Origin: Cyanobacterium sp. Dongsha4
GTDB taxonomy: Bacteria > Cyanobacteriota > Cyanobacteriia > Cyanobacteriales > Cyanobacteriaceae
Reading direction: 5' to 3'
Length of the DNA stretch: 64,000 bases
Assembly: GCF_036345015.1 (NCBI RefSeq)
Contig: NZ_CP084098.1
Location: 558,001-622,000, forward strand
Shown: piece after piece, positions 1 through 64,000 of the stretch
How positions within the stretch are numbered: the first letter of the stretch is position 1
Layout of the letters: every line of letters begins with the position of its first letter
Notes under the pieces: model-generated
What the model saw: the letters and a program-made list of their open reading frames with translations, nothing else
What the model was told of the DNA's origin: nothing
The model's database searches: none
Made by a program: the position numbers and the translations under genes

Positions 1-332
1 CGGGTAGAGAACAATTGACCTACCTTAATAAAAGTAGGACCTAACTCCAGTAAATTTTCCCTAATCCATGCCGCCTGAATGCGACGACGGGCGCTTCTTT
101 TCTCCTCTGTATAACCATTAGCATAAGTCCATTTTTTGCTGTTACGCCATAGTTTAAACAAAAGGATTAACACAAAAGTCCAAATATCAACACGACGACG
201 CAAACGGGAATAATTACTGCGATTCCAACGATAAGTTTTTTTCCCTTTTTCTAATTTAGGCTTCACATTAACAGAAGCAAAATCGGGGCTAGATTGTAAG
301 TATTTTTCTGTATTAGAGTAAGCTGAAGACAC
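1..332 (-). CDS. AarF/ABC1/UbiB family kinase-like protein, N-terminal part only
   Basis: Reverse-strand reading frame that runs off the left edge; about 110 N-terminal codons are present. It starts at a GTG at 332 (an in-frame TAA lies three codons upstream, so no earlier start is possible). The peptide has a basic, Trp-rich stretch ([20 protein letters not shown]), then [11 protein letters not shown] and [18 protein letters not shown]. The last is the KxGQ-type motif that marks the start of the ABC1 atypical kinase domain. The family is required for quinone biosynthesis and lipid metabolism in bacteria and plastids; the substrate here is unknown. The call rests on the GPTFIKxGQ motif and is firm at family level. 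The catalytic core is outside the window. Confidence 0.85.
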
Positions 333-487
333 TGATTGTTATTTTATGAAAGTTTTACTAAAAAAATTTATTGACTTTATTTTCAATCTTAAAAGAAACC
401 AGAAAAAATTAAATTTAGAACAAATCCAGAGACGAATACATTATTAATCCCTAAAACTTGCCCATCGAATATTTCTTCCTAAGAATC

Positions 488-805
488 TCACTTATTTTGA
501 CGATAATTATTCAATTCTGCTTTTAAACGAGCAATTTCGGCTCTTAATTCATCTAACAATTCCTGTAAATCCACCTCTGTATTAGCTTCTACCGTGATAG
601 TGGTATTAGTATTACCAGATTGTTGTTTTGCCTTTTCTGCTCTTGCTTTGACTTCTTGAGCAAATTCTTGTAATCTCTGCCTAGTCTCTGCATCAAACTT
701 ACCAATATCACTGAGAATATGAGTTAGACTATCTTCTGCTTTTTCTGTTAAAACCTCAGTTAAGGCTTTGCTGAGATAATAAAAATCATTAATTGGGTTA
801 GTCAT
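488..805 (-). CDS. small conserved coiled-coil protein (DUF6825-like)
   Basis: 105 aa, acidic, mostly helical. The N-terminal half (TNPINDFYYLSKAL...DSLTHILSDIGKFDAETRQ) is followed by a charged helix and a C-terminal coiled coil (LQELLDELRAEIARLKAELNNY) after a Thr/Asn-rich linker. There is no signal peptide or membrane segment. The N-terminal pattern resembles a small cyanobacterial family that I associate from memory with DUF6825; its function is not known to me. The ATG at 805 is the natural start. It is transcribed in the same direction as the ABC1 kinase gene, 155 bp upstream of it. Confidence 0.55.
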   Translation of the reverse strand: MTNPINDFYYLSKALTEVLTEKAEDSLTHILSDIGKFDAETRQRLQEFAQEVKARAEKAKQQSGNTNTTITVEANTEVDLQELLDELRAEIARLKAELNNYRQNK

Positions 806-1147
806 TGGTAATGTTAATATTTCTTAATGGTTTTTAACAAATTATATCTGAGATTTTCAGATTCCGTTGAGATTATTTTGAACTATTCTTTCTCTCATTA
901 AAATAATCAACAGGTGAGTTCAGGGTTTTGGGTTATTAGGGTTTGAGGGAATTAGGGCGTTAGAGTTATTGTTAATTAAACACTTTTGCCTTTTGGGAAT
1001 AAAGGGGTGTTTACCTCTAGCTCTTTACTCTATAACTCTTATTTATCACATACCATCACCCAGATTAAGGGATGATTTTTTTGGTTATATCTCCTTGAGC
1101 AAATAGTATTAGAATATTATCGGTATCTTAATAATTATCAAAGTTTC
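806..1147. other. intergenic, divergent promoter region with heptamer-like repeats
   Basis: Lies between two divergent genes, so it should carry both promoters. It contains degenerate 7-nt periodic runs: GGGTTTT, GGGTTAT, TAGGGTT at 923-943, and CTCTTTA, CTCTATA, ACTCTTA at 1021-1041. A TATTAT-like -10 candidate lies near 1110-1120 for the plus-strand gene. No further coding potential seen. Confidence 0.5.
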
Positions 1148-1690
1148 ATGGATATTGAAAAAATTGTCGAACAGGCATTAGAAACGGGCTATCTCACTCC
1201 TTCTATGGAGGCAGAAGTTGGTAGATTATGCGATGCTTCTGGAGAACTTTCTGCTGAAGAATACAAGGCTTTAGATAAGTTGATGGGAGCATTATTGACA
1301 GGAGAAATTACTGCCACTCCTAAAAAACAATTCATCAATGTTATGGAAGAACTTGTAGTCAGTGAAGTAATCAGTAGAGTCGCAGAAATTGAAACCACTA
1401 GCGATACATTGTTGGATGTGGGAGATATTTCCGCCTATGCTTTGAATCGTTTACCTCCCCTCTATGCTACCACGGAAGAAGGGGCGGACTTTCAAAGAAA
1501 AAAAGCCAAAGAAGAATTAAACGGCTTAATTTTAGAACAGGTTGAACAGGCTATTGCTTTATATCTCGATCGCCCCTCATTCTACCCTGAAAGACAAGCA
1601 ATTAACAAGACTGGGGTAACAGGGGGAGTTTTTGAACAAGTAAGTAAACTGTTACAGTCACAAGCCTCTCTATACGAAGGAAATAATTAG
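1148..1690 (+). CDS. ComFB-family (late competence development) protein
   Basis: 180 aa, soluble. Residues about 60-125 hold the ComFB signature: NVMEELVVSEV, then DISAYALNRLPPLYATTEEG. The N-terminal 55 residues form a helical extension (VEQALETGYLTPSMEAEV...). From established knowledge, cyanobacterial ComFB/CdgR proteins have been reported as cyclic di-nucleotide (c-di-GMP) receptors that affect cell size, motility and competence. Whether this copy binds a nucleotide cannot be read from the sequence. It is monocistronic, with a STRR array just downstream. Family call firm, function inferred. Confidence 0.8.
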   Translation: MDIEKIVEQALETGYLTPSMEAEVGRLCDASGELSAEEYKALDKLMGALLTGEITATPKKQFINVMEELVVSEVISRVAEIETTSDTLLDVGDISAYALNRLPPLYATTEEGADFQRKKAKEELNGLILEQVEQAIALYLDRPSFYPERQAINKTGVTGGVFEQVSKLLQSQASLYEGNN

Positions 1691-1709
1691 GGATTTGGGT
1701 TTAGAAAAG

Positions 1710-1737
1710 AGGTTTCAGGTTGCAGGTTGCAGGTATG
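1710..1737. repeat. STRR heptamer array (AGGTTGC family)
   Basis: Four consecutive 7-nt units: AGGTTTC, AGGTTGC, AGGTTGC, AGGTATG. It begins 20 nt after the stop of the ComFB gene. A less perfect 7-nt run (AATAAGT, AATAAGT, AGAAGTT) follows around 1765-1785. Confidence 0.8.
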
Positions 1738-1947
1738 GAGTTTAGCCGAAGCTGAGTAAGTGGATAATAAGTAATAAGTAGAAGTTAAGGTTAGTGTTAA
1801 CCTATGTTCGAGATAAAAAACCTTGTGGAGTAAGGCATTGAGAGGGAATATTAACTCTGTATTATGCCGATAACAACTATTAAACTTAGAAAAAAAAGAT
1901 GTAAAATAAATTTATCTATATATTTTTATCAATACACCTAAGTTTTT

Positions 1948-1968
1948 ACTCCGAACTCCGAACTCAGG
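1948..1968. repeat. STRR heptamer array (ACTCCGA family)
   Basis: Units ACTCCGA, ACTCCGA, ACTCAGG. It ends 7 nt before the stop codon of the reverse-strand HAD gene, so it sits in that gene's 3' flank. It is the reverse complement of the GTTCGGA-type arrays near 26.5 and 35.9 kb. Confidence 0.75.
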
Positions 1969-1974
1969 TTGAAT

Positions 1975-2712
1975 TTAGGCAATTTTTATTTGTGCTAAAT
2001 CACTGATAACCACATCAGCACTGTTTAAATGGGTTGCGTGGGGATATTTCCAACAGATACCAATAACCCCACCTGCTTGGGCGTTTTTTGCCATGGCAAT
2101 GTCTCCTTGAGAATCTCCCACCATGAGAGTATTTAGGGGATTTACTCCTAACTGCTGACAGGTTTGTAAATAGAGGCGAGGGTCGGGTTTGGAAAGACCA
2201 CCATCAACACCCATGATAAAATCTATGTAGGGCGAAAGTTGGTGATTTTCAACAAAATCTTTGACTCCTTGAGTAGTGTCGGCGGACAAAATAGCTATTT
2301 TTAAGCCTTTTTTTGATAACATTTCTAAGACTTCTAAACTCCCAGCAAACAAAGGTGAAGTTAAGCCTCTGGTGGGAAAGGCTTTTTCAGCATTTTCAAA
2401 ACATTCGGAGGATATTTCTAGGGCTTCAAACCAACTTTTTCCAGTTTCTGCAATATATCCAGCCGCTACAATTTGGTTTTCTTTGTTACTACCTACTGCC
2501 ATTAAACCTGTGGGGTTAAGATAGTTTTGTTCTACTCCAAAAGCCATTAAGAGGGGTTCATAAGTCCCGGGTATATTTGCATCAATCAAACGAGCTCTTT
2601 TATGTGCTAATTCCCGTAAAAATTTTTCTGAGTCTGCTAGAGTACCATCTTTGTCAAAAATAATTGCTTCTATGTTGTGAAATAAATGTTGATTACAACG
2701 TATCGTTATCAT
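1975..2712 (-). CDS. HAD-family hydrolase, phosphoglycolate phosphatase-like
   Basis: 245 aa. All four HAD motifs are visible: motif I DKDGTLAD (nucleophile Asp20, general acid Asp22), motif II in LSADTT, motif III Lys in SKPDPRLY, and motif IV GDSQGDIAMAKNA. The helical insert between motifs I and II fits a type I cap, as in phosphoglycolate and related sugar-phosphate phosphatases. It is likely a cytosolic Mg2+-dependent phosphatase; the true substrate is not evident. The gene is divergent from the TRAP binding protein with a 90-bp spacer. ATG at 2712. Confidence 0.8.
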   Translation of the reverse strand: MITIRCNQHLFHNIEAIIFDKDGTLADSEKFLRELAHKRARLIDANIPGTYEPLLMAFGVEQNYLNPTGLMAVGSNKENQIVAAGYIAETGKSWFEALEISSECFENAEKAFPTRGLTSPLFAGSLEVLEMLSKKGLKIAILSADTTQGVKDFVENHQLSPYIDFIMGVDGGLSKPDPRLYLQTCQQLGVNPLNTLMVGDSQGDIAMAKNAQAGGVIGICWKYPHATHLNSADVVISDLAQIKIA

Positions 2713-2802
2713 GATGATTTTTTATTTTATGATTTTATGATTAATTAATTTCTTTAAGATGATATTTTTTAAGGACAATCAAATAATTATTTAATCAAAT
2801 AT

Positions 2803-3903
2803 ATGCAAAGAAGACAATTTTTAACTAATGCAGGAATTAGTGCGGTAACTTCAGCAACGTTGGTTTCTTGTCAAAGTCAAAATAATTCTTCGGTTACGGC
2901 TAATAGTTTACCTGAAATAAAATGGCGCATGGTGACGAGTTGGCCTAAATCTTTGGATACTATTTATGGGGCTGTAGTGGGTTTGTGCGATCGCCTCAAG
3001 GCCATGAGTAGTGGAAAATTCCAAATTACTCCTTATGCGGCGGGAGAAATTGTGCCGGGGTTGGAGGTATTAGATACAGTGCAAAATGGTACGGTGGAAT
3101 GTGGACACACTGCCAGTTATTATTATATTGGTAAAAACTCGGCTCTTGCTTTTGGCACAGGTATCCCTTTTGGATTATTAGCAGGGCAACATAATGCTTG
3201 GTGGTACTATGGTGGCGGTTTAGAAGCCATGCAAAAAGTTTACAGTGATTTTAATATTATCAACTTTCCTGCAGGAAATACGGGAGCACAAATGGGGGGA
3301 TGGTTTAAAAGGGAAGTCAAATCTCTGGCGGATTTAAAAGGTTTAAAAATGCGTATTCCTGGTTTAGGAGGGGAGGTAATGGGTAAGTTAGGGGTAACTG
3401 TTCAAAATATTCCGGGAGGTGAAGTTTTTTTAGCTCTGGACAGAGGTGCGATCGATGCGGCAGAATGGGTAGGCCCCTATGATGATGAAAAATTAGGTTT
3501 AAACAAGGTTGCTCAATACTATTATTATCCCGGATGGTGGGAACCTGGTCCTTCTTTGGAAATCCTAATAAATAAATCGGCTTGGGAAAAATTGCCCACA
3601 GAGTATCAAAATATGATGGAAGTCTGCGCTAGAGAAAGCAATATTACTATGTTGGCTCACTACGATTTTGTCAATCAACAAGCCTTAAAATCTCTCATTA
3701 AAGGAGGCACAAAATTAGTTCCTTTTCCTCAAGATATTCTTCAACAAGCCGAAAAAATATCCTTTGAATTGTATGAAAGTAATGCTCAACAAAACCCTAC
3801 TTTTAAAGAAATTTACCAATCATGGTTAGAATTTAGAAAGGGTATTTTACAATGGAACAGTATTAATGAATTGAGTTTTGCCAACTTTGTTAACCCTAAA
3901 TAG
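2803..3903 (+). CDS. TRAP transporter substrate-binding protein (DctP type), predicted Tat lipoprotein
   Basis: 366 aa. The N-terminus has a twin-arginine start (RRQFL, residues 3-7), a short hydrophobic stretch and a lipobox-like LVSC with Cys23, suggesting Tat export and lipid anchoring. The mature part has the DctP-type fold: WRMVTSWP, LDTVQNGTVECGHTA, LKGLKMRIPGLGGEV and LDRGAIDAAEWVGPYDD. The Arg in KMRIPG is the position that binds the substrate carboxylate in this family. It therefore likely captures an organic acid or amino acid in the periplasm. No DctQ/DctM membrane subunits lie in this window, so the permease must be elsewhere. A possible AAGGAC Shine-Dalgarno is 27 nt upstream, too far to help; the ATG start fits the signal. 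Confidence 0.85.
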   Translation: MQRRQFLTNAGISAVTSATLVSCQSQNNSSVTANSLPEIKWRMVTSWPKSLDTIYGAVVGLCDRLKAMSSGKFQITPYAAGEIVPGLEVLDTVQNGTVECGHTASYYYIGKNSALAFGTGIPFGLLAGQHNAWWYYGGGLEAMQKVYSDFNIINFPAGNTGAQMGGWFKREVKSLADLKGLKMRIPGLGGEVMGKLGVTVQNIPGGEVFLALDRGAIDAAEWVGPYDDEKLGLNKVAQYYYYPGWWEPGPSLEILINKSAWEKLPTEYQNMMEVCARESNITMLAHYDFVNQQALKSLIKGGTKLVPFPQDILQQAEKISFELYESNAQQNPTFKEIYQSWLEFRKGILQWNSINELSFANFVNPK

Positions 3904-3939
3904 AACCTAAATTTCGATATAAAATTGTCGGTTAAGGTA

Positions 3940-4003
3940 GGCAATAGGGAACAGGCAACGGGCAATGGTATTTATTATTGTAATTCTGAACTCCTAACTC
4001 CGA
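3940..4003. repeat. two STRR heptamer arrays (GGCAATA and ACTCCGA families)
   Basis: 3940-3967 reads GGCAATA, GGGAACA, GGCAACG, GGCAATG. After 22 nt, 3990-4003 reads ACTCCTA, ACTCCGA. Both lie between the TRAP protein stop and the petR start, so part of the petR upstream region is repeat DNA. Confidence 0.8.
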
Positions 4004-4030
4004 ATCTAAATTAATTATTCATTGAATCAA

Positions 4031-4453
4031 ATGTCTTTTTTACCAAAATACCGACCACAAAAATTGTCTTTAGGATTCCTAGAGCAAGAAATCTTAGAAA
4101 TTATCTGGGATTTGGGCTGTGCCAGTGCTAAGGATATACACGATCGCATTTTATCAGATCCCGACAGAGAATTAGCCTATGCTTCAGTTATGACAGTATT
4201 GCAAAGACTAACAAAAAAAGGCTGGTTAACTCACAAAAAGAAGGGTAGAGCGTTTTTCTGGTATCCTTTAATTTCCCGTGAACAAGCCCAAGCAGTACAA
4301 TCCTATGAACAATTACATAACTTTTTAGCCATTAGTAACCCAGAAGTAGTTGCTTCTTTTGCTGATAGCTTAGATACTGCAAGTATAGAACAAATAGAGG
4401 CGATCGCCACTCGTTTAGCAGAAGTCAGAAAACAAAGAAAGGAGAAACCATAA
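4031..4453 (+). CDS. petR: BlaI/CopY-family repressor, likely PetR
   Basis: 140 aa from the ATG at 4031 (a TTG three codons earlier is less likely). It has the BlaI/MecI/CopY winged helix: LGFLEQEILEIIW, then SAKDIHDRIL, SVMTVLQRLTKKGWL and the wing KKKGRAFFWYP, followed by a C-terminal dimerisation helix. It is followed after 1 nt by a BlaR/M56-type membrane protease gene. That pairing matches Synechocystis slr0240-slr0241 (PetR-PetP), which controls the copper-dependent switch between plastocyanin (petE) and cytochrome c6 (petJ). PetR activates petE and represses petJ until PetP removes it. Domain call firm; the petR name is inferred from the pair. Confidence 0.8.
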   Translation: MSFLPKYRPQKLSLGFLEQEILEIIWDLGCASAKDIHDRILSDPDRELAYASVMTVLQRLTKKGWLTHKKKGRAFFWYPLISREQAQAVQSYEQLHNFLAISNPEVVASFADSLDTASIEQIEAIATRLAEVRKQRKEKP

Positions 4454-4454
4454 A

Positions 4455-5303
4455 ATGCACTTATTATTAATTCTTACCAGTTTATTATTAGCCTATGGTC
4501 TGAGAATATTAAGCCAATTTGCTAGTAAAAAATATCAGCAAAAATGGGGCTTATCTTTATTTTTATTCGCCTTTCCTACTTTAATTTTATTGATGACCTG
4601 TATTGCTATTATTTGTATGGGTTATCAAGGAGAAATGTGGGGAATAAAAGCTAGTAAATTGAGCTATTATTTATCTGTTAGCTTCTTAATTTATGCTTTA
4701 TTCACCTTCGTTAAAAATACATTAGATCATCTTAAAACTTGGTCAATTTTGCAACAGTGTTCAGATCAAAAAATTAATAATTATCAGTTTAAACTCCTAG
4801 AAACAGATTTTCCCTATGCCGCACAGATAGGTTTTTGGAACTCCCAATTAGTTTTAAGTCAAGGGTTAATCAAACTACTTTCTCAAGAACACTTATTAGC
4901 AGTTATAGCTCATGAATCTGCCCATAAAAAATGTCGAGATCCTTTTTTATTTTTCTGGCTATTTTATCTGAAAAAATTAGGTTTTTGTTTACCTAATAAT
5001 GAACAACTTTGGGATAACTTAATATTATTGAGAGAATTAAGAGCGGATCAAATTGCGGCAAAAAAAGTTGATTATCTTTTAATAGCAGAATCTCTAATAC
5101 AAGTTACATCATCTATAATGACGCTACCTTCTGAATTTAATCACAACCTACAATGTACATTTTACGATAATCGTTTACAAGCCAGAATTGATAATTTAAT
5201 GGCAGAAAAAGAAGACCTTGCTAACAATAATTATTTAGAAATAGTCTGGTTATTATTTATTTTTATTCCTTGGCTATTTTTCCCTTTTCATAATCCTTGT
5301 TAA
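4455..5303 (+). CDS. petP: M56/BlaR-type membrane metalloprotease, likely PetP
   Basis: 282 aa with hydrophobic segments near residues 1-16, 32-58, 70-87 and 260-277. The zinc motif HESAH is at 153-157, and ELRADQIA at about 194-201 supplies the third ligand Glu and downstream Asp. There is no large C-terminal sensor domain, unlike BlaR1. The start ATG lies 1 nt after petR, with an AAGGAG ribosome binding site inside the petR end, so the two are translated as one operon. By analogy with Synechocystis PetP it would cleave the PetR regulator when copper is present. It could in principle regulate another BlaI-type repressor. Confidence 0.8.
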   Translation: MHLLLILTSLLLAYGLRILSQFASKKYQQKWGLSLFLFAFPTLILLMTCIAIICMGYQGEMWGIKASKLSYYLSVSFLIYALFTFVKNTLDHLKTWSILQQCSDQKINNYQFKLLETDFPYAAQIGFWNSQLVLSQGLIKLLSQEHLLAVIAHESAHKKCRDPFLFFWLFYLKKLGFCLPNNEQLWDNLILLRELRADQIAAKKVDYLLIAESLIQVTSSIMTLPSEFNHNLQCTFYDNRLQARIDNLMAEKEDLANNNYLEIVWLLFIFIPWLFFPFHNPC

Positions 5304-5406
5304 ATATATAGCAATTTTCTTTATAGGGAAATAGGTAATAGTAGTATAAAAAGCTGTACCTCATAAGATAGTAAAAAGTTCGTACCCTATCTATCAAAGA
5401 TTTGAA

Positions 5407-5420
5407 ACCCCTAAAGGGGT
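5407..5420. terminator. short GC hairpin after petRP
   Basis: ACCCCT-AA-AGGGGT, a 6-bp stem with a 2-nt loop, about 100 nt downstream of petP and 160 nt upstream of pabAB. There is no clear T tract, so it may be a dispersed palindrome rather than a terminator. The same spacer (5304-5577) also carries a CTGTACCTCATA motif shared with two other spacers. Confidence 0.35.
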
Positions 5421-5577
5421 AACTGCAAACTTTTGCTGACTTAGTTTTAATAAACCCTATACATAACATTCTTAAATAAGAAATTGTTAGAAAAAATTTC
5501 CCTTGCCTTCTAGGAGATAGGCTGAAGACGAGAGTAAAATAATTGACGCTTTAAAGCACTGTTTTGTAACAACTTTT

Positions 5578-7872
5578 ATGAGAACTTTAATTATTGATAA
5601 TTATGATTCTTTTACCTATAACATATATCAATTAGTTGCGGAAATAAATCGAGAAAAACCGATTGTCATAACTAATAATCAATTATCTTGGGGAGAAATT
5701 AAAGATAATAATTTTGATAATGTCATTATTTCTCCGGGGCCAGGTAATCCAAAAAATAGAGAAGATTTTGGTGTTTGTCAAGATATTTTATTAAACTCAA
5801 ATATTCCCATTTTAGGTATTTGTTTGGGACATCAAGGATTAGGATATTATTATGATGCTCAAATAACTGAAGCACCAGAGCCTTATCACGGTAGAATTAG
5901 CAAAGTTTACCATAATAGTAATAGTATTTTTGATGGTATTCCTTCTCCTTTTTCTGTAGTTCGCTATCATTCTTTATTAATTGCGAATGATCCTGCCAAT
6001 TTTCCTTTTAATTTAGAAATAATAGCCCATACTGAAGATAATTTAATTATGGGTATAAAACACAAATTAAAACCTTTTTGGGGTGTGCAATTTCACCCTG
6101 AATCCATTTGCTCAGAATATGGTAAGCAACTATTAACAAACTTTAATATTCTCTCAGAAAAATATTATTTATCTCACAATAAAGATGAAAAAAATATCAA
6201 GTTAAATAGCTTTCAAAATCTAGGAGACAAAATAATTTTAAATGAGAGCATAGACAATAATAAAAAAAAGGCTAAATTCAAGTTATTTAGTAAAAAATTA
6301 GATTTTTATATTGATTCCGAAATTGTTTTTGAGCATTTATATCAAGACTCAAGTCCTAGTTTTTGGTTAGATAGTAGCATGGTAGCTGAGGGTTTATCTC
6401 GATTCTCTTATATGGGAGATTGCGAAGGGGAAAATAGTTTTTTTATTAGTTATGATGTTAATAGCAATACCATAATTAAGTTTAAAAAAGAAGAAAAAAA
6501 GATAATTCAAAATAATATTTTTGATTTTTTACAACAATATTTAGACCAATATGGTAATGATGATTTAGATCTACCCTTTAACTTTAATGGGGGATTTGTT
6601 GGTTATTTTGGTTATGAATTAAAAGCGTTATGTGGGTATCAAAATAAACATATATCTTCTTATCCTGATGCTCAATTTATTTTTGCAGATAGGATGATAG
6701 TTTTTGATCATTTAGACAAGCATATTTATTTAGTTTATTTAGGAAAAGAAAATTCTGAACAAAAAGCTAATAACTGGTTTAAAGATATAGCAGAAAAACT
6801 ATTTTTATTACATCACTATGATGATAATCAATCATGGGAAAAATCTTCTAATCTTCAATTAAAAAACTCTCCTGAAAAAGCAGATATTTCATATGATGTT
6901 AATTCAAACGTCTCTGGTGAAAAAGATAATTCAAATACAGGTAAATATTCTAAGCAAGAGAATGTAAATAATATATTCAAGGCGAATAATGATAATGGCA
7001 ATGACAATTTTTATAATAAGAAATATAGTGACTTATCGATTTATTTGAGTAGAAATGAACAAGAGTATTTGAGAAATATACAATCATCTTTACATAAAAT
7101 AAGACTAGGGGAAAGTTATGAAATTTGCCTTACAAACCATCTTTATTTACCTACTATTGATAATTCATTAGATTTTTATTATTACTTAAGAACAAAAAAC
7201 TCTGCTCCTTATAGTTGTTTTTTTAGATTTAATGATTTAAGTATTGTTTCTTGCTCTCCTGAGCGTTTTTTACATCTGGATAAACAGGGAAATTTAGAAT
7301 CAAAACCGATAAAAGGTACGGTAAAAAGGGGAAAAACTAAAGATGAAGATGAACAGCTAAAAAATCAGTTAAAGTGTAGCGAAAAAGAACAAGCAGAAAA
7401 CCTTATGATTGTGGATTTATTACGCAATGATTTAGGCAAAGTTTGTCAAGTGGGCAGTGTCACTGTTCCTAAGTTAATGGCGATCGAATCTTATAGTACA
7501 GTACATCAAATGGTGTCCACAGTCAAAGGAAAAATCAAAGAAGGAATCAAAACCACAGATTGTATTAAGGCTTGTTTCCCTGGTGGTTCAATGACTGGAG
7601 CACCAAAGAAACGCACTTTAGAAATTATTGACGATTTAGAGACAGAAGCAAGGGGCATTTATTCAGGTTGCATCGGATTTTTAGCCCTTAACGGCACGAT
7701 GGACTTAAACATAGTTATTCGTACTGCTATTATAACTCCAGAAAAAACTGCCATCGGTGTTGGGGGTGCAATTACTTATTTATCTTCCCCCGAATTAGAA
7801 TTTGCAGAAACCATGTTAAAAGCCCAAGCCCTACTCAATGCCGCACTATTTTTAAAAGTGAACAAGAAATAA
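5578..7872 (+). CDS. pabB: fused aminodeoxychorismate synthase (PabA-PabB)
   Basis: 764 aa, two enzymes in one chain. Residues 1-195 are a class I glutamine amidotransferase: DNYDSFTYN, Cys82 in GICLGHQG, and the His173/Glu175 pair in FHPES. Residues about 245-760 are a chorismate-binding domain with PIKGT, DLLRNDLGKVC, CFPGGSMTGAPK and GCIGFLALNG. Lys in PIKGT (Ala in anthranilate synthase) and DLLRNDLG favour aminodeoxychorismate synthase, i.e. chorismate plus glutamine to 4-amino-4-deoxychorismate for folate. An Asn/Lys/Ser-rich low-complexity stretch at about 425-500 splits the PabB part; SYDVNSN occurs both before and within it. Apparently monocistronic. Confidence 0.9.
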   Translation: MRTLIIDNYDSFTYNIYQLVAEINREKPIVITNNQLSWGEIKDNNFDNVIISPGPGNPKNREDFGVCQDILLNSNIPILGICLGHQGLGYYYDAQITEAPEPYHGRISKVYHNSNSIFDGIPSPFSVVRYHSLLIANDPANFPFNLEIIAHTEDNLIMGIKHKLKPFWGVQFHPESICSEYGKQLLTNFNILSEKYYLSHNKDEKNIKLNSFQNLGDKIILNESIDNNKKKAKFKLFSKKLDFYIDSEIVFEHLYQDSSPSFWLDSSMVAEGLSRFSYMGDCEGENSFFISYDVNSNTIIKFKKEEKKIIQNNIFDFLQQYLDQYGNDDLDLPFNFNGGFVGYFGYELKALCGYQNKHISSYPDAQFIFADRMIVFDHLDKHIYLVYLGKENSEQKANNWFKDIAEKLFLLHHYDDNQSWEKSSNLQLKNSPEKADISYDVNSNVSGEKDNSNTGKYSKQENVNNIFKANNDNGNDNFYNKKYSDLSIYLSRNEQEYLRNIQSSLHKIRLGESYEICLTNHLYLPTIDNSLDFYYYLRTKNSAPYSCFFRFNDLSIVSCSPERFLHLDKQGNLESKPIKGTVKRGKTKDEDEQLKNQLKCSEKEQAENLMIVDLLRNDLGKVCQVGSVTVPKLMAIESYSTVHQMVSTVKGKIKEGIKTTDCIKACFPGGSMTGAPKKRTLEIIDDLETEARGIYSGCIGFLALNGTMDLNIVIRTAIITPEKTAIGVGGAITYLSSPELEFAETMLKAQALLNAALFLKVNKK

Positions 7873-7931
7873 TGTTCAGAGTTAATAGAAACTTCTCATC
7901 CCCTCTTCTCCCCAACATCCCAAGCCCCTAT

Positions 7932-8681
7932 CTAATTATTTAAGGCTTTGAGGAAACTTTTAAGAGAAGCAAACAAGCCAGAAGCAGAGGGAGAAGGTGT
8001 GTTATTATTAGAATCATCCTCCGTTTGACCTTGCAAAATGCGATCAAGATTTTCCCCTAAAGGCTTTTGAGCAACTTCGGCGATTAACTCATAGTCTTCA
8101 TTTTCTTCATTTTGTTGCCATACCTGCCATAATTGAGGATAGCTTCTTAACACTACTGCCGATTCTAAGGGGCGAAAATAATAAGCAGATTCGAGAATAC
8201 GAATAAATCTTTCCCTTAACTGTCTAGCCGCATAACCAATACCCACAATGGAAACATCCTCTAATTGAGGAATTAATAAAATAACAGGGCGATCGCCTGC
8301 TATGTTACATAATTTTTCCACTAAATTAACCTCCACTGCCGAAGGAGAAATTATCAAAAAAACTTGATCTGTATCGCTAACTTTTCTTTCAATAGGACTA
8401 CGACTACTGCCAATATCTGTTACCTGAAATTCCGTCTCTCCCCAATCTCTCCTTGCCAAAGCCGCCGCCCCTGTATCAGGAAAAAATAATTTCAATCCTG
8501 CACCATATTCAGAGAAAAAATCTGCAAATTCTTGAGCTAAATATTGAGCTTTTAAGGCAATTTCAGGAATAACTAAATCAATAGTGATGCGAGTACAACC
8601 ACTTTCAAGGGCAATTTTTAACGCTGATTTTGCTTGAATAATAGCTTCTTCAATAGATTGAGGGATAACAGTAACAGTCAT
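7932..8681 (-). CDS. DUF1995 family protein (LPA3-like)
   Basis: 249 aa, soluble, no signal. It begins with VIPQSIEEAIIQAKSA and has the family features RITIDLVIPE, LKLFFPDTGAAALARRDW, LIISPS and YYFRPLESAVVLRSYP. DUF1995 is found in cyanobacteria and plastids; the plant member LPA3 is needed for photosystem II assembly. The biochemical role is unknown. The C-terminal 40 residues are a Ser/Asn-rich linker and a short helix. It converges with pabAB (59-bp spacer) and diverges from the desaturase/SDR gene. Confidence 0.75.
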   Translation of the reverse strand: MTVTVIPQSIEEAIIQAKSALKIALESGCTRITIDLVIPEIALKAQYLAQEFADFFSEYGAGLKLFFPDTGAAALARRDWGETEFQVTDIGSSRSPIERKVSDTDQVFLIISPSAVEVNLVEKLCNIAGDRPVILLIPQLEDVSIVGIGYAARQLRERFIRILESAYYFRPLESAVVLRSYPQLWQVWQQNEENEDYELIAEVAQKPLGENLDRILQGQTEDDSNNNTPSPSASGLFASLKSFLKALNN

Positions 8682-8721
8682 AAGTATTTCTTAAAAATGC
8701 AAAATAATCATTATGTGATTT

Positions 8722-8737
8722 ATGGTAAAAATACCAT
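8722..8737. promoter_or_regulatory. small inverted repeat in a divergent promoter region
   Basis: ATGGTA-AAAA-TACCAT, a 6-bp perfect inverted repeat 41 nt upstream of the DUF1995 start. Its size and position fit an operator, but nothing identifies a binding protein. Confidence 0.25.
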
Positions 8738-8850
8738 TATTTAGGGTGAGAGATCGTAAAATTCTCATAAAGTCTTGTTTCTCAATATTTAACCTGAAAC
8801 TTGCTACCATAAGGTTTGAATACTGAGATCAAGCTAGGTGTAAACTAACT

Positions 8851-8856
8851 TATAAT
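8851..8856 (+). promoter_or_regulatory. -10 box candidate for the desaturase/SDR gene
   Basis: A perfect TATAAT lies 41 nt upstream of the ATG at 8897. The -35 region at the right distance is poor, so this could be an activator-dependent promoter. Confidence 0.35.
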
Positions 8857-8896
8857 AGTATGGTTTTGAGCAATTAAAATCATTATAATTCAATAC

Positions 8897-10150
8897 ATGG
8901 TCATTAATAATTCAATGGGTTATACCGAAGTATTTGCAATAGTTATACCATTAGCGATCGCAGTTTGTTCTGTCATTTGGGTAGAATTAATTAGAGACGT
9001 ATATCATTTTCTCGCTCATGTGTGGCAACCCTTATATCGTCTTCATTCATGGCATCACCGTATTTTTAAACCCGATTTATCTGTTAATAGTGAAGCTATT
9101 TATCGTCAGGCAAACTGGTATAACGATTTACCAGAATCCTTAGTAATGTTGACATTTAGCTTTATTTATGCTTTTACTGTTATTCAAGCACAATGGATTA
9201 ATCCAGATTATCAATGGTTAGTTTGGACAGGATCTTTTTATACATTAACATTTACCGCAGGTGCGATCGCTCGTGGTTTGGGAGTTCCCTATGCTGATGC
9301 TATTACCGATGTAACTCACCGCCAAGGAGATTTTACCAATATTCCCGCTAATCTGTTTGTTAACCGCCCCTACCATTGGCGCCACCATTTCGATGATCAA
9401 AATGCCTATTTTTGCGGTACTATTACCGTTATTGATCGCATCATGGGGACTGCTTTATCATTGAAAGGAAAAAAAGTAATCGTCACTGGAGCAAATGGTA
9501 CACTAGGACAGGCGTTAATTAAACAACTATACTTAAAAGGTGCAAAAATTACCGCTTTAACCTCTCAGGAAAAAGAACTATTTATTAATGTAAGAAATCA
9601 ACAAATTCCCATCAAAACTGTTACTTGGCAAATTGGAAGAGAATCAGAATTAAACCAACTTTTGACAAAAACAGATATTTTAATCATCAATCACGGCATT
9701 AATGTTCATGGAGAAAAAAGTGCAGAAGCCATAGAAAAATCCTATGAAATTAATACTTTTTCAGGGTGGCGACTAATGGAATTATTTTTAGATACCGTTA
9801 AAACCAATCAAGATAAAGCCACAAAAGAAATTTGGGTCAACACATCTGAAGCAGAAGTTAATCCTGCTTTTAGCCCACTTTACGAAATGAGTAAACGTAC
9901 GATGGGAGAATTAGTAACCATGAAAAGAGTTAATGCCCCCTGCATCATTAGAAAGCTAATTCTTGGCCCTTTTAAAAGTAACCTTAATCCCATTGGTATA
10001 ATGTCTGCAGAATGGGTAGCACAACAAATTGTGAATTTAGCGGTGCGGGACTTTAGAGATATAATTGTGACCATTAATCCTTTAACTTATATACTTTTCC
10101 CCATCAAAGAATTTACCACTGCGAACTATTTTCGCTGGTTCACTCGCTAG
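8897..10150 (+). CDS. bifunctional sterol desaturase-like / short-chain dehydrogenase protein
   Basis: 417 aa, a two-domain fusion. Residues 1-190 are a membrane fatty-acid-hydroxylase-type domain with several hydrophobic helices and His clusters HSWHH, THRQG and HWRHH that would bind the diiron centre. Residues about 195-415 form a Rossmann SDR domain: TGANGTLG cofactor motif, INHG, and YEMSKRT as the YxxxK pair. The pair suggests hydroxylation or desaturation of a lipid or carotenoid-like substrate coupled to oxidoreduction; the substrate is unknown. The combination is known as a fusion annotation in cyanobacteria. An alternative ATG lies a few codons inside. Confidence 0.8.
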   Translation: MVINNSMGYTEVFAIVIPLAIAVCSVIWVELIRDVYHFLAHVWQPLYRLHSWHHRIFKPDLSVNSEAIYRQANWYNDLPESLVMLTFSFIYAFTVIQAQWINPDYQWLVWTGSFYTLTFTAGAIARGLGVPYADAITDVTHRQGDFTNIPANLFVNRPYHWRHHFDDQNAYFCGTITVIDRIMGTALSLKGKKVIVTGANGTLGQALIKQLYLKGAKITALTSQEKELFINVRNQQIPIKTVTWQIGRESELNQLLTKTDILIINHGINVHGEKSAEAIEKSYEINTFSGWRLMELFLDTVKTNQDKATKEIWVNTSEAEVNPAFSPLYEMSKRTMGELVTMKRVNAPCIIRKLILGPFKSNLNPIGIMSAEWVAQQIVNLAVRDFRDIIVTINPLTYILFPIKEFTTANYFRWFTR

Positions 10151-10218
10151 AAGAAAAGCATTTTCACCGACGAGATCTCACTATAATAATTAAAGTCCAT
10201 AAAAAATCAAAATAAATT

Positions 10219-10449
10219 ATGACAGTATATCAATTAGTGCAAATTATTTGGCTTGTGTCGGCATCCTTATTAATTCTTCTCGTTTTATTACATTCCCCTA
10301 AAGGTGACGGTTTAGGAGGAATTGGCGGACAGGCTCAGTTGTTTAGTAGCACAAAAAGTGCAGAAGCTACCCTCAATCGTGTGACTTGGATTCTTAGCCT
10401 TACTTTTATCAGTCTAACAGTAGTTCTCAGCGCAGGTTGGTTAAACTAA
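10219..10449 (+). CDS. secG: preprotein translocase subunit SecG
   Basis: 76 aa with two membrane helices (residues about 4-24 and 53-73) joined by the conserved loop HSPKGDGLGGIGGQAQLF. This is the Gly-rich SecG signature. It is a component of the SecYEG channel in plasma and thylakoid membranes. It is monocistronic, 68 nt after the desaturase/SDR gene on the same strand. Confidence 0.93.
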   Translation: MTVYQLVQIIWLVSASLLILLVLLHSPKGDGLGGIGGQAQLFSSTKSAEATLNRVTWILSLTFISLTVVLSAGWLN

Positions 10450-10572
10450 TTTATACTCAGGAATAGCATAACTTTATCTGGGTGAGAGTAGTAAAAAACA
10501 ACGAGCAACGGTTTTATTGCAGTAGAAAAAATCTAATTACTATATTGATCAATTATTAGAAAAAAAGTCTTG

Positions 10573-10591
10573 CCTCTCCCGCAGGGAGAGG
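10573..10591. terminator. 8-bp GC-rich hairpin after secG
   Basis: CCTCTCCC-GCA-GGGAGAGG, a perfect 8-bp stem with a 3-nt loop, between the convergent secG and lrtA genes. There is no long T run on either side. It may act as a bidirectional terminator or be one copy of a dispersed palindrome. A degenerate 7-nt run (CTCCTAA, TTCCTAA) follows near 10635. Confidence 0.45.
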
Positions 10592-10693
10592 GATTCGGGG
10601 TAAAGACAAGAAAATTTGATTCCTAACTCTAACTCCTAATTCCTAACCCTATTAGACAAGAAGCAACAATATCTTGACGAGACTATTTAACCT

Positions 10694-11272
10694 CTAGTTA
10701 GGGTTGCGAGGTTGAATCACACCATAACCGCCATGATTACGTTGATAGATAACGTTGATTTCTCCTGTTTCTTCATTGCGGAACATATAAAAATCGTGAT
10801 CTACTAACTGTAATTGTTCTAAGGCTTGATCAATGGTCATAGGTGTCATGGCAAAATATTTCATTCGCACGACCTCTGAGGGTAATTCAGGTTTGCGATC
10901 GCCTATTAAATCAGTTTCAACGGTTTTCTCTTCTACTGCGTCTGAAGTTTTCTCAGCAGTATGAGTTTTTTTAGCAAGATTACGTTCTTTATACTTGCGC
11001 AATTGACGAGTAATTTTGTCAGAAACTAAATCAATACTTGCATATAAATTCTCACTATGTTCTTGAGCTCGAATTATTGTCCCATTGGCATATACCGTGA
11101 CTTCCGCTTTGTGCTTATTACTGATACGAGCATTACGCGCGACGGATAAATGAACATCTACTTTTGTCGCTAAATTTTGAAAATGTTTGACTGCTTTTTC
11201 TAATTTTTCCTCAACATAATCATGAATAGATTCAGTAACTTCGATATTGTTTCCTTGGATTAATAATTTCAT
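10694..11272 (-). CDS. lrtA: long-form ribosome hibernation promoting factor (LrtA/HPF)
   Basis: 192 aa from the ATG at 11272, which has a GGAG site 8 nt upstream; a TTG two codons earlier is rejected. Residues 1-100 are the ribosome-binding S30AE domain ([23 protein letters not shown]-type helix, [21 protein letters not shown]). An acidic linker leads to the C-terminal dimerisation domain (about 135-190: [37 protein letters not shown]). The protein pairs 70S ribosomes into inactive dimers. In cyanobacteria lrtA is the light-repressed transcript with a long leader that controls its stability; the large upstream spacer here is consistent with that. Confidence 0.92.
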
Positions 11273-11883
11273 AATCAATACTCCATTTCTTAAGCGATCA
11301 GTAATCTCACTTTTGATTTTTAGTTAACCAAAGCGTTGTTAGCTTTTCTCAAAATTAGCCACTTTTGTCTTTCTATTTCAAGGAAAAGAGACACTTATAT
11401 AAAATAAATAAGCATAAGAATCTTGAGAATTTAAACAAGAAAAAATAATCCTTTTCTTGCTATTTTATCATACTCTAAATAAAACCTTTTTCTCACTCTA
11501 GTTCTTGCCTAATTTTTTTCTAACCCCCTCTTATTTCTCTTATATTTTATAGGTTAGCACTTTTGTTATCTAAAAAACACTTATTTTTAATTTATATTCA
11601 TTTTTGCTGAAATTTGGTAAAGTTATGTAAATAATGTTTCTCTCAAAATTAAAGTTTTTATGTCTTTGCCTTTTGTCCTTTAACTTTTCTGAAATCTGCT
11701 TTAATGGGGGATAATGGAGTAGATGTGAATGTAGGTAGTAGGTATATAAAGGAAGATGTGTTTTAGATAATAAGTCCCAGTAAGTTCTAGTGCGATCGCA
11801 CCAAAATCAACCAGCAATAAAACATTGAAATTTACCCACCGACTTTGCGATCAAATTAAGCAATAATCAATTATTCAAAACTC
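11273..11883. other. long spacer upstream of lrtA and speD
   Basis: About 0.6 kb of AT-rich DNA between divergent genes, most likely the lrtA leader and promoter. On the reverse strand TATAAA occurs near 11550. A HIP1 site is at about 11792. 7-nt-like runs (CTTTGCC, TTTTGTC, CTTTAAC) occur near 11663-11685. A 26-codon ORF at 11634 has no support. No RNA family recognised. Confidence 0.4.
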
Positions 11884-11913
11884 TTGACACTTTTCACTTA
11901 TATTGTCTATGCT
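11884..11913 (+). promoter_or_regulatory. sigma-70-type promoter for speD
   Basis: TTGACA at 11884-11889 and TATGCT at 11908-11913 with an 18-nt spacer. The predicted start near 11920 would give a leader of about 150 nt before the speD ATG. Confidence 0.5.
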
Positions 11914-11949
11914 AGTTAGTTGAGTGATTTTTTCTTTACATTATCTTAA

Positions 11950-11989
11950 CCTAATATATCTAGCAAAAAACAAAAAAACATATATTAGG
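11950..11989 (+). promoter_or_regulatory. 10-bp inverted repeat in the speD leader
   Basis: CCTAATATAT at 11950-11959 and its exact complement ATATATTAGG at 11980-11989, separated by 20 nt of A-rich sequence. If the promoter above is right it lies in the 5' UTR and would form a stem in the mRNA. It could be a regulatory hairpin or a protein site. Confidence 0.4.
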
Positions 11990-12068
11990 ACGTTGAAACG
12001 TAATAGCAAAGAATCCTTAAAATCAATTGTCCCTATTAGCAAAAACAGTATGGAGTGAGTTGAGAAGA

Positions 12069-12467
12069 ATGAACAAGGTGGGTACACATTTAGTCGTTGA
12101 TGCTTGGCAAGCACCCGCAGATCTTTTAAATAGTCCTGAAAGAATCCGTCAAGGCTTGTTAGATGCAATTGAAGCTGGAAAAGCCACTTTAATAGATATA
12201 TGTGTACACCAATTTAGTCCCCACGGGGTTACAGCGACTGTTACTTTAGCAGAATCTCATATTGCTATTCATACCTGGCCTGAATACGGTTATTTTGCCG
12301 CAGACTTATTCTTCTGTGGTCAAGGTCAACCCAAAGAAGCCATGAAAGTTCTACAAACGGCATTAGAAGCTAAACAAGCCACTATGAGAGAAATTGACAG
12401 AGGTTTCCCCGAAGTCTTTGCTTCTCAAAACACCACTAATATGTTTGAAGAGTTAGTAACAGCTTAA
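12069..12467 (+). CDS. speD: S-adenosylmethionine decarboxylase proenzyme
   Basis: 132 aa from the ATG at 12069, preceded by the purine-rich GAGAAGA. A TTG at 12027 would add 14 residues (SLLAKTVWSEL...) that I do not expect in cyanobacterial SpeD, which start close to (M)xxxGTHLVVDAW. The autocleavage site is Glu62-Ser63 in AESHIAIHTWPE, where Ser63 becomes the pyruvoyl group; His68 and Cys83 (FFCG) are the usual catalytic partners. It makes decarboxylated SAM, the aminopropyl donor for spermidine. Class 1B bacterial type, cytosolic. Divergent from lrtA. Confidence 0.93.
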   Translation: MNKVGTHLVVDAWQAPADLLNSPERIRQGLLDAIEAGKATLIDICVHQFSPHGVTATVTLAESHIAIHTWPEYGYFAADLFFCGQGQPKEAMKVLQTALEAKQATMREIDRGFPEVFASQNTTNMFEELVTA

Positions 12468-12996
12468 ACAAACGTAATTTAGTGTTTTGATTTTTCTCCC
12501 TCAAATTAATTAACTGTTCTCGAAAAAAAAAATCTCCTTATGGCTCTTTAAATAGTCAAACAATCACGGGACTTTCCATATTTGAGGGAAAACCAAAATT
12601 AAGTACATCAAAAAAGCCAATAATTGAGACAGGTATTTTGATTTATAAACTCTTCACCTATAATCAAACCTGAGTTCGATGAAAAAAGTATTGATGGTAT
12701 TTTAATTTATTATTTTCCATTTCTTTAATTAGTTCTAATAAGTGTTCTATTCTTTTGTTTAAGTGACAAAAAGACGCTATGAGATACTTATTTTTCTGAT
12801 AGAGAATTGCAAGTAATTTATGCTATATTTCCTTGATTATCTTAGCTGATAAGTGGAAAATAGCCAAATAAATATGATGCTTTAAAGTATGGATAAAAAA
12901 ACTATAGAGTTATCAACAGATAAATTATAGAATTTAATGATATTATTGAAGGATCTGTATTTTCGATCGAATCAATAAATATTTTTATAGTTAATC
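12468..12996. other. intergenic spacer, AT-rich
   Basis: Between speD and ilvE on the same strand. An A9-type tract with flanking TCTCG near 12520 may mark the end of the speD transcript. No reading frame above about 30 codons looks coding and no repeat array is evident. The ilvE promoter must be here but I cannot place it. Confidence 0.4.
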
Positions 12997-13908
12997 ATGC
13001 CCGATTTTTTACCAATAGCCTATTTTGAAGGTCAGTTTGTTCCTTTTGCTGATGCAAAAATTTCTATCGCTACTCACGGCTTACACTATGGTACAGGTGC
13101 TTTTGGTGGTTTGAGAGGTACAATTAATCCTCAAAATCCTCACCAAGTGTTATTATTTCGCTTAGATCGTCATTGTCGTCGTTTAAGCAACAGTGCTAGA
13201 TACTTACACTATAATTTATCTGCGGATAAGATAAAGACTGTAATTAAGGATTTTGTTAGTAAAAATAAACCAAGTAAACCCTTCTATATTCGCCCTTTTG
13301 TTTACACTTCAGATTTAGGTATTGCCCCTAGATTACACAATATTGAAAAAAACTTTTTCGTTTACGGTTTAGAAATGGGAGATTATTTATCTCCTGATGG
13401 TATTAGTTGCCGTATTAGTTCATGGTATCGTCAGGAAGACCGTAGTTTACCTTTACGGGGTAAAATTAGTGGTGCTTATATTACTTCTGCTTTAGCAAAA
13501 ACTGAGGCGGTAGATAGTGGTTTTGATGAAGCAATTTTAATGAATTCTCAAGGAAAAGTTTGCGAAGCCACGGGAATGAATATTTTTATTGTTAGAAATA
13601 ATAAATTAATCACCCCTAATGTAGATCAAGACATCTTAGAAGGTATAACTAGGGATAGTATAGTTACTATTGCTAAAGATTTGGGTATTGAAGTAGAAGA
13701 AAGAGAAATTGATAAAACAGAATTATTTATTGCTGATGAGGTATTTTTATGTGGTACTGCGGCAAAAATTACTCCTGTAAAAAGAGTTGAAAATTATCAT
13801 CTTCCTGCGGATAAAAAAATAACCATGAAATTGAAAGAAAAACTAACCGAAATTACTGAAAATAGAGATCCAATTTATAAAGATTGGATTACCGTAATTG
13901 ATGTTTAA
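12997..13908 (+). CDS. ilvE: branched-chain amino acid aminotransferase
   Basis: 303 aa, class IV PLP aminotransferase of full length. The N-terminus YFEGQFVPFADAKISIATHGLHYGTGAF is typical of IlvE. The PLP lysine is Lys156 in RGKISGAYITSALAKTEA. The cofactor and substrate region CEATGMNIFIV and the C-terminal FLCGTAAKITPV are present. It transfers amino groups between glutamate and the branched-chain 2-oxo acids, the last step of Val, Leu and Ile synthesis. D-amino acid transaminase and aminodeoxychorismate lyase share the fold, but length and GTGAFGGLR favour IlvE. Monocistronic with long spacers on both sides. Confidence 0.9.
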   Translation: MPDFLPIAYFEGQFVPFADAKISIATHGLHYGTGAFGGLRGTINPQNPHQVLLFRLDRHCRRLSNSARYLHYNLSADKIKTVIKDFVSKNKPSKPFYIRPFVYTSDLGIAPRLHNIEKNFFVYGLEMGDYLSPDGISCRISSWYRQEDRSLPLRGKISGAYITSALAKTEAVDSGFDEAILMNSQGKVCEATGMNIFIVRNNKLITPNVDQDILEGITRDSIVTIAKDLGIEVEEREIDKTELFIADEVFLCGTAAKITPVKRVENYHLPADKKITMKLKEKLTEITENRDPIYKDWITVIDV

Positions 13909-14503
13909 TTTTATATATTCAATATATGGGAACTAAATAAATAATGAGTAATGGGCAGAAATCAAGAGCCAAAAGTTAGAAATAATGAGGATAAAATTAA
14001 AAATTAATAGTTAATTATTCTTTATTCTTCCTTTGCTCATTACCCATTGCTTTTTGATTGTTAATTGCTAATTACCTTTATAACCTGCTTTTCTCTATAT
14101 TTTTTTTACTATACATTAATCAAAAAATACTGATTCGATATAGTTAATAAATAACTCAATTTTCTTAGTTTGATAAGATATTAAATAGCTGTAAAACTTT
14201 CTTTATTGACTATCTAATTATTTTCTTAAAAGCAAAATACTGAATTTTAAAAATATAGGCAATAGAATCTTATACTTGTTGCTATTATCTTAATCTGAAG
14301 TTACTTACATAGTATTAACATCCTGAATCTTTATGTTTGAGCGGAGTTGCAGAAGATATTATCCATAAATTATTTAAGACTGCTATATTTGAAATATATT
14401 AATTAACTTGTCAATATGATGATAGATTAGATGAACTTTTATTTCTATAAAATAAAGTTTTAAATTGTGAGTAAAATTAAAGTAAAGATGTTAAATTAAA
14501 GCT
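13909..14503. other. intergenic spacer, very AT-rich
   Basis: Nearly 0.6 kb without a plausible gene. It carries degenerate heptamer-like text near 13940-13965 (AATGAGT, AATGGGC) and 14033-14075 (TCATTAC, CCATTGC, TAATTGC). The rest is AT-rich with several TATA-like boxes. No RNA gene recognised. Confidence 0.4.
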
Positions 14504-14797
14504 ATGAAAAAGTCACTTTCTCATTCAATAAAAAAAATATATCGCAAAGAACCTATCTCTGCTTTTATTGTTATATTGGGCTTTGTGGATTCTATTTTAG
14601 GGGGATTTGAGGAACGTTGGACTCTTTTATCGTTAGGTCTGTTAATAGCCACTACAGGCTTATTTATGCGTTGGTTACAAACAAAAAAACCTCAAAAAAT
14701 AACTGCCGTGTCTCGAACTAGACGCTATTTACCACCTAGCAGGAATAGTTTAACTCCTTTGCCTCCTTTAAAGCGAAAACGAGATTATCGTTTCTGA
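14504..14797 (+). CDS. small conserved membrane protein, two helices
   Basis: 97 aa. Two hydrophobic segments (about 18-36, AFIVILGFVDSILGGF, and 41-58, LSLGLLIATTGLFMRWL) are followed by a basic, Pro/Ser-rich tail (RTRRYLPPSRNS, PPLKRKRDYRF). The basic N- and C-termini predict both ends in the cytoplasm. I do not recognise a named family. It is 83 nt upstream of the MerR-type regulator on the same strand and could share its transcript. Confidence 0.6.
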   Translation: MKKSLSHSIKKIYRKEPISAFIVILGFVDSILGGFEERWTLLSLGLLIATTGLFMRWLQTKKPQKITAVSRTRRYLPPSRNSLTPLPPLKRKRDYRF

Positions 14798-14880
14798 TTA
14801 GTCAAATTTGATCCGAATGTTTTTTGTTACCCTAAAGCTAAAGTTGTGCCATGAAATAAGAATGATAAATCAAAGAAAAA

Positions 14881-15300
14881 ATGCTTAATTCTTTTACTAT
14901 TGGTAATGTTGCCAAACAAAGTAATTTACCAGTGAAAACTATTCGTTATTATGCTGATTTAGGGTTACTGTCTCCCCATCTTTCGAGGGATAATAATGGC
15001 TATCGTTTATTTTCTCCTGCGGTTTTTCAACGACTAAATTTTATACGTCGATCGCAATCTTTGGGATTAACATTAAAAGAGATAAAACAAATATTAGTTG
15101 TATATGATCAACAAAAAATTCCTTGTAGTGTAGCAAAACAATTATTGACAGATAAATTAGAAGAAATAGAGTCAAAAATTAATGAATTGAAGATGTTGAA
15201 AGACGAGTTAAACGGTATTTTATCTAGTTGGCAAGAAATTAAAAATTTTGAGAATGTTAAAGATAATATTTGTCCGAATATCGCCAACATCAATCATTAG
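14881..15300 (+). CDS. MerR-family transcriptional regulator, metal-responsive type
   Basis: 139 aa. The N-terminal winged HTH is clear: FTIGNVAKQSNLPVKTIRYYADLGLL, NGYRLFSPAVFQRLNFI, and LGLTLKEIKQIL. A long dimerisation helix follows (KLEEIESKINELKMLKDEL). Cysteines at IPCSVA and in the C-terminal DNICPNI have the spacing expected of soft-metal binding MerR members (ZntR, CueR, PbrR type). It would bend the spacer of a target promoter on metal binding. No metal efflux gene is adjacent, so the target is not obvious from context. Confidence 0.85.
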   Translation: MLNSFTIGNVAKQSNLPVKTIRYYADLGLLSPHLSRDNNGYRLFSPAVFQRLNFIRRSQSLGLTLKEIKQILVVYDQQKIPCSVAKQLLTDKLEEIESKINELKMLKDELNGILSSWQEIKNFENVKDNICPNIANINH

Positions 15301-15410
15301 TCAATTCCTTTTACAGAATTATAACTCCTGACTCCTTCAACCTAGTTTTCTCTATTATCTCTAATTTAAAGTTTGCTTTCAGGAATCAGAAAGCCTTAAC
15401 AATCAAAGAT

Positions 15411-15821
15411 TTAAAATGAGGTATTTTTTCCTTGGGCATCGACAAAGTTAAAAATTTTGATGGCTTCTCCCTCTTCAGTATCATCAGAATTATCGGTACT
15501 TTTTACAGCAGAATCAATGGGTTTATTTTCCGAAGGAGATTCTAAGTTAGGAGTAGTGCTATTTTCTTTTTTTATCGGCAATTTTGGTTGTGGATTATTA
15601 TGGGAGGAAAAAATTTTTCCCAACTCTTTTTGGATAGATTTAAGTAATTCTGGTTCACCCCCTACTATTTGCTGAATTTCTTGAGCAGAGGTAAGAAAAT
15701 TTTGTATTTTTTCTTTGGTTGCCGCTAAGTTTTTTTTCTTTTCAATTAATTCTTGTTGTTTAGCTTGTAAACTCTGAATTTGATTACTTATATCCTGTTC
15801 TAGTTTATCAAAAATATTCAT
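15411..15821 (-). CDS. conserved coiled-coil protein of unknown function
   Basis: 136 aa, highly charged. Residues 1-50 form a coiled coil (KLEQDISNQIQSLQAKQQELIEKKKNL), 51-75 a short conserved helix pair (QEIQQIVGGEPELLKSIQKEL), then a Ser/Pro/Asn-rich disordered acidic linker, ending in EAIKIFNFVDAQGKNTSF. No signal or membrane segment. Convergent with the MerR gene. The ATG at 15821 overlaps the start of a HIP1 site at 15823. I do not recognise a function. Confidence 0.6.
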   Translation of the reverse strand: MNIFDKLEQDISNQIQSLQAKQQELIEKKKNLAATKEKIQNFLTSAQEIQQIVGGEPELLKSIQKELGKIFSSHNNPQPKLPIKKENSTTPNLESPSENKPIDSAVKSTDNSDDTEEGEAIKIFNFVDAQGKNTSF

Positions 15822-15946
15822 GCGATCGCACCTATTGAGTATTTATATTAATGAGTAATTAGCAATTATATTACTTCCTTTCTGATATTTTGGTTGAAAA
15901 AACAATAGCTCTATTACTTTGAGTCTGTAAATTATTGGTTAGGATA

Positions 15947-15974
15947 GGCAACAGGCAATAGGCAATAGGCAATT
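15947..15974. repeat. STRR heptamer array (GGCAATA family)
   Basis: Units GGCAACA, GGCAATA, GGCAATA, GGCAATT with no interruption. It lies in the spacer between the coiled-coil gene and the kinase-FGE gene, both reverse strand. Confidence 0.85.
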
Positions 15975-16111
15975 ATTAAATAATAATTTATAAACTTTTA
16001 GTTTTTATTTTACTATAAACACTATTAAAGAAAAGTTATGGAATTTATCCCCCATTAATTTATCATAACCATTGTAAAAGAGCCATAATATCTCCTTAAA
16101 CCTCAGTTAAA

Positions 16112-17944
16112 TCAATCTAAAACACACACCACCCGAAAACCGATAAAATTATAAGAAGAATCGGGAGCATAACTATTTCTTTTTGCACTACGACAATATT
16201 CTGAAGATAGTGACCATGATCCCCCCCTCACAACCCTATTTTGATTAACCATAGAAGTTAAATGTGCCGTGCCATCTTTTGGTTTTTGAGTATAGCTACT
16301 TACATAATTATCTTCGCACCATTCCCAGACATTACCATGAACATCATATAAGCCGAAAGGATTGGGATAAAAATTGTCCACAGGAGTTGTTTTCTTTTCG
16401 TATTTAAGGTTTTTATTCTTATTATCTTTATTAGGGCGATCGAAATTTGCTACTTCAGAAGTAATTACATCCCCAAAAGAAAAAGCAGTATTAGTATTTC
16501 CACGACAAGCATATTCCCATTCTGATTCAGTAGGTAAGCGGTAATTTCTGCCAGTATATTTGCTCAATCGTTTACAAAATTCTTGTACATCAAACCAAGA
16601 AACTCTTTCCACAGGCAAAGCATCACCTCTAAAGAGGGCGGGTTTATGCTTTAAATTACGAGTTACTTTTGGAAAGTAAGAAACGGTTTTCCACTGCAAT
16701 TGAGTAACGGGATATTTGCTGATATAAAAGGAATTTAGATTAACCTTATGTTGAGGACTTTCATCTTTTTCTCGGTGACGCTCATCATTACTTGAACCCA
16801 TCATAAACTGACCAGAAGGAATAAATATCATTTCTAAATTTACCCCTTGTCCTAAATATTCAACAAAATATTGTCCTTTTTTTGTCATTAAATTTTTTTC
16901 AATCTTAGAAACAAACCCAAATAATTTTTTTTCTTCCGTGAGGGTAACAGTTTCAAAGCTAAATTCTTCAATGTTTGGATAATTATATTTAGGTTTTGTA
17001 ATAGTGGGGGGAGTAATAATTTGAGTTGACCTTTGTACTACCGTTTCCTCTGGAGGAGGGGGCATAAACTCTGTTTGTTCGATTATTTTTGGTTTTTCTT
17101 GGCTTGAAGATTCTTCTTGGATTTGAGCTTGTTTAAATAAATCTAGCCAATCTTTTAAACATTGAGGGCGTTGTTTTATATCCAATGCCATACCCTTTAA
17201 AATTGCATCAGAGAAGCGATCGCTCATCTGGTTATTATACTGAATAGGGGGTACTAAATCTTGAAAACTTCTTAAATTTGCATTTAAAGGTAGTTGAGCA
17301 GTAGTTAAAACGTAGAGAATAGCCGCCAAGGAATAAATATCACTATAAACGCCTAGCTTTCCAGAATCCTTGGTTTTTTCGGGGGGAGAAAAGCAATCAT
17401 TAGGAGAAATAGGAGTCTTTCTTGCCGCTAAAGCAAATAATTTGATTGCCCAACCATAGTCAACAATAATCGGATTTTGGGTTTTATCTTCAATAATGAT
17501 ATTTTGAGGTTTTAAATCAAGATGAAGACATTTATTTTGATGGAGAATATTAACCGCCGAGGCAACCTTTGTGATTATTTTGAGAGCTTCTTCTGGGGGT
17601 AATTTGCCATTACTATCAACATAGTTAGCAAGGTCATTACCTTCAGGATAATCCATCACCATATAAGCGAGATCATCTTCGAGAAACACATGAGGATATA
17701 ATTTAATTAAGCAAGGACTTTGACACCTTTGGGCAACTTGTTGAGCTTGTTTGATTAACTTTTCCGCTAAGTCTCCTCTCTCCGCCTCCATAATTTTGGT
17801 GACATCAGTAGTTTTCAAGGTGACTAACATATCTCTTTTCACATCTCTTGCCCGATAACAAAGACTAGAGCCACCTCGAAGTAAAATCGACTCAACTACA
17901 TATTGACCGTGATTAAGTTTTTTTCCCTTTTTCCAACTGCTCAT
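16112..17944 (-). CDS. Ser/Thr protein kinase fused to a formylglycine-generating enzyme (FGE/SUMF1)-like domain
   Basis: 610 aa. Residues about 10-270 are a Hanks-type kinase: glycine loop GGSSLCYRARD, ATP Lys in TLKTTD, catalytic loop HLDLKPQNI, and DYGWA in place of DFG. The catalytic Asp, Lys and Asn are kept, so it may be active. A Pro/Glu/Thr-rich linker (270-330) leads to an FGE-like domain (about 365-608): MIFIPSGQFMMGSS, YPVTQLQWKTV, RLPTESEWEYACRG, DVHGNVWEWCEDNY, RVVRGGSW and GFRVVCV. The FGE fold makes formylglycine in sulfatases, but many members serve other roles, e.g. hercynine/ergothioneine-type chemistry or binding. No sulfatase is adjacent. Cytosolic, no membrane helix. Confidence 0.88.
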   Translation of the reverse strand: MSSWKKGKKLNHGQYVVESILLRGGSSLCYRARDVKRDMLVTLKTTDVTKIMEAERGDLAEKLIKQAQQVAQRCQSPCLIKLYPHVFLEDDLAYMVMDYPEGNDLANYVDSNGKLPPEEALKIITKVASAVNILHQNKCLHLDLKPQNIIIEDKTQNPIIVDYGWAIKLFALAARKTPISPNDCFSPPEKTKDSGKLGVYSDIYSLAAILYVLTTAQLPLNANLRSFQDLVPPIQYNNQMSDRFSDAILKGMALDIKQRPQCLKDWLDLFKQAQIQEESSSQEKPKIIEQTEFMPPPPEETVVQRSTQIITPPTITKPKYNYPNIEEFSFETVTLTEEKKLFGFVSKIEKNLMTKKGQYFVEYLGQGVNLEMIFIPSGQFMMGSSNDERHREKDESPQHKVNLNSFYISKYPVTQLQWKTVSYFPKVTRNLKHKPALFRGDALPVERVSWFDVQEFCKRLSKYTGRNYRLPTESEWEYACRGNTNTAFSFGDVITSEVANFDRPNKDNKNKNLKYEKKTTPVDNFYPNPFGLYDVHGNVWEWCEDNYVSSYTQKPKDGTAHLTSMVNQNRVVRGGSWSLSSEYCRSAKRNSYAPDSSYNFIGFRVVCVLD

Positions 17945-18184
17945 CTAGTTTCTAAATGTTTCTCTACTGTATAAATCATACTAAACTAACAGTAATTTCT
18001 GATAAATATTTCATCGAAATTTTGGGGTCTGGATACGATAAGGGAATTGAAGTTGTATATTTTGGGTTTTCATGGCAAGTTTACCCTCACCTCTCGCATT
18101 TTCCTGTATTTTAAGAAGGTGTGTCTTTTTCCTACCGTCACCCAAAGACTTTTTCCGCAAAACCCATTCTATGATTATTTATCC

Positions 18185-18541
18185 TCAAGTGAGAGACAAA
18201 AGCCAATTTGCCATGGTGGCACGACGGGTATGTCTGGGGGTAAATTCGCCAATTTTATAACCTTTAAAATCTAATTTTTCTTTTAATAATTGCTTTTTTT
18301 CTTTCGGAATTGATCTAGTTAATTTAACATTGGGAGGGCGATTAGCAATAAAATCAGGAGGTGTTGGATATTCTTTTTTCCAACTATCTTCTACTCCTGA
18401 ATTATCCCATGTTTGTGATTCGTAATTATAGCGATACCCAAGATGATACCAAACTAATTTATTAACTGTTTCATCGTCTATTTTCTCTTCTAAAATATCC
18501 CAAATAGTCTCATTTGTTAAAGGTGGTAAATTCTCTAGCAT
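18185..18541 (-). CDS. DUF1823 family protein
   Basis: 118 aa from the ATG at 18541 (a TTG six codons upstream is less likely). The whole length matches the cyanobacterial DUF1823 pattern: NLPPLTNETIWDIL, VNKLVWYHLGYRY, PPDFIANRPPNVKLTRSIP, KGYKIGEFTPRHTRRAT. The Arg/Lys-rich C-terminus is conserved. Function unknown. It sits 78 bp downstream of the HIT gene on the same strand and may be co-transcribed with it. Confidence 0.75.
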   Translation of the reverse strand: MLENLPPLTNETIWDILEEKIDDETVNKLVWYHLGYRYNYESQTWDNSGVEDSWKKEYPTPPDFIANRPPNVKLTRSIPKEKKQLLKEKLDFKGYKIGEFTPRHTRRATMANWLLSLT

Positions 18542-18619
18542 CGTATTATTTATCAGCAATAAAAACTCTTATTTTTTCTTTAACTACTAATTACTAATTT
18601 CTCTTTGACAATTACCACA

Positions 18620-18961
18620 TCATCCGGGAGGCCATTGCATAGCGCGATCGCCTAAAATATGTAAATGTAAATGATCTACTGTTTGCCCACCGTCATTACC
18701 ATTATTAATTACTACTCGATAACCATTGCTTAAATTCGCTTCTGCGGCAACTTTTTTCACCGTTAATAATAAATGTCCTAATAAATTTTGATCCTCAGAT
18801 TGAGCATCATCAATACAAACAATGGGCTTTTTCGGAATAACCAAAATATGAGTTGGAGCTTGAGGATTAATATCTTTAAAAGCTAGACATAAATCATCTT
18901 CATAAACTATCTTTGCTGGTATTTCTTTCCGAATTATTTTACTGAAAATTGTCTCCGCCAT
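18620..18961 (-). CDS. HIT-family (Hint-like) nucleotide-binding protein
   Basis: 113 aa, full length for bacterial Hint. It has the start [18 protein letters not shown], the [17 protein letters not shown] core and the histidine triad HLHLH in [12 protein letters not shown], ending MQWPPG. The family hydrolyses AMP-lysine-type phosphoramidates; the physiological substrate in cyanobacteria is unknown. Cytosolic. The start ATG at 18961 is clear. Confidence 0.92.
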
Positions 18962-19111
18962 AAATAAATTTATGTTAAGTAATTATTTTTTTGTTCACGC
19001 TATATTATACCATTATATAACTTCTGTTAGATACAATTAAAACTAAAAATGAATAATCAATTATTCCTGTAATAATTCTCAACTATAATTTTATTGTGTT
19101 AGTTTGTAATT

Positions 19112-19825
19112 TTATACTAAATGACGATAAATATTAATAGGTATTCCTGTACGTTTTTTTACATCTAATAAAGATTTGTAAGCACCTTTTTGATTTCTTT
19201 CTGAGATAATTTTTTCTGCATTTACTTCATCAATACCATGGGAAACTAATTCTTGAATAGAAAGACTATTTAAACGTCGCCAAGAAATATCAATTTCTTT
19301 ATTTATGTCATAGGTAAAAATAATTAAAGGTTCAATTCGGCGTAAAATTTGTTCGGGAATACCCGCTAAATCGACTAATTCTTCTAAATGGGTAAACATA
19401 TATCCTTCCTCTTTCAATAGTTGTAAGTCATTAGCATAAACAATGGGTAAACCTAAACCGTAAACTAAATCATCTTGAGAGCAATTATTAATATCTATTT
19501 TTCCTCTATATTTTGCGATTGATTCAGCTACTTCTAAGGATGGAATTAAAATATTTTTAGGAGCGGTTTTTACTAAAAATTCTTCCTTCAACTTAAAAGC
19601 AGTGGCCAGTTGAATTAAAGGCATAATTAAAACTAAAAAGCTAGAAAAACTACCAATGAAAATGCTAGTAACTATCGAACTAAAGACAAAACCAAATCCC
19701 CATAAAAACCAGCTATTATTTTTAATTTTCCAACCTGCATATATAAAGGAAAAACCACCAAAATAAGGACATAATGACCACCAAATCCATGAAGGTATTT
19801 TCTCAAACCAATTACGATTAGACAT
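19112..19825 (-). CDS. membrane protein with C-terminal helix-hairpin-helix repeats
   Basis: 237 aa. The N-terminal 80 residues are strongly hydrophobic (KIPSWIWWSLCPYFGGFSFIYAGWK, LWGFGFVFSSIV, FLVLIMPLIQLA), about three membrane helices with an aromatic-rich first one. The soluble part (about 105-237) has ComEA-type HhH pieces: IDINNCSQDDLVYGLGLPIVYANDL, LVDLAGIPEQILRRIEP, LNSLSIQELVSHGIDEVNAEKII and the end SLLDVKKRTGIP. HhH units bind DNA or mediate helix packing, but here they face the cytoplasm from a membrane anchor. It is next to the TM2-SHOCT gene on the same strand. Specific function unknown. Confidence 0.65.
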   Translation of the reverse strand: MSNRNWFEKIPSWIWWSLCPYFGGFSFIYAGWKIKNNSWFLWGFGFVFSSIVTSIFIGSFSSFLVLIMPLIQLATAFKLKEEFLVKTAPKNILIPSLEVAESIAKYRGKIDINNCSQDDLVYGLGLPIVYANDLQLLKEEGYMFTHLEELVDLAGIPEQILRRIEPLIIFTYDINKEIDISWRRLNSLSIQELVSHGIDEVNAEKIISERNQKGAYKSLLDVKKRTGIPINIYRHLV

Positions 19826-19972
19826 TTATTTTCTTCCTCTCACAATTTTTAACTTACATAAGTGAAAATACTTTTAAGTTTCTTTTTATTAGCACTTTAA
19901 ATTAATCTACAATTTTAACTCTATCTTTGTTCTTTTTTCCTCCTAAAAAATGCTTTTTACATAGAAACTGAA

Positions 19973-20320
19973 CTATAGTAAATCCAAAAATTTTCTTCTT
20001 TTTTCTTCGTATTCTTCTGCTGTTATAATCCCTTGATCATACAGTTCTTTTATTTTTTTTAATTTGTCTATATTATCATTTTCGGATGATTGTAATAGAT
20101 TAAGTTTGTTTACTTCCTGTAAATTATATTTTGCATTAAATGCCTGTTCTGACATTAATAATAGTCCTAAAAAATCAAAAATTGCGAGAATAGATGGAAT
20201 AAAAGTCCAGAAAAACAGCAAATATAAAATTCCCGCAAAGTTATTCCCTAAATAAAATTTATGAACCCCAAATCCTCCCACAAAAAATGCAAGTACGGCT
20301 GCTATAGATTTTTGTTTCAT
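19973..20320 (-). CDS. TM2 domain protein with C-terminal SHOCT motif
   Basis: 115 aa. Residues 1-62 are a TM2 domain (KSIAAVLAFFVGGFGVHKFYLG and a second helix IFDFLGLLL). A Ser/Asn linker leads to a SHOCT motif at about 85-113 (LKKIKELYDQGIITAEEYEEKRRKFL). SHOCT is a short oligomerisation or binding motif often at the C-terminus of small membrane proteins. It lies 147 bp upstream of the HhH gene on the same strand, and a protein with three SHOCT-like motifs is encoded 440 bp away on the other strand. Confidence 0.82.
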   Translation of the reverse strand: MKQKSIAAVLAFFVGGFGVHKFYLGNNFAGILYLLFFWTFIPSILAIFDFLGLLLMSEQAFNAKYNLQEVNKLNLLQSSENDNIDKLKKIKELYDQGIITAEEYEEKRRKFLDLL

Positions 20321-20351
20321 AGTTTCTAATTATTGCTAAAAAAAATATCTA

Positions 20352-20558
20352 TTACTTTATTTTAGTTTCTCGTTTCCTCTTCTGGGAAGACAACCAATAA
20401 AATACTAACAAAGCAGTTTTTATTTCTATAATTAATAGGTAGTTTCTTAGCAAATAATTGGTTTCAAGGGTGGAAGTCCAAGAAAATATTAATAACCCTA
20501 ACAGAAGAAATGTGATTTTATGCCATTGATTTCGCTCAAAAAACATTTTGTATTTCAT
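20352..20558 (-). CDS. small hypothetical membrane protein
   Basis: 68 aa with two hydrophobic stretches (KITFLLLGLLIFSWTS and YLLIIEIKTALLVFYWLS) and a basic tail. No recognised family. It lies 31 bp upstream of the TM2-SHOCT gene on the same strand, which supports a real short gene in an operon with it. A second ATG lies four codons inside. Reality uncertain. Confidence 0.4.
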   Translation of the reverse strand: MKYKMFFERNQWHKITFLLLGLLIFSWTSTLETNYLLRNYLLIIEIKTALLVFYWLSSQKRKRETKIK

Positions 20559-20758
20559 TAATATTTAAACTAACTGGTTATCTTATTTTTTATTTTAATC
20601 AAGTTTTTGTTTTTTTTAATGATAGTAATAGTATGAGATTGTTAAGATAGTTAAGAGATTCGATCGCACTTATTGTATTTTTAGTTAATGAAATTATAAT
20701 AAATTCAATTATAATAATAAGTATAAACATTATTTATTAATCAGAAAAAGTAAAGTCT

Positions 20759-21619
20759 ATGGCAAAAAACTACTTTATTCTTAATAGTAATCAAGATTTA
20801 GAAAAAGCATATCAAGCAATTATTCTCTGGTTTAAAGGTCAATTATATGAAGTAGAGGGCATTAAACAAGATACTTGCTACTTAATTCAGGCTCGGAAAA
20901 CTGGTACAATTAGAACATTATTAGGCAGTAATTTGGCTTTTAAAATTAAAATCTATCTCTCTTCAGAAAGTCTCAACGGGAAAAAAGAGTTTGTGATAGA
21001 AACAGGCAGGGGGAAATGGATTCAAAATATAGCAGGAGCTAGTTTTGCAAGTATTTTTACAGCAGGTTTAACTATTTGGACTGGAATTGCTATGGCTGGT
21101 TGGGGTTTATGGTTAGAAAATCAGTTAATTAGTTATTTAGAAAAAGATACTAATTTTACCAGAGTAAAACCAGAGGAAGAAGGAAAAATTAAAGAGGTGA
21201 ATAATACTGATTATGTTTATGAAATAAATATAGAAAAAAATTCAGATCAACAGCAAATAATTAATGAATTACAAGCAGAAATCGATAAATTAGAAATTGC
21301 TTTTACCGATGAAATTTTAACAGAGGAAGAATTTGTTAGAAAAAAGGCTATTTTGGAAAAACAATTAGATGATTATGAAGTTAATTTACTCATAGAGGAA
21401 AAAGTAAAAAAATTGCAAGATGCTTTTTCTCAAGGAATTTTAGACCAAATAGAATACGAAAAGAAAGTGCATAATTTAGAAGCAAATGTGAGAGAAAAGT
21501 TTTTAGCTCAAAGAAAAGCGGAAAGAAATAAAACCAAAATTGTTAAGCTAAAAGAAGCCCTCAAAAATGGGATTATTACACAACAAGAGTTCGATCGCAA
21601 AATAGCTCAATTGTCATAA
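20759..21619 (+). CDS. protein with one hydrophobic hairpin and three SHOCT-like repeats
   Basis: 286 aa. Residues 1-85 form a soluble beta-rich region (ILNSNQDLEKAYQAIILWFKGQLYEVEG, ARKTGTIRTLLGSN, ETGRGKWIQN). Residues about 88-122 are hydrophobic and Gly/Ala-rich (GASFASIFTAGLTIWTG, MAGWGLWLENQL). The C-terminal half is helical and holds three SHOCT-like units with the D/G-I-L/I-T-x-x-E-[FY] core: FTDEILTEEEFVRKKAIL, FSQGILDQIEYEKKVHNL and LKNGIITQQEFDRKIAQL. Multiple SHOCTs in one chain suggest a multivalent scaffold. Divergent from the neighbouring membrane-protein genes. Function unknown. Confidence 0.65.
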   Translation: MAKNYFILNSNQDLEKAYQAIILWFKGQLYEVEGIKQDTCYLIQARKTGTIRTLLGSNLAFKIKIYLSSESLNGKKEFVIETGRGKWIQNIAGASFASIFTAGLTIWTGIAMAGWGLWLENQLISYLEKDTNFTRVKPEEEGKIKEVNNTDYVYEINIEKNSDQQQIINELQAEIDKLEIAFTDEILTEEEFVRKKAILEKQLDDYEVNLLIEEKVKKLQDAFSQGILDQIEYEKKVHNLEANVREKFLAQRKAERNKTKIVKLKEALKNGIITQQEFDRKIAQLS

Positions 21620-21713
21620 TATAATTCTTCTATAAAATGGGCAACGGGCAAGAAAAAAAAGAAATAATTTATAATTTCTACACCCAAATTTATTTTAATT
21701 TGTCATAAGTTTA

Positions 21714-22928
21714 TCATTTGATAATAGGAAAAAAATCTAATTCTTGATATACTTCTTTGAAAGTAGGATGCTTTCCCCTTCGAGACTTTAACACATATTG
21801 AAATTCAATAAACCAATCCATAGTCTGTTTTGAAACATAACCCTCGTAAACAATCAATTCTCCCAATAGTAGAGAAGAAGATGACTTAGCTTGTTTTTTC
21901 TTGATAAAATCTATTTGAGATGAACTAATTAAGTGAGCTTTTTGTAGATAGTCTCCAATATGCCATACTTGATTTGATTGGATAATTTCTGGCAATTCCT
22001 CGGCAAAAAATTCAATGGTTTCAGGAGAAAGTAAACCTGATTCTTTAATTATATCCCCCAGACAAACCCCATATTTTTCCTCTTTTTGTTTTTCAAGAAT
22101 TTGTTGTAACTCTTCGGCAGATAATAAACCAGCATGACATAACACTTTACCCAAAGGTAGGGATTGTAATTCCAAAATAGGATTATGTTGATAGATATTG
22201 AAACGATGCTGAATTACATGAATAAAGAAAGGTACACTATCTACTAAATACCTTTTCCATAGTCTTTTTGGTTCGGATAGTAAGCGGTATAACCATTCTA
22301 AACCTATATTACTCATCCATTGGGGTGATCTACCTTTGTAACCTGCCTCAAAATCGATGGTTGCTCCTATAGGTAAAAAAAGTTTAACATGAGGTAATTG
22401 ATTACGATATTTAACAATCCATTTTTCCTGTTTTGGAGCACCAACTCCGATAACTAAAACATTTGCCTCCGATTCATTAATTTTTTTAATGATTTCTTGA
22501 CATTCTGCCTCGTTGTTTTCAAAGCCAAAACTAGGAGATAAAGCCTCAACAACCATTTCTCTGCCTACTTTTTGGTTGATATTATTCTTGGCTTTCTCCG
22601 CTACTCCCTCCGTGCCTCCGAGAAGAAATATTTTAATGTCTTTGTTATCTCGATTGTAATTGTAGAAGGCAGGAAATAAATCTGAGCCCGATATTTTCTC
22701 TTTTATTGGTTTTCCCAAAAATTTCAAGGTATATTGAAGGATTTTACTATCACAAACCACATAATCAGCAAGATGATAAGCCTTAAGAAAACTGGAATCG
22801 GTTTGTAGTTTAACTAAATGATCTACATTGGGAGTTACAATCAAGCCTCCTTTCGTACTTAATTCGGTCAGTAGTTCTGCTAAAGATATATTATTAATGG
22901 TGATATTGAGGAAATTAATTTTTTCCAT
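21714..22928 (-). CDS. WecG/TagA/CpsF glycosyltransferase with MshEN-like C-terminal repeats
   Basis: 404 aa. Residues 1-235 are a WecG/TagA/CpsF (GT26) domain: TPNVDHL (catalytic Asp region, 32-38), SDLFP, LGGTEGVAEKA, GVGAPKQEKW (161-170) and GATIDFEAG (188-196). It would add a sugar such as ManNAc(A) to a lipid-linked precursor at the membrane face. Residues about 257-377 are not part of that family. They hold four copies of an LGxxL-x3-GLLS-x3-L pattern (from about 258, 289, 324 and 354), like the MshEN/GspE-N motif that binds c-di-GMP in ATPases such as MshE. The first Arg of the MshEN consensus is Pro here, so binding is not assured. Standalone gene. Confidence 0.82.
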   Translation of the reverse strand: MEKINFLNITINNISLAELLTELSTKGGLIVTPNVDHLVKLQTDSSFLKAYHLADYVVCDSKILQYTLKFLGKPIKEKISGSDLFPAFYNYNRDNKDIKIFLLGGTEGVAEKAKNNINQKVGREMVVEALSPSFGFENNEAECQEIIKKINESEANVLVIGVGAPKQEKWIVKYRNQLPHVKLFLPIGATIDFEAGYKGRSPQWMSNIGLEWLYRLLSEPKRLWKRYLVDSVPFFIHVIQHRFNIYQHNPILELQSLPLGKVLCHAGLLSAEELQQILEKQKEEKYGVCLGDIIKESGLLSPETIEFFAEELPEIIQSNQVWHIGDYLQKAHLISSSQIDFIKKKQAKSSSSLLLGELIVYEGYVSKQTMDWFIEFQYVLKSRRGKHPTFKEVYQELDFFPIIK

Positions 22929-23419
22929 AAGGCTTAAAATAATTGCATAATGTTTGAGTATATTGATTAAAAAAGCTCTAATTTCAAGATTAAGATTAAT
23001 TCCTCTGTCAACTTTTTCTGTATTGACTTTTGGTTTTCTACTCTGTAATCTGTTTTGAGGCTTAAAGATGTTTGCTGTTTAGCAGACTCTTTCGGAATCG
23101 TAATGTCATAAAACTCAAATTACTATCTTGACATTCGCTATGTTGTTAACAAAATTTAACCTATATCAGTAATATTACCCAATTATTTTTTTTTGCTTAT
23201 CAGTGTTTTTACTTAATTTGTTATTAGTATCAAAATATACTATTTGATTTTAAGTGTTATGTGTTTTCCTTTTTATAAAGTGTTTTTAAAGGTATTTTTT
23301 AAAGATTCTGTAAAGATGAAGAAAATATAAAATTTATTTTGATTTTTCATTAAGGAAGATATTTTTTGAAAAAAGTGTTATACACTTAAAAGAATATACC
23401 TAAGTAAAAATAAAAACAA
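22929..23419. other. intergenic region between WecG-like and PEP-CTERM genes
   Basis: About 0.5 kb between divergent genes. Very AT-rich. A small inverted repeat AAGTGT-TAT-ACACTT at 23373-23387 lies 33 nt upstream of the PEP-CTERM start, and a related TAAGTGTTATGTG occurs near 23255, which could be paired binding sites. No coding frame seen. Confidence 0.4.
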
Positions 23420-24007
23420 ATGAAAATTAATAGTATCATATCCGTTTCAATAGCCTCATCAACAATATTACTGAGTTTACTGGGACTATCTTCTGATAAG
23501 GTCAATGCTCTGACACTGGCTATTGCTAATACGACAACGTGTAGTTTGAGTGATTTGGATGTTTCAATTGCTTGTGAGGGTGCTTTTGCAGGAAATGACG
23601 AAAATCAAGATTTAAGCGGACTATTCAATGTTAGCAATTGGACTCAATATGCAAAAGTTGACGAAGATAGCGGAACAAATAATGGATTAACTGTCAATGG
23701 CGGTGGCACTTCTGGCACTTGGAGTTTAACGGGCATAGATTTCAATTCCTATGATATTATGGCTATTTTGAAAGGAGGTCCTACTTTCAGTGCTTATCTA
23801 TTAAGTAGTGCAGGTCCTGATTGGAACACAGATGGTATTTTGAAAGGCAATTACAAACCTAGTCCGGGATTATCTCATTTTACTATATATACTTCTGCAA
23901 AAACTCCACAACCTGTACCTGAGCCTTTAACGATTTTAGGAACTGGAATTGCATTAGGATTAGGTGGTTTATTTAAAAGTAAACAGAAACAAAAATCAGT
24001 GGTTTAA
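23420..24007 (+). CDS. PEP-CTERM sorting domain protein, exported
   Basis: 195 aa. An N-terminal signal peptide (IISVSIASSTILLSLLGLSS, likely cleaved after VNA at about 30) is followed by a Gly/Asn/Ser-rich body with few charged residues. The C-terminus is a PEP-CTERM anchor: PVPEPLTILGTG (PEP at 167-169), a hydrophobic helix, then the basic KSKQKQK. This is the form recognised by cyanobacterial exosortases, one of which is encoded at 40.2-41.1 kb. The mature protein is expected at the cell surface or in the extracellular matrix. Body function unknown. Confidence 0.88.
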   Translation: MKINSIISVSIASSTILLSLLGLSSDKVNALTLAIANTTTCSLSDLDVSIACEGAFAGNDENQDLSGLFNVSNWTQYAKVDEDSGTNNGLTVNGGGTSGTWSLTGIDFNSYDIMAILKGGPTFSAYLLSSAGPDWNTDGILKGNYKPSPGLSHFTIYTSAKTPQPVPEPLTILGTGIALGLGGLFKSKQKQKSVV

Positions 24008-24257
24008 AAAAAGATTATAACAAACAAATATATTAAGTTGAGAATGAGAATATTAATTTAATTCTCCAAGAAACTAAGTAAATTTATATTAAACATGAAT
24101 TACAACAATTAATAAACAAACCAATTCATATTATTATTTAAAAGTAAGCGAAAACAAAAAATTGTCGTGGTTGTATCCTTCTCAACATCTACTATTGTCA
24201 ATTATCAATTATTTGAGATAAACTGATAACGATTATTTATCTATCAGGCGAATTAGT

Positions 24258-26507
24258 ATGTCTCATCCCCTGTATGTAGCCTTTATTTGGCATCAACATC
24301 AACCACTCTATAAGTCTCGTCTCTCTAATCATGATTTCGGTGGTCAATATCGTTTGCCTTGGGTAAGATTACATGGGACAAAAGACTATCTGGACTTGAT
24401 GTTAATTCTTGAGAAATATCCAAAGTTACATCAAACGGTTAATCTAGTTCCTTCTTTAATGTTACAGTTAGAGGATTACGCCAAGGGAGATGTTTTAGAT
24501 CCCTATTTAGCTCTAAGTTTGACGGCGGTTTCCCAACTAACAATACAACAAAAAGAATTTATTATTAATCACTTTTTCGATGCTAACCATTACCATATGA
24601 TTCGCCCTCATCGTCGCTATGATGAACTATATCAAGAGCGTCATGATTTGGGGACGAAATGGTGTTTAAAAAATTGGCAGGATAATGATTATGCCGATGT
24701 TTTAGCGTGGCATAACTTAGCATGGATTGATCCTGTTTTTTGGGATGATCCAGAAATTGCAGGTTGGTTAAGAAAAGGTAAACGTTTCAATTTAGAAGAT
24801 CGCAGAAATATTTGGAAAAAGCAAAGGGAAATAATTAGTCGCATCATACCTCAACACAAAAAGATGCAGGATGCAGGACAATTGGAAGTTACAACCACTC
24901 CTTATACTCATCCTATTTTACCTTTGTTAGCGGATACTAATGCTGGACAGGTGGCAGTACCAAAAATGCGTTTACCTTCCGTGCGTTTTCAGTGGGAGGA
25001 GGATATTCCTCGTCATTTGGATAAGGCTTTGGCTATGTATCAAGAACGTTTTGGGCGATCGCCTCGTGGTTTGTGGCCTAGTGAACAATCGGTAAGTCCC
25101 ACTATTTTACCCCATGTGGCGAAAAGGGGATTTGACTGGTTATGTTCTGATGAGGGAGTGCTAGGAATCTCCATTGAACACTACTTCTATCGGGATGAGA
25201 CGGGTAATATTTATGATCCTGATAGATTATATCGTCCTTATCGTATAGAGACAGAAAACGGCGATTTAAGCATGGTATTTAGAGATCACCGTTTATCAGA
25301 TTTGATAGGTTTTTCTTATGGTTCGATGACGGCGGATAATGCGGCAAAGGATTTAATCGGACATTTAGAAGCCATTTCCCGTCGTCTCAAAAGTAAGCAG
25401 GAAGAAGACCAAACCAGTTTAGAACAACCTTGGTTAGTTACCATCGCCCTAGACGGGGAAAACTGTTGGGAGTTTTACGAGCAGGATGGCAAAATTTTCT
25501 TAGAAACTCTCTATGAAAGACTATCTCGTCAAGAGGATATACAATTAGTCACCGTTTCTGAATTTATTGACAAATTCCCCCCCACTGAAATCATTAAGCG
25601 CGATCGCCTTCATACAGGTTCATGGATTGACGCAAACTTCACCACATGGATTGGAGATCCCGATAAAAATAAAGCATGGGAATACCTCCAAGCCGCCAGA
25701 GAAATCCTTGCTAAACATCCCAAAGCCACAGAAGAAACTAACCCAGAAGCATGGGAAGCCCTCTACGCCGCCGAAGGCTCAGACTGGTTTTGGTGGTTTG
25801 GTGATCCTCATCACTCTAGCCACGATGATATGTTTGATCAACTTTTCAGAGAACATTTAATCGCCCTTTATCAAGCCTTAAAAGAACCTGTACCCGAATA
25901 TCTTTATAAACCAGTAGCAGAACCGAGAAAACAAGAAGAAGACTATATCCCCGGTAGCTTTATTCATCCCCCCATTGATGGACAAGGAGAAGATGAAGAC
26001 TGGGAAAGAGCAGGTAAAATTATTATTGGTGGTTCAAGGGGAACAATGCACCGCAGTAGCGTTATTCCTCGTATTTTCTACGGTTGGAATCATCTTAGTT
26101 TCTATCTTCGTTTTGACTTAAAACAGGGCATAAACTCAGGGAAAGATTTACCCTCAGAACTTCATTTAGCTTGGTATTTTGCCGATGTAGTAGGTTCTAA
26201 TAACGGTTTACCTTTGGCAGATGTACCAGATAAAGATCCTGTAAACCACTATTTCCGCTATCACTTGGGGATTCATATTCCCTCTCAAACCTGCTGGTTA
26301 GAAGAAGCTGGAGGGGATTTTAAATGGCATTCTCGTCATTGTGAAGTAAGAATAGCGCTCGATCGCGCTTTAGAGATAGCTTTCCCTTGGAAAAATCTCC
26401 ACGTTGACCCAGATCAAAAAATATATTTAGTCGCAGTCTTAGCAGATAATGGTAAATTTAAGGAAGCATTAACCCAAGAACATCCTATCTGTATTCAAGT
26501 ACCATAG
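24258..26507 (+). CDS. glycoside hydrolase family 57 protein
   Basis: 749 aa. GH57 landmarks are present: HQHQP at 12-16, GLWPSEQSV with the catalytic Glu nucleophile, DWLCSDEGVLG, and ALDGENCWEFY with the catalytic Asp. The (beta/alpha)7 barrel covers about 1-430. A helical region follows with the aromatic stretch GSDWFWWFGD (typical of GH57 amylopullulanase-like enzymes), then a C-terminal domain of about 160 residues. It likely acts on alpha-1,4/1,6-glucans in the cytosol, i.e. glycogen turnover; there is no signal peptide. Exact specificity cannot be read. A seven-unit STRR array begins at its stop codon. Confidence 0.88.
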   Translation: MSHPLYVAFIWHQHQPLYKSRLSNHDFGGQYRLPWVRLHGTKDYLDLMLILEKYPKLHQTVNLVPSLMLQLEDYAKGDVLDPYLALSLTAVSQLTIQQKEFIINHFFDANHYHMIRPHRRYDELYQERHDLGTKWCLKNWQDNDYADVLAWHNLAWIDPVFWDDPEIAGWLRKGKRFNLEDRRNIWKKQREIISRIIPQHKKMQDAGQLEVTTTPYTHPILPLLADTNAGQVAVPKMRLPSVRFQWEEDIPRHLDKALAMYQERFGRSPRGLWPSEQSVSPTILPHVAKRGFDWLCSDEGVLGISIEHYFYRDETGNIYDPDRLYRPYRIETENGDLSMVFRDHRLSDLIGFSYGSMTADNAAKDLIGHLEAISRRLKSKQEEDQTSLEQPWLVTIALDGENCWEFYEQDGKIFLETLYERLSRQEDIQLVTVSEFIDKFPPTEIIKRDRLHTGSWIDANFTTWIGDPDKNKAWEYLQAAREILAKHPKATEETNPEAWEALYAAEGSDWFWWFGDPHHSSHDDMFDQLFREHLIALYQALKEPVPEYLYKPVAEPRKQEEDYIPGSFIHPPIDGQGEDEDWERAGKIIIGGSRGTMHRSSVIPRIFYGWNHLSFYLRFDLKQGINSGKDLPSELHLAWYFADVVGSNNGLPLADVPDKDPVNHYFRYHLGIHIPSQTCWLEEAGGDFKWHSRHCEVRIALDRALEIAFPWKNLHVDPDQKIYLVAVLADNGKFKEALTQEHPICIQVP

Positions 26508-26555
26508 GAGTTTGAGTTCGGGGTTCGGAGTTCGGAGTTAAGAGTTAGAAGTTAT
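26507..26555. repeat. STRR array, seven heptamers (GAGTTCG family)
   Basis: Seven consecutive 7-nt units: GGAGTTT, GAGTTCG, GGGTTCG, GAGTTCG, GAGTTAA, GAGTTAG, AAGTTAT. The first base is the last base of the GH57 stop codon. It is among the longest and cleanest arrays in the window. Confidence 0.85.
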
Positions 26556-26582
26556 TAATTATCAACTATTTACCTTTGCCCT

Positions 26583-26616
26583 CCCCCCTCTCGAGGGGGG
26601 ATAAAGGGGGGTTTGC
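26583..26616. repeat. C/G-run palindromic repeat after the GH57 gene
   Basis: CCCCCC-TCTCGA-GGGGGG at 26583-26600, then ATAAAGGGGGGTTT at 26601-26614. Read on the reverse strand it contains AACCCCCCTTT, the same core as the copy inside mfd at 30.2 kb. It may also end transcription, but its presence in a gene body argues for a mobile or dispersed repeat. Confidence 0.65.
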
Positions 26617-26671
26617 TCTTTTCTTCATTACTCATTATCTGTCATTATCCCACATCTAATAGTTAACTCTT

Positions 26672-27154
26672 ATGAATACCGCTAATTTACCAAATCAACC
26701 ATCTTCGGGTACGGAAAAAGTAAAATTGCTAGTATTTTCTATTGGTAATCTTAATACTGCCTTACACATCGATGCAGTGGAAAAAGTGGTTAACTATAAT
26801 CAAATATTTGGTAGTGGTCTAAATCATTTTGGTTTAGTCAATTTAGGGGATAAAGAAATTACCGTTGTTGATTTACATAAAAAATTATTTAACTCTCCTC
26901 AAGCATTATCCACAGAAGGAAAAAAATATCTATTATTGGTAAAAAATAGCAGTAGTGAAACTTTTGGAATTGTGATTTCTCAAACTCCAGAATTATACGA
27001 TATTCCTTTAAATGTGATTAGAATTTTACCACCTTCTTACCGTCGAGCAGATACCCTTAAAATTGCTTCTCATGTAGCCGTTTTTAAAGAAAATGAAGGG
27101 GAAAAAACTATTTTTTTACTTGATCCAGATGAATTAATTAATCCGAACATTTGA
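26672..27154 (+). CDS. CheW-like domain protein
   Basis: 160 aa. One CheW-type fold: KLLVFSIGNLNTALHIDAVEKVV, GSGLNHFGLVNLGDKEITVVDLHKKL, KYLLLVKNSSSETFGIVIS and the C-terminal IFLLDPDEL. CheW couples chemoreceptors to CheA; in cyanobacteria such proteins serve phototaxis/pilus systems or stand alone. No other chemotaxis gene is nearby, so its partner is unknown. The N-terminal 18 residues are a disordered Ser/Pro stretch. Confidence 0.78.
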   Translation: MNTANLPNQPSSGTEKVKLLVFSIGNLNTALHIDAVEKVVNYNQIFGSGLNHFGLVNLGDKEITVVDLHKKLFNSPQALSTEGKKYLLLVKNSSSETFGIVISQTPELYDIPLNVIRILPPSYRRADTLKIASHVAVFKENEGEKTIFLLDPDELINPNI

Positions 27155-27246
27155 TCCTAGTTTTAAGTTATGATTTCAGAGTTGAAACCAACAAATATTG
27201 ACGATAAAAGTAAATAAATTGAGTAATATAATGTCAAGAAAATTGA

Positions 27247-27267
27247 ACCTGATACCTGATACCTGTT
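27247..27267. repeat. STRR heptamer array (ACCTGAT family)
   Basis: Units ACCTGAT, ACCTGAT, ACCTGTT between the convergent CheW-like and methyltransferase genes. It is related to the AGGTTTC/AGGTGTC units on the other strand. Confidence 0.75.
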
Positions 27268-27311
27268 CTTATCGGATATTCTTCAACAAAAATGAAGTTA
27301 ACAGTAGGTTA

Positions 27312-28979
27312 TTATATATCGATTTTCATTTGTTTTGCCGTAGATAAAGTTTCTTTTTCTGCCTGTTTAAAAGTATTTTTTCCCCAACTTAAATCATAGT
27401 ATTCAGGTTTTTGAGTACCATTAATTAATCCTTCAATTGTAAATAGTTGAATTAAGGGATATTTTTTGCCATTTCCTGCTTGGTAAAATCCTGCTTTTGC
27501 CGCTTCTTGTTCCATCGGTTTTGTGGGAGGAGTAAGGGTGATAAAAAATCCTAAACTGGCTTTATTGGCTTCCATTGTGCCTCTTAAATCTCGAATCATA
27601 GCAACATTAACATTTTTTCCTCCTTTGACACTAACAACAATTTTTTTTATAATGGATTCACTTTTTATGCTGTCAAAATCAGTGAAATAAATAATACCAT
27701 CAATACCCGAATCTGCACCTTTCTTCTTCTTTCCTTGATAGGGTTGGGCGTTAACCAATGAGATTGCCCACCATTGAAATTGATAAGGATCTCTATTAAA
27801 CAAATCTTGTGCCGCATCAAGGGTTTTAGGCGTTCCTTCTACTTCAAAAAAGTCTTGTTTTTTCCTAATTAATTCTTCTGAATTGTCTAAATATTTATCT
27901 TTAAAAGCATCCCTTAAACGTTTTTCAATGAGGGAAATTGCTAAGTGAGTAACATCAATGCCTATCCATTGTCTATTTAATTTTTCGGCGGCGTGAACAG
28001 CAGTACCACAACCACAAAATGGATCTAAAATTAAGTCATTTTCATTACTACTAGCTTCGATAATTCTTTCTAGTAATTTTAATGGTTTTTGAGTGGGATA
28101 ACCTAGTCTTTCTTTATGAGAACCATGTAGATGTTCTATATCATCCCAATTATCGGTTATTGGTTGCCCTTTCATCTCATCTAAATATCTTTTTAAACGA
28201 GGTACAGCACCTTTTTTACTCTGTACAATTAAACCATCTTGATATGCTTTTTGCATTCTTTCTTTTGTCCATCTCCATACACGAGTTACCCCTAAAAATT
28301 CATAAGTTAAATTTGGTCTATCTGGATTAGGATTTGTTAAATCACCTAGGCGATAACGTCGTCCATTTTCGTCAATATAGCGATAAAATTTATCTACATA
28401 TTCTTGATTATGTTCACCATAAAGTTTATTAAAAATAAAGTTATTTGTTTTTGTATATCTCAAGATTACATCTCGGCAATTAGAAAAGTTATTTTTGGTT
28501 TGACTTTTAGGTTGTGATCGCTTCCAAGAAATTTCATTTCTAAAATTATTTGCTCCAAAAATAATATCTAATATCATCTTTAAATAATGACTAGCAGTAG
28601 GATCACAATGAAGATATAAACTGCCAGTTTGTTTTAAAACTCTATGCAATTCTACTAGCCTAATCGCCATCATTACCAAATAAGCAGAAAGAGAATTTTT
28701 CCCTAAAGTACGCACTAATAAATCTAATAATTCTGCTAATTCACCCCGAATATTTTTTAATTCTTCAATATATCTTTCTGATTCAATTGTCCATGTCCAA
28801 GTGTCTTCAAAAGCCGTGATTTGTGCTTGGGATTTTTCTCCTTTTGGACTATTAAAAATAACATTATAATTAACTTGAGAATTAAAGGGGGGATCAAGAT
28901 AAATTAAGTCAATAATTCCATCGTCAATGTGATTTCTTAAAATATCTAAATTATCACCATAATATAATTTTTTAATCAT
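27312..28979 (-). CDS. beta-class DNA methyltransferase fused to an Mrr-like nuclease domain
   Basis: 555 aa. Motif IV DPPF is at 29-32 near the N-terminus and motif I DPFCGCGT is at about residue 330, the order of beta-class N6-adenine or N4-cytosine methyltransferases. TQKPLKLLERII and LHCDPTASHYLK are also typical. After about residue 385 a second domain follows: FQWWAISLVNAQP, GADSGIDGIIYF, VVSVKGGKNVNVAMIRDLRGTM, LGFFITL. The G-x-D-G plus VxVKGG pattern resembles a PD-(D/E)XK (Mrr-type) nuclease. It could be a one-chain restriction-modification enzyme or a methyltransferase with a nuclease-derived DNA-binding tail. No other restriction or specificity subunit is adjacent. Confidence 0.82.
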   Translation of the reverse strand: MIKKLYYGDNLDILRNHIDDGIIDLIYLDPPFNSQVNYNVIFNSPKGEKSQAQITAFEDTWTWTIESERYIEELKNIRGELAELLDLLVRTLGKNSLSAYLVMMAIRLVELHRVLKQTGSLYLHCDPTASHYLKMILDIIFGANNFRNEISWKRSQPKSQTKNNFSNCRDVILRYTKTNNFIFNKLYGEHNQEYVDKFYRYIDENGRRYRLGDLTNPNPDRPNLTYEFLGVTRVWRWTKERMQKAYQDGLIVQSKKGAVPRLKRYLDEMKGQPITDNWDDIEHLHGSHKERLGYPTQKPLKLLERIIEASSNENDLILDPFCGCGTAVHAAEKLNRQWIGIDVTHLAISLIEKRLRDAFKDKYLDNSEELIRKKQDFFEVEGTPKTLDAAQDLFNRDPYQFQWWAISLVNAQPYQGKKKKGADSGIDGIIYFTDFDSIKSESIIKKIVVSVKGGKNVNVAMIRDLRGTMEANKASLGFFITLTPPTKPMEQEAAKAGFYQAGNGKKYPLIQLFTIEGLINGTQKPEYYDLSWGKNTFKQAEKETLSTAKQMKIDI

Positions 28980-29212
28980 TATTAATTAGTTGGTATAAAT
29001 GAAATAATAAAAGATTGTTAATCGTAATTATACAAATAAAACTTGTCAAGGAAATATTCTGGACGGAATCTCCGTTTTCTGGGATTTTTATTTTTTACTT
29101 CTGAGTATCAGTGCGTAACTCTTATATAATTGTTATTGAAAATGATAGTTGAAGTTACTTGCAATAACTATCTTCGTCTTGTGCCTTCTATTTTTTCAAA
29201 GAATCTTTGTTC

Positions 29213-32200
29213 ATGTTAAATTCTGTAATTCGTGCGATCGCATCTTCTACCTTAACTCAAGACCTTTACCAGAAATTAAACCAAAATAAAACGTTACATT
29301 TGCAAGGTGCATCCAGATTACCGAAAGGATTAGTTGCCTCAGCCATTGCGAACCAAGGAAATAATAACTTACTTGTAGTCTGCTCAACCCTTGAAGAAGC
29401 CGCCCGTTGGATGGCAAATATTGAGCTTATGGGCTGGAAACAAACTTTTTTCTATCCTACCTCGGAAGCAAGTCCTTATGAGGCTTTTGACCCAGAATCC
29501 GAGATGGTGTGGGGACAGCTACAGACCCTTTCTAGTCTGCTTAGTCAAGATACTACACAAAAAACAGCTATCATAACCACAGAAAAAGCCTTACAACCCC
29601 ATTTACCTCCCGTTGAAGTATTAAAGGAATATTGTCTAAGTCTGTTTAAGGGCATGAGTTTGGAGAGTCAGGAGATTGAATTAACTTTAGCAAAAATGGG
29701 TTATGAGCGGGTTAATTTAGTAGAAATTGAGGGGCAATGGAGTAAACGGGGGGATTTAATCGATATTTTCCCCGTATCCGCCGAATTACCCGTTAGATTA
29801 GAGTTTTTTGGGGATGAATTAGAGAAAATTAGGGAATTTGATCCCGTTTCTCAAAGAAGTTTAGATGCGATCGAATCTTTGAGTTTGACTCCTACCACAT
29901 GGCAAGGGCTAATTAGTCAGAATTTACCCAGTGTAGAAATTATTAAACCATATTTAAGCACTTCTGAGCAAGAGAATTTAGAAAATAATATTTATCCTGA
30001 AGGGATGACTCGTTTTCTCGGCTTTGCCTTCGGCGATCGAGTCTGTTCTTTATTGGACTATTTGCCCCCCAATACAGTAGTTGCGATCGATGAAGTGGAA
30101 CAGTGTCAAGCCCATAGCCATATTTGGTTTGAACAAGCAGAAGATAAATGGGAGTTAATGCAAAAGTTGGTGGAGATCCCCCCTAACCCCCCTTTGAAAG
30201 GGGGGAATAATGGGATGTTGCATAGAGAATTTACGGAATGTTTAGCAAGTATTAATTACCCTCAAATTTTTCTTTCAGAAATTTATACAGATACCGATAA
30301 AGATAATAAAAATAGTTTAAATTTATCCAGTCGCCCTTTACCTATTTCTCCTCATCAATTTGCTAAATTAGCAGAAATTTTAAGGGGTAAAAAAGAAATT
30401 TATAACACCATTAATTTAAGTCAATATAATAGTTGGCTTGTTTCTGCACAACCTTCTCGCACAGTGGCTTTATTGCAAGAACATGACTCTCCTGCTCAAT
30501 TTATACCGAATCCCCTCGATTTTGGCACGATTGAAAAACTGCAAAGACAGGGCATTTCTACCGCTTTAAAATATTCTGGACAAGCAGAATTAGAAGGGTT
30601 TATTTTACCCACTTTTCGCATAGTAGTTGTTACCGATAGAGAGTTTTTTGGACAACATAATTTAGCCACTCCTACTTATATCAGAAAACGCAGAAAAGCC
30701 GCCTCAAAGCAGGTTGATTTAGACAAGTTAAGACCAAAAGATTTTATTGTCCATAAGTATCATGGTATTGGACAATTTTTAGAGTTAGAAATTTATGATG
30801 GTAGGGAATATTTAGTTATCAAATATGCTGATGGATTACTCAGAGTTCCTGCCGATAGTTTAGAGTTAGTTAGCCGTTATCGACACACGGAAACTAAGCC
30901 ACCAAAGTTAAATAAAATGTCCGGTAAAGAGTGGCAAAATGTCAAAAATAAGGTCAAAAAATCTATTAAGAAATTAGCGGTGGATTTAGTCAAATTATAT
31001 GCCACTAGAAACGAATTAAAAGGTTATGCTTATCCCCCTGATTCTCCTTGGCAAATTGAGTTAGAAGATTCTTTTCCTTATCAGGCTACACCAGATCAAT
31101 TAAAGGCAATTATTGACGTTAAAAGAGACTTAGAAAGCGATCGCCCTATGGATAGATTAGTATGTGGTGACGTGGGTTTCGGGAAAACAGAAGTAGCCAT
31201 TAGGAGTATTTTTAAAGTGGTGACATCGGGGAATAAACAAGTGGTTTTTCTTGCACCGACTACTATTTTATCCCAACAACATTATCATACTTTAATGGAA
31301 AGATTCGCTCCTTATCCTATCAATATAGGCTTATTAAATCGCTTCCGCACAGCGTCAGAAAGAAAAGAAATTATCCAAAAATTAGCAACGGGAGAATTAG
31401 ATATTGTGGTCGGTACACAGTTATTATTAAGCAATAAAATTAAATACAAAGATTTAGGCTTATTAGTAGTAGATGAAGAGCAAAGATTTGGGGTTAATCA
31501 AAAAGAAAAAATTAAAGCATTAAAAACATCCATTGATGTGTTAACTCTCAGTGCCACTCCTATCCCTCGTACTTTGTATATGTCTATCTCTGGAGTGCGG
31601 GAAATGAGCCTTATTACCACTCCTCCCCCCAGTCGTCGCCCCATTAAAACCCATATCATGCCCTTTAATCAAGAGGTGATTCGTACTGCCATTCGCAATG
31701 AATTAGATAGGGGAGGACAAATTTTCTATGTTGTGCCTCGCATTGAGGGCATGGAAAAAATTATCACCATGTTAGAACAAATGATACCTAGTTTAAGAAT
31801 TGCGATCGCCCACGGGCAGTTAGATGAAGGGCAATTAGAATCGACTATGTTAGGGTTTAGTAATGGAGAGGCGGATTTGCTACTCTGTACGACTATTGTG
31901 GAGTCTGGCTTAGATATTCCCAGAGTGAATACAATTATTGTGGAATCTGCCCATAAATTCGGATTATCTCAATTATATCAGCTACGGGGACGAGTGGGGC
32001 GATCGGGCATTCAAGCCCACGCATGGTTACTCTATCCTAATGATGAAATTTTATCAGATATTGCCAAAAAAAGATTAAGAGCTTTGCAGGAGTTTTCACA
32101 ACTCGGTTCAGGGTATCATTTAGCTATGCGTGATATGGAAATAAGAGGGGTTGGTAATTTACTTGGTGCTGAACAATCTGGGCAAATGGAGGCTATTGGA

Positions 32201-32728
32201 TTTGAGATGTACACAGAGATGTTAAAAGAAGCCATTAACGAAATTCAAGGGCAAGAAATCCCCCAAGTAGAAGATACTCAAATCGATTTGAAACTCACTG
32301 CTTTAATTCCTAACCGCTATATTGCTGACATGGAACAAAAAATGGATGCTTACCGTGCTGTAGCTACCGTTACATCTCAGAGGGAAATAAAACAAATCGA
32401 AAGTGATTGGCAGGATAGATATGGAGAAATACCCGAATCAGCAAGGGAATTATTATTAGTAGCCGATTTAAAATTGAAAGCAAAATCCATTGGTTTTTCT
32501 CGCATTAAACCCGAAGGGAAGCAAAACATTATCCTTGAAACACCAATGCAAGAACCAGCATGGTTATTATTAGCGGAAAAACTTCCTCCCCATTTACGCA
32601 ACCGCTTTGTGTATGGAAAAAATAAGGTAATTGTGAGGGGATTAGGTACAATGAAACCGAGTCAACAATTAGAAAACCTCAATAACTGGTTTACCTATCT
32701 TGTCAGTGAAAACAGTAGCTTAGTTTAA
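29213..32728 (+). CDS. mfd: transcription-repair coupling factor
   Basis: 1171 aa from the ATG at 29213 (a TTG two codons earlier is less likely). Domains in order: UvrB-like UvrA-binding region (about 1-320), the RNA-polymerase-interacting CarD-like module starting near 505 ([16 protein letters not shown]), and the RecG-like translocase with [40 protein letters not shown] and [10 protein letters not shown]. The C-terminal D7 regulatory domain begins near 1010. Mfd displaces stalled RNA polymerase and recruits UvrA to lesions. Residues about 322-335 ([13 protein letters not shown]) come from a palindromic repeat inserted in frame in a linker. Confidence 0.95.
30178..30205. repeat. palindromic repeat copy inside the mfd coding sequence
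   Basis: CCCCCCTTT at 30187-30195 and AAAGGGGGG at 30197-30205 form a perfect 9-bp palindrome around a single G, preceded by a further C run at 30178-30183. Read in the mfd frame it gives PPNPPLKGG. The frame is open on both sides. Confidence 0.75.
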
Positions 32729-32860
32729 ATATAGCGTTTATTAAAACTATGAGGTACAGTTTTTTGTACAACTTTCTATTGCTTATTGCCCATTCCCTAT
32801 TCCCGAATACCGATAAGTTTTGTACCCCACCATAACAAAAATTACTACAAACGCAACTCA
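32729..32860. repeat. degenerate dispersed repeat with imperfect inverted ends and an internal STRR
   Basis: Begins right after the mfd stop. The left end (GCGTTTATTAAAAC, TATGAGGTACAG) and the reverse complement of the right end (GCGTTTGTAGTAA, TATGGTGGGGTACA) are similar. Inside, 32777-32804 is a heptamer array: TATTGCT, TATTGCC, CATTCCC, TATTCCC. The TATGAGGTACAG motif recurs (as CTGTACCTCATA) at about 5352 and, in changed form, at about 62527. This looks like a worn small mobile element. Confidence 0.4.
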
Positions 32861-32990
32861 ATATCATGGCAAAATCAAAAATTTAATAATGAAAAGGTAT
32901 TATTTAAAATCAATAATTTTTTATGATAAGAAACAAAAGATCAATTAATATTTTATCTTTTTATGCTTAGTATTAACTCAAGAAAATATA

Positions 32991-33557
32991 TTAATAATCA
33001 AGATTAATATTTAAGTCTGGTAAGATATTTTCTCCTGATAAATTAATAGGCATTTTTAGCACTTCTACTGATTGATTAGGACTATAAATTTCTACAGTTT
33101 TATCCTGTGGATTAATAAGCCATCCTAGTTGTAATCCTGAGTCTAAATACTCCTGCATTTTTTCTTGTAGTGGTTTAAGCCTATCGGTTTTTGACCTTAA
33201 TTCAATTACAAAATCAGGGCATATTGGGGGGAATCCTTCTCTTTCTTTTTCCGTTAGTTTTTCCCATTTTGCCAAAGATACCCACGCAACATCTGGACTG
33301 CGATCGCCTCCATTTGGTAAACTAAAAATAGTAGATGAACTAAATACTTTTCCTAATTTTTTCTGTCGATTCCAGTTATTAATATCTGTAATTAAATTAG
33401 CTTCTTTTTCACCACTTTCACCACCAACAGGGGACATAATAATTAATTCTCCTTGAGAATTTCTTTCTAATTGTAATTCGGGATTATTAATACAAAGTTG
33501 ATAAAATTGCTCTCGATTTAAGGCAGTAATTGAGTTCAAATTTAATATAGTATTCAT
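32991..33557 (-). CDS. Uma2 family endonuclease, copy 1
   Basis: 188 aa. Uma2/DUF820 family, PD-(D/E)XK fold: MSPVGGESGEKEANL, SLPNGGDRSPDVAWVS (catalytic Asp region), PDFVIELRSKTDRLKPLQEKMQEYLDSG (E-x-R/K active strand) and LGWLINPQDKTVEIY. The family is greatly expanded in cyanobacteria; its biological role is not known, and a restriction or mobile-element link is only suggested. It lies 31 bp downstream of a near-identical copy, with about 10 differences in 188 residues. Confidence 0.85.
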   Translation of the reverse strand: MNTILNLNSITALNREQFYQLCINNPELQLERNSQGELIIMSPVGGESGEKEANLITDINNWNRQKKLGKVFSSSTIFSLPNGGDRSPDVAWVSLAKWEKLTEKEREGFPPICPDFVIELRSKTDRLKPLQEKMQEYLDSGLQLGWLINPQDKTVEIYSPNQSVEVLKMPINLSGENILPDLNINLDY

Positions 33558-33588
33558 GATTTTTTATATAATTTGATAATTTATTAAT

Positions 33589-34155
33589 TTAATAATCAAG
33601 ATTAATATTTAAGTCTGGTAAGATATTTTCTCCTGATAAATTAATAGGCATTTTTAGCACTTCTACTGATTGATTAGAACGATAAATTTCTACAGTTTTA
33701 TCCTGTGGATTAATAAGCCATCCTAGTTGTAATCCTGAGTCTAAATACTCCTGCATTTTTTCTTGTAGTGGTTTAAGCCTATCGGTTTTTGACCTTAATT
33801 CAATTACAAAATCAGGGCATATTGGGGGGAATCCTTCTCTTTCTTTTTCCGTTAGTTTTTCCCATTTTGCCAAAGATACCCACGCAACATCTGGACTGCG
33901 ATCGCCTCCATTTGGTAAACTAAAAATAGTAGATGAACTAAATACTTCTCCCAGTTTTTTTTGACGATTCCATAAAGCAATATCAAGAATTAAATTGGCT
34001 TCTTTTTTTCCACTCTCACCACCAACAGGGGACATAATAATTAATTCTCCTTGAGGATTTCTTTCTAATTGTAATTCGGGATTATTAATGCAAAGTTGAT
34101 AAAATTGCTCTCGATTTAATGAAGTAATTGAGTTTAAATTTAAGATAGTAGCCAT
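33589..34155 (-). CDS. Uma2 family endonuclease, copy 2
   Basis: 188 aa, tandem duplicate of the gene 31 bp downstream. Differences from copy 1 fall in the N-terminal 70 residues plus one spot near residue 159 (YRSNQS versus YSPNQS); the stretch from about residue 71 to 157, including the nuclease core GGDRSPDV and VIELRSKTD, is identical. Both keep the putative catalytic residues, so both may be active. The pair is probably one transcript. Role unknown, as for copy 1. Confidence 0.85.
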   Translation of the reverse strand: MATILNLNSITSLNREQFYQLCINNPELQLERNPQGELIIMSPVGGESGKKEANLILDIALWNRQKKLGEVFSSSTIFSLPNGGDRSPDVAWVSLAKWEKLTEKEREGFPPICPDFVIELRSKTDRLKPLQEKMQEYLDSGLQLGWLINPQDKTVEIYRSNQSVEVLKMPINLSGENILPDLNINLDY

Positions 34156-34408
34156 GATTTTTCTCTTTATTTAAAATTAATCTATCGTAATTTTTTGTCA
34201 CAGTCTCTTATTTATTTTTACCGTTAAATCTACACTGCTAACTCCGAATGGCGAATCTTAAAGCCTTAAGTACAAAATCTGACCTTAGAACTTGAACTGA
34301 AAATGACGTGACTTAGAATAGAACTGCTATATAATTTATGTCTGATTATTCTAATATAAAATTACTTATAATCGAATTGCTAAAAGTAATCTTACCTTTA
34401 TATAAAAA

Positions 34409-35863
34409 ATGTATTCCAAAAAACGTTCTTCTCTGTTATTGACTACCTATTTACTATTGAGTTGTGTAACACCCTCTCAAGCTCAAGATGTTGAAACTAA
34501 TACTTCTCCTCAAAATCCCTCTTCTGCTCAAGTTCAATCAACAGACAAATTTAATTCTAGTGGTAATCCCCTTCTTTTTCCCACTAAAACTCAGGAGGTA
34601 GAAATTGAAGAACAACAGCCTGTAACTTTAAATCAAGCCATTGAAATTGCGTTGAATAATAATAAGGATTTACAAGTGGCAAGGTTACAATTAGATAGAT
34701 CAAGAGATAGTTTAAATGCTTCTTTAGCGACTCAATTACCGACTCTTAATGGTCAATTAGAGTTTAATCAAAGGGGTGATGATACTCCTGGTGGAGATGA
34801 CTTCATTATGCGCGATCGCAGTCTCTTATTAGGACAAATTGAGTTAAGTTACAATGTGTATGATGGTGGTCGTCGTAATGCAAATATTGCTCGTTCTAGC
34901 AGGGAAGTTTATCTTAATCAGTTAGAAGTTGAGCGTATTTCTGAGGATGTTAGGTTTCGGGCAACAAATGCCTATTATGAATTACAAAATGCTGATGCTC
35001 AAGTTGCCATTGCTCAAGCGGCCATCGAAGATTTTTCCCAAACCTTGAGAGATGCTCAGTTATTGGAACAAGCTGGATTAGGAACTCGCTTTGATGTGTT
35101 ACAAGCAGAAGTAGATTTAGCCAATGCGAACCAAGCATTAACTAGGGCGATCGCAGAACAAAGAAATGCTCGTCGAAATTTAGCACAAGTGCTAAGTGTA
35201 GGTCAAAATGTGGAATTAACCGCCGCCGATGAGATCAAAGAAAATGGACAATGGCCTTATGATTTAGAACAAAGTATTGTTATGGCTTATAAAAATAGGG
35301 CGGAATTACAACAACTATTGGTGCAAAGAGAGATTAATGAGCAAGACAGAGAAATAGCCCTTGCCGCCACTCGCCCTAGTGTTAATTTATTTGCTAACTA
35401 TAACTTCACCAACACTTTTACAGATACCTTTGACAATACAGGTTATGCTAACGGTTACAACGTTGGGGCAAGACTTAACTGGGAGATTTTTGACGGTGGA
35501 GAAGCAAGTGCAAGGGCAGATGTAGAAACCAGAAACATTGAAATTGATGAAACTAATTTTGCCAAGCAGAGGGATGAAATTCGCCTTAATATTGAAACTG
35601 CCTATAACAATATGATTGCTAACAAAGAAAATATTTCTACCACAGAAACGGCTGTTACTACGGCGGTGGAAAGTTTACGTTTAGCAAGATTACGTTTTCA
35701 AGCGGGAGTTGGTACACAAACGGATGTTATTAATGCCCAAAGAAGTTTAACCGAAGCTAGGGGAAATTTCCTCCAAGCTATTATTGGTTATAATCAATCT
35801 TTGAATGAATTACAAAGAGCAGTCAGTAATTTACCTGACAATAAACTTTTTGAGGTGAGATAG
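34409..35863 (+). CDS. TolC-family outer membrane channel
   Basis: 484 aa. A signal peptide (KKRSSLLLTTYLLLSCVTPSQA, likely cut after Ala25) is followed by a Ser/Gln-rich linker and two internally related halves typical of TolC: VTLNQAIEIALNNNKDLQVARLQL, YNVYDGGRRNA with the mirrored NWEIFDGGEASA, and RLARLRFQAGVGTQTDVINAQRSL. It forms a trimeric outer membrane and periplasmic tunnel for type I secretion or efflux. No adaptor or ABC/RND partner is adjacent, as is common for the shared cyanobacterial TolC. Full length. Confidence 0.92.
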   Translation: MYSKKRSSLLLTTYLLLSCVTPSQAQDVETNTSPQNPSSAQVQSTDKFNSSGNPLLFPTKTQEVEIEEQQPVTLNQAIEIALNNNKDLQVARLQLDRSRDSLNASLATQLPTLNGQLEFNQRGDDTPGGDDFIMRDRSLLLGQIELSYNVYDGGRRNANIARSSREVYLNQLEVERISEDVRFRATNAYYELQNADAQVAIAQAAIEDFSQTLRDAQLLEQAGLGTRFDVLQAEVDLANANQALTRAIAEQRNARRNLAQVLSVGQNVELTAADEIKENGQWPYDLEQSIVMAYKNRAELQQLLVQREINEQDREIALAATRPSVNLFANYNFTNTFTDTFDNTGYANGYNVGARLNWEIFDGGEASARADVETRNIEIDETNFAKQRDEIRLNIETAYNNMIANKENISTTETAVTTAVESLRLARLRFQAGVGTQTDVINAQRSLTEARGNFLQAIIGYNQSLNELQRAVSNLPDNKLFEVR

Positions 35864-35890
35864 TCAGAATTAGGAAAGGGGCAATCATTC

Positions 35891-35911
35891 GAGTTCGGAG
35901 TTCGGAGTTAA
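35891..35911. repeat. STRR heptamer array (GAGTTCG family)
   Basis: Units GAGTTCG, GAGTTCG, GAGTTAA between the convergent tolC-like and phosphohexomutase genes. Same family and orientation as the array at 26507. A second 7-nt-like run (ACCCCAA, CACTCTA, ACACCCT) continues to the end of the phosphohexomutase gene. Confidence 0.75.
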
Positions 35912-35963
35912 GATAAAAAATAAATTTCCCCCTAATACCCCAACACTCTAACACCCTAAATCC

Positions 35964-37505
35964 TCAACACTCAGAACCCTTAAACCCATTACTGTCAAAT
36001 ACAGATAAGTCAAGATGAGAAAATTCTTGGAAAAAGACAGTTAACCGAGAAGCGATTTTGTTTACTCCTCCTTGGACATTGGTTTCAATATTAAGGGGGA
36101 TAACTGGATCGTGTAATGATAATCTTAGTAAAAACCATCCTTGTTCTTCTGGGGATGAACAGCTAACTCTAATGCCTTCATAGTTGGGAGTGACAATTTC
36201 CCAGTCGGCTTGATTTTCTACATAAAATCCCAGTTTATCAATTACATTATTGCCGTAGTTTTGGAAATCTTCCACATTGATTTTTAGTCTAAATTCTTCG
36301 CTTTCTATGGGTTCAATGAGATTTGAGATTAAATCTGTTAAATTTTGTCCTTTTAAGCGTAATTTTGCTAATTCAATCAATAATTTCGTGACTAAATAAG
36401 CTCCATCATCAAGAAAATAGTTTTCTTTTAAGGCGGCATGGCCTGAAGTTTCGATCGCAACCCATGATTCTTCGCCCACTTTATTTAACCTCAGAGATTC
36501 ATTAATTACGTTCTTATAACCTCTTTTAAAGCGATGATGTTTTCCTCCTAAATCTTCTATGAATTTCGTTAAACCATCGGAGGTAATAGAGTCGGTGACA
36601 ATAGTTGAGTGGGGATGTTCTTTCAATATAATTGAGCTAATTAAGGCAATTAAACGATTACGATTCAACTCCTTTCCCTGACTATCTACGGCGGCGGAGC
36701 GATCGACATCTGTGTCAAAAATAATACCAAAGTCGGCTTGATTATCGATTACTGCTTGGGCAATAGAAGCCATTGCTTCTTTATTTTCAGGGTTAGGAAT
36801 ATGATTAGGAAAATTTCCATCAGGTTCTAAAAATTGACTTCCATTTATATCCGCCCCTAATGGTTTTAATACTTTTTCGGCGTAAAAACCTCCTGCACCA
36901 TTTCCTGCATCGACAATAATTTTTAAGCCTTTTAAGGGTTGCTCAAAGTGTTGAGGGTGGTTAACGTGCGATCGAATTTTCTCAACGAATAAGTTACTAT
37001 AAACGGAAATAAAATCGTGATTTTCTACCTCTGTTTCCTCATTAGTTTCCAAAAAAACATTTTTTTCTGCGATGGCTAAAATATCAGCTATATTCTGCTT
37101 TTCTAAACCACCATCAGGGGTAAAAAATTTCAATCCATTACGATTAAAAGGCAAATGACTAGCAGTGAGCATAATCGCACCATCACAATTAAAACCCTCC
37201 GTAATGCAACTCATAAACATAGCAGGGGTTGAACATAAATCAAAGTTAAGAACTTTTGCCCCTAAGCTAGTAATACCTAGTGTCACAGCTTGAGCTAAAA
37301 CATCTCCCGATAAACGACTATCTCTACCAATAGAAATGACTAATTGATTTAATTTCTTCTCTGTTTTTTGTTGTAGCCATTGAGTAAATGCTTTTCCTAA
37401 CGTTTTGACTACGTCTGGAGTTAAATTAACTTCTTCTGCCTCAATTCCCTCTAAAGCCACTCCCCTTATATCTGAACCATTTTGTAATTTTTGCCAGTTA
37501 ACCAT
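35964..37505 (-). CDS. phosphoglucomutase/phosphomannomutase family protein
   Basis: 513 aa, alpha-D-phosphohexomutase superfamily with four domains. The phosphoserine loop is TASHLPFNRNGLKFF, the metal loop DTDVDRSA, the sugar loop ETSGHAALKENYFLDDGAYL, and GRDSRLSG is near the N-terminus. The ETSGHAALKENYF version differs from the GEMSGH of standard PMM/PGM and matches a cyanobacterial/plant subgroup. It interconverts 1- and 6-phosphates of a hexose; glucose, mannose or glucosamine cannot be settled from sequence. The last about 15 codons lie in repeat-like DNA (ACACTCAGAACCCTT). Confidence 0.85.
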   Translation of the reverse strand: MVNWQKLQNGSDIRGVALEGIEAEEVNLTPDVVKTLGKAFTQWLQQKTEKKLNQLVISIGRDSRLSGDVLAQAVTLGITSLGAKVLNFDLCSTPAMFMSCITEGFNCDGAIMLTASHLPFNRNGLKFFTPDGGLEKQNIADILAIAEKNVFLETNEETEVENHDFISVYSNLFVEKIRSHVNHPQHFEQPLKGLKIIVDAGNGAGGFYAEKVLKPLGADINGSQFLEPDGNFPNHIPNPENKEAMASIAQAVIDNQADFGIIFDTDVDRSAAVDSQGKELNRNRLIALISSIILKEHPHSTIVTDSITSDGLTKFIEDLGGKHHRFKRGYKNVINESLRLNKVGEESWVAIETSGHAALKENYFLDDGAYLVTKLLIELAKLRLKGQNLTDLISNLIEPIESEEFRLKINVEDFQNYGNNVIDKLGFYVENQADWEIVTPNYEGIRVSCSSPEEQGWFLLRLSLHDPVIPLNIETNVQGGVNKIASRLTVFFQEFSHLDLSVFDSNGFKGSEC

Positions 37506-37939
37506 AATAAAATCCTCCAGATGATTAATCCTTTGTTGATAATCTGAGACTTATTTAACTTATAGCAATTCTCTTTATGGTGAGCGACAAATTATCCATA
37601 TCGAAAGATAAATTTCAATTAGTAATAAACAATTAAGACAAGGCAAGAGGCAAACCCCTCTGTGTCTCCCCTTCAAAGAAACTCCAATATCCTAACACTC
37701 TCAACAAATACCTTTTCTCACACAAAAAATAATTCCAGTTGAAGAATGATTAAATAAAACCACAATCAACTGAAAATTATCGACTAATATAAACTTTTTA
37801 ATTTGCTATAAATTTTGCGAAAATTTGATTGATAAAAAAATGAATTAAATCGGTAGAAAAATTTTCCACTTAGGATGACCAAAAATTAAAAATGATCTAA
37901 ATTGGCACAACAAATGACGTTTTAAAAAACTTAATAAGG
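37506..37939. other. intergenic spacer upstream of the phosphohexomutase gene
   Basis: Between two reverse-strand genes. It holds a TATAGCAATTCTCTTTAT segment at about 37562, nearly the same as TATAGCAATTTTCTTTAT at about 5309, and a heptamer run at 37635-37655 (AAGACAA, GGCAAGA, GGCAAAC). The rest is AT-rich and no gene is seen. Confidence 0.45.
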
Positions 37940-38194
37940 TTAGTAATAATCTGTTTCTGGTTGCATTTGAGTCGCCATTAGTTCAAAATTAGAAGGGTCT
38001 CGCAGAAAACGATATGCCTCTTCTTCTAAACGGTGGATGAGGTAGCCTTCGATAACATTAGTTTGACGGAGACAAGCTAAATACCCCTCCATATAAATAC
38101 GTAGTTCTTCATAACGACTACCTCTATGCCATAAATCCACCATTCCATCAGTTAATTTTTGATAGTATCGGATGGCAAAAGGATCTGTTAACAT
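37940..38194 (-). CDS. DUF6761 family protein
   Basis: 84 aa, soluble, helical. Conserved cyanobacterial pattern: DPFAIRYYQKLTDGMVDLWHRGSRYEELRIYMEGYLACLRQ and IEGYLIHRLEEEAYRFLRDPSNFE. Function unknown. It is 68 bp downstream of the psb32-like gene on the same strand, so the two may be co-transcribed. The family name is from memory; the gene itself is convincing. Confidence 0.7.
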   Translation of the reverse strand: MLTDPFAIRYYQKLTDGMVDLWHRGSRYEELRIYMEGYLACLRQTNVIEGYLIHRLEEEAYRFLRDPSNFELMATQMQPETDYY

Positions 38195-38262
38195 TGTTCT
38201 TTGGGTTGAATTTTTATTTTTGGCAAATTGAAGTTTTAAACTTCTCTTAATTTCATTGTAAC

Positions 38263-38955
38263 TTAATTACCGGGGAATCCCACATACCAGAAATATGTCA
38301 CCATTGGAATAACTGTTGCTAAGACTAACAATACTATTGTCCAAATAGTAGCACTACGATCATCTGTTTCTTCTGCAGTGGTAAAAGTCCCCTCTATGCT
38401 GATTTGTTCTACTTGAGGGGCTCCGGGGTCATCTTGTCCAGACAAAACAGCTACAAGGCGATCGCCTGCAGAAATTAAAGCCTGATTATACTGTAAGTCT
38501 TTAAGGGAATAAGGCAAGGTTTCTTTTACTAAACTTTCGCTAATTTCTGGGGTTAATAAATTGCTCACTCCATCTCCAGATGCGATCGCACCTTTATTAC
38601 TAAGAGTATCAACCACTACCAAAGTTTGATTTTTTGCTGACTCTGGGTTAGGATACCATGTCTGGAAAAGCTCAGTCGCTAAAGAGTCGATAGTTTGACC
38701 ATAATCAAGACGATTAATTACAACCATTCGTACTTCATTACCAGTATCTTGAGCCAAATCTTGTAACATAGAGGTTAATTTTCCCTCCGTAGCTCGACTA
38801 ATGGCATCCGCATCATCATAAACCCAAACATCTTCCCCTGCATTAATTACAGGTAAATCATATACCCCCGTAGCAAAAGCAGTGTTGATTCCCACATTAA
38901 AAAGCAATAGAAGGGAAAGACAAAAACAGGCAAATATATATTTGATTTTATTCAT
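38263..38955 (-). CDS. psb32: TPM domain protein, photosystem II repair protein Psb32-like
   Basis: 230 aa. Signal peptide to about residue 28 (FACFCLSLLLLFNVGINTAFA), then a TPM domain (VYDDADAISRATEGKLTSMLQDLAQDTGNEVRMVVINRLDYG, and LVVVDTLSNKGAIASGDGVSNLLTPE). A linker leads to one C-terminal membrane helix (about 206-225) and a short tail. This is the layout of cyanobacterial Psb32 and plant TLP18.3, lumenal proteins that speed photosystem II repair after photodamage. Good family match; photosystem role by homology. Confidence 0.82.
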   Translation of the reverse strand: MNKIKYIFACFCLSLLLLFNVGINTAFATGVYDLPVINAGEDVWVYDDADAISRATEGKLTSMLQDLAQDTGNEVRMVVINRLDYGQTIDSLATELFQTWYPNPESAKNQTLVVVDTLSNKGAIASGDGVSNLLTPEISESLVKETLPYSLKDLQYNQALISAGDRLVAVLSGQDDPGAPQVEQISIEGTFTTAEETDDRSATIWTIVLLVLATVIPMVTYFWYVGFPGN

Positions 38956-39082
38956 AAAATAATTGCTCCTAATCTGAAAATAATGATTTAATTATCTCAT
39001 GTTATAACCGCTCATTAATAATTTTTCAGGGTTTTTTTAGATCATTTCACCCTTGAGGATATAAATACCTATTTCTTCTATT

Positions 39083-40060
39083 TCAGGAAAAATTAAACCA
39101 GTTAACTGCGTCTCCAATAGCTTTGTCTATATTAGTTTGAGGTAAACCTAATTCTTTTACAGCCTTCTGAGAATCATAAAACATATACTGACTAGACATT
39201 TTTACCGCTTCTACTGCCACGGAGGGATTTTTCCCTAATTTACCCAAAACATACTCATCTAAATAGGCAATAGCTAAAGGAAACCACACAGGAAATTGAA
39301 TTTTTGGAGCAGATTTATTAGTTATTTTTGCTAGTTTTTCGAGAAATTCTGCTAAAGTTAAGTTTTGGTTTCCCAAAATATATCGCTCCCCAGTTTTACC
39401 TTTTTCTAAAGCTAAAATATGTCCTTTTGCTACATCTTGAACATCAATAAAATTTAAACCAGTATTTACAAAACCCGGCATTTTTCCCCTTAAAAATCTC
39501 ACAATAATTTCTCCCGTGGGAGTCGGTTTTAAATCATAAGCACCAATGGGAGTACTCGGATTTACTATGACAATATCTTGTCCTGATTTGATGGCTAAAT
39601 GGGCTTCTTGCTCCGCATAATATTTAGATTTCTTATAATTACCAATTAAATTTTCTACAGGAGATTGATAATTTTCATCGGCTAAAATACCATCTTTTCT
39701 GACTCCAATTGCCGCCACTGAACTTGTGTAAATAGTACGTTGTATTTTTGCCTTTCGAGCGGCATGAAAAACATTTTTTGTCCCCAAAACATTAGTTTGA
39801 TATAACAATTCTTTATCTTTTGACCAAAGAGAATAGAGAGCGGCAACATGAAATAAATAATTACAACCTATCATTTTTTGATGTAGATTTTCGTCATTTA
39901 AACTTCCTTCTACTAATTCAATATCTAAATTCTGAACATTCGTTAAATCTGCATTTTTTCTTACTAAAGCTCTTACCTGATAATTTTCTTGCAACAATAA
40001 TATTACTAAATTAGCACCAACAAAACCTGTTGCACCAGTAACAAAAACTTTTCCTTTCAT
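39083..40060 (-). CDS. hpnA: NAD-dependent epimerase, hopanoid-associated HpnA-like
   Basis: 325 aa from the ATG at 40060; a TTG nine codons upstream gives an implausible hydrophobic start. Extended SDR fold: TGATGFVGANL cofactor loop, TSSVAAIG with the catalytic Ser, and NYKKSKYYAE as the YxxxK pair. VNPSTPIGAYDLKPTPTGEIIVRFL, GLNFIDVQDVAKGHILALEKG and GERYILGNQNLTL match the HpnA subgroup, which is linked to hopanoid head-group sugars. No squalene-hopene cyclase is in the window. It is 100 bp downstream of the exosortase gene, so it might instead act on a surface sugar. Confidence 0.75.
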   Translation of the reverse strand: MKGKVFVTGATGFVGANLVILLLQENYQVRALVRKNADLTNVQNLDIELVEGSLNDENLHQKMIGCNYLFHVAALYSLWSKDKELLYQTNVLGTKNVFHAARKAKIQRTIYTSSVAAIGVRKDGILADENYQSPVENLIGNYKKSKYYAEQEAHLAIKSGQDIVIVNPSTPIGAYDLKPTPTGEIIVRFLRGKMPGFVNTGLNFIDVQDVAKGHILALEKGKTGERYILGNQNLTLAEFLEKLAKITNKSAPKIQFPVWFPLAIAYLDEYVLGKLGKNPSVAVEAVKMSSQYMFYDSQKAVKELGLPQTNIDKAIGDAVNWFNFS

Positions 40061-40161
40061 AATAATTAAAATTAGATAAATTAACAAAAAAATAACCTCT
40101 TATAGAGAGGCTTTAAGTATTATTATTTGGATTATATTTATTATAATTAAACATATTTTAT

Positions 40162-41082
40162 TCAAAAACTGTCACCCTCAAAAAAATTGTCTAAACTGGC
40201 AATATTATTATTTTTAATATTGTTTTTCGGTTGATCATTATAGTTCATTAATAACCAGTAAAAACCACCAAATATTAATACAGCAATCATACCAAAAACT
40301 AAAGAACCATCCCCTTCATGTAAATAATCAAAAGCCTCATTGTTACCTTTTGCCACGAGAATAGCCATTAATCCTACTCTAATGGCATTTACAAAAAATG
40401 CAAGAATAATCGCACCTAAAATAATTAACAAGTTATATTTTTTCTTTATCGGGAACATTTCTACAGCTAAAACCGACAAACCTAACATATAACAAATTAA
40501 GTCAACTCCTGCACAAGCGGTATTAACTTCAACGCTACCAGTAGGTAAATGAATATATACTCCTTGTAAGTTAACAGAAAATCCAAGATAGGATAGTAAA
40601 AAAGCAGTAGTAGAGGCGGTAAAAATAGCGATATTAACTATTCCTTGATCTATCAGCCAAGTTAAAATAAAAGATGGAATACCCAAGAAAAAAAGAATAA
40701 TTAACTCGGATTTGAATTGTTTTAATCCTTGAAAACCAGAAGCAATCAAAGCACAACCTAATCCGATAAAAAAGGGTAAAATTCTTTGTATGTCTGCGTG
40801 TTTAGTAATGTGTACCCCCATACCGCTTTTAGAAAGGACAAACAGTAAAATTATCGCCCCTAAAAATAAAGCAGGTAAAGTCGTTTGTAAGTTTAGTTTT
40901 TTTCGACGATCCCAAATCATAGAGCCCACTCCGAGGAAAAATAATGCACTTAAGCCAAATTGAGCGGAATCTTCTGCTTTCCATAAAAGAAATAGGTTTA
41001 TAGTTGCAAATATTATCGGAATAATCCCCATAATCAGTCGAGGGATGTTAATTTGTTTGTTCATAATATAATTTTGACTCAT
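40162..41082 (-). CDS. cyanoexosortase (PEP-CTERM transpeptidase)
   Basis: 306 aa with about eight membrane helices. The exosortase triad is visible: Cys190 in NTACAGVDLICY, Arg235 in FFVNAIRVGLMAIL and His255 in DYLHEGDGSLVFG. It would cleave PEP-CTERM proteins and attach them to the envelope, like archaeosortase. A PEP-CTERM protein is encoded at 23.4 kb. The start overlaps the end of the GT4 gene; an ATG six codons later (41064) is an alternative and would still overlap. The short associated gene often beside cyanoexosortases is not present. Subtype (A, B or C) not assigned with certainty; the active-site context looks most like A. Confidence 0.88.
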   Translation of the reverse strand: MSQNYIMNKQINIPRLIMGIIPIIFATINLFLLWKAEDSAQFGLSALFFLGVGSMIWDRRKKLNLQTTLPALFLGAIILLFVLSKSGMGVHITKHADIQRILPFFIGLGCALIASGFQGLKQFKSELIILFFLGIPSFILTWLIDQGIVNIAIFTASTTAFLLSYLGFSVNLQGVYIHLPTGSVEVNTACAGVDLICYMLGLSVLAVEMFPIKKKYNLLIILGAIILAFFVNAIRVGLMAILVAKGNNEAFDYLHEGDGSLVFGMIAVLIFGGFYWLLMNYNDQPKNNIKNNNIASLDNFFEGDSF

Positions 41083-42370
41083 CTTTTTGTCTTACATTGT
41101 GATAAATTTCTAAAATTCGATCGACTTTTTTTTCCCAGTCAAATTGACTAATTACTTTGTTATAACCCATTTCCCCCATAGATTTTCTTAAATCTGGATC
41201 AAGAATGAGTTTTTTCATGGCTTGAGTTATATTATCAATAAAGGAAATTTGGGAATCTGGACTGACTAAAATACCACAGGTTTCATCGAGGTAATCGGCA
41301 GGACCGCCCCAATTAGTTGCAATAACAGGAATTTTCATTGCCATTGCTTCTAAAACAACTGCTCCACCACATTCATAAAGACTAGGCAAAACCATCATAT
41401 CCGCACTTTTTAAATGTTGTGCACAATCTTTTTGTGATAATTGTCCTTGAAAAACAATTTTACTGGAAACGGAATTATCATTATTATCAATTCTTAATCC
41501 TAAAGATTGAGCTTGTTTTTCTAAACTAGATATTTCTTTGCCATCACCAATAATTTCTAATGTTATTTTATATTCTGAAAGTATAGTAATTAAATTTTTG
41601 AAAGCCACTAAAAGTAAATCAACCCCTTTCCATGAAACTAATCTTCCTAAATAAATAATTTTTATCTCTTGTAAATCTTTTTTTGTAGCATGAAAGTTTG
41701 TCTCAATTTCTTGTTGCCAAATTGACAAGTCAACACCATTTTCAACTAATTCAATAATCTGTTTATTTTCCAGACATTGGGGTAAAGCATTTTTAGTTCT
41801 TTCATTAGCAACTAAAAGCAAATCAGCCTTCAATTTACCCGGAATGATTGTATTAGTAAAATTAGAAAAATTACGTCCTAAGCCAACGAATAAATTAATC
41901 CAAGATGATTCTCTCTTTTTAAAGCCTTCAGGATAATTCATTCCTCCATTCATCGGACCAATAATAACAGGTACTCCCATATCATATATCATAGATGGTT
42001 CTTTTGGAGAAACTGGAATAGGTTGATGAGTAATATCAATTTGATGCTTTTTAATTAAAGATTTTGCCAGTTTTTTTTGACTAACTTGAGTTAGTATTCT
42101 CAATAAAAAGCCAAAAGTAAAATAAGAAATTCTTGAGGGCAAAGGTTTACCTAAAAAGAATAATAATTTGTGTAAAAATGAATCTTTGATAAAGAATATT
42201 CTGTCTAAATCATCTGCAAAAATTTTACTTAATTCACTCTTTGTCCTTTCATGAACAATCATCCATACATCTATTTTTCTTTGTCTTAAAACTCTAAAAT
42301 AGTGTAATGGTAAAGCCGCTTCACCTCCAAATTTAAGAGAGGCGTGTTCAGATAGAATTAAAACTCTCAT
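41048..42370 (-). CDS. GT4-family glycosyltransferase
   Basis: 440 aa from the ATG at 42370 (a TTG three codons upstream is unlikely). GT-B fold: RVLILSEHASLKFGGEAALPLHYF at the N-terminus, GPMNGGMNYPEGF, then IIYLGRLVSWKGVDLLL, LPSLYECGGAVVLEAMA (E-x7-E signature) and IPVIATNWGGPADYL. It likely transfers a sugar from a nucleotide donor to a lipid- or polysaccharide-linked acceptor at the inner face. It overlaps the exosortase start, so translation is coupled, tying it to surface protein or exopolysaccharide assembly. It lies 71 bp downstream of the REC-GGDEF-EAL gene. Confidence 0.87.
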   Translation of the reverse strand: MRVLILSEHASLKFGGEAALPLHYFRVLRQRKIDVWMIVHERTKSELSKIFADDLDRIFFIKDSFLHKLLFFLGKPLPSRISYFTFGFLLRILTQVSQKKLAKSLIKKHQIDITHQPIPVSPKEPSMIYDMGVPVIIGPMNGGMNYPEGFKKRESSWINLFVGLGRNFSNFTNTIIPGKLKADLLLVANERTKNALPQCLENKQIIELVENGVDLSIWQQEIETNFHATKKDLQEIKIIYLGRLVSWKGVDLLLVAFKNLITILSEYKITLEIIGDGKEISSLEKQAQSLGLRIDNNDNSVSSKIVFQGQLSQKDCAQHLKSADMMVLPSLYECGGAVVLEAMAMKIPVIATNWGGPADYLDETCGILVSPDSQISFIDNITQAMKKLILDPDLRKSMGEMGYNKVISQFDWEKKVDRILEIYHNVRQKDESKLYYEQTN

Positions 42371-42441
42371 ACTATTCAAAAAATTTCTATAGTTATTGTC
42401 ATTCTAATTCTACAAATATTTTTAAACAATACATATTAAAA

Positions 42442-44184
42442 TTAAATATTAATTTCTAATAACTCTTTAAATTGCTGGAAGGGTAAAGCACGACTGAATA
42501 AGTAACCTTGATAATAATCGCAGTTATTTTTATGTAAAAATGAGAGTTCTGGCTCTGTTTCTACTCCTTCTGCAATAATTTTTAAGTTTAATTCATGAGC
42601 CATTTCTATTAAAGATTTTGTAATAGTGGCATTTTTTTGATTATTTTCAATTTTGTTGATAAAGATGCGATCGAGCTTTAAAATATCAAAATCTAAATTC
42701 TGTAAATATCCCAAAGAAGAATAACCAGTACCAAAATCATCGATCGCAATTTTTAAACCTATGTTATGCAATTTTTTCAACTTACGTGAAGCCACTTGAT
42801 GATTATTAACTAAGAAATTTTCACTTATTTCTATTTGTAATAAAGAAGGATTAAAATAATTATCTGCCAGAATTTTTAATATTTTTTGTTCTAAATAATC
42901 TTGATCAAACTGTCTTTTTGAAAGATTAATAGATAGTTGTAAATCAGATTTAAAATTTTTATGTAGATAATTAAATTCTTCACAAGCAGTATTTAAAATC
43001 CAATCATTAATAGTTTCAATGATACCTATCTCTTCTGCTAAAGGAATAAAAATTTCAGGAGAAATGTATTTATCTTCAGGATTATTCCATCTCAACAAAG
43101 CCTCAGCACCAAAAATTTTATTAGTTTTCATTTCAACTAGAGGTTGATAATAAATTTCTAATTCTTGATTATTTAAAGCATTGTGTAATTTTGCCTCTAA
43201 ACTTACCTGTTTTGCAGTAAAACTATGAAAAGCAGGAGAGTAGATTTTATATTGATTTTGTTCCAAATCTTTCACTGCTTCTTTTGCTTTATATAACAGT
43301 TGATCTATATTTTCTCCATGAATAGGATATAAACTAATTCCTATTTTAAAATCTATATATATTTCCTGTTGCTTATAAATAAATGGTGGAGTGATTTTTT
43401 CTAATAAATTAGTTGCTAAATCGATTGCTATTTGTTTAGTTTTGATAGGAGGAACAATTAACGCAAAATCATCTCCATCTAATCTTGTTAATATATAATC
43501 CTCATTTAAGTTAGCCTTTAATCTTTTTACCAAAGCCTTAAATAACATATTAGCAAGGTCTTGTCCTAACTCATCTCGAATTAAATAAAATCGACCAAAA
43601 TTCAAATATAGTAGAGGAATAAATTGAGATTTGTTATCAATATCTAAGTCCACTTGAGAATTTAATTTTTGATAAAATAACTCTAAAATACCATTAAAAT
43701 TTTCCACCAAAGATAGCTGATTTGGCAATTGAGTTAATTCATCATATTTTGAGATAAAATTAAGTCTTTCCTGCTGAGATGTCAATTGATGGGTAATATG
43801 ATTTATCTGATTATATTTTTGTAATGCAACACGAATAGTTGTAGCTAAATCTTCAGTTTTATAAGGCTTAACAATATAGCCATAAGGAGAGGTTTCCATT
43901 GCCCTATTCAAAGTTTTTTCATCAGCATAAGCAGTTAAATAAATAACTGGAACACATATGATTTGATTAATTTTTTTTGCCAATTCGATGCCATCAATAT
44001 CACCCTTAATTCTTATATCCATTAAAATTAAATCAGGTCTATTTTCTTTAATTTTTGGTAATACTTTTTCCTGACTGTTTGCTTTTCCGATTACTTGATA
44101 ACCTAAGTTTTCTAAGTCCAACTTAAGACTCTCAGCGGCAATAACTTCATCTTCTATGATGAAAATTTTAACGGGAATGTTCAT
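42442..44184 (-). CDS. response regulator with degenerate GGDEF and intact EAL domain
   Basis: 580 aa. REC at 1-120 (IIEDEV acidic pocket, phospho-Asp in LILMDIRIKG, YLTAYAD, IVKPYKTEDL). The GGDEF-like domain (about 150-315) has LDGDDFAL where GGDEF is expected, so cyclase activity is unlikely. The EAL domain (about 325-575) keeps the residues of active phosphodiesterases: EALLRWN, NLSKRQF, EISENF, DDFGTGYSSLGYL, KLDR, AEGVETEPE and QGYLFS. Predicted phosphorylation-controlled c-di-GMP hydrolysis in the cytosol. Same strand as and just upstream of GT4 and exosortase. Its histidine kinase is not in the window. Confidence 0.88.
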   Translation of the reverse strand: MNIPVKIFIIEDEVIAAESLKLDLENLGYQVIGKANSQEKVLPKIKENRPDLILMDIRIKGDIDGIELAKKINQIICVPVIYLTAYADEKTLNRAMETSPYGYIVKPYKTEDLATTIRVALQKYNQINHITHQLTSQQERLNFISKYDELTQLPNQLSLVENFNGILELFYQKLNSQVDLDIDNKSQFIPLLYLNFGRFYLIRDELGQDLANMLFKALVKRLKANLNEDYILTRLDGDDFALIVPPIKTKQIAIDLATNLLEKITPPFIYKQQEIYIDFKIGISLYPIHGENIDQLLYKAKEAVKDLEQNQYKIYSPAFHSFTAKQVSLEAKLHNALNNQELEIYYQPLVEMKTNKIFGAEALLRWNNPEDKYISPEIFIPLAEEIGIIETINDWILNTACEEFNYLHKNFKSDLQLSINLSKRQFDQDYLEQKILKILADNYFNPSLLQIEISENFLVNNHQVASRKLKKLHNIGLKIAIDDFGTGYSSLGYLQNLDFDILKLDRIFINKIENNQKNATITKSLIEMAHELNLKIIAEGVETEPELSFLHKNNCDYYQGYLFSRALPFQQFKELLEINI

Positions 44185-44468
44185 AGTTTTAGTTTTTTCT
44201 GGCTATTGATATATTGATGACAACGTGAAAGCTATAATTAAAATTAAAATCACACATTCATTCTATTTCTAATTTAATGATTGATTTATTGACTTTTTTA
44301 TTACTTTTAAGAAAAGACTTTAACTATATTGAAATTTAGTTATAAAATCAAACAATTACTTTGAATTTTTTATCCTCTAACAATATAATAAATTAGTTTC
44401 CTTATTTAAGATTTAAAAATAATAATATTTAAGACTATTCTTTACAAAACTTTTTAATTGGCATATCT

Positions 44469-45533
44469 CTAGCTAACGTGGTTAAAACTAGAAAAATCCT
44501 CAATACCTTTAGAAATTAAGAGTCTTTCCCTTTTTCTTCTAGCAATTTCTCTCATATTAACGGTTTTATCTGTTTCATCGACAATATCACCCGTTAGAAC
44601 TTCTAATACATCCTCTAGTGTTACTACTCCAGAAACGCCTCCATACTCGTCAATTACTACCATCAAATGTTGTCGTAATTCCTGAAAATTTTTCAATAAA
44701 TGATCCGCCCTAATAGTTTCAGGTACAAAGTTAACATTTTTGGCTAAATTAGCAATTTTTTCTGACCCTTTACCCTTAATAACTGCGGTTAATAATTCAT
44801 TCTTAAAAGCTATTCCTAAAACATCATCAATGGAATCTTGAACGACTAAAATTCGACTATGTTCAGACTTAATAATTATATCCTGACATTCACTTAAAGT
44901 TAAATCCCCTTTTAAATAAGTAATAATAATTCTAGGAGTCATTAAATCATAAGCAGATAAATCATTAAGATGAAAAACTCTATTAATCATTTCTGCTTCA
45001 TCTGCCTCAATTACGCCCTCATTACTACCAATATTAGTTAATAGCTTAATTTCCATTTCGTTGGTTGTAGGCAATACTTTACCCTTAGTTAAAGGTTCTG
45101 TTATTTTTTCCATCAACCATACTAAAGGATTTAAAATAAAGGCTAAAAATTTAGTGGGAAAAGCTAACCATAAAGCAATATTATCAGCATATCTTTGTCC
45201 CAGAGTCTTGGGGATTATTTCGCCAAATATAATAATTAAAAAAGTTAAAATAGCAGAAAAAACTCCTAACCATTTACTGCCTAAAGCCTGTGTGGTGAAA
45301 GTACCAATTATGATACTACCTACAATATTAAAGATATTATTGAGAATAACGATCGCAGCTATAGGGCGACTCATTTTCTTTTTAATTTGTAACAAAACCA
45401 AGGCGGAAGACTTTTTTGACTGAGCCCACTGTTTTACTTTTATATCAGAAACAGATAGAAGCACAGTTTCAGTTAGAGAGCAAAAAGCAGAACCAGCTAA
45501 AACAATAATGACAGAAATGAATAAGTTGAACAT
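44469..45533 (-). CDS. CNNM/HlyC-CorB family membrane protein with CBS pair
   Basis: 354 aa from the ATG at 45533. The N-terminal CNNM transmembrane domain (1-185) has FCSLTETVLLSVS, ILNNIFNIVGSIIIG and FGEIIPKTLGQRYA, with about three to four helices. The CBS pair (about 195-330) has DLMTPR, SRILVVQDSIDDVLGIAF and VVIDEYGGVSGVVTLEDVLE. The C-terminal CorC_HlyC transporter-associated domain of longer members is absent. The family is linked to Mg2+ (and Co2+) transport. An antisense frame inside it is a shadow. Confidence 0.87.
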   Translation of the reverse strand: MFNLFISVIIVLAGSAFCSLTETVLLSVSDIKVKQWAQSKKSSALVLLQIKKKMSRPIAAIVILNNIFNIVGSIIIGTFTTQALGSKWLGVFSAILTFLIIIFGEIIPKTLGQRYADNIALWLAFPTKFLAFILNPLVWLMEKITEPLTKGKVLPTTNEMEIKLLTNIGSNEGVIEADEAEMINRVFHLNDLSAYDLMTPRIIITYLKGDLTLSECQDIIIKSEHSRILVVQDSIDDVLGIAFKNELLTAVIKGKGSEKIANLAKNVNFVPETIRADHLLKNFQELRQHLMVVIDEYGGVSGVVTLEDVLEVLTGDIVDETDKTVNMREIARRKRERLLISKGIEDFSSFNHVS

Positions 45534-45662
45534 TATAAAGGAGTTAAGAGTTAGGATCAAATATTATTAATCATGGTTAAAGGGAGAAGTAGAGAGTAGA
45601 AATTTCTAAACTATTGATAAAAATTTTCCCAAAACTCAATCTCCTAATCCCCCAATAAATAT

Positions 45663-46364
45663 TTATTGTACCCCCACAGAACGCCCTCCAGAACCAAAAG
45701 AAATCACTCTATCTTCTGTGAAAGGTATCCAACCGACTTCATAACCCATACTTCTTGCTTTTTGTCTTGCCATACGGAATGCCTCAAAACTGTCGGGACG
45801 TACTAAGAAAGCAACATAGTTTATTTGTGGATCTAACTGTTTTAAAATATTACCATAGTCGGAATCTGTCGCCATTAACTCTTTGGTGTTTTCACCAGCA
45901 GAAGTCGCTAGTGGCTGGTAAATAATTGATCCTTGTTCACTAATGGTAACTTGATAATCTTGGTTACTGTAGTAAAAATTTTTTAATTTTTGTTCCCTTG
46001 AATTAACACAAGCCTGATATTCTTGAATTTCTTGAAGATAAAAACTATAGAGATAATCGGGAATATCATTGGGTATATTTGGATCAGAACAACGAGGTAA
46101 AGTGGCAATAACTTGATCTATTTCTTGACTAATTTGAGGATCGCTGACATAAAATATTTTGTTATCTCTCACTTCAAAAAAATTAGGTATCTTGTTTGTT
46201 TCCGAACGTAAAGGAGTGCGAATAACTGTACCTGCTTCTACCGCCAACAAACTTACAAATAAACCAATAAACATTAATACCCCTACGGTGTTAGTCAGAA
46301 TGTCTAAGAAAGAATCTAAATTTTGACTGGGGTTACTTATTTTTCTGGCTCTTCTGTTTCTCAT
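45663..46364 (-). CDS. single-pass membrane protein with ExbD/MotB-like N-terminus
   Basis: 233 aa. A basic N-terminus (RNRRARKI) precedes one membrane helix with an Asp at its start: SFLDILTNTVGVLMFIGLFVSLL (about 18-43). This arrangement recalls ExbD/TolR/MotB, where the Asp is the ion-binding residue. The C-terminal periplasmic part is not a recognised domain; it has YVSDPQISQEIDQVIATLPRC, CVNSREQKL, and YVAFLVRPDSFEAFRMARQKARSMGYEVGWIPF near the end. No ExbB/MotA partner is adjacent. Likely a conserved cyanobacterial family of unknown role. Confidence 0.6.
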   Translation of the reverse strand: MRNRRARKISNPSQNLDSFLDILTNTVGVLMFIGLFVSLLAVEAGTVIRTPLRSETNKIPNFFEVRDNKIFYVSDPQISQEIDQVIATLPRCSDPNIPNDIPDYLYSFYLQEIQEYQACVNSREQKLKNFYYSNQDYQVTISEQGSIIYQPLATSAGENTKELMATDSDYGNILKQLDPQINYVAFLVRPDSFEAFRMARQKARSMGYEVGWIPFTEDRVISFGSGGRSVGVQ

Positions 46365-46541
46365 TGTTATATAAACTGATAATCTATGTTAGAAATTTTA
46401 CTATTAGTTTCTTCTAATCCCCTAACTCCTAACTCGTTTCTCCCCGACACCTCAAGTTTTTATATTCTGACACCTCTTTCCCCTTTCTCTCTATTTATAA
46501 TTAGTATAAACTGCGGTTTAAAATTTACTTAACTATTGACT

Positions 46542-48776
46542 ATGACTAAATCAACTAATTCTCCCTCTGCTGGTGGTGGTTTACCCGTTATTCAATATTG
46601 GCTAGAAAAAAGTGTTTCTCCTCAAGGGGTTAAAATTTGGGAAAAGTTGAACCATAAAAGTAGTTGTTTGTCCTGTGCTTGGGGTACAGGTGGTCAAAAA
46701 GGTGGTTTTGTCAATGAAGCAGGAGAATATTTACAAAGATGTGCTAAAAGTGTAGAAGCGATCGCATCTGAGTTACAAGAAGGGATAAAAGGGGATTTTT
46801 TCTCTCAATATACTATAGAAGATTTACAAAAATTAGATTCTCAAGGGTGCGATCGTCTCGGTAGATTAACCTATCCTGTTATTTTAAGAAAGGGAAATAG
46901 TCACTATGAAAGAATTAGTTGGCAAGAAGTTTATGACATTGCAACCCAAGCCTTTCGTCAACCCCCGGAAAGAGTAGCTAGTTATAGCTCAGGCAGATCA
47001 TCTAATGAAGCCGCTTTTCTTTTACAATTGATGATGAGAGCTAATGGTAGTAATAATTTAGCCGACTGTTCCGATTTATGCCATGCCCCTTCAACCGTTG
47101 GCTTAAAAGAAGTTTTTGGTAGTGGCACATCAATGGTAAACCTAGAAAGTCTGAAACAATCCGATTGTGTGGTTTTAGTGGGTTCAAACGCACCTGCAAA
47201 TCATCCTCGCCTCATGAATGAATTAATCAAAATTCGAGACAAAGGCGGTAAAGTTATTATCATTAACCCTCAAATTGAAGTTGGTTTAGTCAAATTTGCT
47301 TCTCCTGCTTTTCCCATTAAATCTTTACTTAAAGGGGGTTCAGAAATTTCTACCCTCTATTTACAACCTATCCCCGGCAGTGATGTGGCTGTTTTTGTGG
47401 GTATTCAAAAATCCTTACTAGAACAAAATTTAGTTGATTTTGATTATTTGAAAAAATATACCCAAGGTTGGGAAGAAATTATCAATCATGCTCAAAATAC
47501 CCCTTGGCAAACTATTACTAACACCTGTGGCTTATCAAAAGAAGAAATAGAAGAAGTTGCTTATACCATCGGCAGTGCCGATAAAGTAGTTTTTGCTTGG
47601 GCGATGGGCATTACTCACCACATAAATGGAGTTGATAACGTCAAAAGTATTGCCAATACAGCGTTAGTAACAGGCAATGCAGGAAAAGTAGGCACAGGCA
47701 CAATGCCCATTAGAGGACATTCTAACGTACAGGGATTTGGCTCAATGGGAGTTACCATTAGATTAAGTGAGCCAATAAAAAAAGCCCTAACTCAAATACT
47801 CAATCAATCCTTACCAGAAACTAAAGGTTATGATGCCCGTGCTTTAATTACCGCCGCCGATGAAGGAAATATAGATACTCTTTTTTGTTTAGGGGGAAAT
47901 CTTTATGCCGCTAATCCCGATTTAACTCAAGCAAAACGAGCGTTAGGAAACATTAATACTATTTTTTATGTAGCAACCAAACCCAATCTTGGACATTTTC
48001 ACGGTTTAGCTGAGGAAAATACCCTTATATTGCCAGTTTTTAACCGTTTTGAAAATCCTCACGCCACCACCACAGAATCAGGAAATAACTTTGTTAGATT
48101 AAATGAATCGGGTACAACTCATCTTACTTCCCCCGAAACCGATTTAATCTCCGAAATAGAATTAATTACCGAAATTGCCCACCGTTTACATGGGGAAAAT
48201 CCTTTAAACTGGCGTAAACTGCAAGATACCAGTTATATTCGTCAATTAATTGCTAAAGCTATTCCGGGTTATCAAAAAATAGGAGAAATTGATCAGACAA
48301 AAACTGAATTTACCATTGAAGGGCGCATTTTTTCTGAACCCCATTTCAATACTCTTTCTGGTAAAGCACAAATGCAAGTAACTCCTTTACCAGTCTTAAC
48401 TATTCCTGAGCAAATATATTTCGATGAGGATAATAATAAAAAAGGAATTGTTTTAATTTTGGGTTCAGGTAGAGGCTATGGACAACATAATACCGTTGTT
48501 TATAAAACTGAAGATAAATATCGGGGAATGCCCCATCGTCACTGTATCTTAATGAATAGGGAGGACATTAAAAAAGCTGGTTTTCAAGCCCATCAAAGGG
48601 TAAATGTAAAAGGTGATGGAGGAGAGTTAATGAATGTGGAAATAGTTGCAGGAGAAATTTTGCAGGGGGTTGCTTTTATGTTTTATCCTGAAGCAAATGT
48701 TTTATTTAAAGCGAAAATTGATCCTCGTTGTGGCACTCCTGCTTATAAAAGAGTTCCTGTTTTTGTTTATAAATAA
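46542..48776 (+). CDS. FdhF/YdeP family molybdopterin oxidoreductase
   Basis: 744 aa from the ATG at 46542. SCLSCAWG near residue 42 is a short Cys pair. The molybdopterin core follows: RISWQEVYDIATQAF, YSSGRSSNEAAFLLQL, DLCHAPSTVGLKEVFGSG, VVLVGSNAPANHPRLM, AMGITHHINGVDN, NAGKVGTGTMPIRGHSNVQGFGSMG and the C-terminal RGYGQHNTVVYKTEDKYRGMPHR. YdeP proteins resemble formate dehydrogenase alpha but lack a selenocysteine; the true substrate is unknown. The lack of a Tat signal implies a cytosolic enzyme. The diaphorase/FdhD partner is not in view. Confidence 0.88.
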   Translation: MTKSTNSPSAGGGLPVIQYWLEKSVSPQGVKIWEKLNHKSSCLSCAWGTGGQKGGFVNEAGEYLQRCAKSVEAIASELQEGIKGDFFSQYTIEDLQKLDSQGCDRLGRLTYPVILRKGNSHYERISWQEVYDIATQAFRQPPERVASYSSGRSSNEAAFLLQLMMRANGSNNLADCSDLCHAPSTVGLKEVFGSGTSMVNLESLKQSDCVVLVGSNAPANHPRLMNELIKIRDKGGKVIIINPQIEVGLVKFASPAFPIKSLLKGGSEISTLYLQPIPGSDVAVFVGIQKSLLEQNLVDFDYLKKYTQGWEEIINHAQNTPWQTITNTCGLSKEEIEEVAYTIGSADKVVFAWAMGITHHINGVDNVKSIANTALVTGNAGKVGTGTMPIRGHSNVQGFGSMGVTIRLSEPIKKALTQILNQSLPETKGYDARALITAADEGNIDTLFCLGGNLYAANPDLTQAKRALGNINTIFYVATKPNLGHFHGLAEENTLILPVFNRFENPHATTTESGNNFVRLNESGTTHLTSPETDLISEIELITEIAHRLHGENPLNWRKLQDTSYIRQLIAKAIPGYQKIGEIDQTKTEFTIEGRIFSEPHFNTLSGKAQMQVTPLPVLTIPEQIYFDEDNNKKGIVLILGSGRGYGQHNTVVYKTEDKYRGMPHRHCILMNREDIKKAGFQAHQRVNVKGDGGELMNVEIVAGEILQGVAFMFYPEANVLFKAKIDPRCGTPAYKRVPVFVYK

Positions 48777-48809
48777 GCCCGACAATAACTAAAATAACTA
48801 ACCCAAGTG

Positions 48810-48841
48810 GGATAAGGTAAGACGCATTAAACTTACTTTTT
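48810..48841. repeat. dispersed repeat with TAAGACGCATTAA core
   Basis: GATAAGGTAAGACGCATTAA followed by ACTTACTTTTTT, 35 nt after the YdeP-type gene. The same core (TAAGCTAAGACGCATTAA on the reverse strand) is at about 60001-60020, and a variant TAAGCTAAGACGTAT at about 62563-62580. All three follow closely on a stop codon. Confidence 0.45.
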
Positions 48842-48963
48842 TTATTATTTTTATTAATTCTTGAAAATAATTTAAACCCTTACCTGTTGCCCGTTGTTGC
48901 TTTTTACTTTCTTATCTATCTTCTTGACACCAATTTTTCATCAACCATTATTTAATTGAGCTT

Positions 48964-49455
48964 ATGTTGTACTTTTGGCAAAAATTAACTTCTACTTTAG
49001 TTATCATTTTTATCTGTTTGCTGGGGTTATGTTTTTTTCCTCATAATACATTTGCTTTGACTCGTCAAATAGAAGAAGCCCCCCAACAATTTTTAACCCA
49101 GTCTCGTCATACTTTACGTGATAATCAGGGTAATTCGTGGCAGGTAGTCTTTTTTCAACGTGCGAAAAATGGAGAAGTAAAGACTGTTGATTTACGCTTG
49201 GTGGCTTTTCCTGATGTTGTTACTTTTAAGCATCCTCAACCTTTGAAAATAACTTTTAATCAGGGTAAAATTTTATTTGCGGAAGACAAATTTGCAGAGC
49301 AATCCCCTGCCCCTAATGTGGGAGAATATGATTTTATGCCGATTATTTCTCAGCTTTCTCCTACCGATTATATAGAGTTGTCTTTACCTGATGATCTTTC
49401 TTTGACTATTCCTGCGGCTATAATTGTGGAATGGCGATCGCTGTCTGATTTATAG
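48964..49455 (+). CDS. DUF3122 family exported protein
   Basis: 163 aa. A signal peptide (KLTSTLVIIFICLLGLCFFPHNTFA, cut near Ala33) and a mature domain of about 130 residues: HTLRDNQGNSWQVVFFQ, VDLRLVAFPDVVTFKHPQPL, YDFMPIISQLSPTDYIEL. This matches the cyanobacterial DUF3122 family, periplasmic or thylakoid-lumenal, with unknown function. It lies 33 bp upstream of the TPR gene on the same strand. Confidence 0.75.
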   Translation: MLYFWQKLTSTLVIIFICLLGLCFFPHNTFALTRQIEEAPQQFLTQSRHTLRDNQGNSWQVVFFQRAKNGEVKTVDLRLVAFPDVVTFKHPQPLKITFNQGKILFAEDKFAEQSPAPNVGEYDFMPIISQLSPTDYIELSLPDDLSLTIPAAIIVEWRSLSDL

Positions 49456-49488
49456 TTAAATATAATATAATGATGGGAGTGTTTTTTT

Positions 49489-50247
49489 ATGGTTGCCCTT
49501 CATCACCAAGTTTTAGAGTCTCGTCCTGATTCTTTTCGGGGTTGGTTTCAACAGGCAAAAGAATTGAAGTGTCAAGGTTTGTTTCTGGAGGCTCTCTATA
49601 GCTTCGATCGCGCTTTACAATATTATCAACAGGATTATTATTCTTGGTATTATCGTGGTCAAATTCTTGAGGAAATAAACTCTTTTTTAGAAGCAATAAA
49701 TAGTTATAAAAAAGCCTGTGAAATTAAAAATAATAATTATTGGGCATGGTATAATCAAGGCTGTATTTGGCAAGAAAAGCTAGAAAACTATCAAGAATCT
49801 ATTATTTGCTTTTTTAATGCTCTTAAAAATAAACCCGAAGATTATTGGTCAATATATCATTTAGCCAAAGCCTATTACGCTCAAAAAAAATATTTATTAT
49901 CTCTTCACTACTTACAACAAGCCCTAAAAATTCGCCCCCATGATTATTGGAGTTACTACTGGCAGGGGGTATGCCAACAAAAATTACATCAATGGCAAAA
50001 CGCAAGGTATAGTTATCAAAAAGCTCTTGAAATTAAGCCCTCCGATTATTGGACTTTAAAACAGTTAGCAACTCTTGCAGAAATTCAGTGTCTCTATCAA
50101 GATGCGATCGTATTTTATTCTCAGTTGGAAGAAATGGGAGAGGATACTGAGGATATATACTATAAGTTAGCACAATATCATCAAATACTTGGAAATAAAA
50201 GCCAAGCCTTACATTATCAGCAATTAATTACAACTAAATCTTGCTAA
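49489..50247 (+). CDS. TPR-repeat protein
   Basis: 252 aa, about six 34-residue TPR-like units running the full length, e.g. GWFQQAKELKCQGLFLEALYSFDRALQY, WYYRGQILEEINSFLEAINSYKKACEI, SYYWQGVCQQKLHQWQNARYSYQKALEIKP. A recurring YYSW/DYWS/NYWAW signature begins each unit. TPR proteins are scaffolds; the partner is unknown. A GGGAG site at 49475 supports the ATG at 49489. There is no signal peptide. It may be co-transcribed with the DUF3122 gene and ccs1 downstream (99 bp). Confidence 0.85.
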   Translation: MVALHHQVLESRPDSFRGWFQQAKELKCQGLFLEALYSFDRALQYYQQDYYSWYYRGQILEEINSFLEAINSYKKACEIKNNNYWAWYNQGCIWQEKLENYQESIICFFNALKNKPEDYWSIYHLAKAYYAQKKYLLSLHYLQQALKIRPHDYWSYYWQGVCQQKLHQWQNARYSYQKALEIKPSDYWTLKQLATLAEIQCLYQDAIVFYSQLEEMGEDTEDIYYKLAQYHQILGNKSQALHYQQLITTKSC

Positions 50248-50346
50248 AGCGTAATTAATTTTACTTAAGAATAATTGAATAATTGCGTAATGTGCAGAAG
50301 TTTAATTATCTAGGTATTTGGTGAGCAAATTTTTATTGTATTTATT

Positions 50347-51684
50347 ATGAGCGTATCTAATTATAATAATTTATCTATCAAAGGAAAATTTGATTTATAT
50401 TTTCGTCGTCTAATATCAACTATTGCGGATTTACGTTTAGCCATTATTCTTCTTCTAGTTATTGCCATTTTTAGTATCACTGGCACAATTATTGAACAAA
50501 ATCAACCCATTAATTATTATCAAGAAAACTACCCTGAAAATCCTGCTTTATTTGGGTTTTTAACATGGCAAGTATTGTTAAATATAGGATTAAATCATGT
50601 TTATACAACGTGGTGGTATTTAGCTATATTATTTCTCTTTGGTAGTAGTTTAATTGCTTGTACATTTAGAAGACAATTACCCGCATTAAAATCAGCTAAA
50701 ATAGGTCATTTTTACCATCAACCTAGACAGTTTAATAAACTGGCATTTAGTGCAGAAATTAGCACTGAATCTCTTAACACAATAGAGTCAATCCTTAACA
50801 ATAAAGGTTATAAAGTTTTTAGTAGTGATAATTCTATTTATGCCCAAAAAGGAATCGCAGGAAGAGTTGGCCCCATTATTGTTCATCTGGGCATGATTAT
50901 TATTTTATTAGGTGCTATTTGGGGAGCGTTTTCTGGTTTTTTTGCCCAAGAAATGATTGCTAGTGGCAATACTTTTACCATTAAAAACTACTTAGAAGCG
51001 GGAAAATTAACTGATTTAGAAAAACCTCAATCTTTTCAAGTTAAAGTCAATGACTTTTGGATAGATTACACCCCAGAAGGAAAGGTTGATCAATTTTATT
51101 CCGACTTATCTGTAATTAATAAACAAGGGGAAGAAGTAAAACGAAAAACCATTTTTGTTAATCAACCATTAAGGTATCAAGGAATCACTTTTTATCAAAC
51201 CAGTTGGAGTATTTCAGGGGTAAAAGTTCAACTTAATAATAGTCCTATATTTCAATTACCTATGGCAGAATTAGCCACAGAAAATCAAGGTAGAATTTGG
51301 GGTACTTGGATTCCTATAAAACCTGATTTAAGTGAAGGAGTTTCTTTAATAACAAAAGATTTACAAGGTACGATGTTTTTATATAATATGCAAGGAGAAT
51401 TAATTAACGCTATTCGTCCTAATATGCCTGTGGAAGTGAACGGTATTAATTTAAAAGTTTTACAATTAGTGGGAGCAACTGGTTTACAAATTAAATCAGA
51501 TCCCGGTGTGCCAATAGTTTATTTTGGCTTCGCTTTATTGATGATTGGTGTCATTATGAGTTATATTTCATTTTCACAAGTATGGGCTTTACAAGAAGGA
51601 AATCGGTTCTTTATTGGAGGAAAAACCAATCGGGCTCAAGTAGCTTTTGAGAAAGAAATGTACAACATATTAGAACAATTATAA
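50347..51684 (+). CDS. ccs1: cytochrome c biogenesis protein Ccs1 (ResB family)
   Basis: 445 aa. Four membrane helices in ResB style: near 32-50 ([16 protein letters not shown]), 90-105 ([21 protein letters not shown]), 177-197 and the C-terminal 387-410. A large lumenal domain between the third and fourth contains [16 protein letters not shown], the ResB signature. With CcsA it forms the System II haem lyase that attaches haem to cytochromes c (cytochrome f, c6). CcsA is not in this window. Same strand as the rhodanese gene 36 bp downstream. Confidence 0.92.
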
Positions 51685-51720
51685 TTTTATTTTCTCTTAA
51701 ATTTATTAGTAAAAAATAAT

Positions 51721-52059
51721 ATGAATTTTGACAGTATTAATGTTCAAGAGTTAGCTCAAATTTTAGCAGAAGAAAATCAAGCTATTCAACTGATTGATGT
51801 GAGAGAAGAAATGGAAGCCCAAATAGCTTCTATACCCCCATTTAAACTTTTACCCTTAAGTAAATATGAACAGTGGGCGAATAAAATTAAGGAAGAATTT
51901 AACCCTGAATTAGAGACGATTGTTATTTGTCATCATGGTATTCGATCGGCAAATATGTGTCAATGGTTAGTTGCCCAAGGATTCAAAAATGTAAAAAATG
52001 TCATAGGCGGTATTGATGCTTATTCTATCTATGTAGATAATACTATTAATCGTTATTGA
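51721..52059 (+). CDS. rhodanese-like domain protein
   Basis: 112 aa, a single rhodanese domain: LIDVREEMEAQIASIPPFKLLPLSKY and the active-site loop VICHHGIRSANM with the catalytic Cys, ending in NVIGGIDAYS. It carries sulfane sulfur as a persulfide; the acceptor is unknown. Placed directly after ccs1, it may help thiol chemistry for cytochrome maturation, but this is inference. Confidence 0.9.
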   Translation: MNFDSINVQELAQILAEENQAIQLIDVREEMEAQIASIPPFKLLPLSKYEQWANKIKEEFNPELETIVICHHGIRSANMCQWLVAQGFKNVKNVIGGIDAYSIYVDNTINRY

Positions 52060-52070
52060 TTTTAAGAAAA

Positions 52071-52213
52071 GGGAATAGGCAAAGGCAATTAGTAATTAGG
52101 AATTAGTAATTAAGACGAGGCAAGAGGCAAAAGGCAACAGTGTTTAATTAATTTCCTCCTCATCCCCTCATCACCCTAATACCTGAAATCTGCCACCTGA
52201 CACCTGACACCTA
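52071..52213. repeat. compound STRR region, several heptamer families in register
   Basis: GGGAATA at 52071 is followed, after a shifted unit, by eight uninterrupted 7-nt units from 52084 to 52139: GGCAATT, AGTAATT, AGGAATT, AGTAATT, AAGACGA, GGCAAGA, GGCAAAA, GGCAACA. Two or three sequence families are thus joined without losing the 7-nt phase. A separate array follows at 52193-52213: CCACCTG, ACACCTG, ACACCTA. It fills most of the spacer before the deacylase gene. Confidence 0.8.
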
Positions 52214-52254
52214 CCTATTACTCATTATTCTTCCCCAAATTGAGGGTTTTATTT

Positions 52255-53379
52255 ATGGAAGCAAACACTCAAATAATTGATTTACAAAGTCTTGCTAGTG
52301 GGGATATTTTACAGCTAAAAACCTATCATTTTCAGGGCAAAAATGGAGCAAAAAAAGCCTATATTCAGGCTAATTTACATGGTGCAGAAATTGTTGGTAA
52401 TGCTGTAATATACGAATTAATAGAATTTTTCAGTAACTTAAATAGTGAGCAAATAGAGGGAGAAATAATTTTAGTTCCTATGTGCAATCCTGTGGGAGTA
52501 AATCAAAGAAATTTGTTTTTTTCCACGGGTAGATATAGCCCTTATGATGGACTTAATTGGAATCGAATTTTTTGGGATTATATTCATGAATCTCCTGATT
52601 TAGATACTTTTGTTAAACTTAATATTAATTTGAGTAAAGAGGAAATATATTATAATTATCTAACGGATATTATTAATAGTTTTTCTCATAAAATCCAAGA
52701 GGTAAATAATAGTCGAAGTTTACCTTTTTCTGAACATCTTAGAAATATTTTACAGTCTCTTTCTCTGAATGCTAATTATGTGATTGATATTCACAGTTCT
52801 AGTGTATCTGCTATTGATTATATTTATAGCTTCGATCGCCGCCAAAAGAGTACAGATTATTTTCTATTAGAGTATGCTATTTTAATGAATAAATATGATG
52901 GAAATGCCTTTGATGAAGCCTTTTTAAATCCTTGGTTGGTACTAGAAAAAAAACTTAATCACGAAGGAAGAAATATCACTTTTGATGTGGAAGCATGGAC
53001 TTTAGAATTAGGTTCAGGAATGAGGGTAAAAGAAGAATCAGTTAAGAAAGGAGTTAGGGGAATAATTAACTATTTGACTTATAAAAATATATTAAAATTA
53101 GAATTAATTAAACCTCAAAATAACACTAGATTTGTTCTCAAAAATAACCTGAAACATTATTATGCACCTCAAGGAGGAATTATCCGTAATCGTTTAAAAG
53201 CAGGGACAAAAATTCAGCAAGGAGATACCCTTTATCAATTATTAACCTTCGAGAAAAAAGAGAGAAAGCCCATTATAATAGATATACAATCAGCAGATCA
53301 AGGCATAATTTATGATGTGTCCACTAACGATACTGTTAATCAAGGTGAGTATATTCTAGGTATTTTCCCTCATGTCTAA
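52255..53379 (+). CDS. succinylglutamate desuccinylase/aspartoacylase-family zinc hydrolase
   Basis: 374 aa from the ATG at 52255, with GAGG 9 nt upstream; a TTG five codons earlier is rejected. The zinc site is visible: NLHGAEIVGN (His and Glu) and VIDIHSSS (second His), with the catalytic Glu in AWTLELGSG. A C-terminal beta-rich domain (about 285-374) has biotinyl/lipoyl-like pieces (AGTKIQQGDTLYQLL, DTVNQGEYILGI). The family includes AstE and aspartoacylase, but the substrate of this subgroup is unknown. Its last 8 nt overlap era, so the two are co-translated. Confidence 0.85.
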   Translation: MEANTQIIDLQSLASGDILQLKTYHFQGKNGAKKAYIQANLHGAEIVGNAVIYELIEFFSNLNSEQIEGEIILVPMCNPVGVNQRNLFFSTGRYSPYDGLNWNRIFWDYIHESPDLDTFVKLNINLSKEEIYYNYLTDIINSFSHKIQEVNNSRSLPFSEHLRNILQSLSLNANYVIDIHSSSVSAIDYIYSFDRRQKSTDYFLLEYAILMNKYDGNAFDEAFLNPWLVLEKKLNHEGRNITFDVEAWTLELGSGMRVKEESVKKGVRGIINYLTYKNILKLELIKPQNNTRFVLKNNLKHYYAPQGGIIRNRLKAGTKIQQGDTLYQLLTFEKKERKPIIIDIQSADQGIIYDVSTNDTVNQGEYILGIFPHV

Positions 53380-54313
53380 TCCCAACGAGTCATTTTTGCC
53401 CATAATTCCCGTTGCCCCTCCAGATTTTAAATCAGGTTTTATCGCCATAATTGGGCGCCCCAATGTTGGTAAATCGACTTTGATGAATGAATTAGTCGGG
53501 CAAAAAGTCGCCATTACATCTCCCGTTGCCCAGACAACTCGTAATCGTCTCAGAGGAATTTTAACTAACCCTTCTGCACAAATTATTTTTGTTGATACCC
53601 CCGGTATTCATAAACCTCACCACGAATTAGGTAAAGTTTTAGTACAAAATGCTGTTTCTGCCATCAATAATGTTGATTTAGTTTTATTTGTTGTGGATGC
53701 TTCTCAACCTGCAGGAGGAGGAGATAGATATATTACTGATTTACTTTTAAAAAGCAAAACTCCCGTCATATTAGGATTAAATAAGAGCGATTTACAGGGA
53801 AGCAAAAAAGAAATCCTCAATGAAAGTTATCAAGAAATATGTCAAGAAAATTGGCAAATGATTAACTTTTCAGCCATTACAGGGGAAGGATTAGACAAAT
53901 TACAACAGGAATTAATCAATAAACTTGATTTTGGGCCTTACTATTATCCTCCTGATTTAGTCACAGATCAACCCGAAAGATTTATTATCGGTGAGTTGAT
54001 TAGAGAACAAATATTATTACATACTAGAGAAGAAATACCCCATTCAGTGGCGGTGACAGTGGAAAAGGTGGTAGAAGAAACAAAAATCACGAAAATTTAT
54101 GCGGCGATTAGTGTGGAAAGAAGTTCTCAAAAAGGTATCATTATTGGACAAAAAGGGCAAATGTTGAAAACTATTGGTACTGCCTCTCGTCAACAAATGC
54201 AAAAATTATTAAGTGGAAAAGTCTATTTAGAGTTATTTGTTAAAGTTGAGCCTAAATGGAGACAATCTCGGTTGCGTTTAGCTGAATTTGGCTATCAAGT
54301 TGAGAAGAATTAA
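53372..54313 (+). CDS. era: GTPase Era
   Basis: 313 aa, full length. GTP motifs: G1 GRPNVGKS, switch I TTRNR, G3 DTPG and G4 NKSD. The KH domain in the C-terminal third contains GIIIGQKGQMLKTIG. Era binds the 3' end of 16S rRNA and is needed for 30S subunit maturation. It overlaps the upstream hydrolase gene by 8 nt (ATGTCTAA), a coupled arrangement. The long N-terminal lead (PNESFLPIIPVAPPDFKSG) is usual in cyanobacterial Era. Confidence 0.95.
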   Translation: MSNPNESFLPIIPVAPPDFKSGFIAIIGRPNVGKSTLMNELVGQKVAITSPVAQTTRNRLRGILTNPSAQIIFVDTPGIHKPHHELGKVLVQNAVSAINNVDLVLFVVDASQPAGGGDRYITDLLLKSKTPVILGLNKSDLQGSKKEILNESYQEICQENWQMINFSAITGEGLDKLQQELINKLDFGPYYYPPDLVTDQPERFIIGELIREQILLHTREEIPHSVAVTVEKVVEETKITKIYAAISVERSSQKGIIIGQKGQMLKTIGTASRQQMQKLLSGKVYLELFVKVEPKWRQSRLRLAEFGYQVEKN

Positions 54314-54343
54314 TTTATAAGATAGATTGGGGTGTTATAACAA

Positions 54344-54418
54344 AGGTTTCAGGTTGCAGGTGTCAGGTTTAGGGGAGTAATGAGTAATGAGTAATTATCA
54401 ACTATTCACTATTCACTA
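54344..54418. repeat. compound STRR array
   Basis: AGGTTTC, AGGTTGC, AGGTGTC, AGGTTTA at 54344-54371, then GGAGTAA, TGAGTAA, TGAGTAA at 54374-54394, then ACTATTC, ACTATTC, ACTAATT at 54401-54421. Three heptamer families lie in one spacer between era and the selO-like gene. Confidence 0.8.
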
Positions 54419-54451
54419 ATTGCCCTTTTGAAATTTATTCACTAATTCCAA

Positions 54452-55855
54452 ATGATAAATCCTTTTCTTAATTTAGAGTACGAACCAGCAATGGAAAATT
54501 TAGGGGATGATTACTATGATATAGTTACTCCTGCTGAATTTCCTCAACATATTCTCAGATTTCGTAATGATGATTTATTACCAATTATCGGCTTAAGTAA
54601 GGATGAAGTAGAAGATAGCCATTGGATAGAGGCTTTTGGTAAATTTCAGGGTATTAGACCGTTTTTAGCTTTAAAATATCATGGTTATCAATTTGGGGTT
54701 TATAATCCTCAATTGGGGGATGGTAGAGGTTTTCTTTATGGACAAATTAGAGGTAGAGATGGGGTATTATACGATTTTGGCACAAAAGGCTCTGGTAGAA
54801 CATCTTATTCTCGTCAGGCAGATGGCAGATTAACTCTCAAGGGGGGGGTGAGAGAAATTATCGCAGGAGAGGCTTTATTTCGTATGGGTGTTAATACTTC
54901 CCGTTGTTTGTCTTTAATTGAAACGGGGGAAGCCCTATGGCGTGGAGATGAACCTTCTCCCACTCGTAGCTCGGTAATGGTAAGATTTAGTAAGTCGCAT
55001 ATTCGTTTTGGTAGTTTTGAAAGGTTATATTATTTTCAACGCCCTGATTTAGTGCAAAATTTGCTGGATCATGTGATTTATTGTTATTATCCTCATTTAA
55101 CAACGCAGGATAAGCCTTATACTCTTTTTTACTCGGAATTAATCCATAGAGTCGCTTTATTAGTTGCCCAGTGGATGAGTGCTGGTTTTTGTCATGGGGT
55201 GCTAAATACGGATAATATGTCTATTACTGGGGAAAGTTTTGATTATGGCCCTTATGCTTTTATTAATACTTATGATCCTACTTTTACGGCGGCTTATTTT
55301 GATTATGGTGGTAGGTATTGTTATGGCAATCAGCCTTTGATTTGTCGTTGGAATTTGGAGTTGTTACAAAAGCCTTTGGGGTTACTTATTTCTTTAGAGG
55401 ATTTACAGCAGGAGTTGGCAAAATTTGAGAGGGTTTATCAAGGTTATTATCAAGAGTTGATGCTAAAAAAATTAGGGTTTTCTCAACTTAGGAATAATTT
55501 AGGAGAAAAGTTAGTTCAAGAAACTATTGATTTGTTAAAAGATAGTCAATGTAGTTATCATCAATTCTTTGCTGATTTAGCAGAGCAGTTTAATTATGGG
55601 TGGCATAATAGTTATGAATTAATTTTAGAAAATAGTGAGATAAAAAGTTCTAATTTAGATAGTTGGAAAAGGCTTTATCACCGATGCTTAGAGACTTTTG
55701 TAAGAGAAGAGTTGGAGCAAATTCAATGTACTTTACATCAATATAACCCCCAAATTGTACCGATTCGGGCTATTATTGAAGCGATTTGGCATCCAATTAC
55801 CACAGAAGATAACTGGCTACCTTTTTATGATTTGTTAGCTCAAATTAAGCAATAA
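54452..55855 (+). CDS. selO: protein adenylyltransferase SelO (YdiU/UPF0061 family)
   Basis: 467 aa, close to the usual 470-490. Pseudokinase-type active site: [65 protein letters not shown] and the catalytic loop [26 protein letters not shown]. Established work shows SelO binds ATP in flipped orientation and AMPylates redox proteins. It lies downstream of era on the same strand but separated by a STRR block. The CxxC/Sec tail of some SelO is not obvious here. Confidence 0.9.
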
Positions 55856-55873
55856 AAGTCGATAAGTTTGATG

Positions 55874-56653
55874 TTAACCTTTAAGCATTTTTTGTAAGCC
55901 TAGCCACCCAATAGCAATAAATGCGATCGCCAACATAAGACTGGAAATCGATGTTTTTAAACTTTGTTGTAGGGCTAATCCTTGAGCTTTTCTTTTTTCT
56001 TGATCAACCGCTTTTTGTAATTCTGATTCTAGTTGATTTCTTACTTCTTGAAATTTTGCTTTTAATTCTTCAGGTTTGTCTGATAGATTTAAAATTTGTT
56101 GTAGTTGATCTCGTTGGGTTGTAATTGACTGTAACTGTTGAGGATTTAATTGTTGTCCTCCTAAATTTCCTCCTGCCTGAATAATTTGGTTTCTCTGTTC
56201 AATTTCTTGTTTGAGTTGTTCAGGATTTTTGGAAATGGCTTCTAATTCTGATACAAAACCTTGAATCTGTGCTTCTTGTTGGGCAATCCTTTGGTCTATT
56301 TGCACGAACAAATCGGAGCTTACACGGTTTATATTACCAAAATGCAGGGGGACAAGCAATAAATAAGCTAATCCTAGGATACTGGCAATGATAAAAACGA
56401 TCATCCTTACTGGCTTGTTTGGTTTTTCGGAGTTATTATTATCCCCAATCCACCAAGCAACTAATAAAAATGCGATCGCAACTAAGGGGGTAATTCCTTG
56501 ATCAATAGCACTATTAGTTACATTTATTTGCCAATTGGGATCTTGCCATTGAGGTGAAATTAAAAGAAAAATGTAGTTAATTAGAGCGGAAATTAGGAGA
56601 ATACCACCCACTAACTTAAGAATTAAACTGATAAAACCAGAGGTTATTTTCAT
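55874..56653 (-). CDS. HpsJ-like membrane protein with coiled coil
   Basis: 259 aa. Membrane helices near 10-32 (LILKLVGGILLISALINYIFLL), 52-70 (ITPLVAIAFLLVAWWIG), 82-102 and the C-terminal 236-254 (SLMLAIAFIAIGWLGLQ). The middle (about 115-230) is a long Gln/Glu-rich coiled coil. It resembles the HpsJ family tied to hormogonium or exosortase-linked polysaccharide in filamentous cyanobacteria. The match is by architecture and pattern from memory. No other hps gene is adjacent. Convergent with selO. Confidence 0.55.
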   Translation of the reverse strand: MKITSGFISLILKLVGGILLISALINYIFLLISPQWQDPNWQINVTNSAIDQGITPLVAIAFLLVAWWIGDNNNSEKPNKPVRMIVFIIASILGLAYLLLVPLHFGNINRVSSDLFVQIDQRIAQQEAQIQGFVSELEAISKNPEQLKQEIEQRNQIIQAGGNLGGQQLNPQQLQSITTQRDQLQQILNLSDKPEELKAKFQEVRNQLESELQKAVDQEKRKAQGLALQQSLKTSISSLMLAIAFIAIGWLGLQKMLKG

Positions 56654-56936
56654 ATTTTAATAATAAAAATTAGCAATTCAAAATTTATTAATTAGTATTT
56701 ACTAAGATATTGTACCAAGATATTAAATCTTTAATAGTAAAGATTAATTAAATTAAAATTAACATTTTTTTCATTAATTATTCGCAATTTTTTCTATTTA
56801 TTACTTACATCACTTTTATGAAATTATTAAGATTTGGTTTTTCTTTTTTCTTCTTTCACTGGTGAATAAGGTGCAAAATCAGAGTGTTATCAAATGATAA
56901 TTAAATCAGACTTATGGATCAATGTATAGCTATTTT

Positions 56937-57947
56937 TTATGAATCTGAAGATAACTTCAAATAATACAAAAGACCTTGTAAAGCAACCTCTGTATTAATT
57001 ACCACTTTCAAAGGCATTTTTTCCAATAAAGGTTTCATTCTGCCTTTGTTCAGAAAGGTATTGACAAAATTACTATTTTGAAGTAGGGGAAGAATTTTAG
57101 TAATAATTCCTCCCGCAATATAAATTCCGCCATAGGGCAAAATTTTTAAGGCAAAGTTACCAATTTCCCCCGCGTAAGCATCCAAAAACATTGTCATGGT
57201 TTGAGTGGTTAAAATATCGTTTTTTATCAGGGCAGATTGTCCGATAATTTCTCCCGGGTCTATGGTATTATCTCCTTGTTCCCATTGTTTAATTTTACTG
57301 CTTATTTCCTCAGATTCAGAGGCAAATTTTATATCTCTTAAAAACTGATAAATAGCAACAATTCCCTGTCCAGAAATAACTCGTTCTGCTGAGATTCTTT
57401 GCCAACCAAACTTACTTTTTAAATAGTGTAATAATTGCCATTCTAATTCATTTTTAGGCGAAAAATCACTATGACCTCCCTCTGTAGCAAAAACACGATA
57501 TTTATCTTTTTCAGGTATTAAAAAACTTTGTCCTAATCCTGTACCAGCACCAATAACACTAATGGGAGAGTTACTATTTTTTTCCCCTTCTTGCAGAGTC
57601 AATAGTTCTGATTCTTTGAGAGTTATAACTCCGTAACTCACCGCCGCAAAATCATTGAGTAAATAGGCTTTTTGACAGTGAAATTCTTGGGCTAATTCAT
57701 CCCCTTTTATATACCAATTTAAGTTAGTCAGCTTACAGCTATTATTGTTAATTGGACCTGCGATCGCAATACATATTTTATCTATAGAAACACTATCTAA
57801 AAAACTTTTTACCATATAAGAGAAAGTTTGATATTCTTGACTAGAATACTTAATTTGCTTAATAGTTTCACAATGATTACTCTTATTTATTTCAACTAAT
57901 CTTAAGATAGTTTTAGTTCCACCAATATCACCGATTAAAACTTTCAT
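56937..57947 (-). CDS. glk: glucokinase
   Basis: 336 aa, bacterial glucokinase family: phosphate-1 loop VLIGDIGGTKT, KAYLLNDFAAVSYGV with the catalytic Asp, VIGAGTGLGQ, ATEGGHSDFSP with the glucose-binding Glu/His, and adenosine loop GGIYIAGGI. It phosphorylates glucose with ATP, feeding glycogen breakdown products or imported sugar into glycolysis and the OPP pathway. It is monocistronic, divergent from the recombinase-like gene. Confidence 0.92.
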   Translation of the reverse strand: MKVLIGDIGGTKTILRLVEINKSNHCETIKQIKYSSQEYQTFSYMVKSFLDSVSIDKICIAIAGPINNNSCKLTNLNWYIKGDELAQEFHCQKAYLLNDFAAVSYGVITLKESELLTLQEGEKNSNSPISVIGAGTGLGQSFLIPEKDKYRVFATEGGHSDFSPKNELEWQLLHYLKSKFGWQRISAERVISGQGIVAIYQFLRDIKFASESEEISSKIKQWEQGDNTIDPGEIIGQSALIKNDILTTQTMTMFLDAYAGEIGNFALKILPYGGIYIAGGIITKILPLLQNSNFVNTFLNKGRMKPLLEKMPLKVVINTEVALQGLLYYLKLSSDS

Positions 57948-58082
57948 ATTATTATCTAAATTATTGTTTTTATAGAGGGAGCATTACCAGTAATGTAAGA
58001 AAGATTAACTATATTAAATAGTTCAAAATTTTGATAATATTGAAATTATATTTAATAACTATAAATCAGGAGTAGTAAGACT

Positions 58083-59447
58083 ATGAGAATAGTCGCTTAT
58101 AGCTACATTGAGCTATTAATAGATTCTATACCAGATCCTCAAATTTGGGGATGGGAAATAGAAGAAATTTATCAAGACATAGATACAAGAGAAAAACTTA
58201 GTCAATTACTCTTTGATTCTCAAGATAATGCCCCTGATTATCTTTTAATTAATAGTCTTCACGAATTAGGTAATAGCTTAACCGAAGTTGAGAATAACAT
58301 ATTTAGATTAGAAAGTCTTAGTATTGAGATAATCTCTTTACAACAGGATTATCATAGTAAAAATTTTCAGAATATAAATAATATAAAACAAAGAAAAAAA
58401 TTATTAGAAATTTGGCAGGAAATAGAAAATTTAATCAAACATAGAAAATTGAAAAAAGCCCATGCTAAAAATCGTTTAAATATCATTCCACCTCCTGGAA
58501 AACCTCCTTATGGATACTCAAGAGGCAAAGAAGGTTATATTGTTAACCGTGCCACTGCACCCATTATTAGAGCTTTTTTTGATCGTTTTTTACTTTATGG
58601 TTCTCTTCAAGATACGGTTAATTATTTAGCTGAAAAATATAATAAAAAAATATCTATATCTACGGCAAAATATTGGTTAAATAATCCCATTTATCGAGGA
58701 GATTTAAACTATAAAAATCAACAAATTATTCCCGATACTCATACTGCAATTATTACTAGAGAAGAGTCTGCACAAATAGAAAGAATTTTTCAAAGTCATC
58801 GTCGAGTTAAACAGAAAAGTGCATCATCTCAACACTGTTTAGCAGGTTTAATTCAATGTCAATGGTGTAAGTCAAATTTTCGAGTTAATACTGTCACAAA
58901 GCGAAATAAATCTGCAAAGTATTTATATTTAACTCCTGTGGAATGCAAAAAAGAAATTCCTTGTAAATCCATTAATTATGATTTAGTTTTACAAAAGGTT
59001 ATCGATAATATTTGTAATAGTTTTAAAGAAATTAAAAATCAAGAACAAATGCCAAATATAGAACAAATTAAAAATTATTTACTAACAGAAATTAATCAAA
59101 AAAAAATAGTAATAACACAAATAGAAAAATTACTGGAAGAAAAAATTTTAGATGAAGAAACTGCAAAAATAAGAATTTACAAAATAAAACAGGATATAGG
59201 AGTGCTAAAACAGCAAATAGCAAAACTTCCTCCAAATAGTTTAAATACCATTGCGAATACATTATCTTTACCACAATTTTGGTATGATTTATCTTCCTCT
59301 GAAAAGAGATTTTATTTAAGAGAATTTGTTAAGATAATTGAGATTATTCCCCAGAATAATTATCCACAAAAAAAAGATGTTCAACTAAATTTTGTTTTCG
59401 CTAATGCACAATTAAACAATTCATGGCAAAATAGGGAAAAAGTATAG
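58083..59447 (+). CDS. serine-recombinase-like protein with degenerate catalytic domain
   Basis: 454 aa. The N-terminal 90 residues align by position with the resolvase domain: start RIVAYSYIELLIDS, then DYLLINSLHELGNSLTEVENNIFRLESLSIEIIS. The expected Y-x-R-x-S active site and the D-R-L-x-R-S arginines are not there. The recombinase domain is well kept (GKPPYGYSRGKEGYIVNRATAPII, STAKYWLNNPIYRGDLNYK), followed by a zinc ribbon (CLAGLIQCQWCKSNF ... VECKKEIPCKS) and a coiled coil. It probably binds DNA but cannot do serine recombination. It stands alone: no att sites, transposon ends or cargo seen. A site AGGAG lies 11 nt before ATG. Confidence 0.8.
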   Translation: MRIVAYSYIELLIDSIPDPQIWGWEIEEIYQDIDTREKLSQLLFDSQDNAPDYLLINSLHELGNSLTEVENNIFRLESLSIEIISLQQDYHSKNFQNINNIKQRKKLLEIWQEIENLIKHRKLKKAHAKNRLNIIPPPGKPPYGYSRGKEGYIVNRATAPIIRAFFDRFLLYGSLQDTVNYLAEKYNKKISISTAKYWLNNPIYRGDLNYKNQQIIPDTHTAIITREESAQIERIFQSHRRVKQKSASSQHCLAGLIQCQWCKSNFRVNTVTKRNKSAKYLYLTPVECKKEIPCKSINYDLVLQKVIDNICNSFKEIKNQEQMPNIEQIKNYLLTEINQKKIVITQIEKLLEEKILDEETAKIRIYKIKQDIGVLKQQIAKLPPNSLNTIANTLSLPQFWYDLSSSEKRFYLREFVKIIEIIPQNNYPQKKDVQLNFVFANAQLNNSWQNREKV

Positions 59448-59475
59448 TTCTCAAAAATAAGTTAAATAAATCACA

Positions 59476-59877
59476 ATGCGTATTTTACACACCATGTTAA
59501 GGGTAGGGAATTTAGAAAAATCCCTTGAATTTTATTGTCAAGTATTAGGCATGAAATTATTACGCCAAAAAGACTATCCAAATGGAAAATTTACTCTGGC
59601 TTTTGTTGGTTATGGTGATGAAAGTGATAACACTGTAATTGAATTAACTCACAATTGGGATACTGATAGTTATGATATTGGCAATGGTTATGGGCATATT
59701 GCTTTAGGGGTTGACGATATTTATGGTACTTGTGAACAAATTAGGTCATTAGGTGGTAAAGTAACTAGAGAACCAGGCCCTATGAAACACGGCTCTACAG
59801 TAATTGCTTTTGTGGAAGATCCTGATGGATATAAGATAGAATTAATACAATTAGGTACTCAAGGAAGTACTTCCTGA
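59476..59877 (+). CDS. gloA: lactoylglutathione lyase (glyoxalase I)
   Basis: 133 aa, close to E. coli GloA (135 aa). The four metal ligands fall at the same positions as in that enzyme: His5, Glu56, His74 ([10 protein letters not shown]) and Glu122 (GYKIELIQL). It converts the methylglyoxal-glutathione hemithioacetal to S-lactoylglutathione; the bacterial type is usually Ni2+-dependent. It is 28 bp downstream of the recombinase-like gene, possibly on the same transcript. Confidence 0.95.
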
Positions 59878-59957
59878 TAGAAGTAAAAGTTATACTGTTA
59901 TGGTTAGTAAGCAACAGGCAATAGGTAAGAATTTTAATTATAACAATCGAATTATAA

Positions 59958-59977
59958 CAATGGGCTTAAGCCCATTG
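59958..59977. terminator. 20-bp perfect palindrome between convergent genes
   Basis: CAATGGGCTTAAGCCCATTG is its own reverse complement. It lies 80 bp after gloA and 63 bp after the reverse-strand flavoprotein gene, so it could stop both transcripts. It lacks a U tract and may be a dispersed palindrome. A heptamer pair (AGCAACA, GGCAATA) lies just upstream at about 59910-59923. Confidence 0.5.
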
Positions 59978-60040
59978 CCTCGTTAATTAGAAAAATGAAA
60001 TTAATGCGTCTTAGCTTACTGGCAATATTTTCTTTGGTTA

Positions 60041-61156
60041 CTATTTAAACTTGCTCATAAATCTTAAATCAAGATGATTTTTAAGATACCACAATAGTGG
60101 CGATTCCCATCCTAAATAACCCCAACTAGCAACAGCACTTTCATTTCCTGTGCCAATAATGTTTAAATAATTACGGGGTGAGAAATATGGTTTTAATGGC
60201 TTATTTTCAATAAATCTAAATAAGTTTTTGAATAATGGTTTACCTTGTCTGACGGCAAAAACTCCCGCTTTGGGATGGGGATTTTCTCTTGGTGTAGCAA
60301 TGTCTCCTGATGCAAAAATATAATTATAGTTAGTGGTTTGTAGGGTGTTTTTTATCAGGATAAAACCAGTTTCATCGGTGTTAATGGGATTATTTTTTAA
60401 CCATAAGGGCGCACTTGCTTGGGTAACTAAAATATGATGATTTCCTGATATTATTTTTCCTGTTTTGAGGATTATTTCTGTTTGAGTAATTGCATTTACT
60501 TCTGAGTTTAAAAATAGGTTAATCTTTTTTGCCTGTAAAATATCTGTGAGTTTATCGCTTACCCATTGGTTATGATTTTCTAATATTTTTTCTCCTCGAT
60601 GAATAAGATTGATGTTAATATTATTTGGGGTCATAATTGACGTTAATTTTTTGTGCATATTGAGGGCTAATTCTACTCCTCCTGCACCGCCTCCAATAAT
60701 ATTTAGGGTAAGGAATTGATTTTTATTGACTTGATAATAGTCAGTTATTTTTTTCCATTTATCTAAAAAAGATAATACGGGTTTTGCTGGAATACTATAT
60801 AGATTTGCTCCTTTAATGGTGCTTTTTTCTGGAGTGCTACCAATGTCAATAGATAAAATATCAAAATGAATTTTCTTTCCTGAATGGCAAATAACATATT
60901 TTAGCTCAGGATTTATGTCTATTACTTTATCTAAAATAAAATTAATTCCCCTACTTTCTGCTATTTTTTTGATGGGGATAAATAAGTCTTGGGAAGAGTA
61001 ATATCCTGCAACATAGGCGGGTAAAATACCTGAATAAGGACTGATGGGAGTGTCGCTAATTATGGTAACATTAACCTTATTTAAATGATTTTTTCTAATT
61101 AAAGAAAGTGCGATCGCATGACTATGACCTCCTCCTATTAAAAGTAATCTTATCAT
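60041..61156 (-). CDS. NDH-2-like FAD oxidoreductase, counterpart of the N-terminal half of SelD fusions
   Basis: 371 aa. FAD motif LLLIGGGHSHAIAL at the start, second Rossmann motif NIIGGGAGGVELALNMHKKL at about 153-172, and the late flavin motif IFASGDIATP. The end, WESPLLWYLKNHLDLRFMSKF, matches the point where, in many cyanobacteria, this domain continues into selenide-water dikinase (SelD). Here it stops, and no SelD sequence follows downstream. Likely an NAD(P)H or thiol-linked oxidoreductase; substrate unknown. It is the third gene of a tight rpoZ-led operon (3-nt gap to the previous gene). Confidence 0.78.
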   Translation of the reverse strand: MIRLLLIGGGHSHAIALSLIRKNHLNKVNVTIISDTPISPYSGILPAYVAGYYSSQDLFIPIKKIAESRGINFILDKVIDINPELKYVICHSGKKIHFDILSIDIGSTPEKSTIKGANLYSIPAKPVLSFLDKWKKITDYYQVNKNQFLTLNIIGGGAGGVELALNMHKKLTSIMTPNNININLIHRGEKILENHNQWVSDKLTDILQAKKINLFLNSEVNAITQTEIILKTGKIISGNHHILVTQASAPLWLKNNPINTDETGFILIKNTLQTTNYNYIFASGDIATPRENPHPKAGVFAVRQGKPLFKNLFRFIENKPLKPYFSPRNYLNIIGTGNESAVASWGYLGWESPLLWYLKNHLDLRFMSKFK

Positions 61157-61159
61157 GAT

Positions 61160-61777
61160 TTATGGTAGGAGTAAATCTGCATTTCCGGGTTTAGGTAATT
61201 GAAAAGAGGGAGATTGTGAAGAAGGGGTTTTTTGTTGATTTTGTGTAGATTCTTGATTGATTTCTTGATTTTCGGGATTATAGATACTTACTAAGACATT
61301 AACTAATTCATTTCTTTGTTGCCTTGTCAAACTCTTTATTACTTGTTTGTCTTTTTCAAGGGGATTTTCTGTTATCGTTGAACTGGGATAACGTTGCTCA
61401 TCCATGATTTCATTTTTACCTAAATAATCCGCAAGAGTTAGTTTCCAATCAAGACGATATACTGTCGGACGAGATTTGACATATTGATGATAACGAACTA
61501 TTCTCGACACTAAGGTATTCTCTGAAACTACCTGATTTGTCTCTACATTCAAATAATTATTTTCTAAGGGAAAGTTTGGTATTTGTTGATAAACTTCTCT
61601 CGATACTACTTCAGGAGTCAAGGTTTGAGCTGAAACTCTAGCAAATGGCAACTCGTTTTGATTAATATTCATTGAGCCATTATAATAATGGACTGAAAAA
61701 TAATGGGTGAATAGATTAATGATTACAGAAAAGATAGTAACAATAACCCATTTATATTTTCTATATTGCCGTTTCAT
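61160..61777 (-). CDS. conserved hypothetical protein with N-terminal membrane anchor
   Basis: 205 aa from the ATG at 61777 (a GTG four codons upstream is possible). One hydrophobic segment near residues 10-27 (KWVIVTIFSVIINLFTHYF) acts as an anchor or signal. The rest is extracytoplasmic and polar: VVSREVYQQIPNFPLENNYL, NTLVSRIVRYHQYVKSRPTVYRLDWKLTLADYLG and KSLTRQQRNELVNVLV, with a Gln/Ser/Pro-rich C-terminus. No known family. It is in a row with rpoZ upstream (36 bp) and the flavoprotein downstream. Confidence 0.6.
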   Translation of the reverse strand: MKRQYRKYKWVIVTIFSVIINLFTHYFSVHYYNGSMNINQNELPFARVSAQTLTPEVVSREVYQQIPNFPLENNYLNVETNQVVSENTLVSRIVRYHQYVKSRPTVYRLDWKLTLADYLGKNEIMDEQRYPSSTITENPLEKDKQVIKSLTRQQRNELVNVLVSIYNPENQEINQESTQNQQKTPSSQSPSFQLPKPGNADLLLP

Positions 61778-61813
61778 CTTTCCATCCACTCACTATTAAT
61801 CAATATAACAACT

Positions 61814-62044
61814 CTATTTTAGTTCACTAATAATCTCTGGTTGAGTTAACTCGTCAGACATTTCAATAATTGCCCTTAATACAGGTTTCATTACCTCTTC
61901 CACATTTTCCATATCTTGTTTTCTTCTTTCTTTTGCCCTTTTTGCAACACCTACAGTAATTTTATAACGATTGGAAGCGGCCGCCAGTAAGGCATCGCTA
62001 CGAAACATAATTTGACTAGAATCAAAGCTATTTTTTTTGAGCAT
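61814..62044 (-). CDS. rpoZ: RNA polymerase omega subunit
   Basis: 76 aa, the short cyanobacterial form: [34 protein letters not shown] followed by [23 protein letters not shown]. Omega aids assembly of RNA polymerase and sigma recruitment. ATG at 62044. A TATAAT -10 lies 35 nt upstream, and a MITE-like element is inserted 72 nt upstream of the ATG. Confidence 0.9.
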
Positions 62045-62078
62045 TCTTGTTTTACAATTATGACATTAGTGGTGTCTT

Positions 62079-62084
62079 ATTATA
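62079..62084 (-). promoter_or_regulatory. -10 box candidate for rpoZ
   Basis: TATAAT on the reverse strand, 35 nt from the rpoZ ATG. The -35 region is weak. The transcription start would fall near 62072, so the target duplication of the MITE (62117) is at about -45. Confidence 0.45.
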
Positions 62085-62116
62085 TCAAAATCTTTCCCAT
62101 TATCCACAGTAAACCC

Positions 62117-62339
62117 CCTACCAACACAGGGCTGTTTCATTCTAAAATTTTTTGGTTAAGGCAGTGAATGGGGAATAGGCAATGGGCAATAGTTTTTAAT
62201 GATTTATGCTTATAAATTGATAATCTCAACATTTTTAACTACTTCTTAATCCTCAAAGCTCTAAAACCCTATATTCTTTTACTGGCATTAGTTTTAGCGT
62301 TTTTGTATTTCTACTTTGAAACAGCCCTGCCTACCAACA
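62117..62339. mobile_element. MITE-like element with 13-bp inverted ends and 10-bp target duplication
   Basis: The left end CAGGGCTGTTTCA (62127-62139) and right end TGAAACAGCCCTG (62317-62329) are exact inverted repeats bounding 203 bp. Both sides carry the direct repeat CCTACCAACA (62117-62126 and 62330-62339). There is no coding frame inside, but there is a heptamer array at 62171-62191 (GGGAATA, GGCAATG, GGCAATA). The perfect duplication implies a fairly recent insertion. A 10-bp duplication is in the range for IS4-like transposases, so one elsewhere in the genome may have moved it; that is inference. Confidence 0.8.
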
Positions 62340-62577
62340 TGATGGATGATGCCAAGCTGACTCATATTTGTTGTTTTATCAAGCAAGAAGCAACCTCTTT
62401 ATATTTCCTCTCAAAATCAGAATTTAAGTCATTTCGGGAATTAGTAAAAAAGTAGGCGTTGGTAAATTAAGCTATATTTTTTAGTTTAGATCGGGAATGG
62501 GGAATAGGCAATGATGCACTGGTATCAAAAAACAGCACCTCATAAATATGAAAATTACTATATACATACGTCTTAGC
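62340..62577. other. spacer between MITE and solute-binding-like gene
   Basis: Contains the heptamer array GGGAATG, GGGAATA, GGCAATG at 62493-62513, then the CACCTCATAAATATG motif at about 62531 and TAAGCTAAGACGTAT (reverse strand) at the end of the downstream gene. Otherwise unassigned; no gene seen. Confidence 0.5.
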
Positions 62578-63759
62578 TTAATTGGCTTGATTCCATATTT
62601 TTTCTATTTCATTAATCACATTATTATCTGGGCTTGGTTTTATACTTATACTTGGTTCAATTTCTACCCCTTCAATATTTTCACTCCAAGGGGTATCTTT
62701 TAAGTTTTCTAAGTCTAAGTCAATAATTGGACGAAAACCATATTTTGCCAATATAATTTGTTGCTCTTTTTGTTTTAAATAATTGATAAATTTTTCTGCT
62801 GATTTTGCTTCTTGTTTACTCACATTTTGCTTTAAAATAGCTCCTGTAATAGTTGTTTCTATGGTAGGATTAGGATAGTAAATTTGATAACTTTGATTAC
62901 GTCTTTCTTTTGCTTGTGACCAACGATGAAGGGCTATACTTTCATAAACTGTGGCTACATCCGCATCATTTGCTCCTCTGGCGATAAATTCTTGTAATAA
63001 AATATCGGTGCTTCTCGGTGGTTGATAAACGGACTTTTTAATCAGGGTAAATAAGTCTCTTATTCGATTATTATTAATGTCATTAACTGTTAAAATATTT
63101 TGATTTAAGTCATTTTTTGCCCATAAACTTAGGGTTAATTGTCCACTATTAGAGCGTGTTGGATCTGTTGTTACAAAATCAAAACTTCCCCAATTTTTGT
63201 CCCCTCCTAACTGTTGCCAATTCCTTGTTTTTAAGGCTTTTTCTAACTGATTCCAACTGAATTTATTGTTAGGAAATAACACTTTTCCTCTTTCTTCCCA
63301 TGCGATCGCAACTAAAAGAGTACGGGCGATCGCCTCTGGGGGATAATAGAAAATATCAGTTTCTCCTTGAGCTTTTAAAGTGGTTTCTAACTCAGTAATT
63401 AACTCGCTATTAGCAGGAATTAAAACAGTGGGAATAAAGTCATTTTTTTTGTCAATAACATTACTAATTATGTCTTGTGAACCTTGAATTTCTATTTCTA
63501 AATCAATGTGAGGATTATCTTTTTCAAATTTATCACTAATTTCCTCTAATACTTCTTTTAATTCTGAACCACTAACAATAGTAACATTAGTTTTAACGGG
63601 AAAAATCGGTAAATAAGTTATCCCTAAACTAGCACCAATAATTAATAAAGAAATTATTTTATTCTGGGGAGAATTATGTTTACTAGAAGTAGTCATTATT
63701 TCTCCTGACGATGTTGGTATTTTCAAAACTGAGAAGAATTTTTCTGTTAATTTATTCAT
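62578..63759 (-). CDS. membrane-anchored solute-binding-like protein (periplasmic binding fold)
   Basis: 393 aa. A leader of about 30 polar residues precedes one hydrophobic segment (NKIISLLIIGASLGITYLPIFPV, about 33-56). The mature part resembles extracellular solute-binding proteins of the ModA/Pst type: VTIVSGSELKEVLEEISDKFEKDNPHIDLEIEIQGS, WNQLEKAL, TTDPTRSNSGQLTLSLWAK, DADVATVYESIALHRW and AEKFINYLKQKEQQIILAKYGFRP. The TRSNSG motif is typical of phosphate/molybdate-like PBPs. The long cytoplasmic leader and anchor suggest a tethered sensor or accessory protein instead of a free binding protein. It lies just downstream of another reverse-strand gene. Confidence 0.7.
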   Translation of the reverse strand: MNKLTEKFFSVLKIPTSSGEIMTTSSKHNSPQNKIISLLIIGASLGITYLPIFPVKTNVTIVSGSELKEVLEEISDKFEKDNPHIDLEIEIQGSQDIISNVIDKKNDFIPTVLIPANSELITELETTLKAQGETDIFYYPPEAIARTLLVAIAWEERGKVLFPNNKFSWNQLEKALKTRNWQQLGGDKNWGSFDFVTTDPTRSNSGQLTLSLWAKNDLNQNILTVNDINNNRIRDLFTLIKKSVYQPPRSTDILLQEFIARGANDADVATVYESIALHRWSQAKERRNQSYQIYYPNPTIETTITGAILKQNVSKQEAKSAEKFINYLKQKEQQIILAKYGFRPIIDLDLENLKDTPWSENIEGVEIEPSISIKPSPDNNVINEIEKIWNQAN

Positions 63760-63826
63760 AATAAGCTAATTTTTAAGTTCAATAGTGAGGGTAGGGAAAA
63801 GTAAGGGAGTAGGGAAAAATTATCTA

Positions 63827-63847
63827 ACACCTGCCACCTGAAACCTA
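63827..63847. repeat. STRR heptamer array covering a stop codon
   Basis: ACACCTG, CCACCTG, AAACCTA. The last three bases (CTA, reverse TAG) are the stop codon of the reverse-strand gene at the right edge, so a repeat unit abuts or forms its end. Confidence 0.7.
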
Positions 63848-64000
63848 TTCATTATTCATTGTTAAAAGACTGCTTAATTCTTGGGTTAAATCCTGTAAAT
63901 CCTGCAAAGCCTGAGAATTAGTCAAGTCAGAAGTGCGTAATTTATTCTGTAATTGTTGTAAAACTCCCGCCGATTCAGTGAGAATATTTGTTAAGGCAAA
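63845..64000 (-). CDS. partial coding region, C-terminal end only
   Basis: Open reverse-strand frame entering from the right edge, with TAG at 63845-63847. The visible 51 residues are helical and Leu/Gln-rich: ALTNILTESAGVLQQLQNKL, then SQALQDLQDLTQELSSLLTMNNE. This is a coiled-coil-like C-terminus. Family not recognisable. It is in line with and 85 bp upstream of the solute-binding-like gene, suggesting an operon. Confidence 0.6.
   Translation of the reverse strand, partial: FALTNILTESAGVLQQLQNKLRTSDLTNSQALQDLQDLTQELSSLLTMNNE

What the first reader, a model, noticed from the sequence alone, without database searches (positions are those of the whole stretch)
21714..22928. WecG-type glycosyltransferase with a four-unit MshEN-like C-terminal domain
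Residues 257-377 carry four LGxxL-x3-GLLS-x3-L units, like the c-di-GMP-binding MshEN motif of pilus and secretion ATPases, fused to a GT26 enzyme for surface polysaccharide. This would be direct second-messenger control of a priming or early glycosyltransferase. The first consensus Arg is replaced by Pro, so ligand binding may be altered.
Basis: partly seen in the sequence, partly recalled or inferred. Interest (0 to 1): 0.6.

Follow-up and report, generated by a model that had tools for sequence, protein, structure and literature searches.

The report
Polysaccharide glycosyltransferase with doubled MshEN-like tail
A cyanobacterial enzyme that adds an early sugar to a surface polysaccharide carries a tail built from two copies of a domain that elsewhere senses the messenger c-di-GMP; the same tail has been attached again and again to early polysaccharide enzymes in cyanobacteria, but in this copy most residues that grip c-di-GMP are changed, so direct c-di-GMP control is possible and not shown.

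Summary
ORF 21714-22928(-), 404 aa, is a GT26 (WecG/TagA/CpsF) glycosyltransferase with the TagA catalytic residues and membrane appendage, followed by four 24-residue MshEN-type units (258-281, 289-312, 323-346, 354-377). NCBIfam's MshE-related c-di-GMP profile hits twice, above its cut-off; Pfam MshEN does not. Profile search links the tail to MshE and PilF, and AlphaFold gives two four-helix bundles.

The tail is a recurrent cyanobacterial module. The same four-unit block is fused to GT26 enzymes in many genera, to phosphoglycosyl transferases, to GT4 enzymes and to a sugar aminotransferase, and it also occurs alone. This supports a regulatory or assembly role in early polysaccharide synthesis.

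Direct c-di-GMP control is not established. All four motif Arg are replaced here (Pro, Cys, His, Leu), the spacers are 7 residues instead of 5, and pair 1 lacks the second Gln. By criteria published for PilF, 0 of 91 pair-1 sites and 3 of 91 pair-2 sites keep the needed residues; all three are in the window's own family, and the window copy is not one of them. MshEN-glycosyltransferase fusion itself is known (E. coli NfrB, GT2). This is a new variant: GT26, PGT and GT4 partners with a doubled, diverged module.

The parts
21714..22928 (-). Whole gene, 404 aa: GT26 glycosyltransferase with C-terminal tandem MshEN-like module
22194..22928 (-). GT26 catalytic part plus appendage, residues 1-245 (T32, D60, R215, R222, R226 aligned with TagA T37, D65 and the appendage arginines)
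   Evidence: Pfam PF03808; alignment to TagA 7mpk; invariant columns; Foldseek to 5wb4/7mpk, TM-score 0.88-0.91 on the target
22194..22340 (-). Residues 197-245: region corresponding to the TagA C-terminal appendage (membrane docking, active-site Arg); AlphaFold helices 203-208, 211-218, 220-230, 232-242
   Evidence: PMC6493773
22086..22157 (-). MshEN-type unit 1, residues 258-281 (PLGKVLCHAGLLSAEELQQILEKQ)
21993..22064 (-). MshEN-type unit 2, residues 289-312 (CLGDIIKESGLLSPETIEFFAEEL)
21891..21962 (-). MshEN-type unit 3, residues 323-346 (HIGDYLQKAHLISSSQIDFIKKKQ)
21798..21869 (-). MshEN-type unit 4, residues 354-377 (LLGELIVYEGYVSKQTMDWFIEFQ)
21780..22163 (-). Complete tail module, residues 256-383, two predicted four-helix bundles (259-318 and 324-383)
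   Evidence: AlphaFold2 full length pLDDT 88.9, tail alone pLDDT 90.7

Best explanation
The gene encodes a GT26 glycosyltransferase that adds an early sugar (usually the second) to an undecaprenyl-diphosphate-linked precursor of a surface polysaccharide. Its C-terminal tail is a doubled MshEN_N-type four-helix module placed directly behind the membrane-docking appendage that completes the GT26 active site. I think the tail is a regulatory or docking module that controls activity or membrane recruitment of the enzyme, with a c-di-GMP-sensor ancestry. In this copy canonical c-di-GMP binding at pair 1 is probably lost and at pair 2 is at best weakened. Shown by computation: the domain identities, predicted fold, recurrence of the fusion, and purifying selection on the tail. 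Inferred: sugar and acceptor, that the tail controls the enzyme, and any ligand.
For: GT26 identity, catalytic residues and fold. In TagA the appendage toggles the enzyme between inactive dimer and active membrane-bound monomer and supplies Arg221 (PMC6493773); the tail follows it directly. Tail homology to MshE, PilF and PilB; only low-rmsd Foldseek hit in the list is MshE with c-di-GMP, 53 columns at 2.3 A (E not significant). The same module is fused to GT26 (many genera; two GT26 in G423), a separate GT26 type (L063, L109, L238), PGT (L106, L227), GT4 (L105, L107, L239) and DegT aminotransferase (L228). In the relative L117 the gene follows a polysaccharide co-polymerase/tyrosine-kinase gene and lies next to a GT2. 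The tail is under purifying selection, dN/dS 0.06 within the genus. The genome has 28 GGDEF domains, and 84 of 84 tail-bearing genomes encode GGDEF.
Against: No binding or activity data. Most GT26 orthologues work without the tail. The module also occurs on proteins with no polysaccharide link (TPR, FHA, pentapeptide, FAD oxidoreductase). The window gene is not in a polysaccharide cluster. GGDEF is near universal in cyanobacteria, so the co-occurrence is weak and confounded by phylogeny.
Confidence: 0.55

Rival explanations
1. Canonical c-di-GMP switch: one or both tandem pairs bind c-di-GMP and allosterically turn the GT26 enzyme on or off, as MshEN does in E. coli NfrB.
For: NF053729 above cut-off. 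Gly at motif position 3 kept in all four units; Gln at position 24 kept in units 1, 3 and 4. Sister species G014 keeps Arg in units 3 and 4 with both Gln and both Gly. NfrB precedent (PMC8669469). Arg9 and Gln32 changes in MshE cost no more than about fivefold (PMC5013675).
Against: Window has Pro, Cys, His, Leu at the four Arg positions; pair 1 second Gln is Leu; unit 3 turn Gly is His and position 21 is Lys; spacers are 7, not 5. In PilF GSPII-A, Arg38-type, Gln32-type and Gln61-type residues were all needed for measurable binding (PMC12002112); window fails.
Confidence: 0.22
2. The tail is a protein-protein docking or oligomerisation module that has lost nucleotide binding and assembles early polysaccharide enzymes at the membrane, or controls the GT26 dimer-monomer switch mechanically.
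For: Family-wide loss of the second Gln to Leu/Trp, with new invariant residues (Thr at position 16, Phe) in even units. Same module on several early enzymes within one genome (G167: two GT26, PGT, GT4; G423: two GT26, PGT). Abundant stand-alone copies that could act in trans.
Against: Backbone-contact Gly and the first Gln of each pair stay conserved, as expected for a ligand site; all tail-bearing genomes encode GGDEF.
Confidence: 0.3
3. The tail senses a different nucleotide or metabolite through an altered MshEN pocket.
For: Asymmetric, conserved re-modelling: Pro for Arg in odd units, Phe for Leu and Leu for Gln in even units, across the whole family. MshEN can bind cGAMP more weakly (PMC5013675).
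Against: No ligand known and no direct test.
Confidence: 0.12
4. The tail is a decaying remnant in this genus.
For: Sister genome G014 has the gene split by a TnpB element; the window has lost two Arg that G014 keeps; the window clade sits on a long stem in the tail tree.
Against: Tail dN/dS between window and G014 is 0.06, similar to the catalytic part; high-confidence fold.
Confidence: 0.07

Closest known systems
TagA/TarA (GT26, Thermoanaerobacter italicus; 5wb4, 7mpk)
   Same: Fold, catalytic Thr/Asp, appendage arginines
   Different: TagA ends after the appendage; no MshEN-type tail; substrate of the window enzyme is unknown
NfrB of E. coli (GT2-MshEN)
   Same: A glycosyltransferase for a surface glycan carrying a C-terminal MshEN domain; works like the proposed model
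   Different: GT2 synthase with transmembrane helices and an intact MshEN motif; here GT26, no sign of the MshEN_C part, doubled and diverged MshEN_N
MshE N-terminal domain (5htl) and PilF GSPII-A/B/C
   Same: Four-helix domain of two 24-residue motifs; PilF also has several domains in a row
   Different: Arg and part of the Gln ligand contacts replaced; longer spacers; resembles the non-binding GSPII-A more than the binders in contact residues
EpsG (TIGR03029), polysaccharide tyrosine kinase with an MshEN-like N-terminus
   Same: The tails hit the N-terminal part of this model (17 of 18); polysaccharide machinery partner
   Different: BY-kinase, not a glycosyltransferase

Membership tests
GT26 WecG/TagA/CpsF | Pfam PF03808 above cut-off | tested here: met
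   192.2 bits vs 27.4
GT26 WecG/TagA/CpsF | Catalytic Asp65, Thr37 and appendage Arg of TagA | tested here: met
   D60, T32, R215/R222/R226 aligned and (nearly) invariant
GT26 WecG/TagA/CpsF | GT-E fold | tested here: met
   Foldseek to 5wb4, 7mpk, 1e-9 to 1e-10
GT26 WecG/TagA/CpsF | Transfer to undecaprenyl-PP-sugar | not testable with these tools
   needs enzyme assay
MshEN c-di-GMP receptor | NCBIfam NF053729 above cut-off | tested here: met
   57.6 bits vs 38; 18 of 18 family members match
MshEN c-di-GMP receptor | Pfam PF05157 MshEN above cut-off | tested here: not met
   no hit in this ORF
MshEN c-di-GMP receptor | Four-helix bundle of two 24-residue motifs | tested here: met
   AlphaFold, two bundles; MshE 53 columns at 2.3 A, but Foldseek E not significant; profile to MshE 1.1e-6
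MshEN c-di-GMP receptor | 5-residue spacer between motifs | tested here: not met
   7 residues in both pairs (282-288, 347-353)
MshEN c-di-GMP receptor | Arg at position 1 of both motifs | tested here: not met
   P, C, H, L
MshEN c-di-GMP receptor | Gly at position 3 of both motifs | tested here: met
   all four units
MshEN c-di-GMP receptor | Gln at position 24 of both motifs | tested here: inconclusive
   pair 1 Q and L (fails), pair 2 Q and Q (kept)
MshEN c-di-GMP receptor | c-di-GMP binding | not testable with these tools
   needs ITC, MST or DRaCALA
NfrB-type c-di-GMP-activated glycosyltransferase | GT2 domain with DxD, TED, QxxRW | tested here: not met
   catalytic domain is GT26; NfrB model matches only the tail, far below cut-off

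The most novel reading that the evidence does not exclude
Cyanobacteria have re-modelled MshEN_N into a doubled, plug-in module that is fused independently to the first-acting enzymes of polysaccharide assembly (PGT, GT26, GT4, sugar aminotransferase) and acts as a common control or assembly tag, with a changed or absent nucleotide ligand.
Probability: 0.35. Interest if true: 0.68.

Novelty: new variant of a known kind. Interest (0 to 1): 0.5.

Why it matters
Control of cyanobacterial polysaccharide synthesis is poorly understood, and known c-di-GMP control mostly acts on processive synthases such as cellulose synthase or NfrB. A shared module on the committed steps of lipid-linked assembly would give one handle on capsule and slime output in biofilm and bloom formers (Planktothrix, Arthrospira, Microcoleus, Calothrix). 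It is also a natural test of what changes a c-di-GMP domain tolerates.

Tried and rejected
Pfam MshEN search of the own genome: found PilB and a weak 470-aa ORF, not this gene. Foldseek of the tail gives no significant hit; MshE stands out only by rmsd and probability. Strict use of the relaxed MshEN motif of Wang et al. rejects most tails, mainly through polar residues at position 7, so it was not used alone. GGDEF co-occurrence (84/84 against 250/302, Fisher 2e-6) was considered and rejected as proof because lineage explains it. The idea that tail-less orthologues have the tail as a separate neighbouring gene was tested and rejected: no stand-alone tail within 6 kb in the 80 named loci. Decay of the tail was considered and largely rejected. 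The paper naming cce_1044 as a MshEN query could not be resolved further.

Full report
WHAT IS THERE. The stated ORF is real: 21714-22928 on the minus strand, 404 aa from ATG. Residues 54-227 match Glyco_tran_WecG at 7.8e-57. phmmer aligns residues 2-244 with TagA of Thermoanaerobacter italicus at 1.3e-29, with T32 opposite TagA T37, D60 opposite the catalytic D65, and arginines in the appendage region. These are invariant or nearly so over 23 relatives. The AlphaFold model (mean pLDDT 88.9, pTM 0.83) matches TagA crystal structures over about 200 residues.

THE TAIL. Four 24-residue units lie at 258-281, 289-312, 323-346 and 354-377. NCBIfam NF053729 (MshE-related c-di-GMP motif) scores 57.6 bits against a cut-off of 38 with two stretches; Pfam MshEN does not ring on this ORF. 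A profile of 53 related tails finds PilF (1.2e-12, four stretches), MshE (1.1e-6) and PilB (2.8e-6) among PDB sequences. AlphaFold of the tail alone has pLDDT 90.7 and shows two four-helix bundles. Foldseek on it has no significant hit; MshE with c-di-GMP is the one match with low rmsd (53 columns, 2.3 A, probability 0.38, E 8.8). The fold claim therefore rests mainly on sequence.

LIGAND RESIDUES. MshE binds c-di-GMP through two motifs RLGxx(L)(V)xxG..L...L..Q with a 5-residue spacer (PMC5013675). In the window the position-1 residues are P, C, H and L; Gly3 is kept in all units; Gln24 is kept in units 1, 3 and 4 and is Leu in unit 2; both spacers are 7 (and sequence). In the PilF GSPII-A study three restored positions (Arg of motif II and both Gln) were needed for measurable binding, and Gly3 of motif II for high affinity (PMC12002112). 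Scoring 91 distinct tails by that rule, pair 1 passes in none and pair 2 in three, all in the window's own family: G014 (same genus), L005 and L006. At pair 2 the window fails this rule only at that Arg, by Arg-to-Leu; it also has His where G014 has Arg in unit 3. Family-wide, odd units have Pro for Arg and keep Gln; even units keep Arg/Lys, have Phe for Leu and Leu for Gln, and carry a nearly invariant Thr. So the module is MshEN by descent with a re-modelled site. MshE itself tolerated Arg9 and Gln32 changes with at most fivefold loss (PMC5013675), so weak binding is not excluded.

DISTRIBUTION. The GT26 orthologue is in 54 of 386 sampled genomes at E<=1e-40, mostly without a tail. Fused orthologues occur in Laspinema, Phormidium pseudopriestleyi, Planktothrix, Planktothricoides, Microcoleus vaginatus, Kamptonema, Arthrospira, Calothrix and others. 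On the GT26 tree the tail needs six gains or losses, of which well-supported branches force at least two (quick tree with weak deep support). The ESFC-1 protein (L129) has two full modules, eight units. The module alone (160-290 aa) is common in cyanobacteria.

RECURRENT FUSIONS. The same module is N-terminal on a Bac_transf phosphoglycosyl transferase in G167 and G423 (L106, L227), C-terminal on GT4 enzymes in G129, G167 and G500 (L105, L107, L239), on other GT26 types (L063, L109 with half a module, L238), and N-terminal on a DegT aminotransferase (L228). G167 carries it on two GT26, one PGT and one GT4; G423 on two GT26 and one PGT. It is also on TPR, FHA, pentapeptide and FAD-oxidoreductase proteins, so it is a general module with a repeated, not exclusive, link to polysaccharide enzymes. 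I did not test the enrichment statistically.

CONTEXT AND SELECTION. In the window the gene stands alone beside a convergent SHOCT protein and a divergent PEP-CTERM protein; the divergent PEP-CTERM neighbour recurs in L116 and, by pattern, near L004. In L117 the gene follows a co-polymerase/tyrosine-kinase gene and is followed by a GT2 on the other strand. dN/dS between window and G014 is 0.04-0.09 for the catalytic part and 0.06 for the tail, so the tail is kept by selection. In G014 the gene is split by a TnpB-bearing insertion.

MECHANISM. TagA is an inactive dimer in solution; its C-terminal appendage folds on the membrane, breaks the dimer and brings Arg221 to the active site (PMC6493773). 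The tail starts about ten residues after that appendage. The simplest reading is that the tail gates or directs this step, by ligand or partner. That the tail has this effect is inference. NfrB shows that an MshEN domain can control a glycosyltransferase (PMC8669469).

VERDICT. Observation confirmed; interpretation partly supported; a new variant of a known kind (MshEN-linked glycosyltransferase). MshEN fused to a glycosyltransferase was already stated in 2016 (PMC5013675), and I could not read that paper's supplementary tables, so GT26 examples may be listed there. No paper found here describes GT26, PGT or GT4 fusions in cyanobacteria, within an open-access library only.

Noticed in passing
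L008 2281-3507 (-), genome G014: Same-genus genome has the GT26-tail gene split near codon 159 by an insertion carrying a 408-aa TnpB-like ORF with no transposase partner seen: a natural knock-out. TnpB named from the sequence, not from a family search.
   Followed up: partly
window 43255-43749 (-): A divergent GGDEF domain (81 bits) in a 586-aa ORF inside the window, about 20 kb from the gene.
   Followed up: no
window 23420-24007 (+): PEP-CTERM protein divergent to the GT gene; a PEP-CTERM neighbour also lies divergent in L116 and near L004.
   Followed up: partly
L129 5992-7482: GT26 with two complete tail modules (eight MshEN-type units), 104 bits to NF053729.
   Followed up: partly
L241, L228, L230, L240: The same tail module on an FHA protein, a DegT sugar aminotransferase and FAD-dependent oxidoreductases.
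   Followed up: partly
G000:C1:3279741-3280337 (L019): A second, tail-less GT26 in the window's genome, 30% identical, of a different subtype.
   Followed up: no
G156:C1:2495570, G191:C1:1991015: Degraded GT26 copies with several stop codons in two reduced genomes (2.8-3.0 Mb) that also lack GGDEF.
   Followed up: no

Follow-up and report, generated by a model that had tools for sequence, protein, structure and literature searches.

In Cyanobacterium sp. Dongsha4, a 203-bp non-coding segment with repeated ends lies directly upstream of the promoter predicted for rpoZ. This raises the question of what the segment is, how it came to this site and whether its presence matters for the omega subunit of RNA polymerase. 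In a sequence-only reading of the 64,000-nucleotide stretch analysed here (the window), it had been described as a 203-bp MITE with perfect 13-bp ends and a 10-bp target duplication, and these coordinates proved exact (Table 1). The terminal inverted repeats are identical at 13/13 bp and the flanking direct repeats at 10/10 bp. The combination of a perfect inverted repeat of at least 13 bp (spacing 60–1000 bp) with a bordering direct repeat of at least 10 bp occurs once in the window, compared with 0 of 60 order-1 Markov sequences. When up to two mismatches were allowed, no further occurrence of the end sequences was found in the 64-kb window. The element contains no ORF of at least 60 aa and therefore no ISAs1 transposase gene of its own, which rules out an autonomous ISAs1 insertion sequence (IS).

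Table 1. Features at and around the element upstream of rpoZ, in window coordinates.
Feature	Position	Strand	Remarks
MITE, short form, ISAs1-type ends	62127..62329	+	203 bp; about 40 copies or fragments genome-wide
Left target-site duplication CCTACCAACA	62117..62126	.	Exact match of 62330-62339
Right target-site duplication CCTACCAACA	62330..62339	.	10/10 compared with 62117-62126
Left terminal inverted repeat CAGGGCTGTTTCA, continues as CAGGGCTGTTTCATT	62127..62139	+	15 bp common to both ISAs1-element ends
Right terminal inverted repeat, inward reading CAGGGCTGTTTCAAA	62317..62329	-	Complement of CAGGGCTGTTTCA, 13/13
Heptanucleotide (STRR) array	62164..62191	+	Four units, GGGAATA / GGCAATG type; lag-7 match 0.56, best lag
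rpoZ, RNA polymerase omega subunit, 76 aa	61814..62044	-	NF001574; protein identical in G001
Predicted rpoZ promoter	62079..62106	-	TGGATA, 16 nt, TG-extended TATAAT; 10/12 consensus bases
Second STRR array GGGAATGGGGAATAGGCAATG, separate from MITE	62476..62513	+	137 bp beyond MITE

A genome-wide search for the ends, as the sequence-only reading had proposed, uncovered a dispersed family. In the own genome (4,320,404 bases, 5 contigs), BLAST returned 75 matches to the MITE, and manual grouping placed these at about 40 sites holding copies or fragments. Including matches to the end pattern alone, 58 stretches were inspected, and both ends could be paired in 34; where a single end was recognisable, the locus did not enter the pairing. 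From the 34 paired elements, L048 and L050 (larger elements without a duplication), L060 (213 bp, also without a duplication), L052 and L065 were set aside. The 29 counted MITEs, taken in the wide sense, comprise eight short forms of 203–204 bp including the copy at rpoZ, two members of a second subfamily (197 and 205 bp), one deleted form (294 bp) and 18 long forms of 379–431 bp. The identity of the rpoZ copy to the seven other short forms is 93.6–96.6%. Exact target duplications of 10–13 bp border 16 of the 29 end-to-end copies, and duplications of at least 9 bp with at most one mismatch border 24, while the other five show none. The duplicated sites mostly start with C, with G as the next base after them. 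When the flanks were rejoined in a script, none of the 29 insertions was found to interrupt an ORF of at least 80 aa. No long-form MITE was found on plasmids in PLSDB, a search from which very near records were possibly left out.

Two of the elements set aside, L052:1155-1328 and L065:961-1134, are 174 bp long, carry CAGGGTTTTTTCA ends, are bordered by exact 9-bp target duplications and represent a related MITE family. In addition, the MITE copies L014 and L030, which are about 1.8 Mb apart, have right flanks matching at 59/60 bp and differing left flanks, and L030 has no target duplication. This pattern could reflect either recombination between the copies or insertion into copies of another repeat.

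The 15-bp end has 83 matches in the own genome with up to two mismatches, compared with 7 for the reversed pattern. Identical 15-bp ends enclose a decayed ISAs1 element with a broken transposase (C1:2370205-2370981, 777 bp), of which two transposase pieces match NF033564 with 50.7 and 93.9 bits. An intact ISAs1 transposase of 363 aa (NF033564, 259.6 bits; cut-off 70) is encoded in genome G026 by an IS with perfect CAGGGCTGTTTCATT ends 1201 bp apart, situated within a CCTTCCGGAAAG duplication. The left end of the MITE agrees with both the decayed IS (L048) and the G026 IS at 15/15 bp, and the right end agrees over 13 bp, followed by AA instead of TT. A search with the G026 transposase against 195 genomes of the order gave matches in 37, and the loci were fetched for 30. 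At 20 of these 30 loci, such ends are paired 900–1700 bp apart with at most three mismatches per end. Exact duplications of 10–12 bp, counted by eye, flank ten of the 20 paired elements, mostly at palindromic CCCC..GGGG sites, and three of the 20 possess the same CATT/CAAA end asymmetry as the MITE. The target duplication range of ISAs1 elements is reportedly 8–10 bp (ISfinder), compared with 10 bp at rpoZ, 10–13 bp across the MITE copies and 10–12 bp in the related cyanobacterial ISAs1 elements. Since its ends belong to an ISAs1-family IS, decayed in this genome and intact elsewhere in the order, the element is an ISAs1-type MITE.

Which transposase could have moved it? The sequence-only reading had suggested looking in this genome for a transposase flanked by the MITE ends, and this expectation stood in part: the decayed 777-bp IS has such ends, but a search of the own genome gave no intact transposase with MITE-type ends. 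Its one intact type of ISAs1 element, present in three copies, has different ends, CAGGGCAAACGC, and is not favoured as the mover. Since the own intact element has other ends, the best candidate would be a subgroup of the ISAs1 family now represented in this genome by a broken element. The similarity between the MITE and the ISs (L048 and others) ceases after about 15–25 bp, so that the MITE, which has only its ends and not its interior in common with L048, did not arise from it by simple internal deletion. The likeness to ISAs1 ISs (NCBIfam NF033564) comprises the 15-bp ends, the 10–12 bp duplications and the CCCC..GGGG target context seen in the related cyanobacterial ISs, whereas the missing transposase gene and the unlike interior set the MITE apart. 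Elsewhere in the window, a 454-aa protein (58083-59447) adjoining a glyoxalase gene matches NF041201 (XisF-type excision recombinase) with 118.7 bits, below the cut-off of 375.

An empty site with a single target had been proposed as a check in a relative, and it was found in G001, the sole other genome of the genus within our search. At the rpoZ locus of G001, the MITE and one target copy are absent, and a single target copy, CTTGCCAACA, is present. The rejoined flanks of the own genome read TAAACCCCCTACCAACATGATG, compared with TAAACCCTTGCCAACATAATG in G001, with homologous sequence at either side, and the rpoZ-side neighbourhood aligns at 95% between the two genomes. The MITE is likewise absent from G001 at the L013 and L024 sites, but there the flanks have diverged and no clean empty site is left. 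Among 20 rpoZ loci (own, 14 of the family and 5 others of the order), the MITE is present at a single one, that of the own genome. The more distant genomes bear weakly on the ancestral state, since their upstream DNA no longer aligns. Conversely, the filled site could be ancestral, G001 having lost the MITE through precise excision. Such precise loss is possible in principle, and G001 holds two left-end-like family fragments at other places. However, the MITE is present at none of the other 18 rpoZ loci and no full copy was found in G001 in the search, and we regard this history as highly improbable.

The empty site also bears on the view that there is no transposon, the inverted and direct repeats having arisen by chance or belonging to a structural RNA. 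The strand can fold with paired ends (z −1.82), but no Rfam family reaches its gathering threshold, and the copies, the target duplications and the same-ended IS all argue against this view, which the empty site by itself already refutes; its probability is practically nil. The sequence-only reading had itself named what would count against a MITE, namely sister strains sharing the whole 203 bp with no empty site, or the lack of both another genomic copy and a transposase with matching ends. Neither is the case: the element occurs in many copies, target duplications are present, G001 has the empty site and a transposon family shares the ends. Judged from sequence comparison, the element upstream of rpoZ is very probably a MITE, non-autonomous and mobilised in trans by a transposase of the ISAs1 family. 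A transposase of the ISAs1 subgroup would bind the 15-bp MITE ends, and insertion would take place where intergenic DNA is C-rich/G-rich, the cut being staggered by about 10–12 bp. The copy at rpoZ would have arrived after the split from G001, or would have been precisely lost in G001, and the heptad array would be an old internal part of the MITE family with turnover of its units.

With the element taken as a MITE, its effect on rpoZ can be considered. The gene assignment is based on NF001574 (109.4 bits; cut-off 98). The predicted −10 hexamer, TATAAT, corresponds to 62084-62079, and transcription would start at 62072, about 7 nt downstream. The position of about −45 that had been given relative to the predicted rpoZ start holds for the target duplication, while the element itself is situated at about −55. 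The predicted −35/−10 pair lies beyond both the insertion and the duplication and differs from G001 in one base, located in the −35 hexamer. With the predicted core promoter outside the insertion, an effect on rpoZ may be possible. One could therefore propose a regulatory insertion under selection for changed rpoZ expression, acting by promoter supply, by a moved upstream site or by blocked read-through from the co-directional upstream gene. The distance to the predicted start would suit such a role, as would a minus-strand promoter-like site directed at rpoZ (62168-62139, 9/12) and a weak terminator-like hairpin at the junction (62131-62116). However, the numbers of promoter-like sites from the element (4 compared with 2.7 in shuffles) and terminator-like sites (1 compared with 0.6) are near chance, the core promoter is outside the element and differs from G001 in that one base only, and the rpoZ copy is one of about 40 across the genome. 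Selection for altered expression thus appears improbable. The MITE insertion would most likely be neutral or slightly alter the region upstream of the −35 box, and we provisionally regard it as near-neutral.

The sequence-only reading had further placed an STRR array inside the element, and this is borne out by the family. In 24 copies of about 200–245 bp (10 own and 14 from five other genomes, long forms excluded, with same-genome copies being non-independent), a lag of 7 gives the best match in 23, with a mean match of 0.59 compared with 0.23–0.31 at other lags. In these 24 copies, which span six genomes and three genera (own, G003, G008, G009, G010 and G011), the outer array occupies one fixed place about 33–70 bp from the left end, and its units differ between copies, being of the GGGAATA/GGCAATA type or the GAGTAAT type. 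The long form, with 18 own copies, differs from the short form by an insert within the array of heptads, which reads TACCTGAGTTCG(GAGTTCG)n ... CGAACTCAGGTA. The number of GAGTTCG units in this nested repeat varies from copy to copy, some long forms carry an additional block of about 34 bp, and long-form lengths step mostly by 7. The nested insert was also found alone in G001, G005 and G010 and at one own-genome place near L021. The short form is probably older, since the copies examined in G003, G009 and G011 are without the nested insert; L122 of G011 has another, different insert in its heptad array. That STRRs can travel with mobile DNA, as had been claimed, is supported by the fixed place of the array in six genomes and by the variable number of GAGTTCG units. 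Relatives or parts of the small GAGTTCG repeat, which forms the interior of L026:598-1024, are located at 1872-1969 and 26513-26554 in the window and in genomes of the family.

Heptad arrays are not restricted to the MITE. The GGSAATRGGSAATRGGSAAT pattern, with one mismatch, has 117 matches in the genome, and the reversed control has 0. From 100 of the 117 matches, at least 59 arrays could be assembled, 13 in MITE copies or fragments and 46 elsewhere, and 43 of these 46 were examined for flank sharing. In 40 of the 43, compared with 2 of 43 controls, one or both 50-nt flanks are similar to a flank of some other array, at a level exceeding the 95th percentile of control segments taken at a distance of 200 nt, with right-flank similarity inflated in part by other short tandem units. 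Whole-profile matches over the non-MITE arrays are common, and left flanks with at least 8/10 matches to TTGGTTAAGG occur in 7 of 43, compared with 0.56 expected. In view of this flank sharing, the array in the rpoZ MITE belongs to a wider pattern in which heptads are associated with dispersed elements. Derivation of the free STRRs as decayed copies of the rpoZ MITE was unsupported, with 2 of 43 left flanks exceeding the best control against the MITE left arm. A MITE-like group with a heptad array inside comprises L213, L221, L230, L234 and window 32740-32840 (around 32778), and its fuller members have the ends TATG.TGAGGTRCA ... TGTACCTCATA.

The second array close to rpoZ (Table 1) is absent from G001. 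Its left flank resembles L249/L232, whereas on the right it is flanked by sequence like that of the TGTACCTCATA family (L230), and it looks as if two dispersed repeats had become fused at the array. An inverted repeat at 62465-62474/62574-62583 was considered as a second element and rejected; its right arm shares sequence with the end of a coding gene, and it is probably due to chance. As a tentative idea, which we consider possible but doubtful, heptad STRRs in this lineage may be internal modules of small mobile elements instead of standing alone; MITEs and MITE-like repeats would disperse them, their units would change in place, and the arrays would act as landing sites for further small repeats.

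In earlier work, Mazel in 1990 and Elhai in 2008 reportedly described cyanobacterial heptanucleotide arrays in intergenic DNA, with small repeats inserted into arrays. In contrast to such STRRs, the array here itself lies within a transposon that is defined by its ends and target duplications. For a tandem array inside a MITE, the nearest precedent, in the portion of the source at hand, is BrickBuilt of Porphyromonas gingivalis (PMC4596501). According to the same portion, BrickBuilt and MITE464/PgRS are intergenic MITEs with an internal tandem array of 23- and 41-nt units and ends of a known IS family, IS5-type, with both ends in only 4 of 19 BrickBuilt copies and variable duplications (PMC4596501). 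The rpoZ MITE differs from these descriptions in its 7-nt units, its ISAs1 ends and its mostly regular 10–13 bp duplications. As far as the available excerpts describe them, cyanobacterial MITEs include an ISL3-type element of 187 nt with 8-nt duplications in Microcystis (PMC11448079), those of Anabaena sp. 90, for which no matching IS is reported (PMC3542288), and Nezha (cited in PMC10969869). All are short, non-coding and mainly intergenic, with tens of copies, like the element studied here, whereas those of Microcystis and Anabaena sp. 90 have other ends where given, and the excerpts mention no heptad array. An ISAs1-type MITE with a heptad array was not found for cyanobacteria among the matches listed for the literature on MITEs, ISAs1 and STRRs, as far as these sources could be consulted.

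Combined, the locus provides a clean insertion 5′ of a core polymerase gene, filled here and empty in the same-genus genome, and a transposase subgroup can be named as the probable mover of the MITE. If STRRs were indeed modular parts of such mobile DNA, a clear example would be the MITE at rpoZ, with its ends, its target duplication and its empty site in G001. Carriage as transposon passengers is a candidate route for the spread of heptanucleotide repeats in cyanobacteria.
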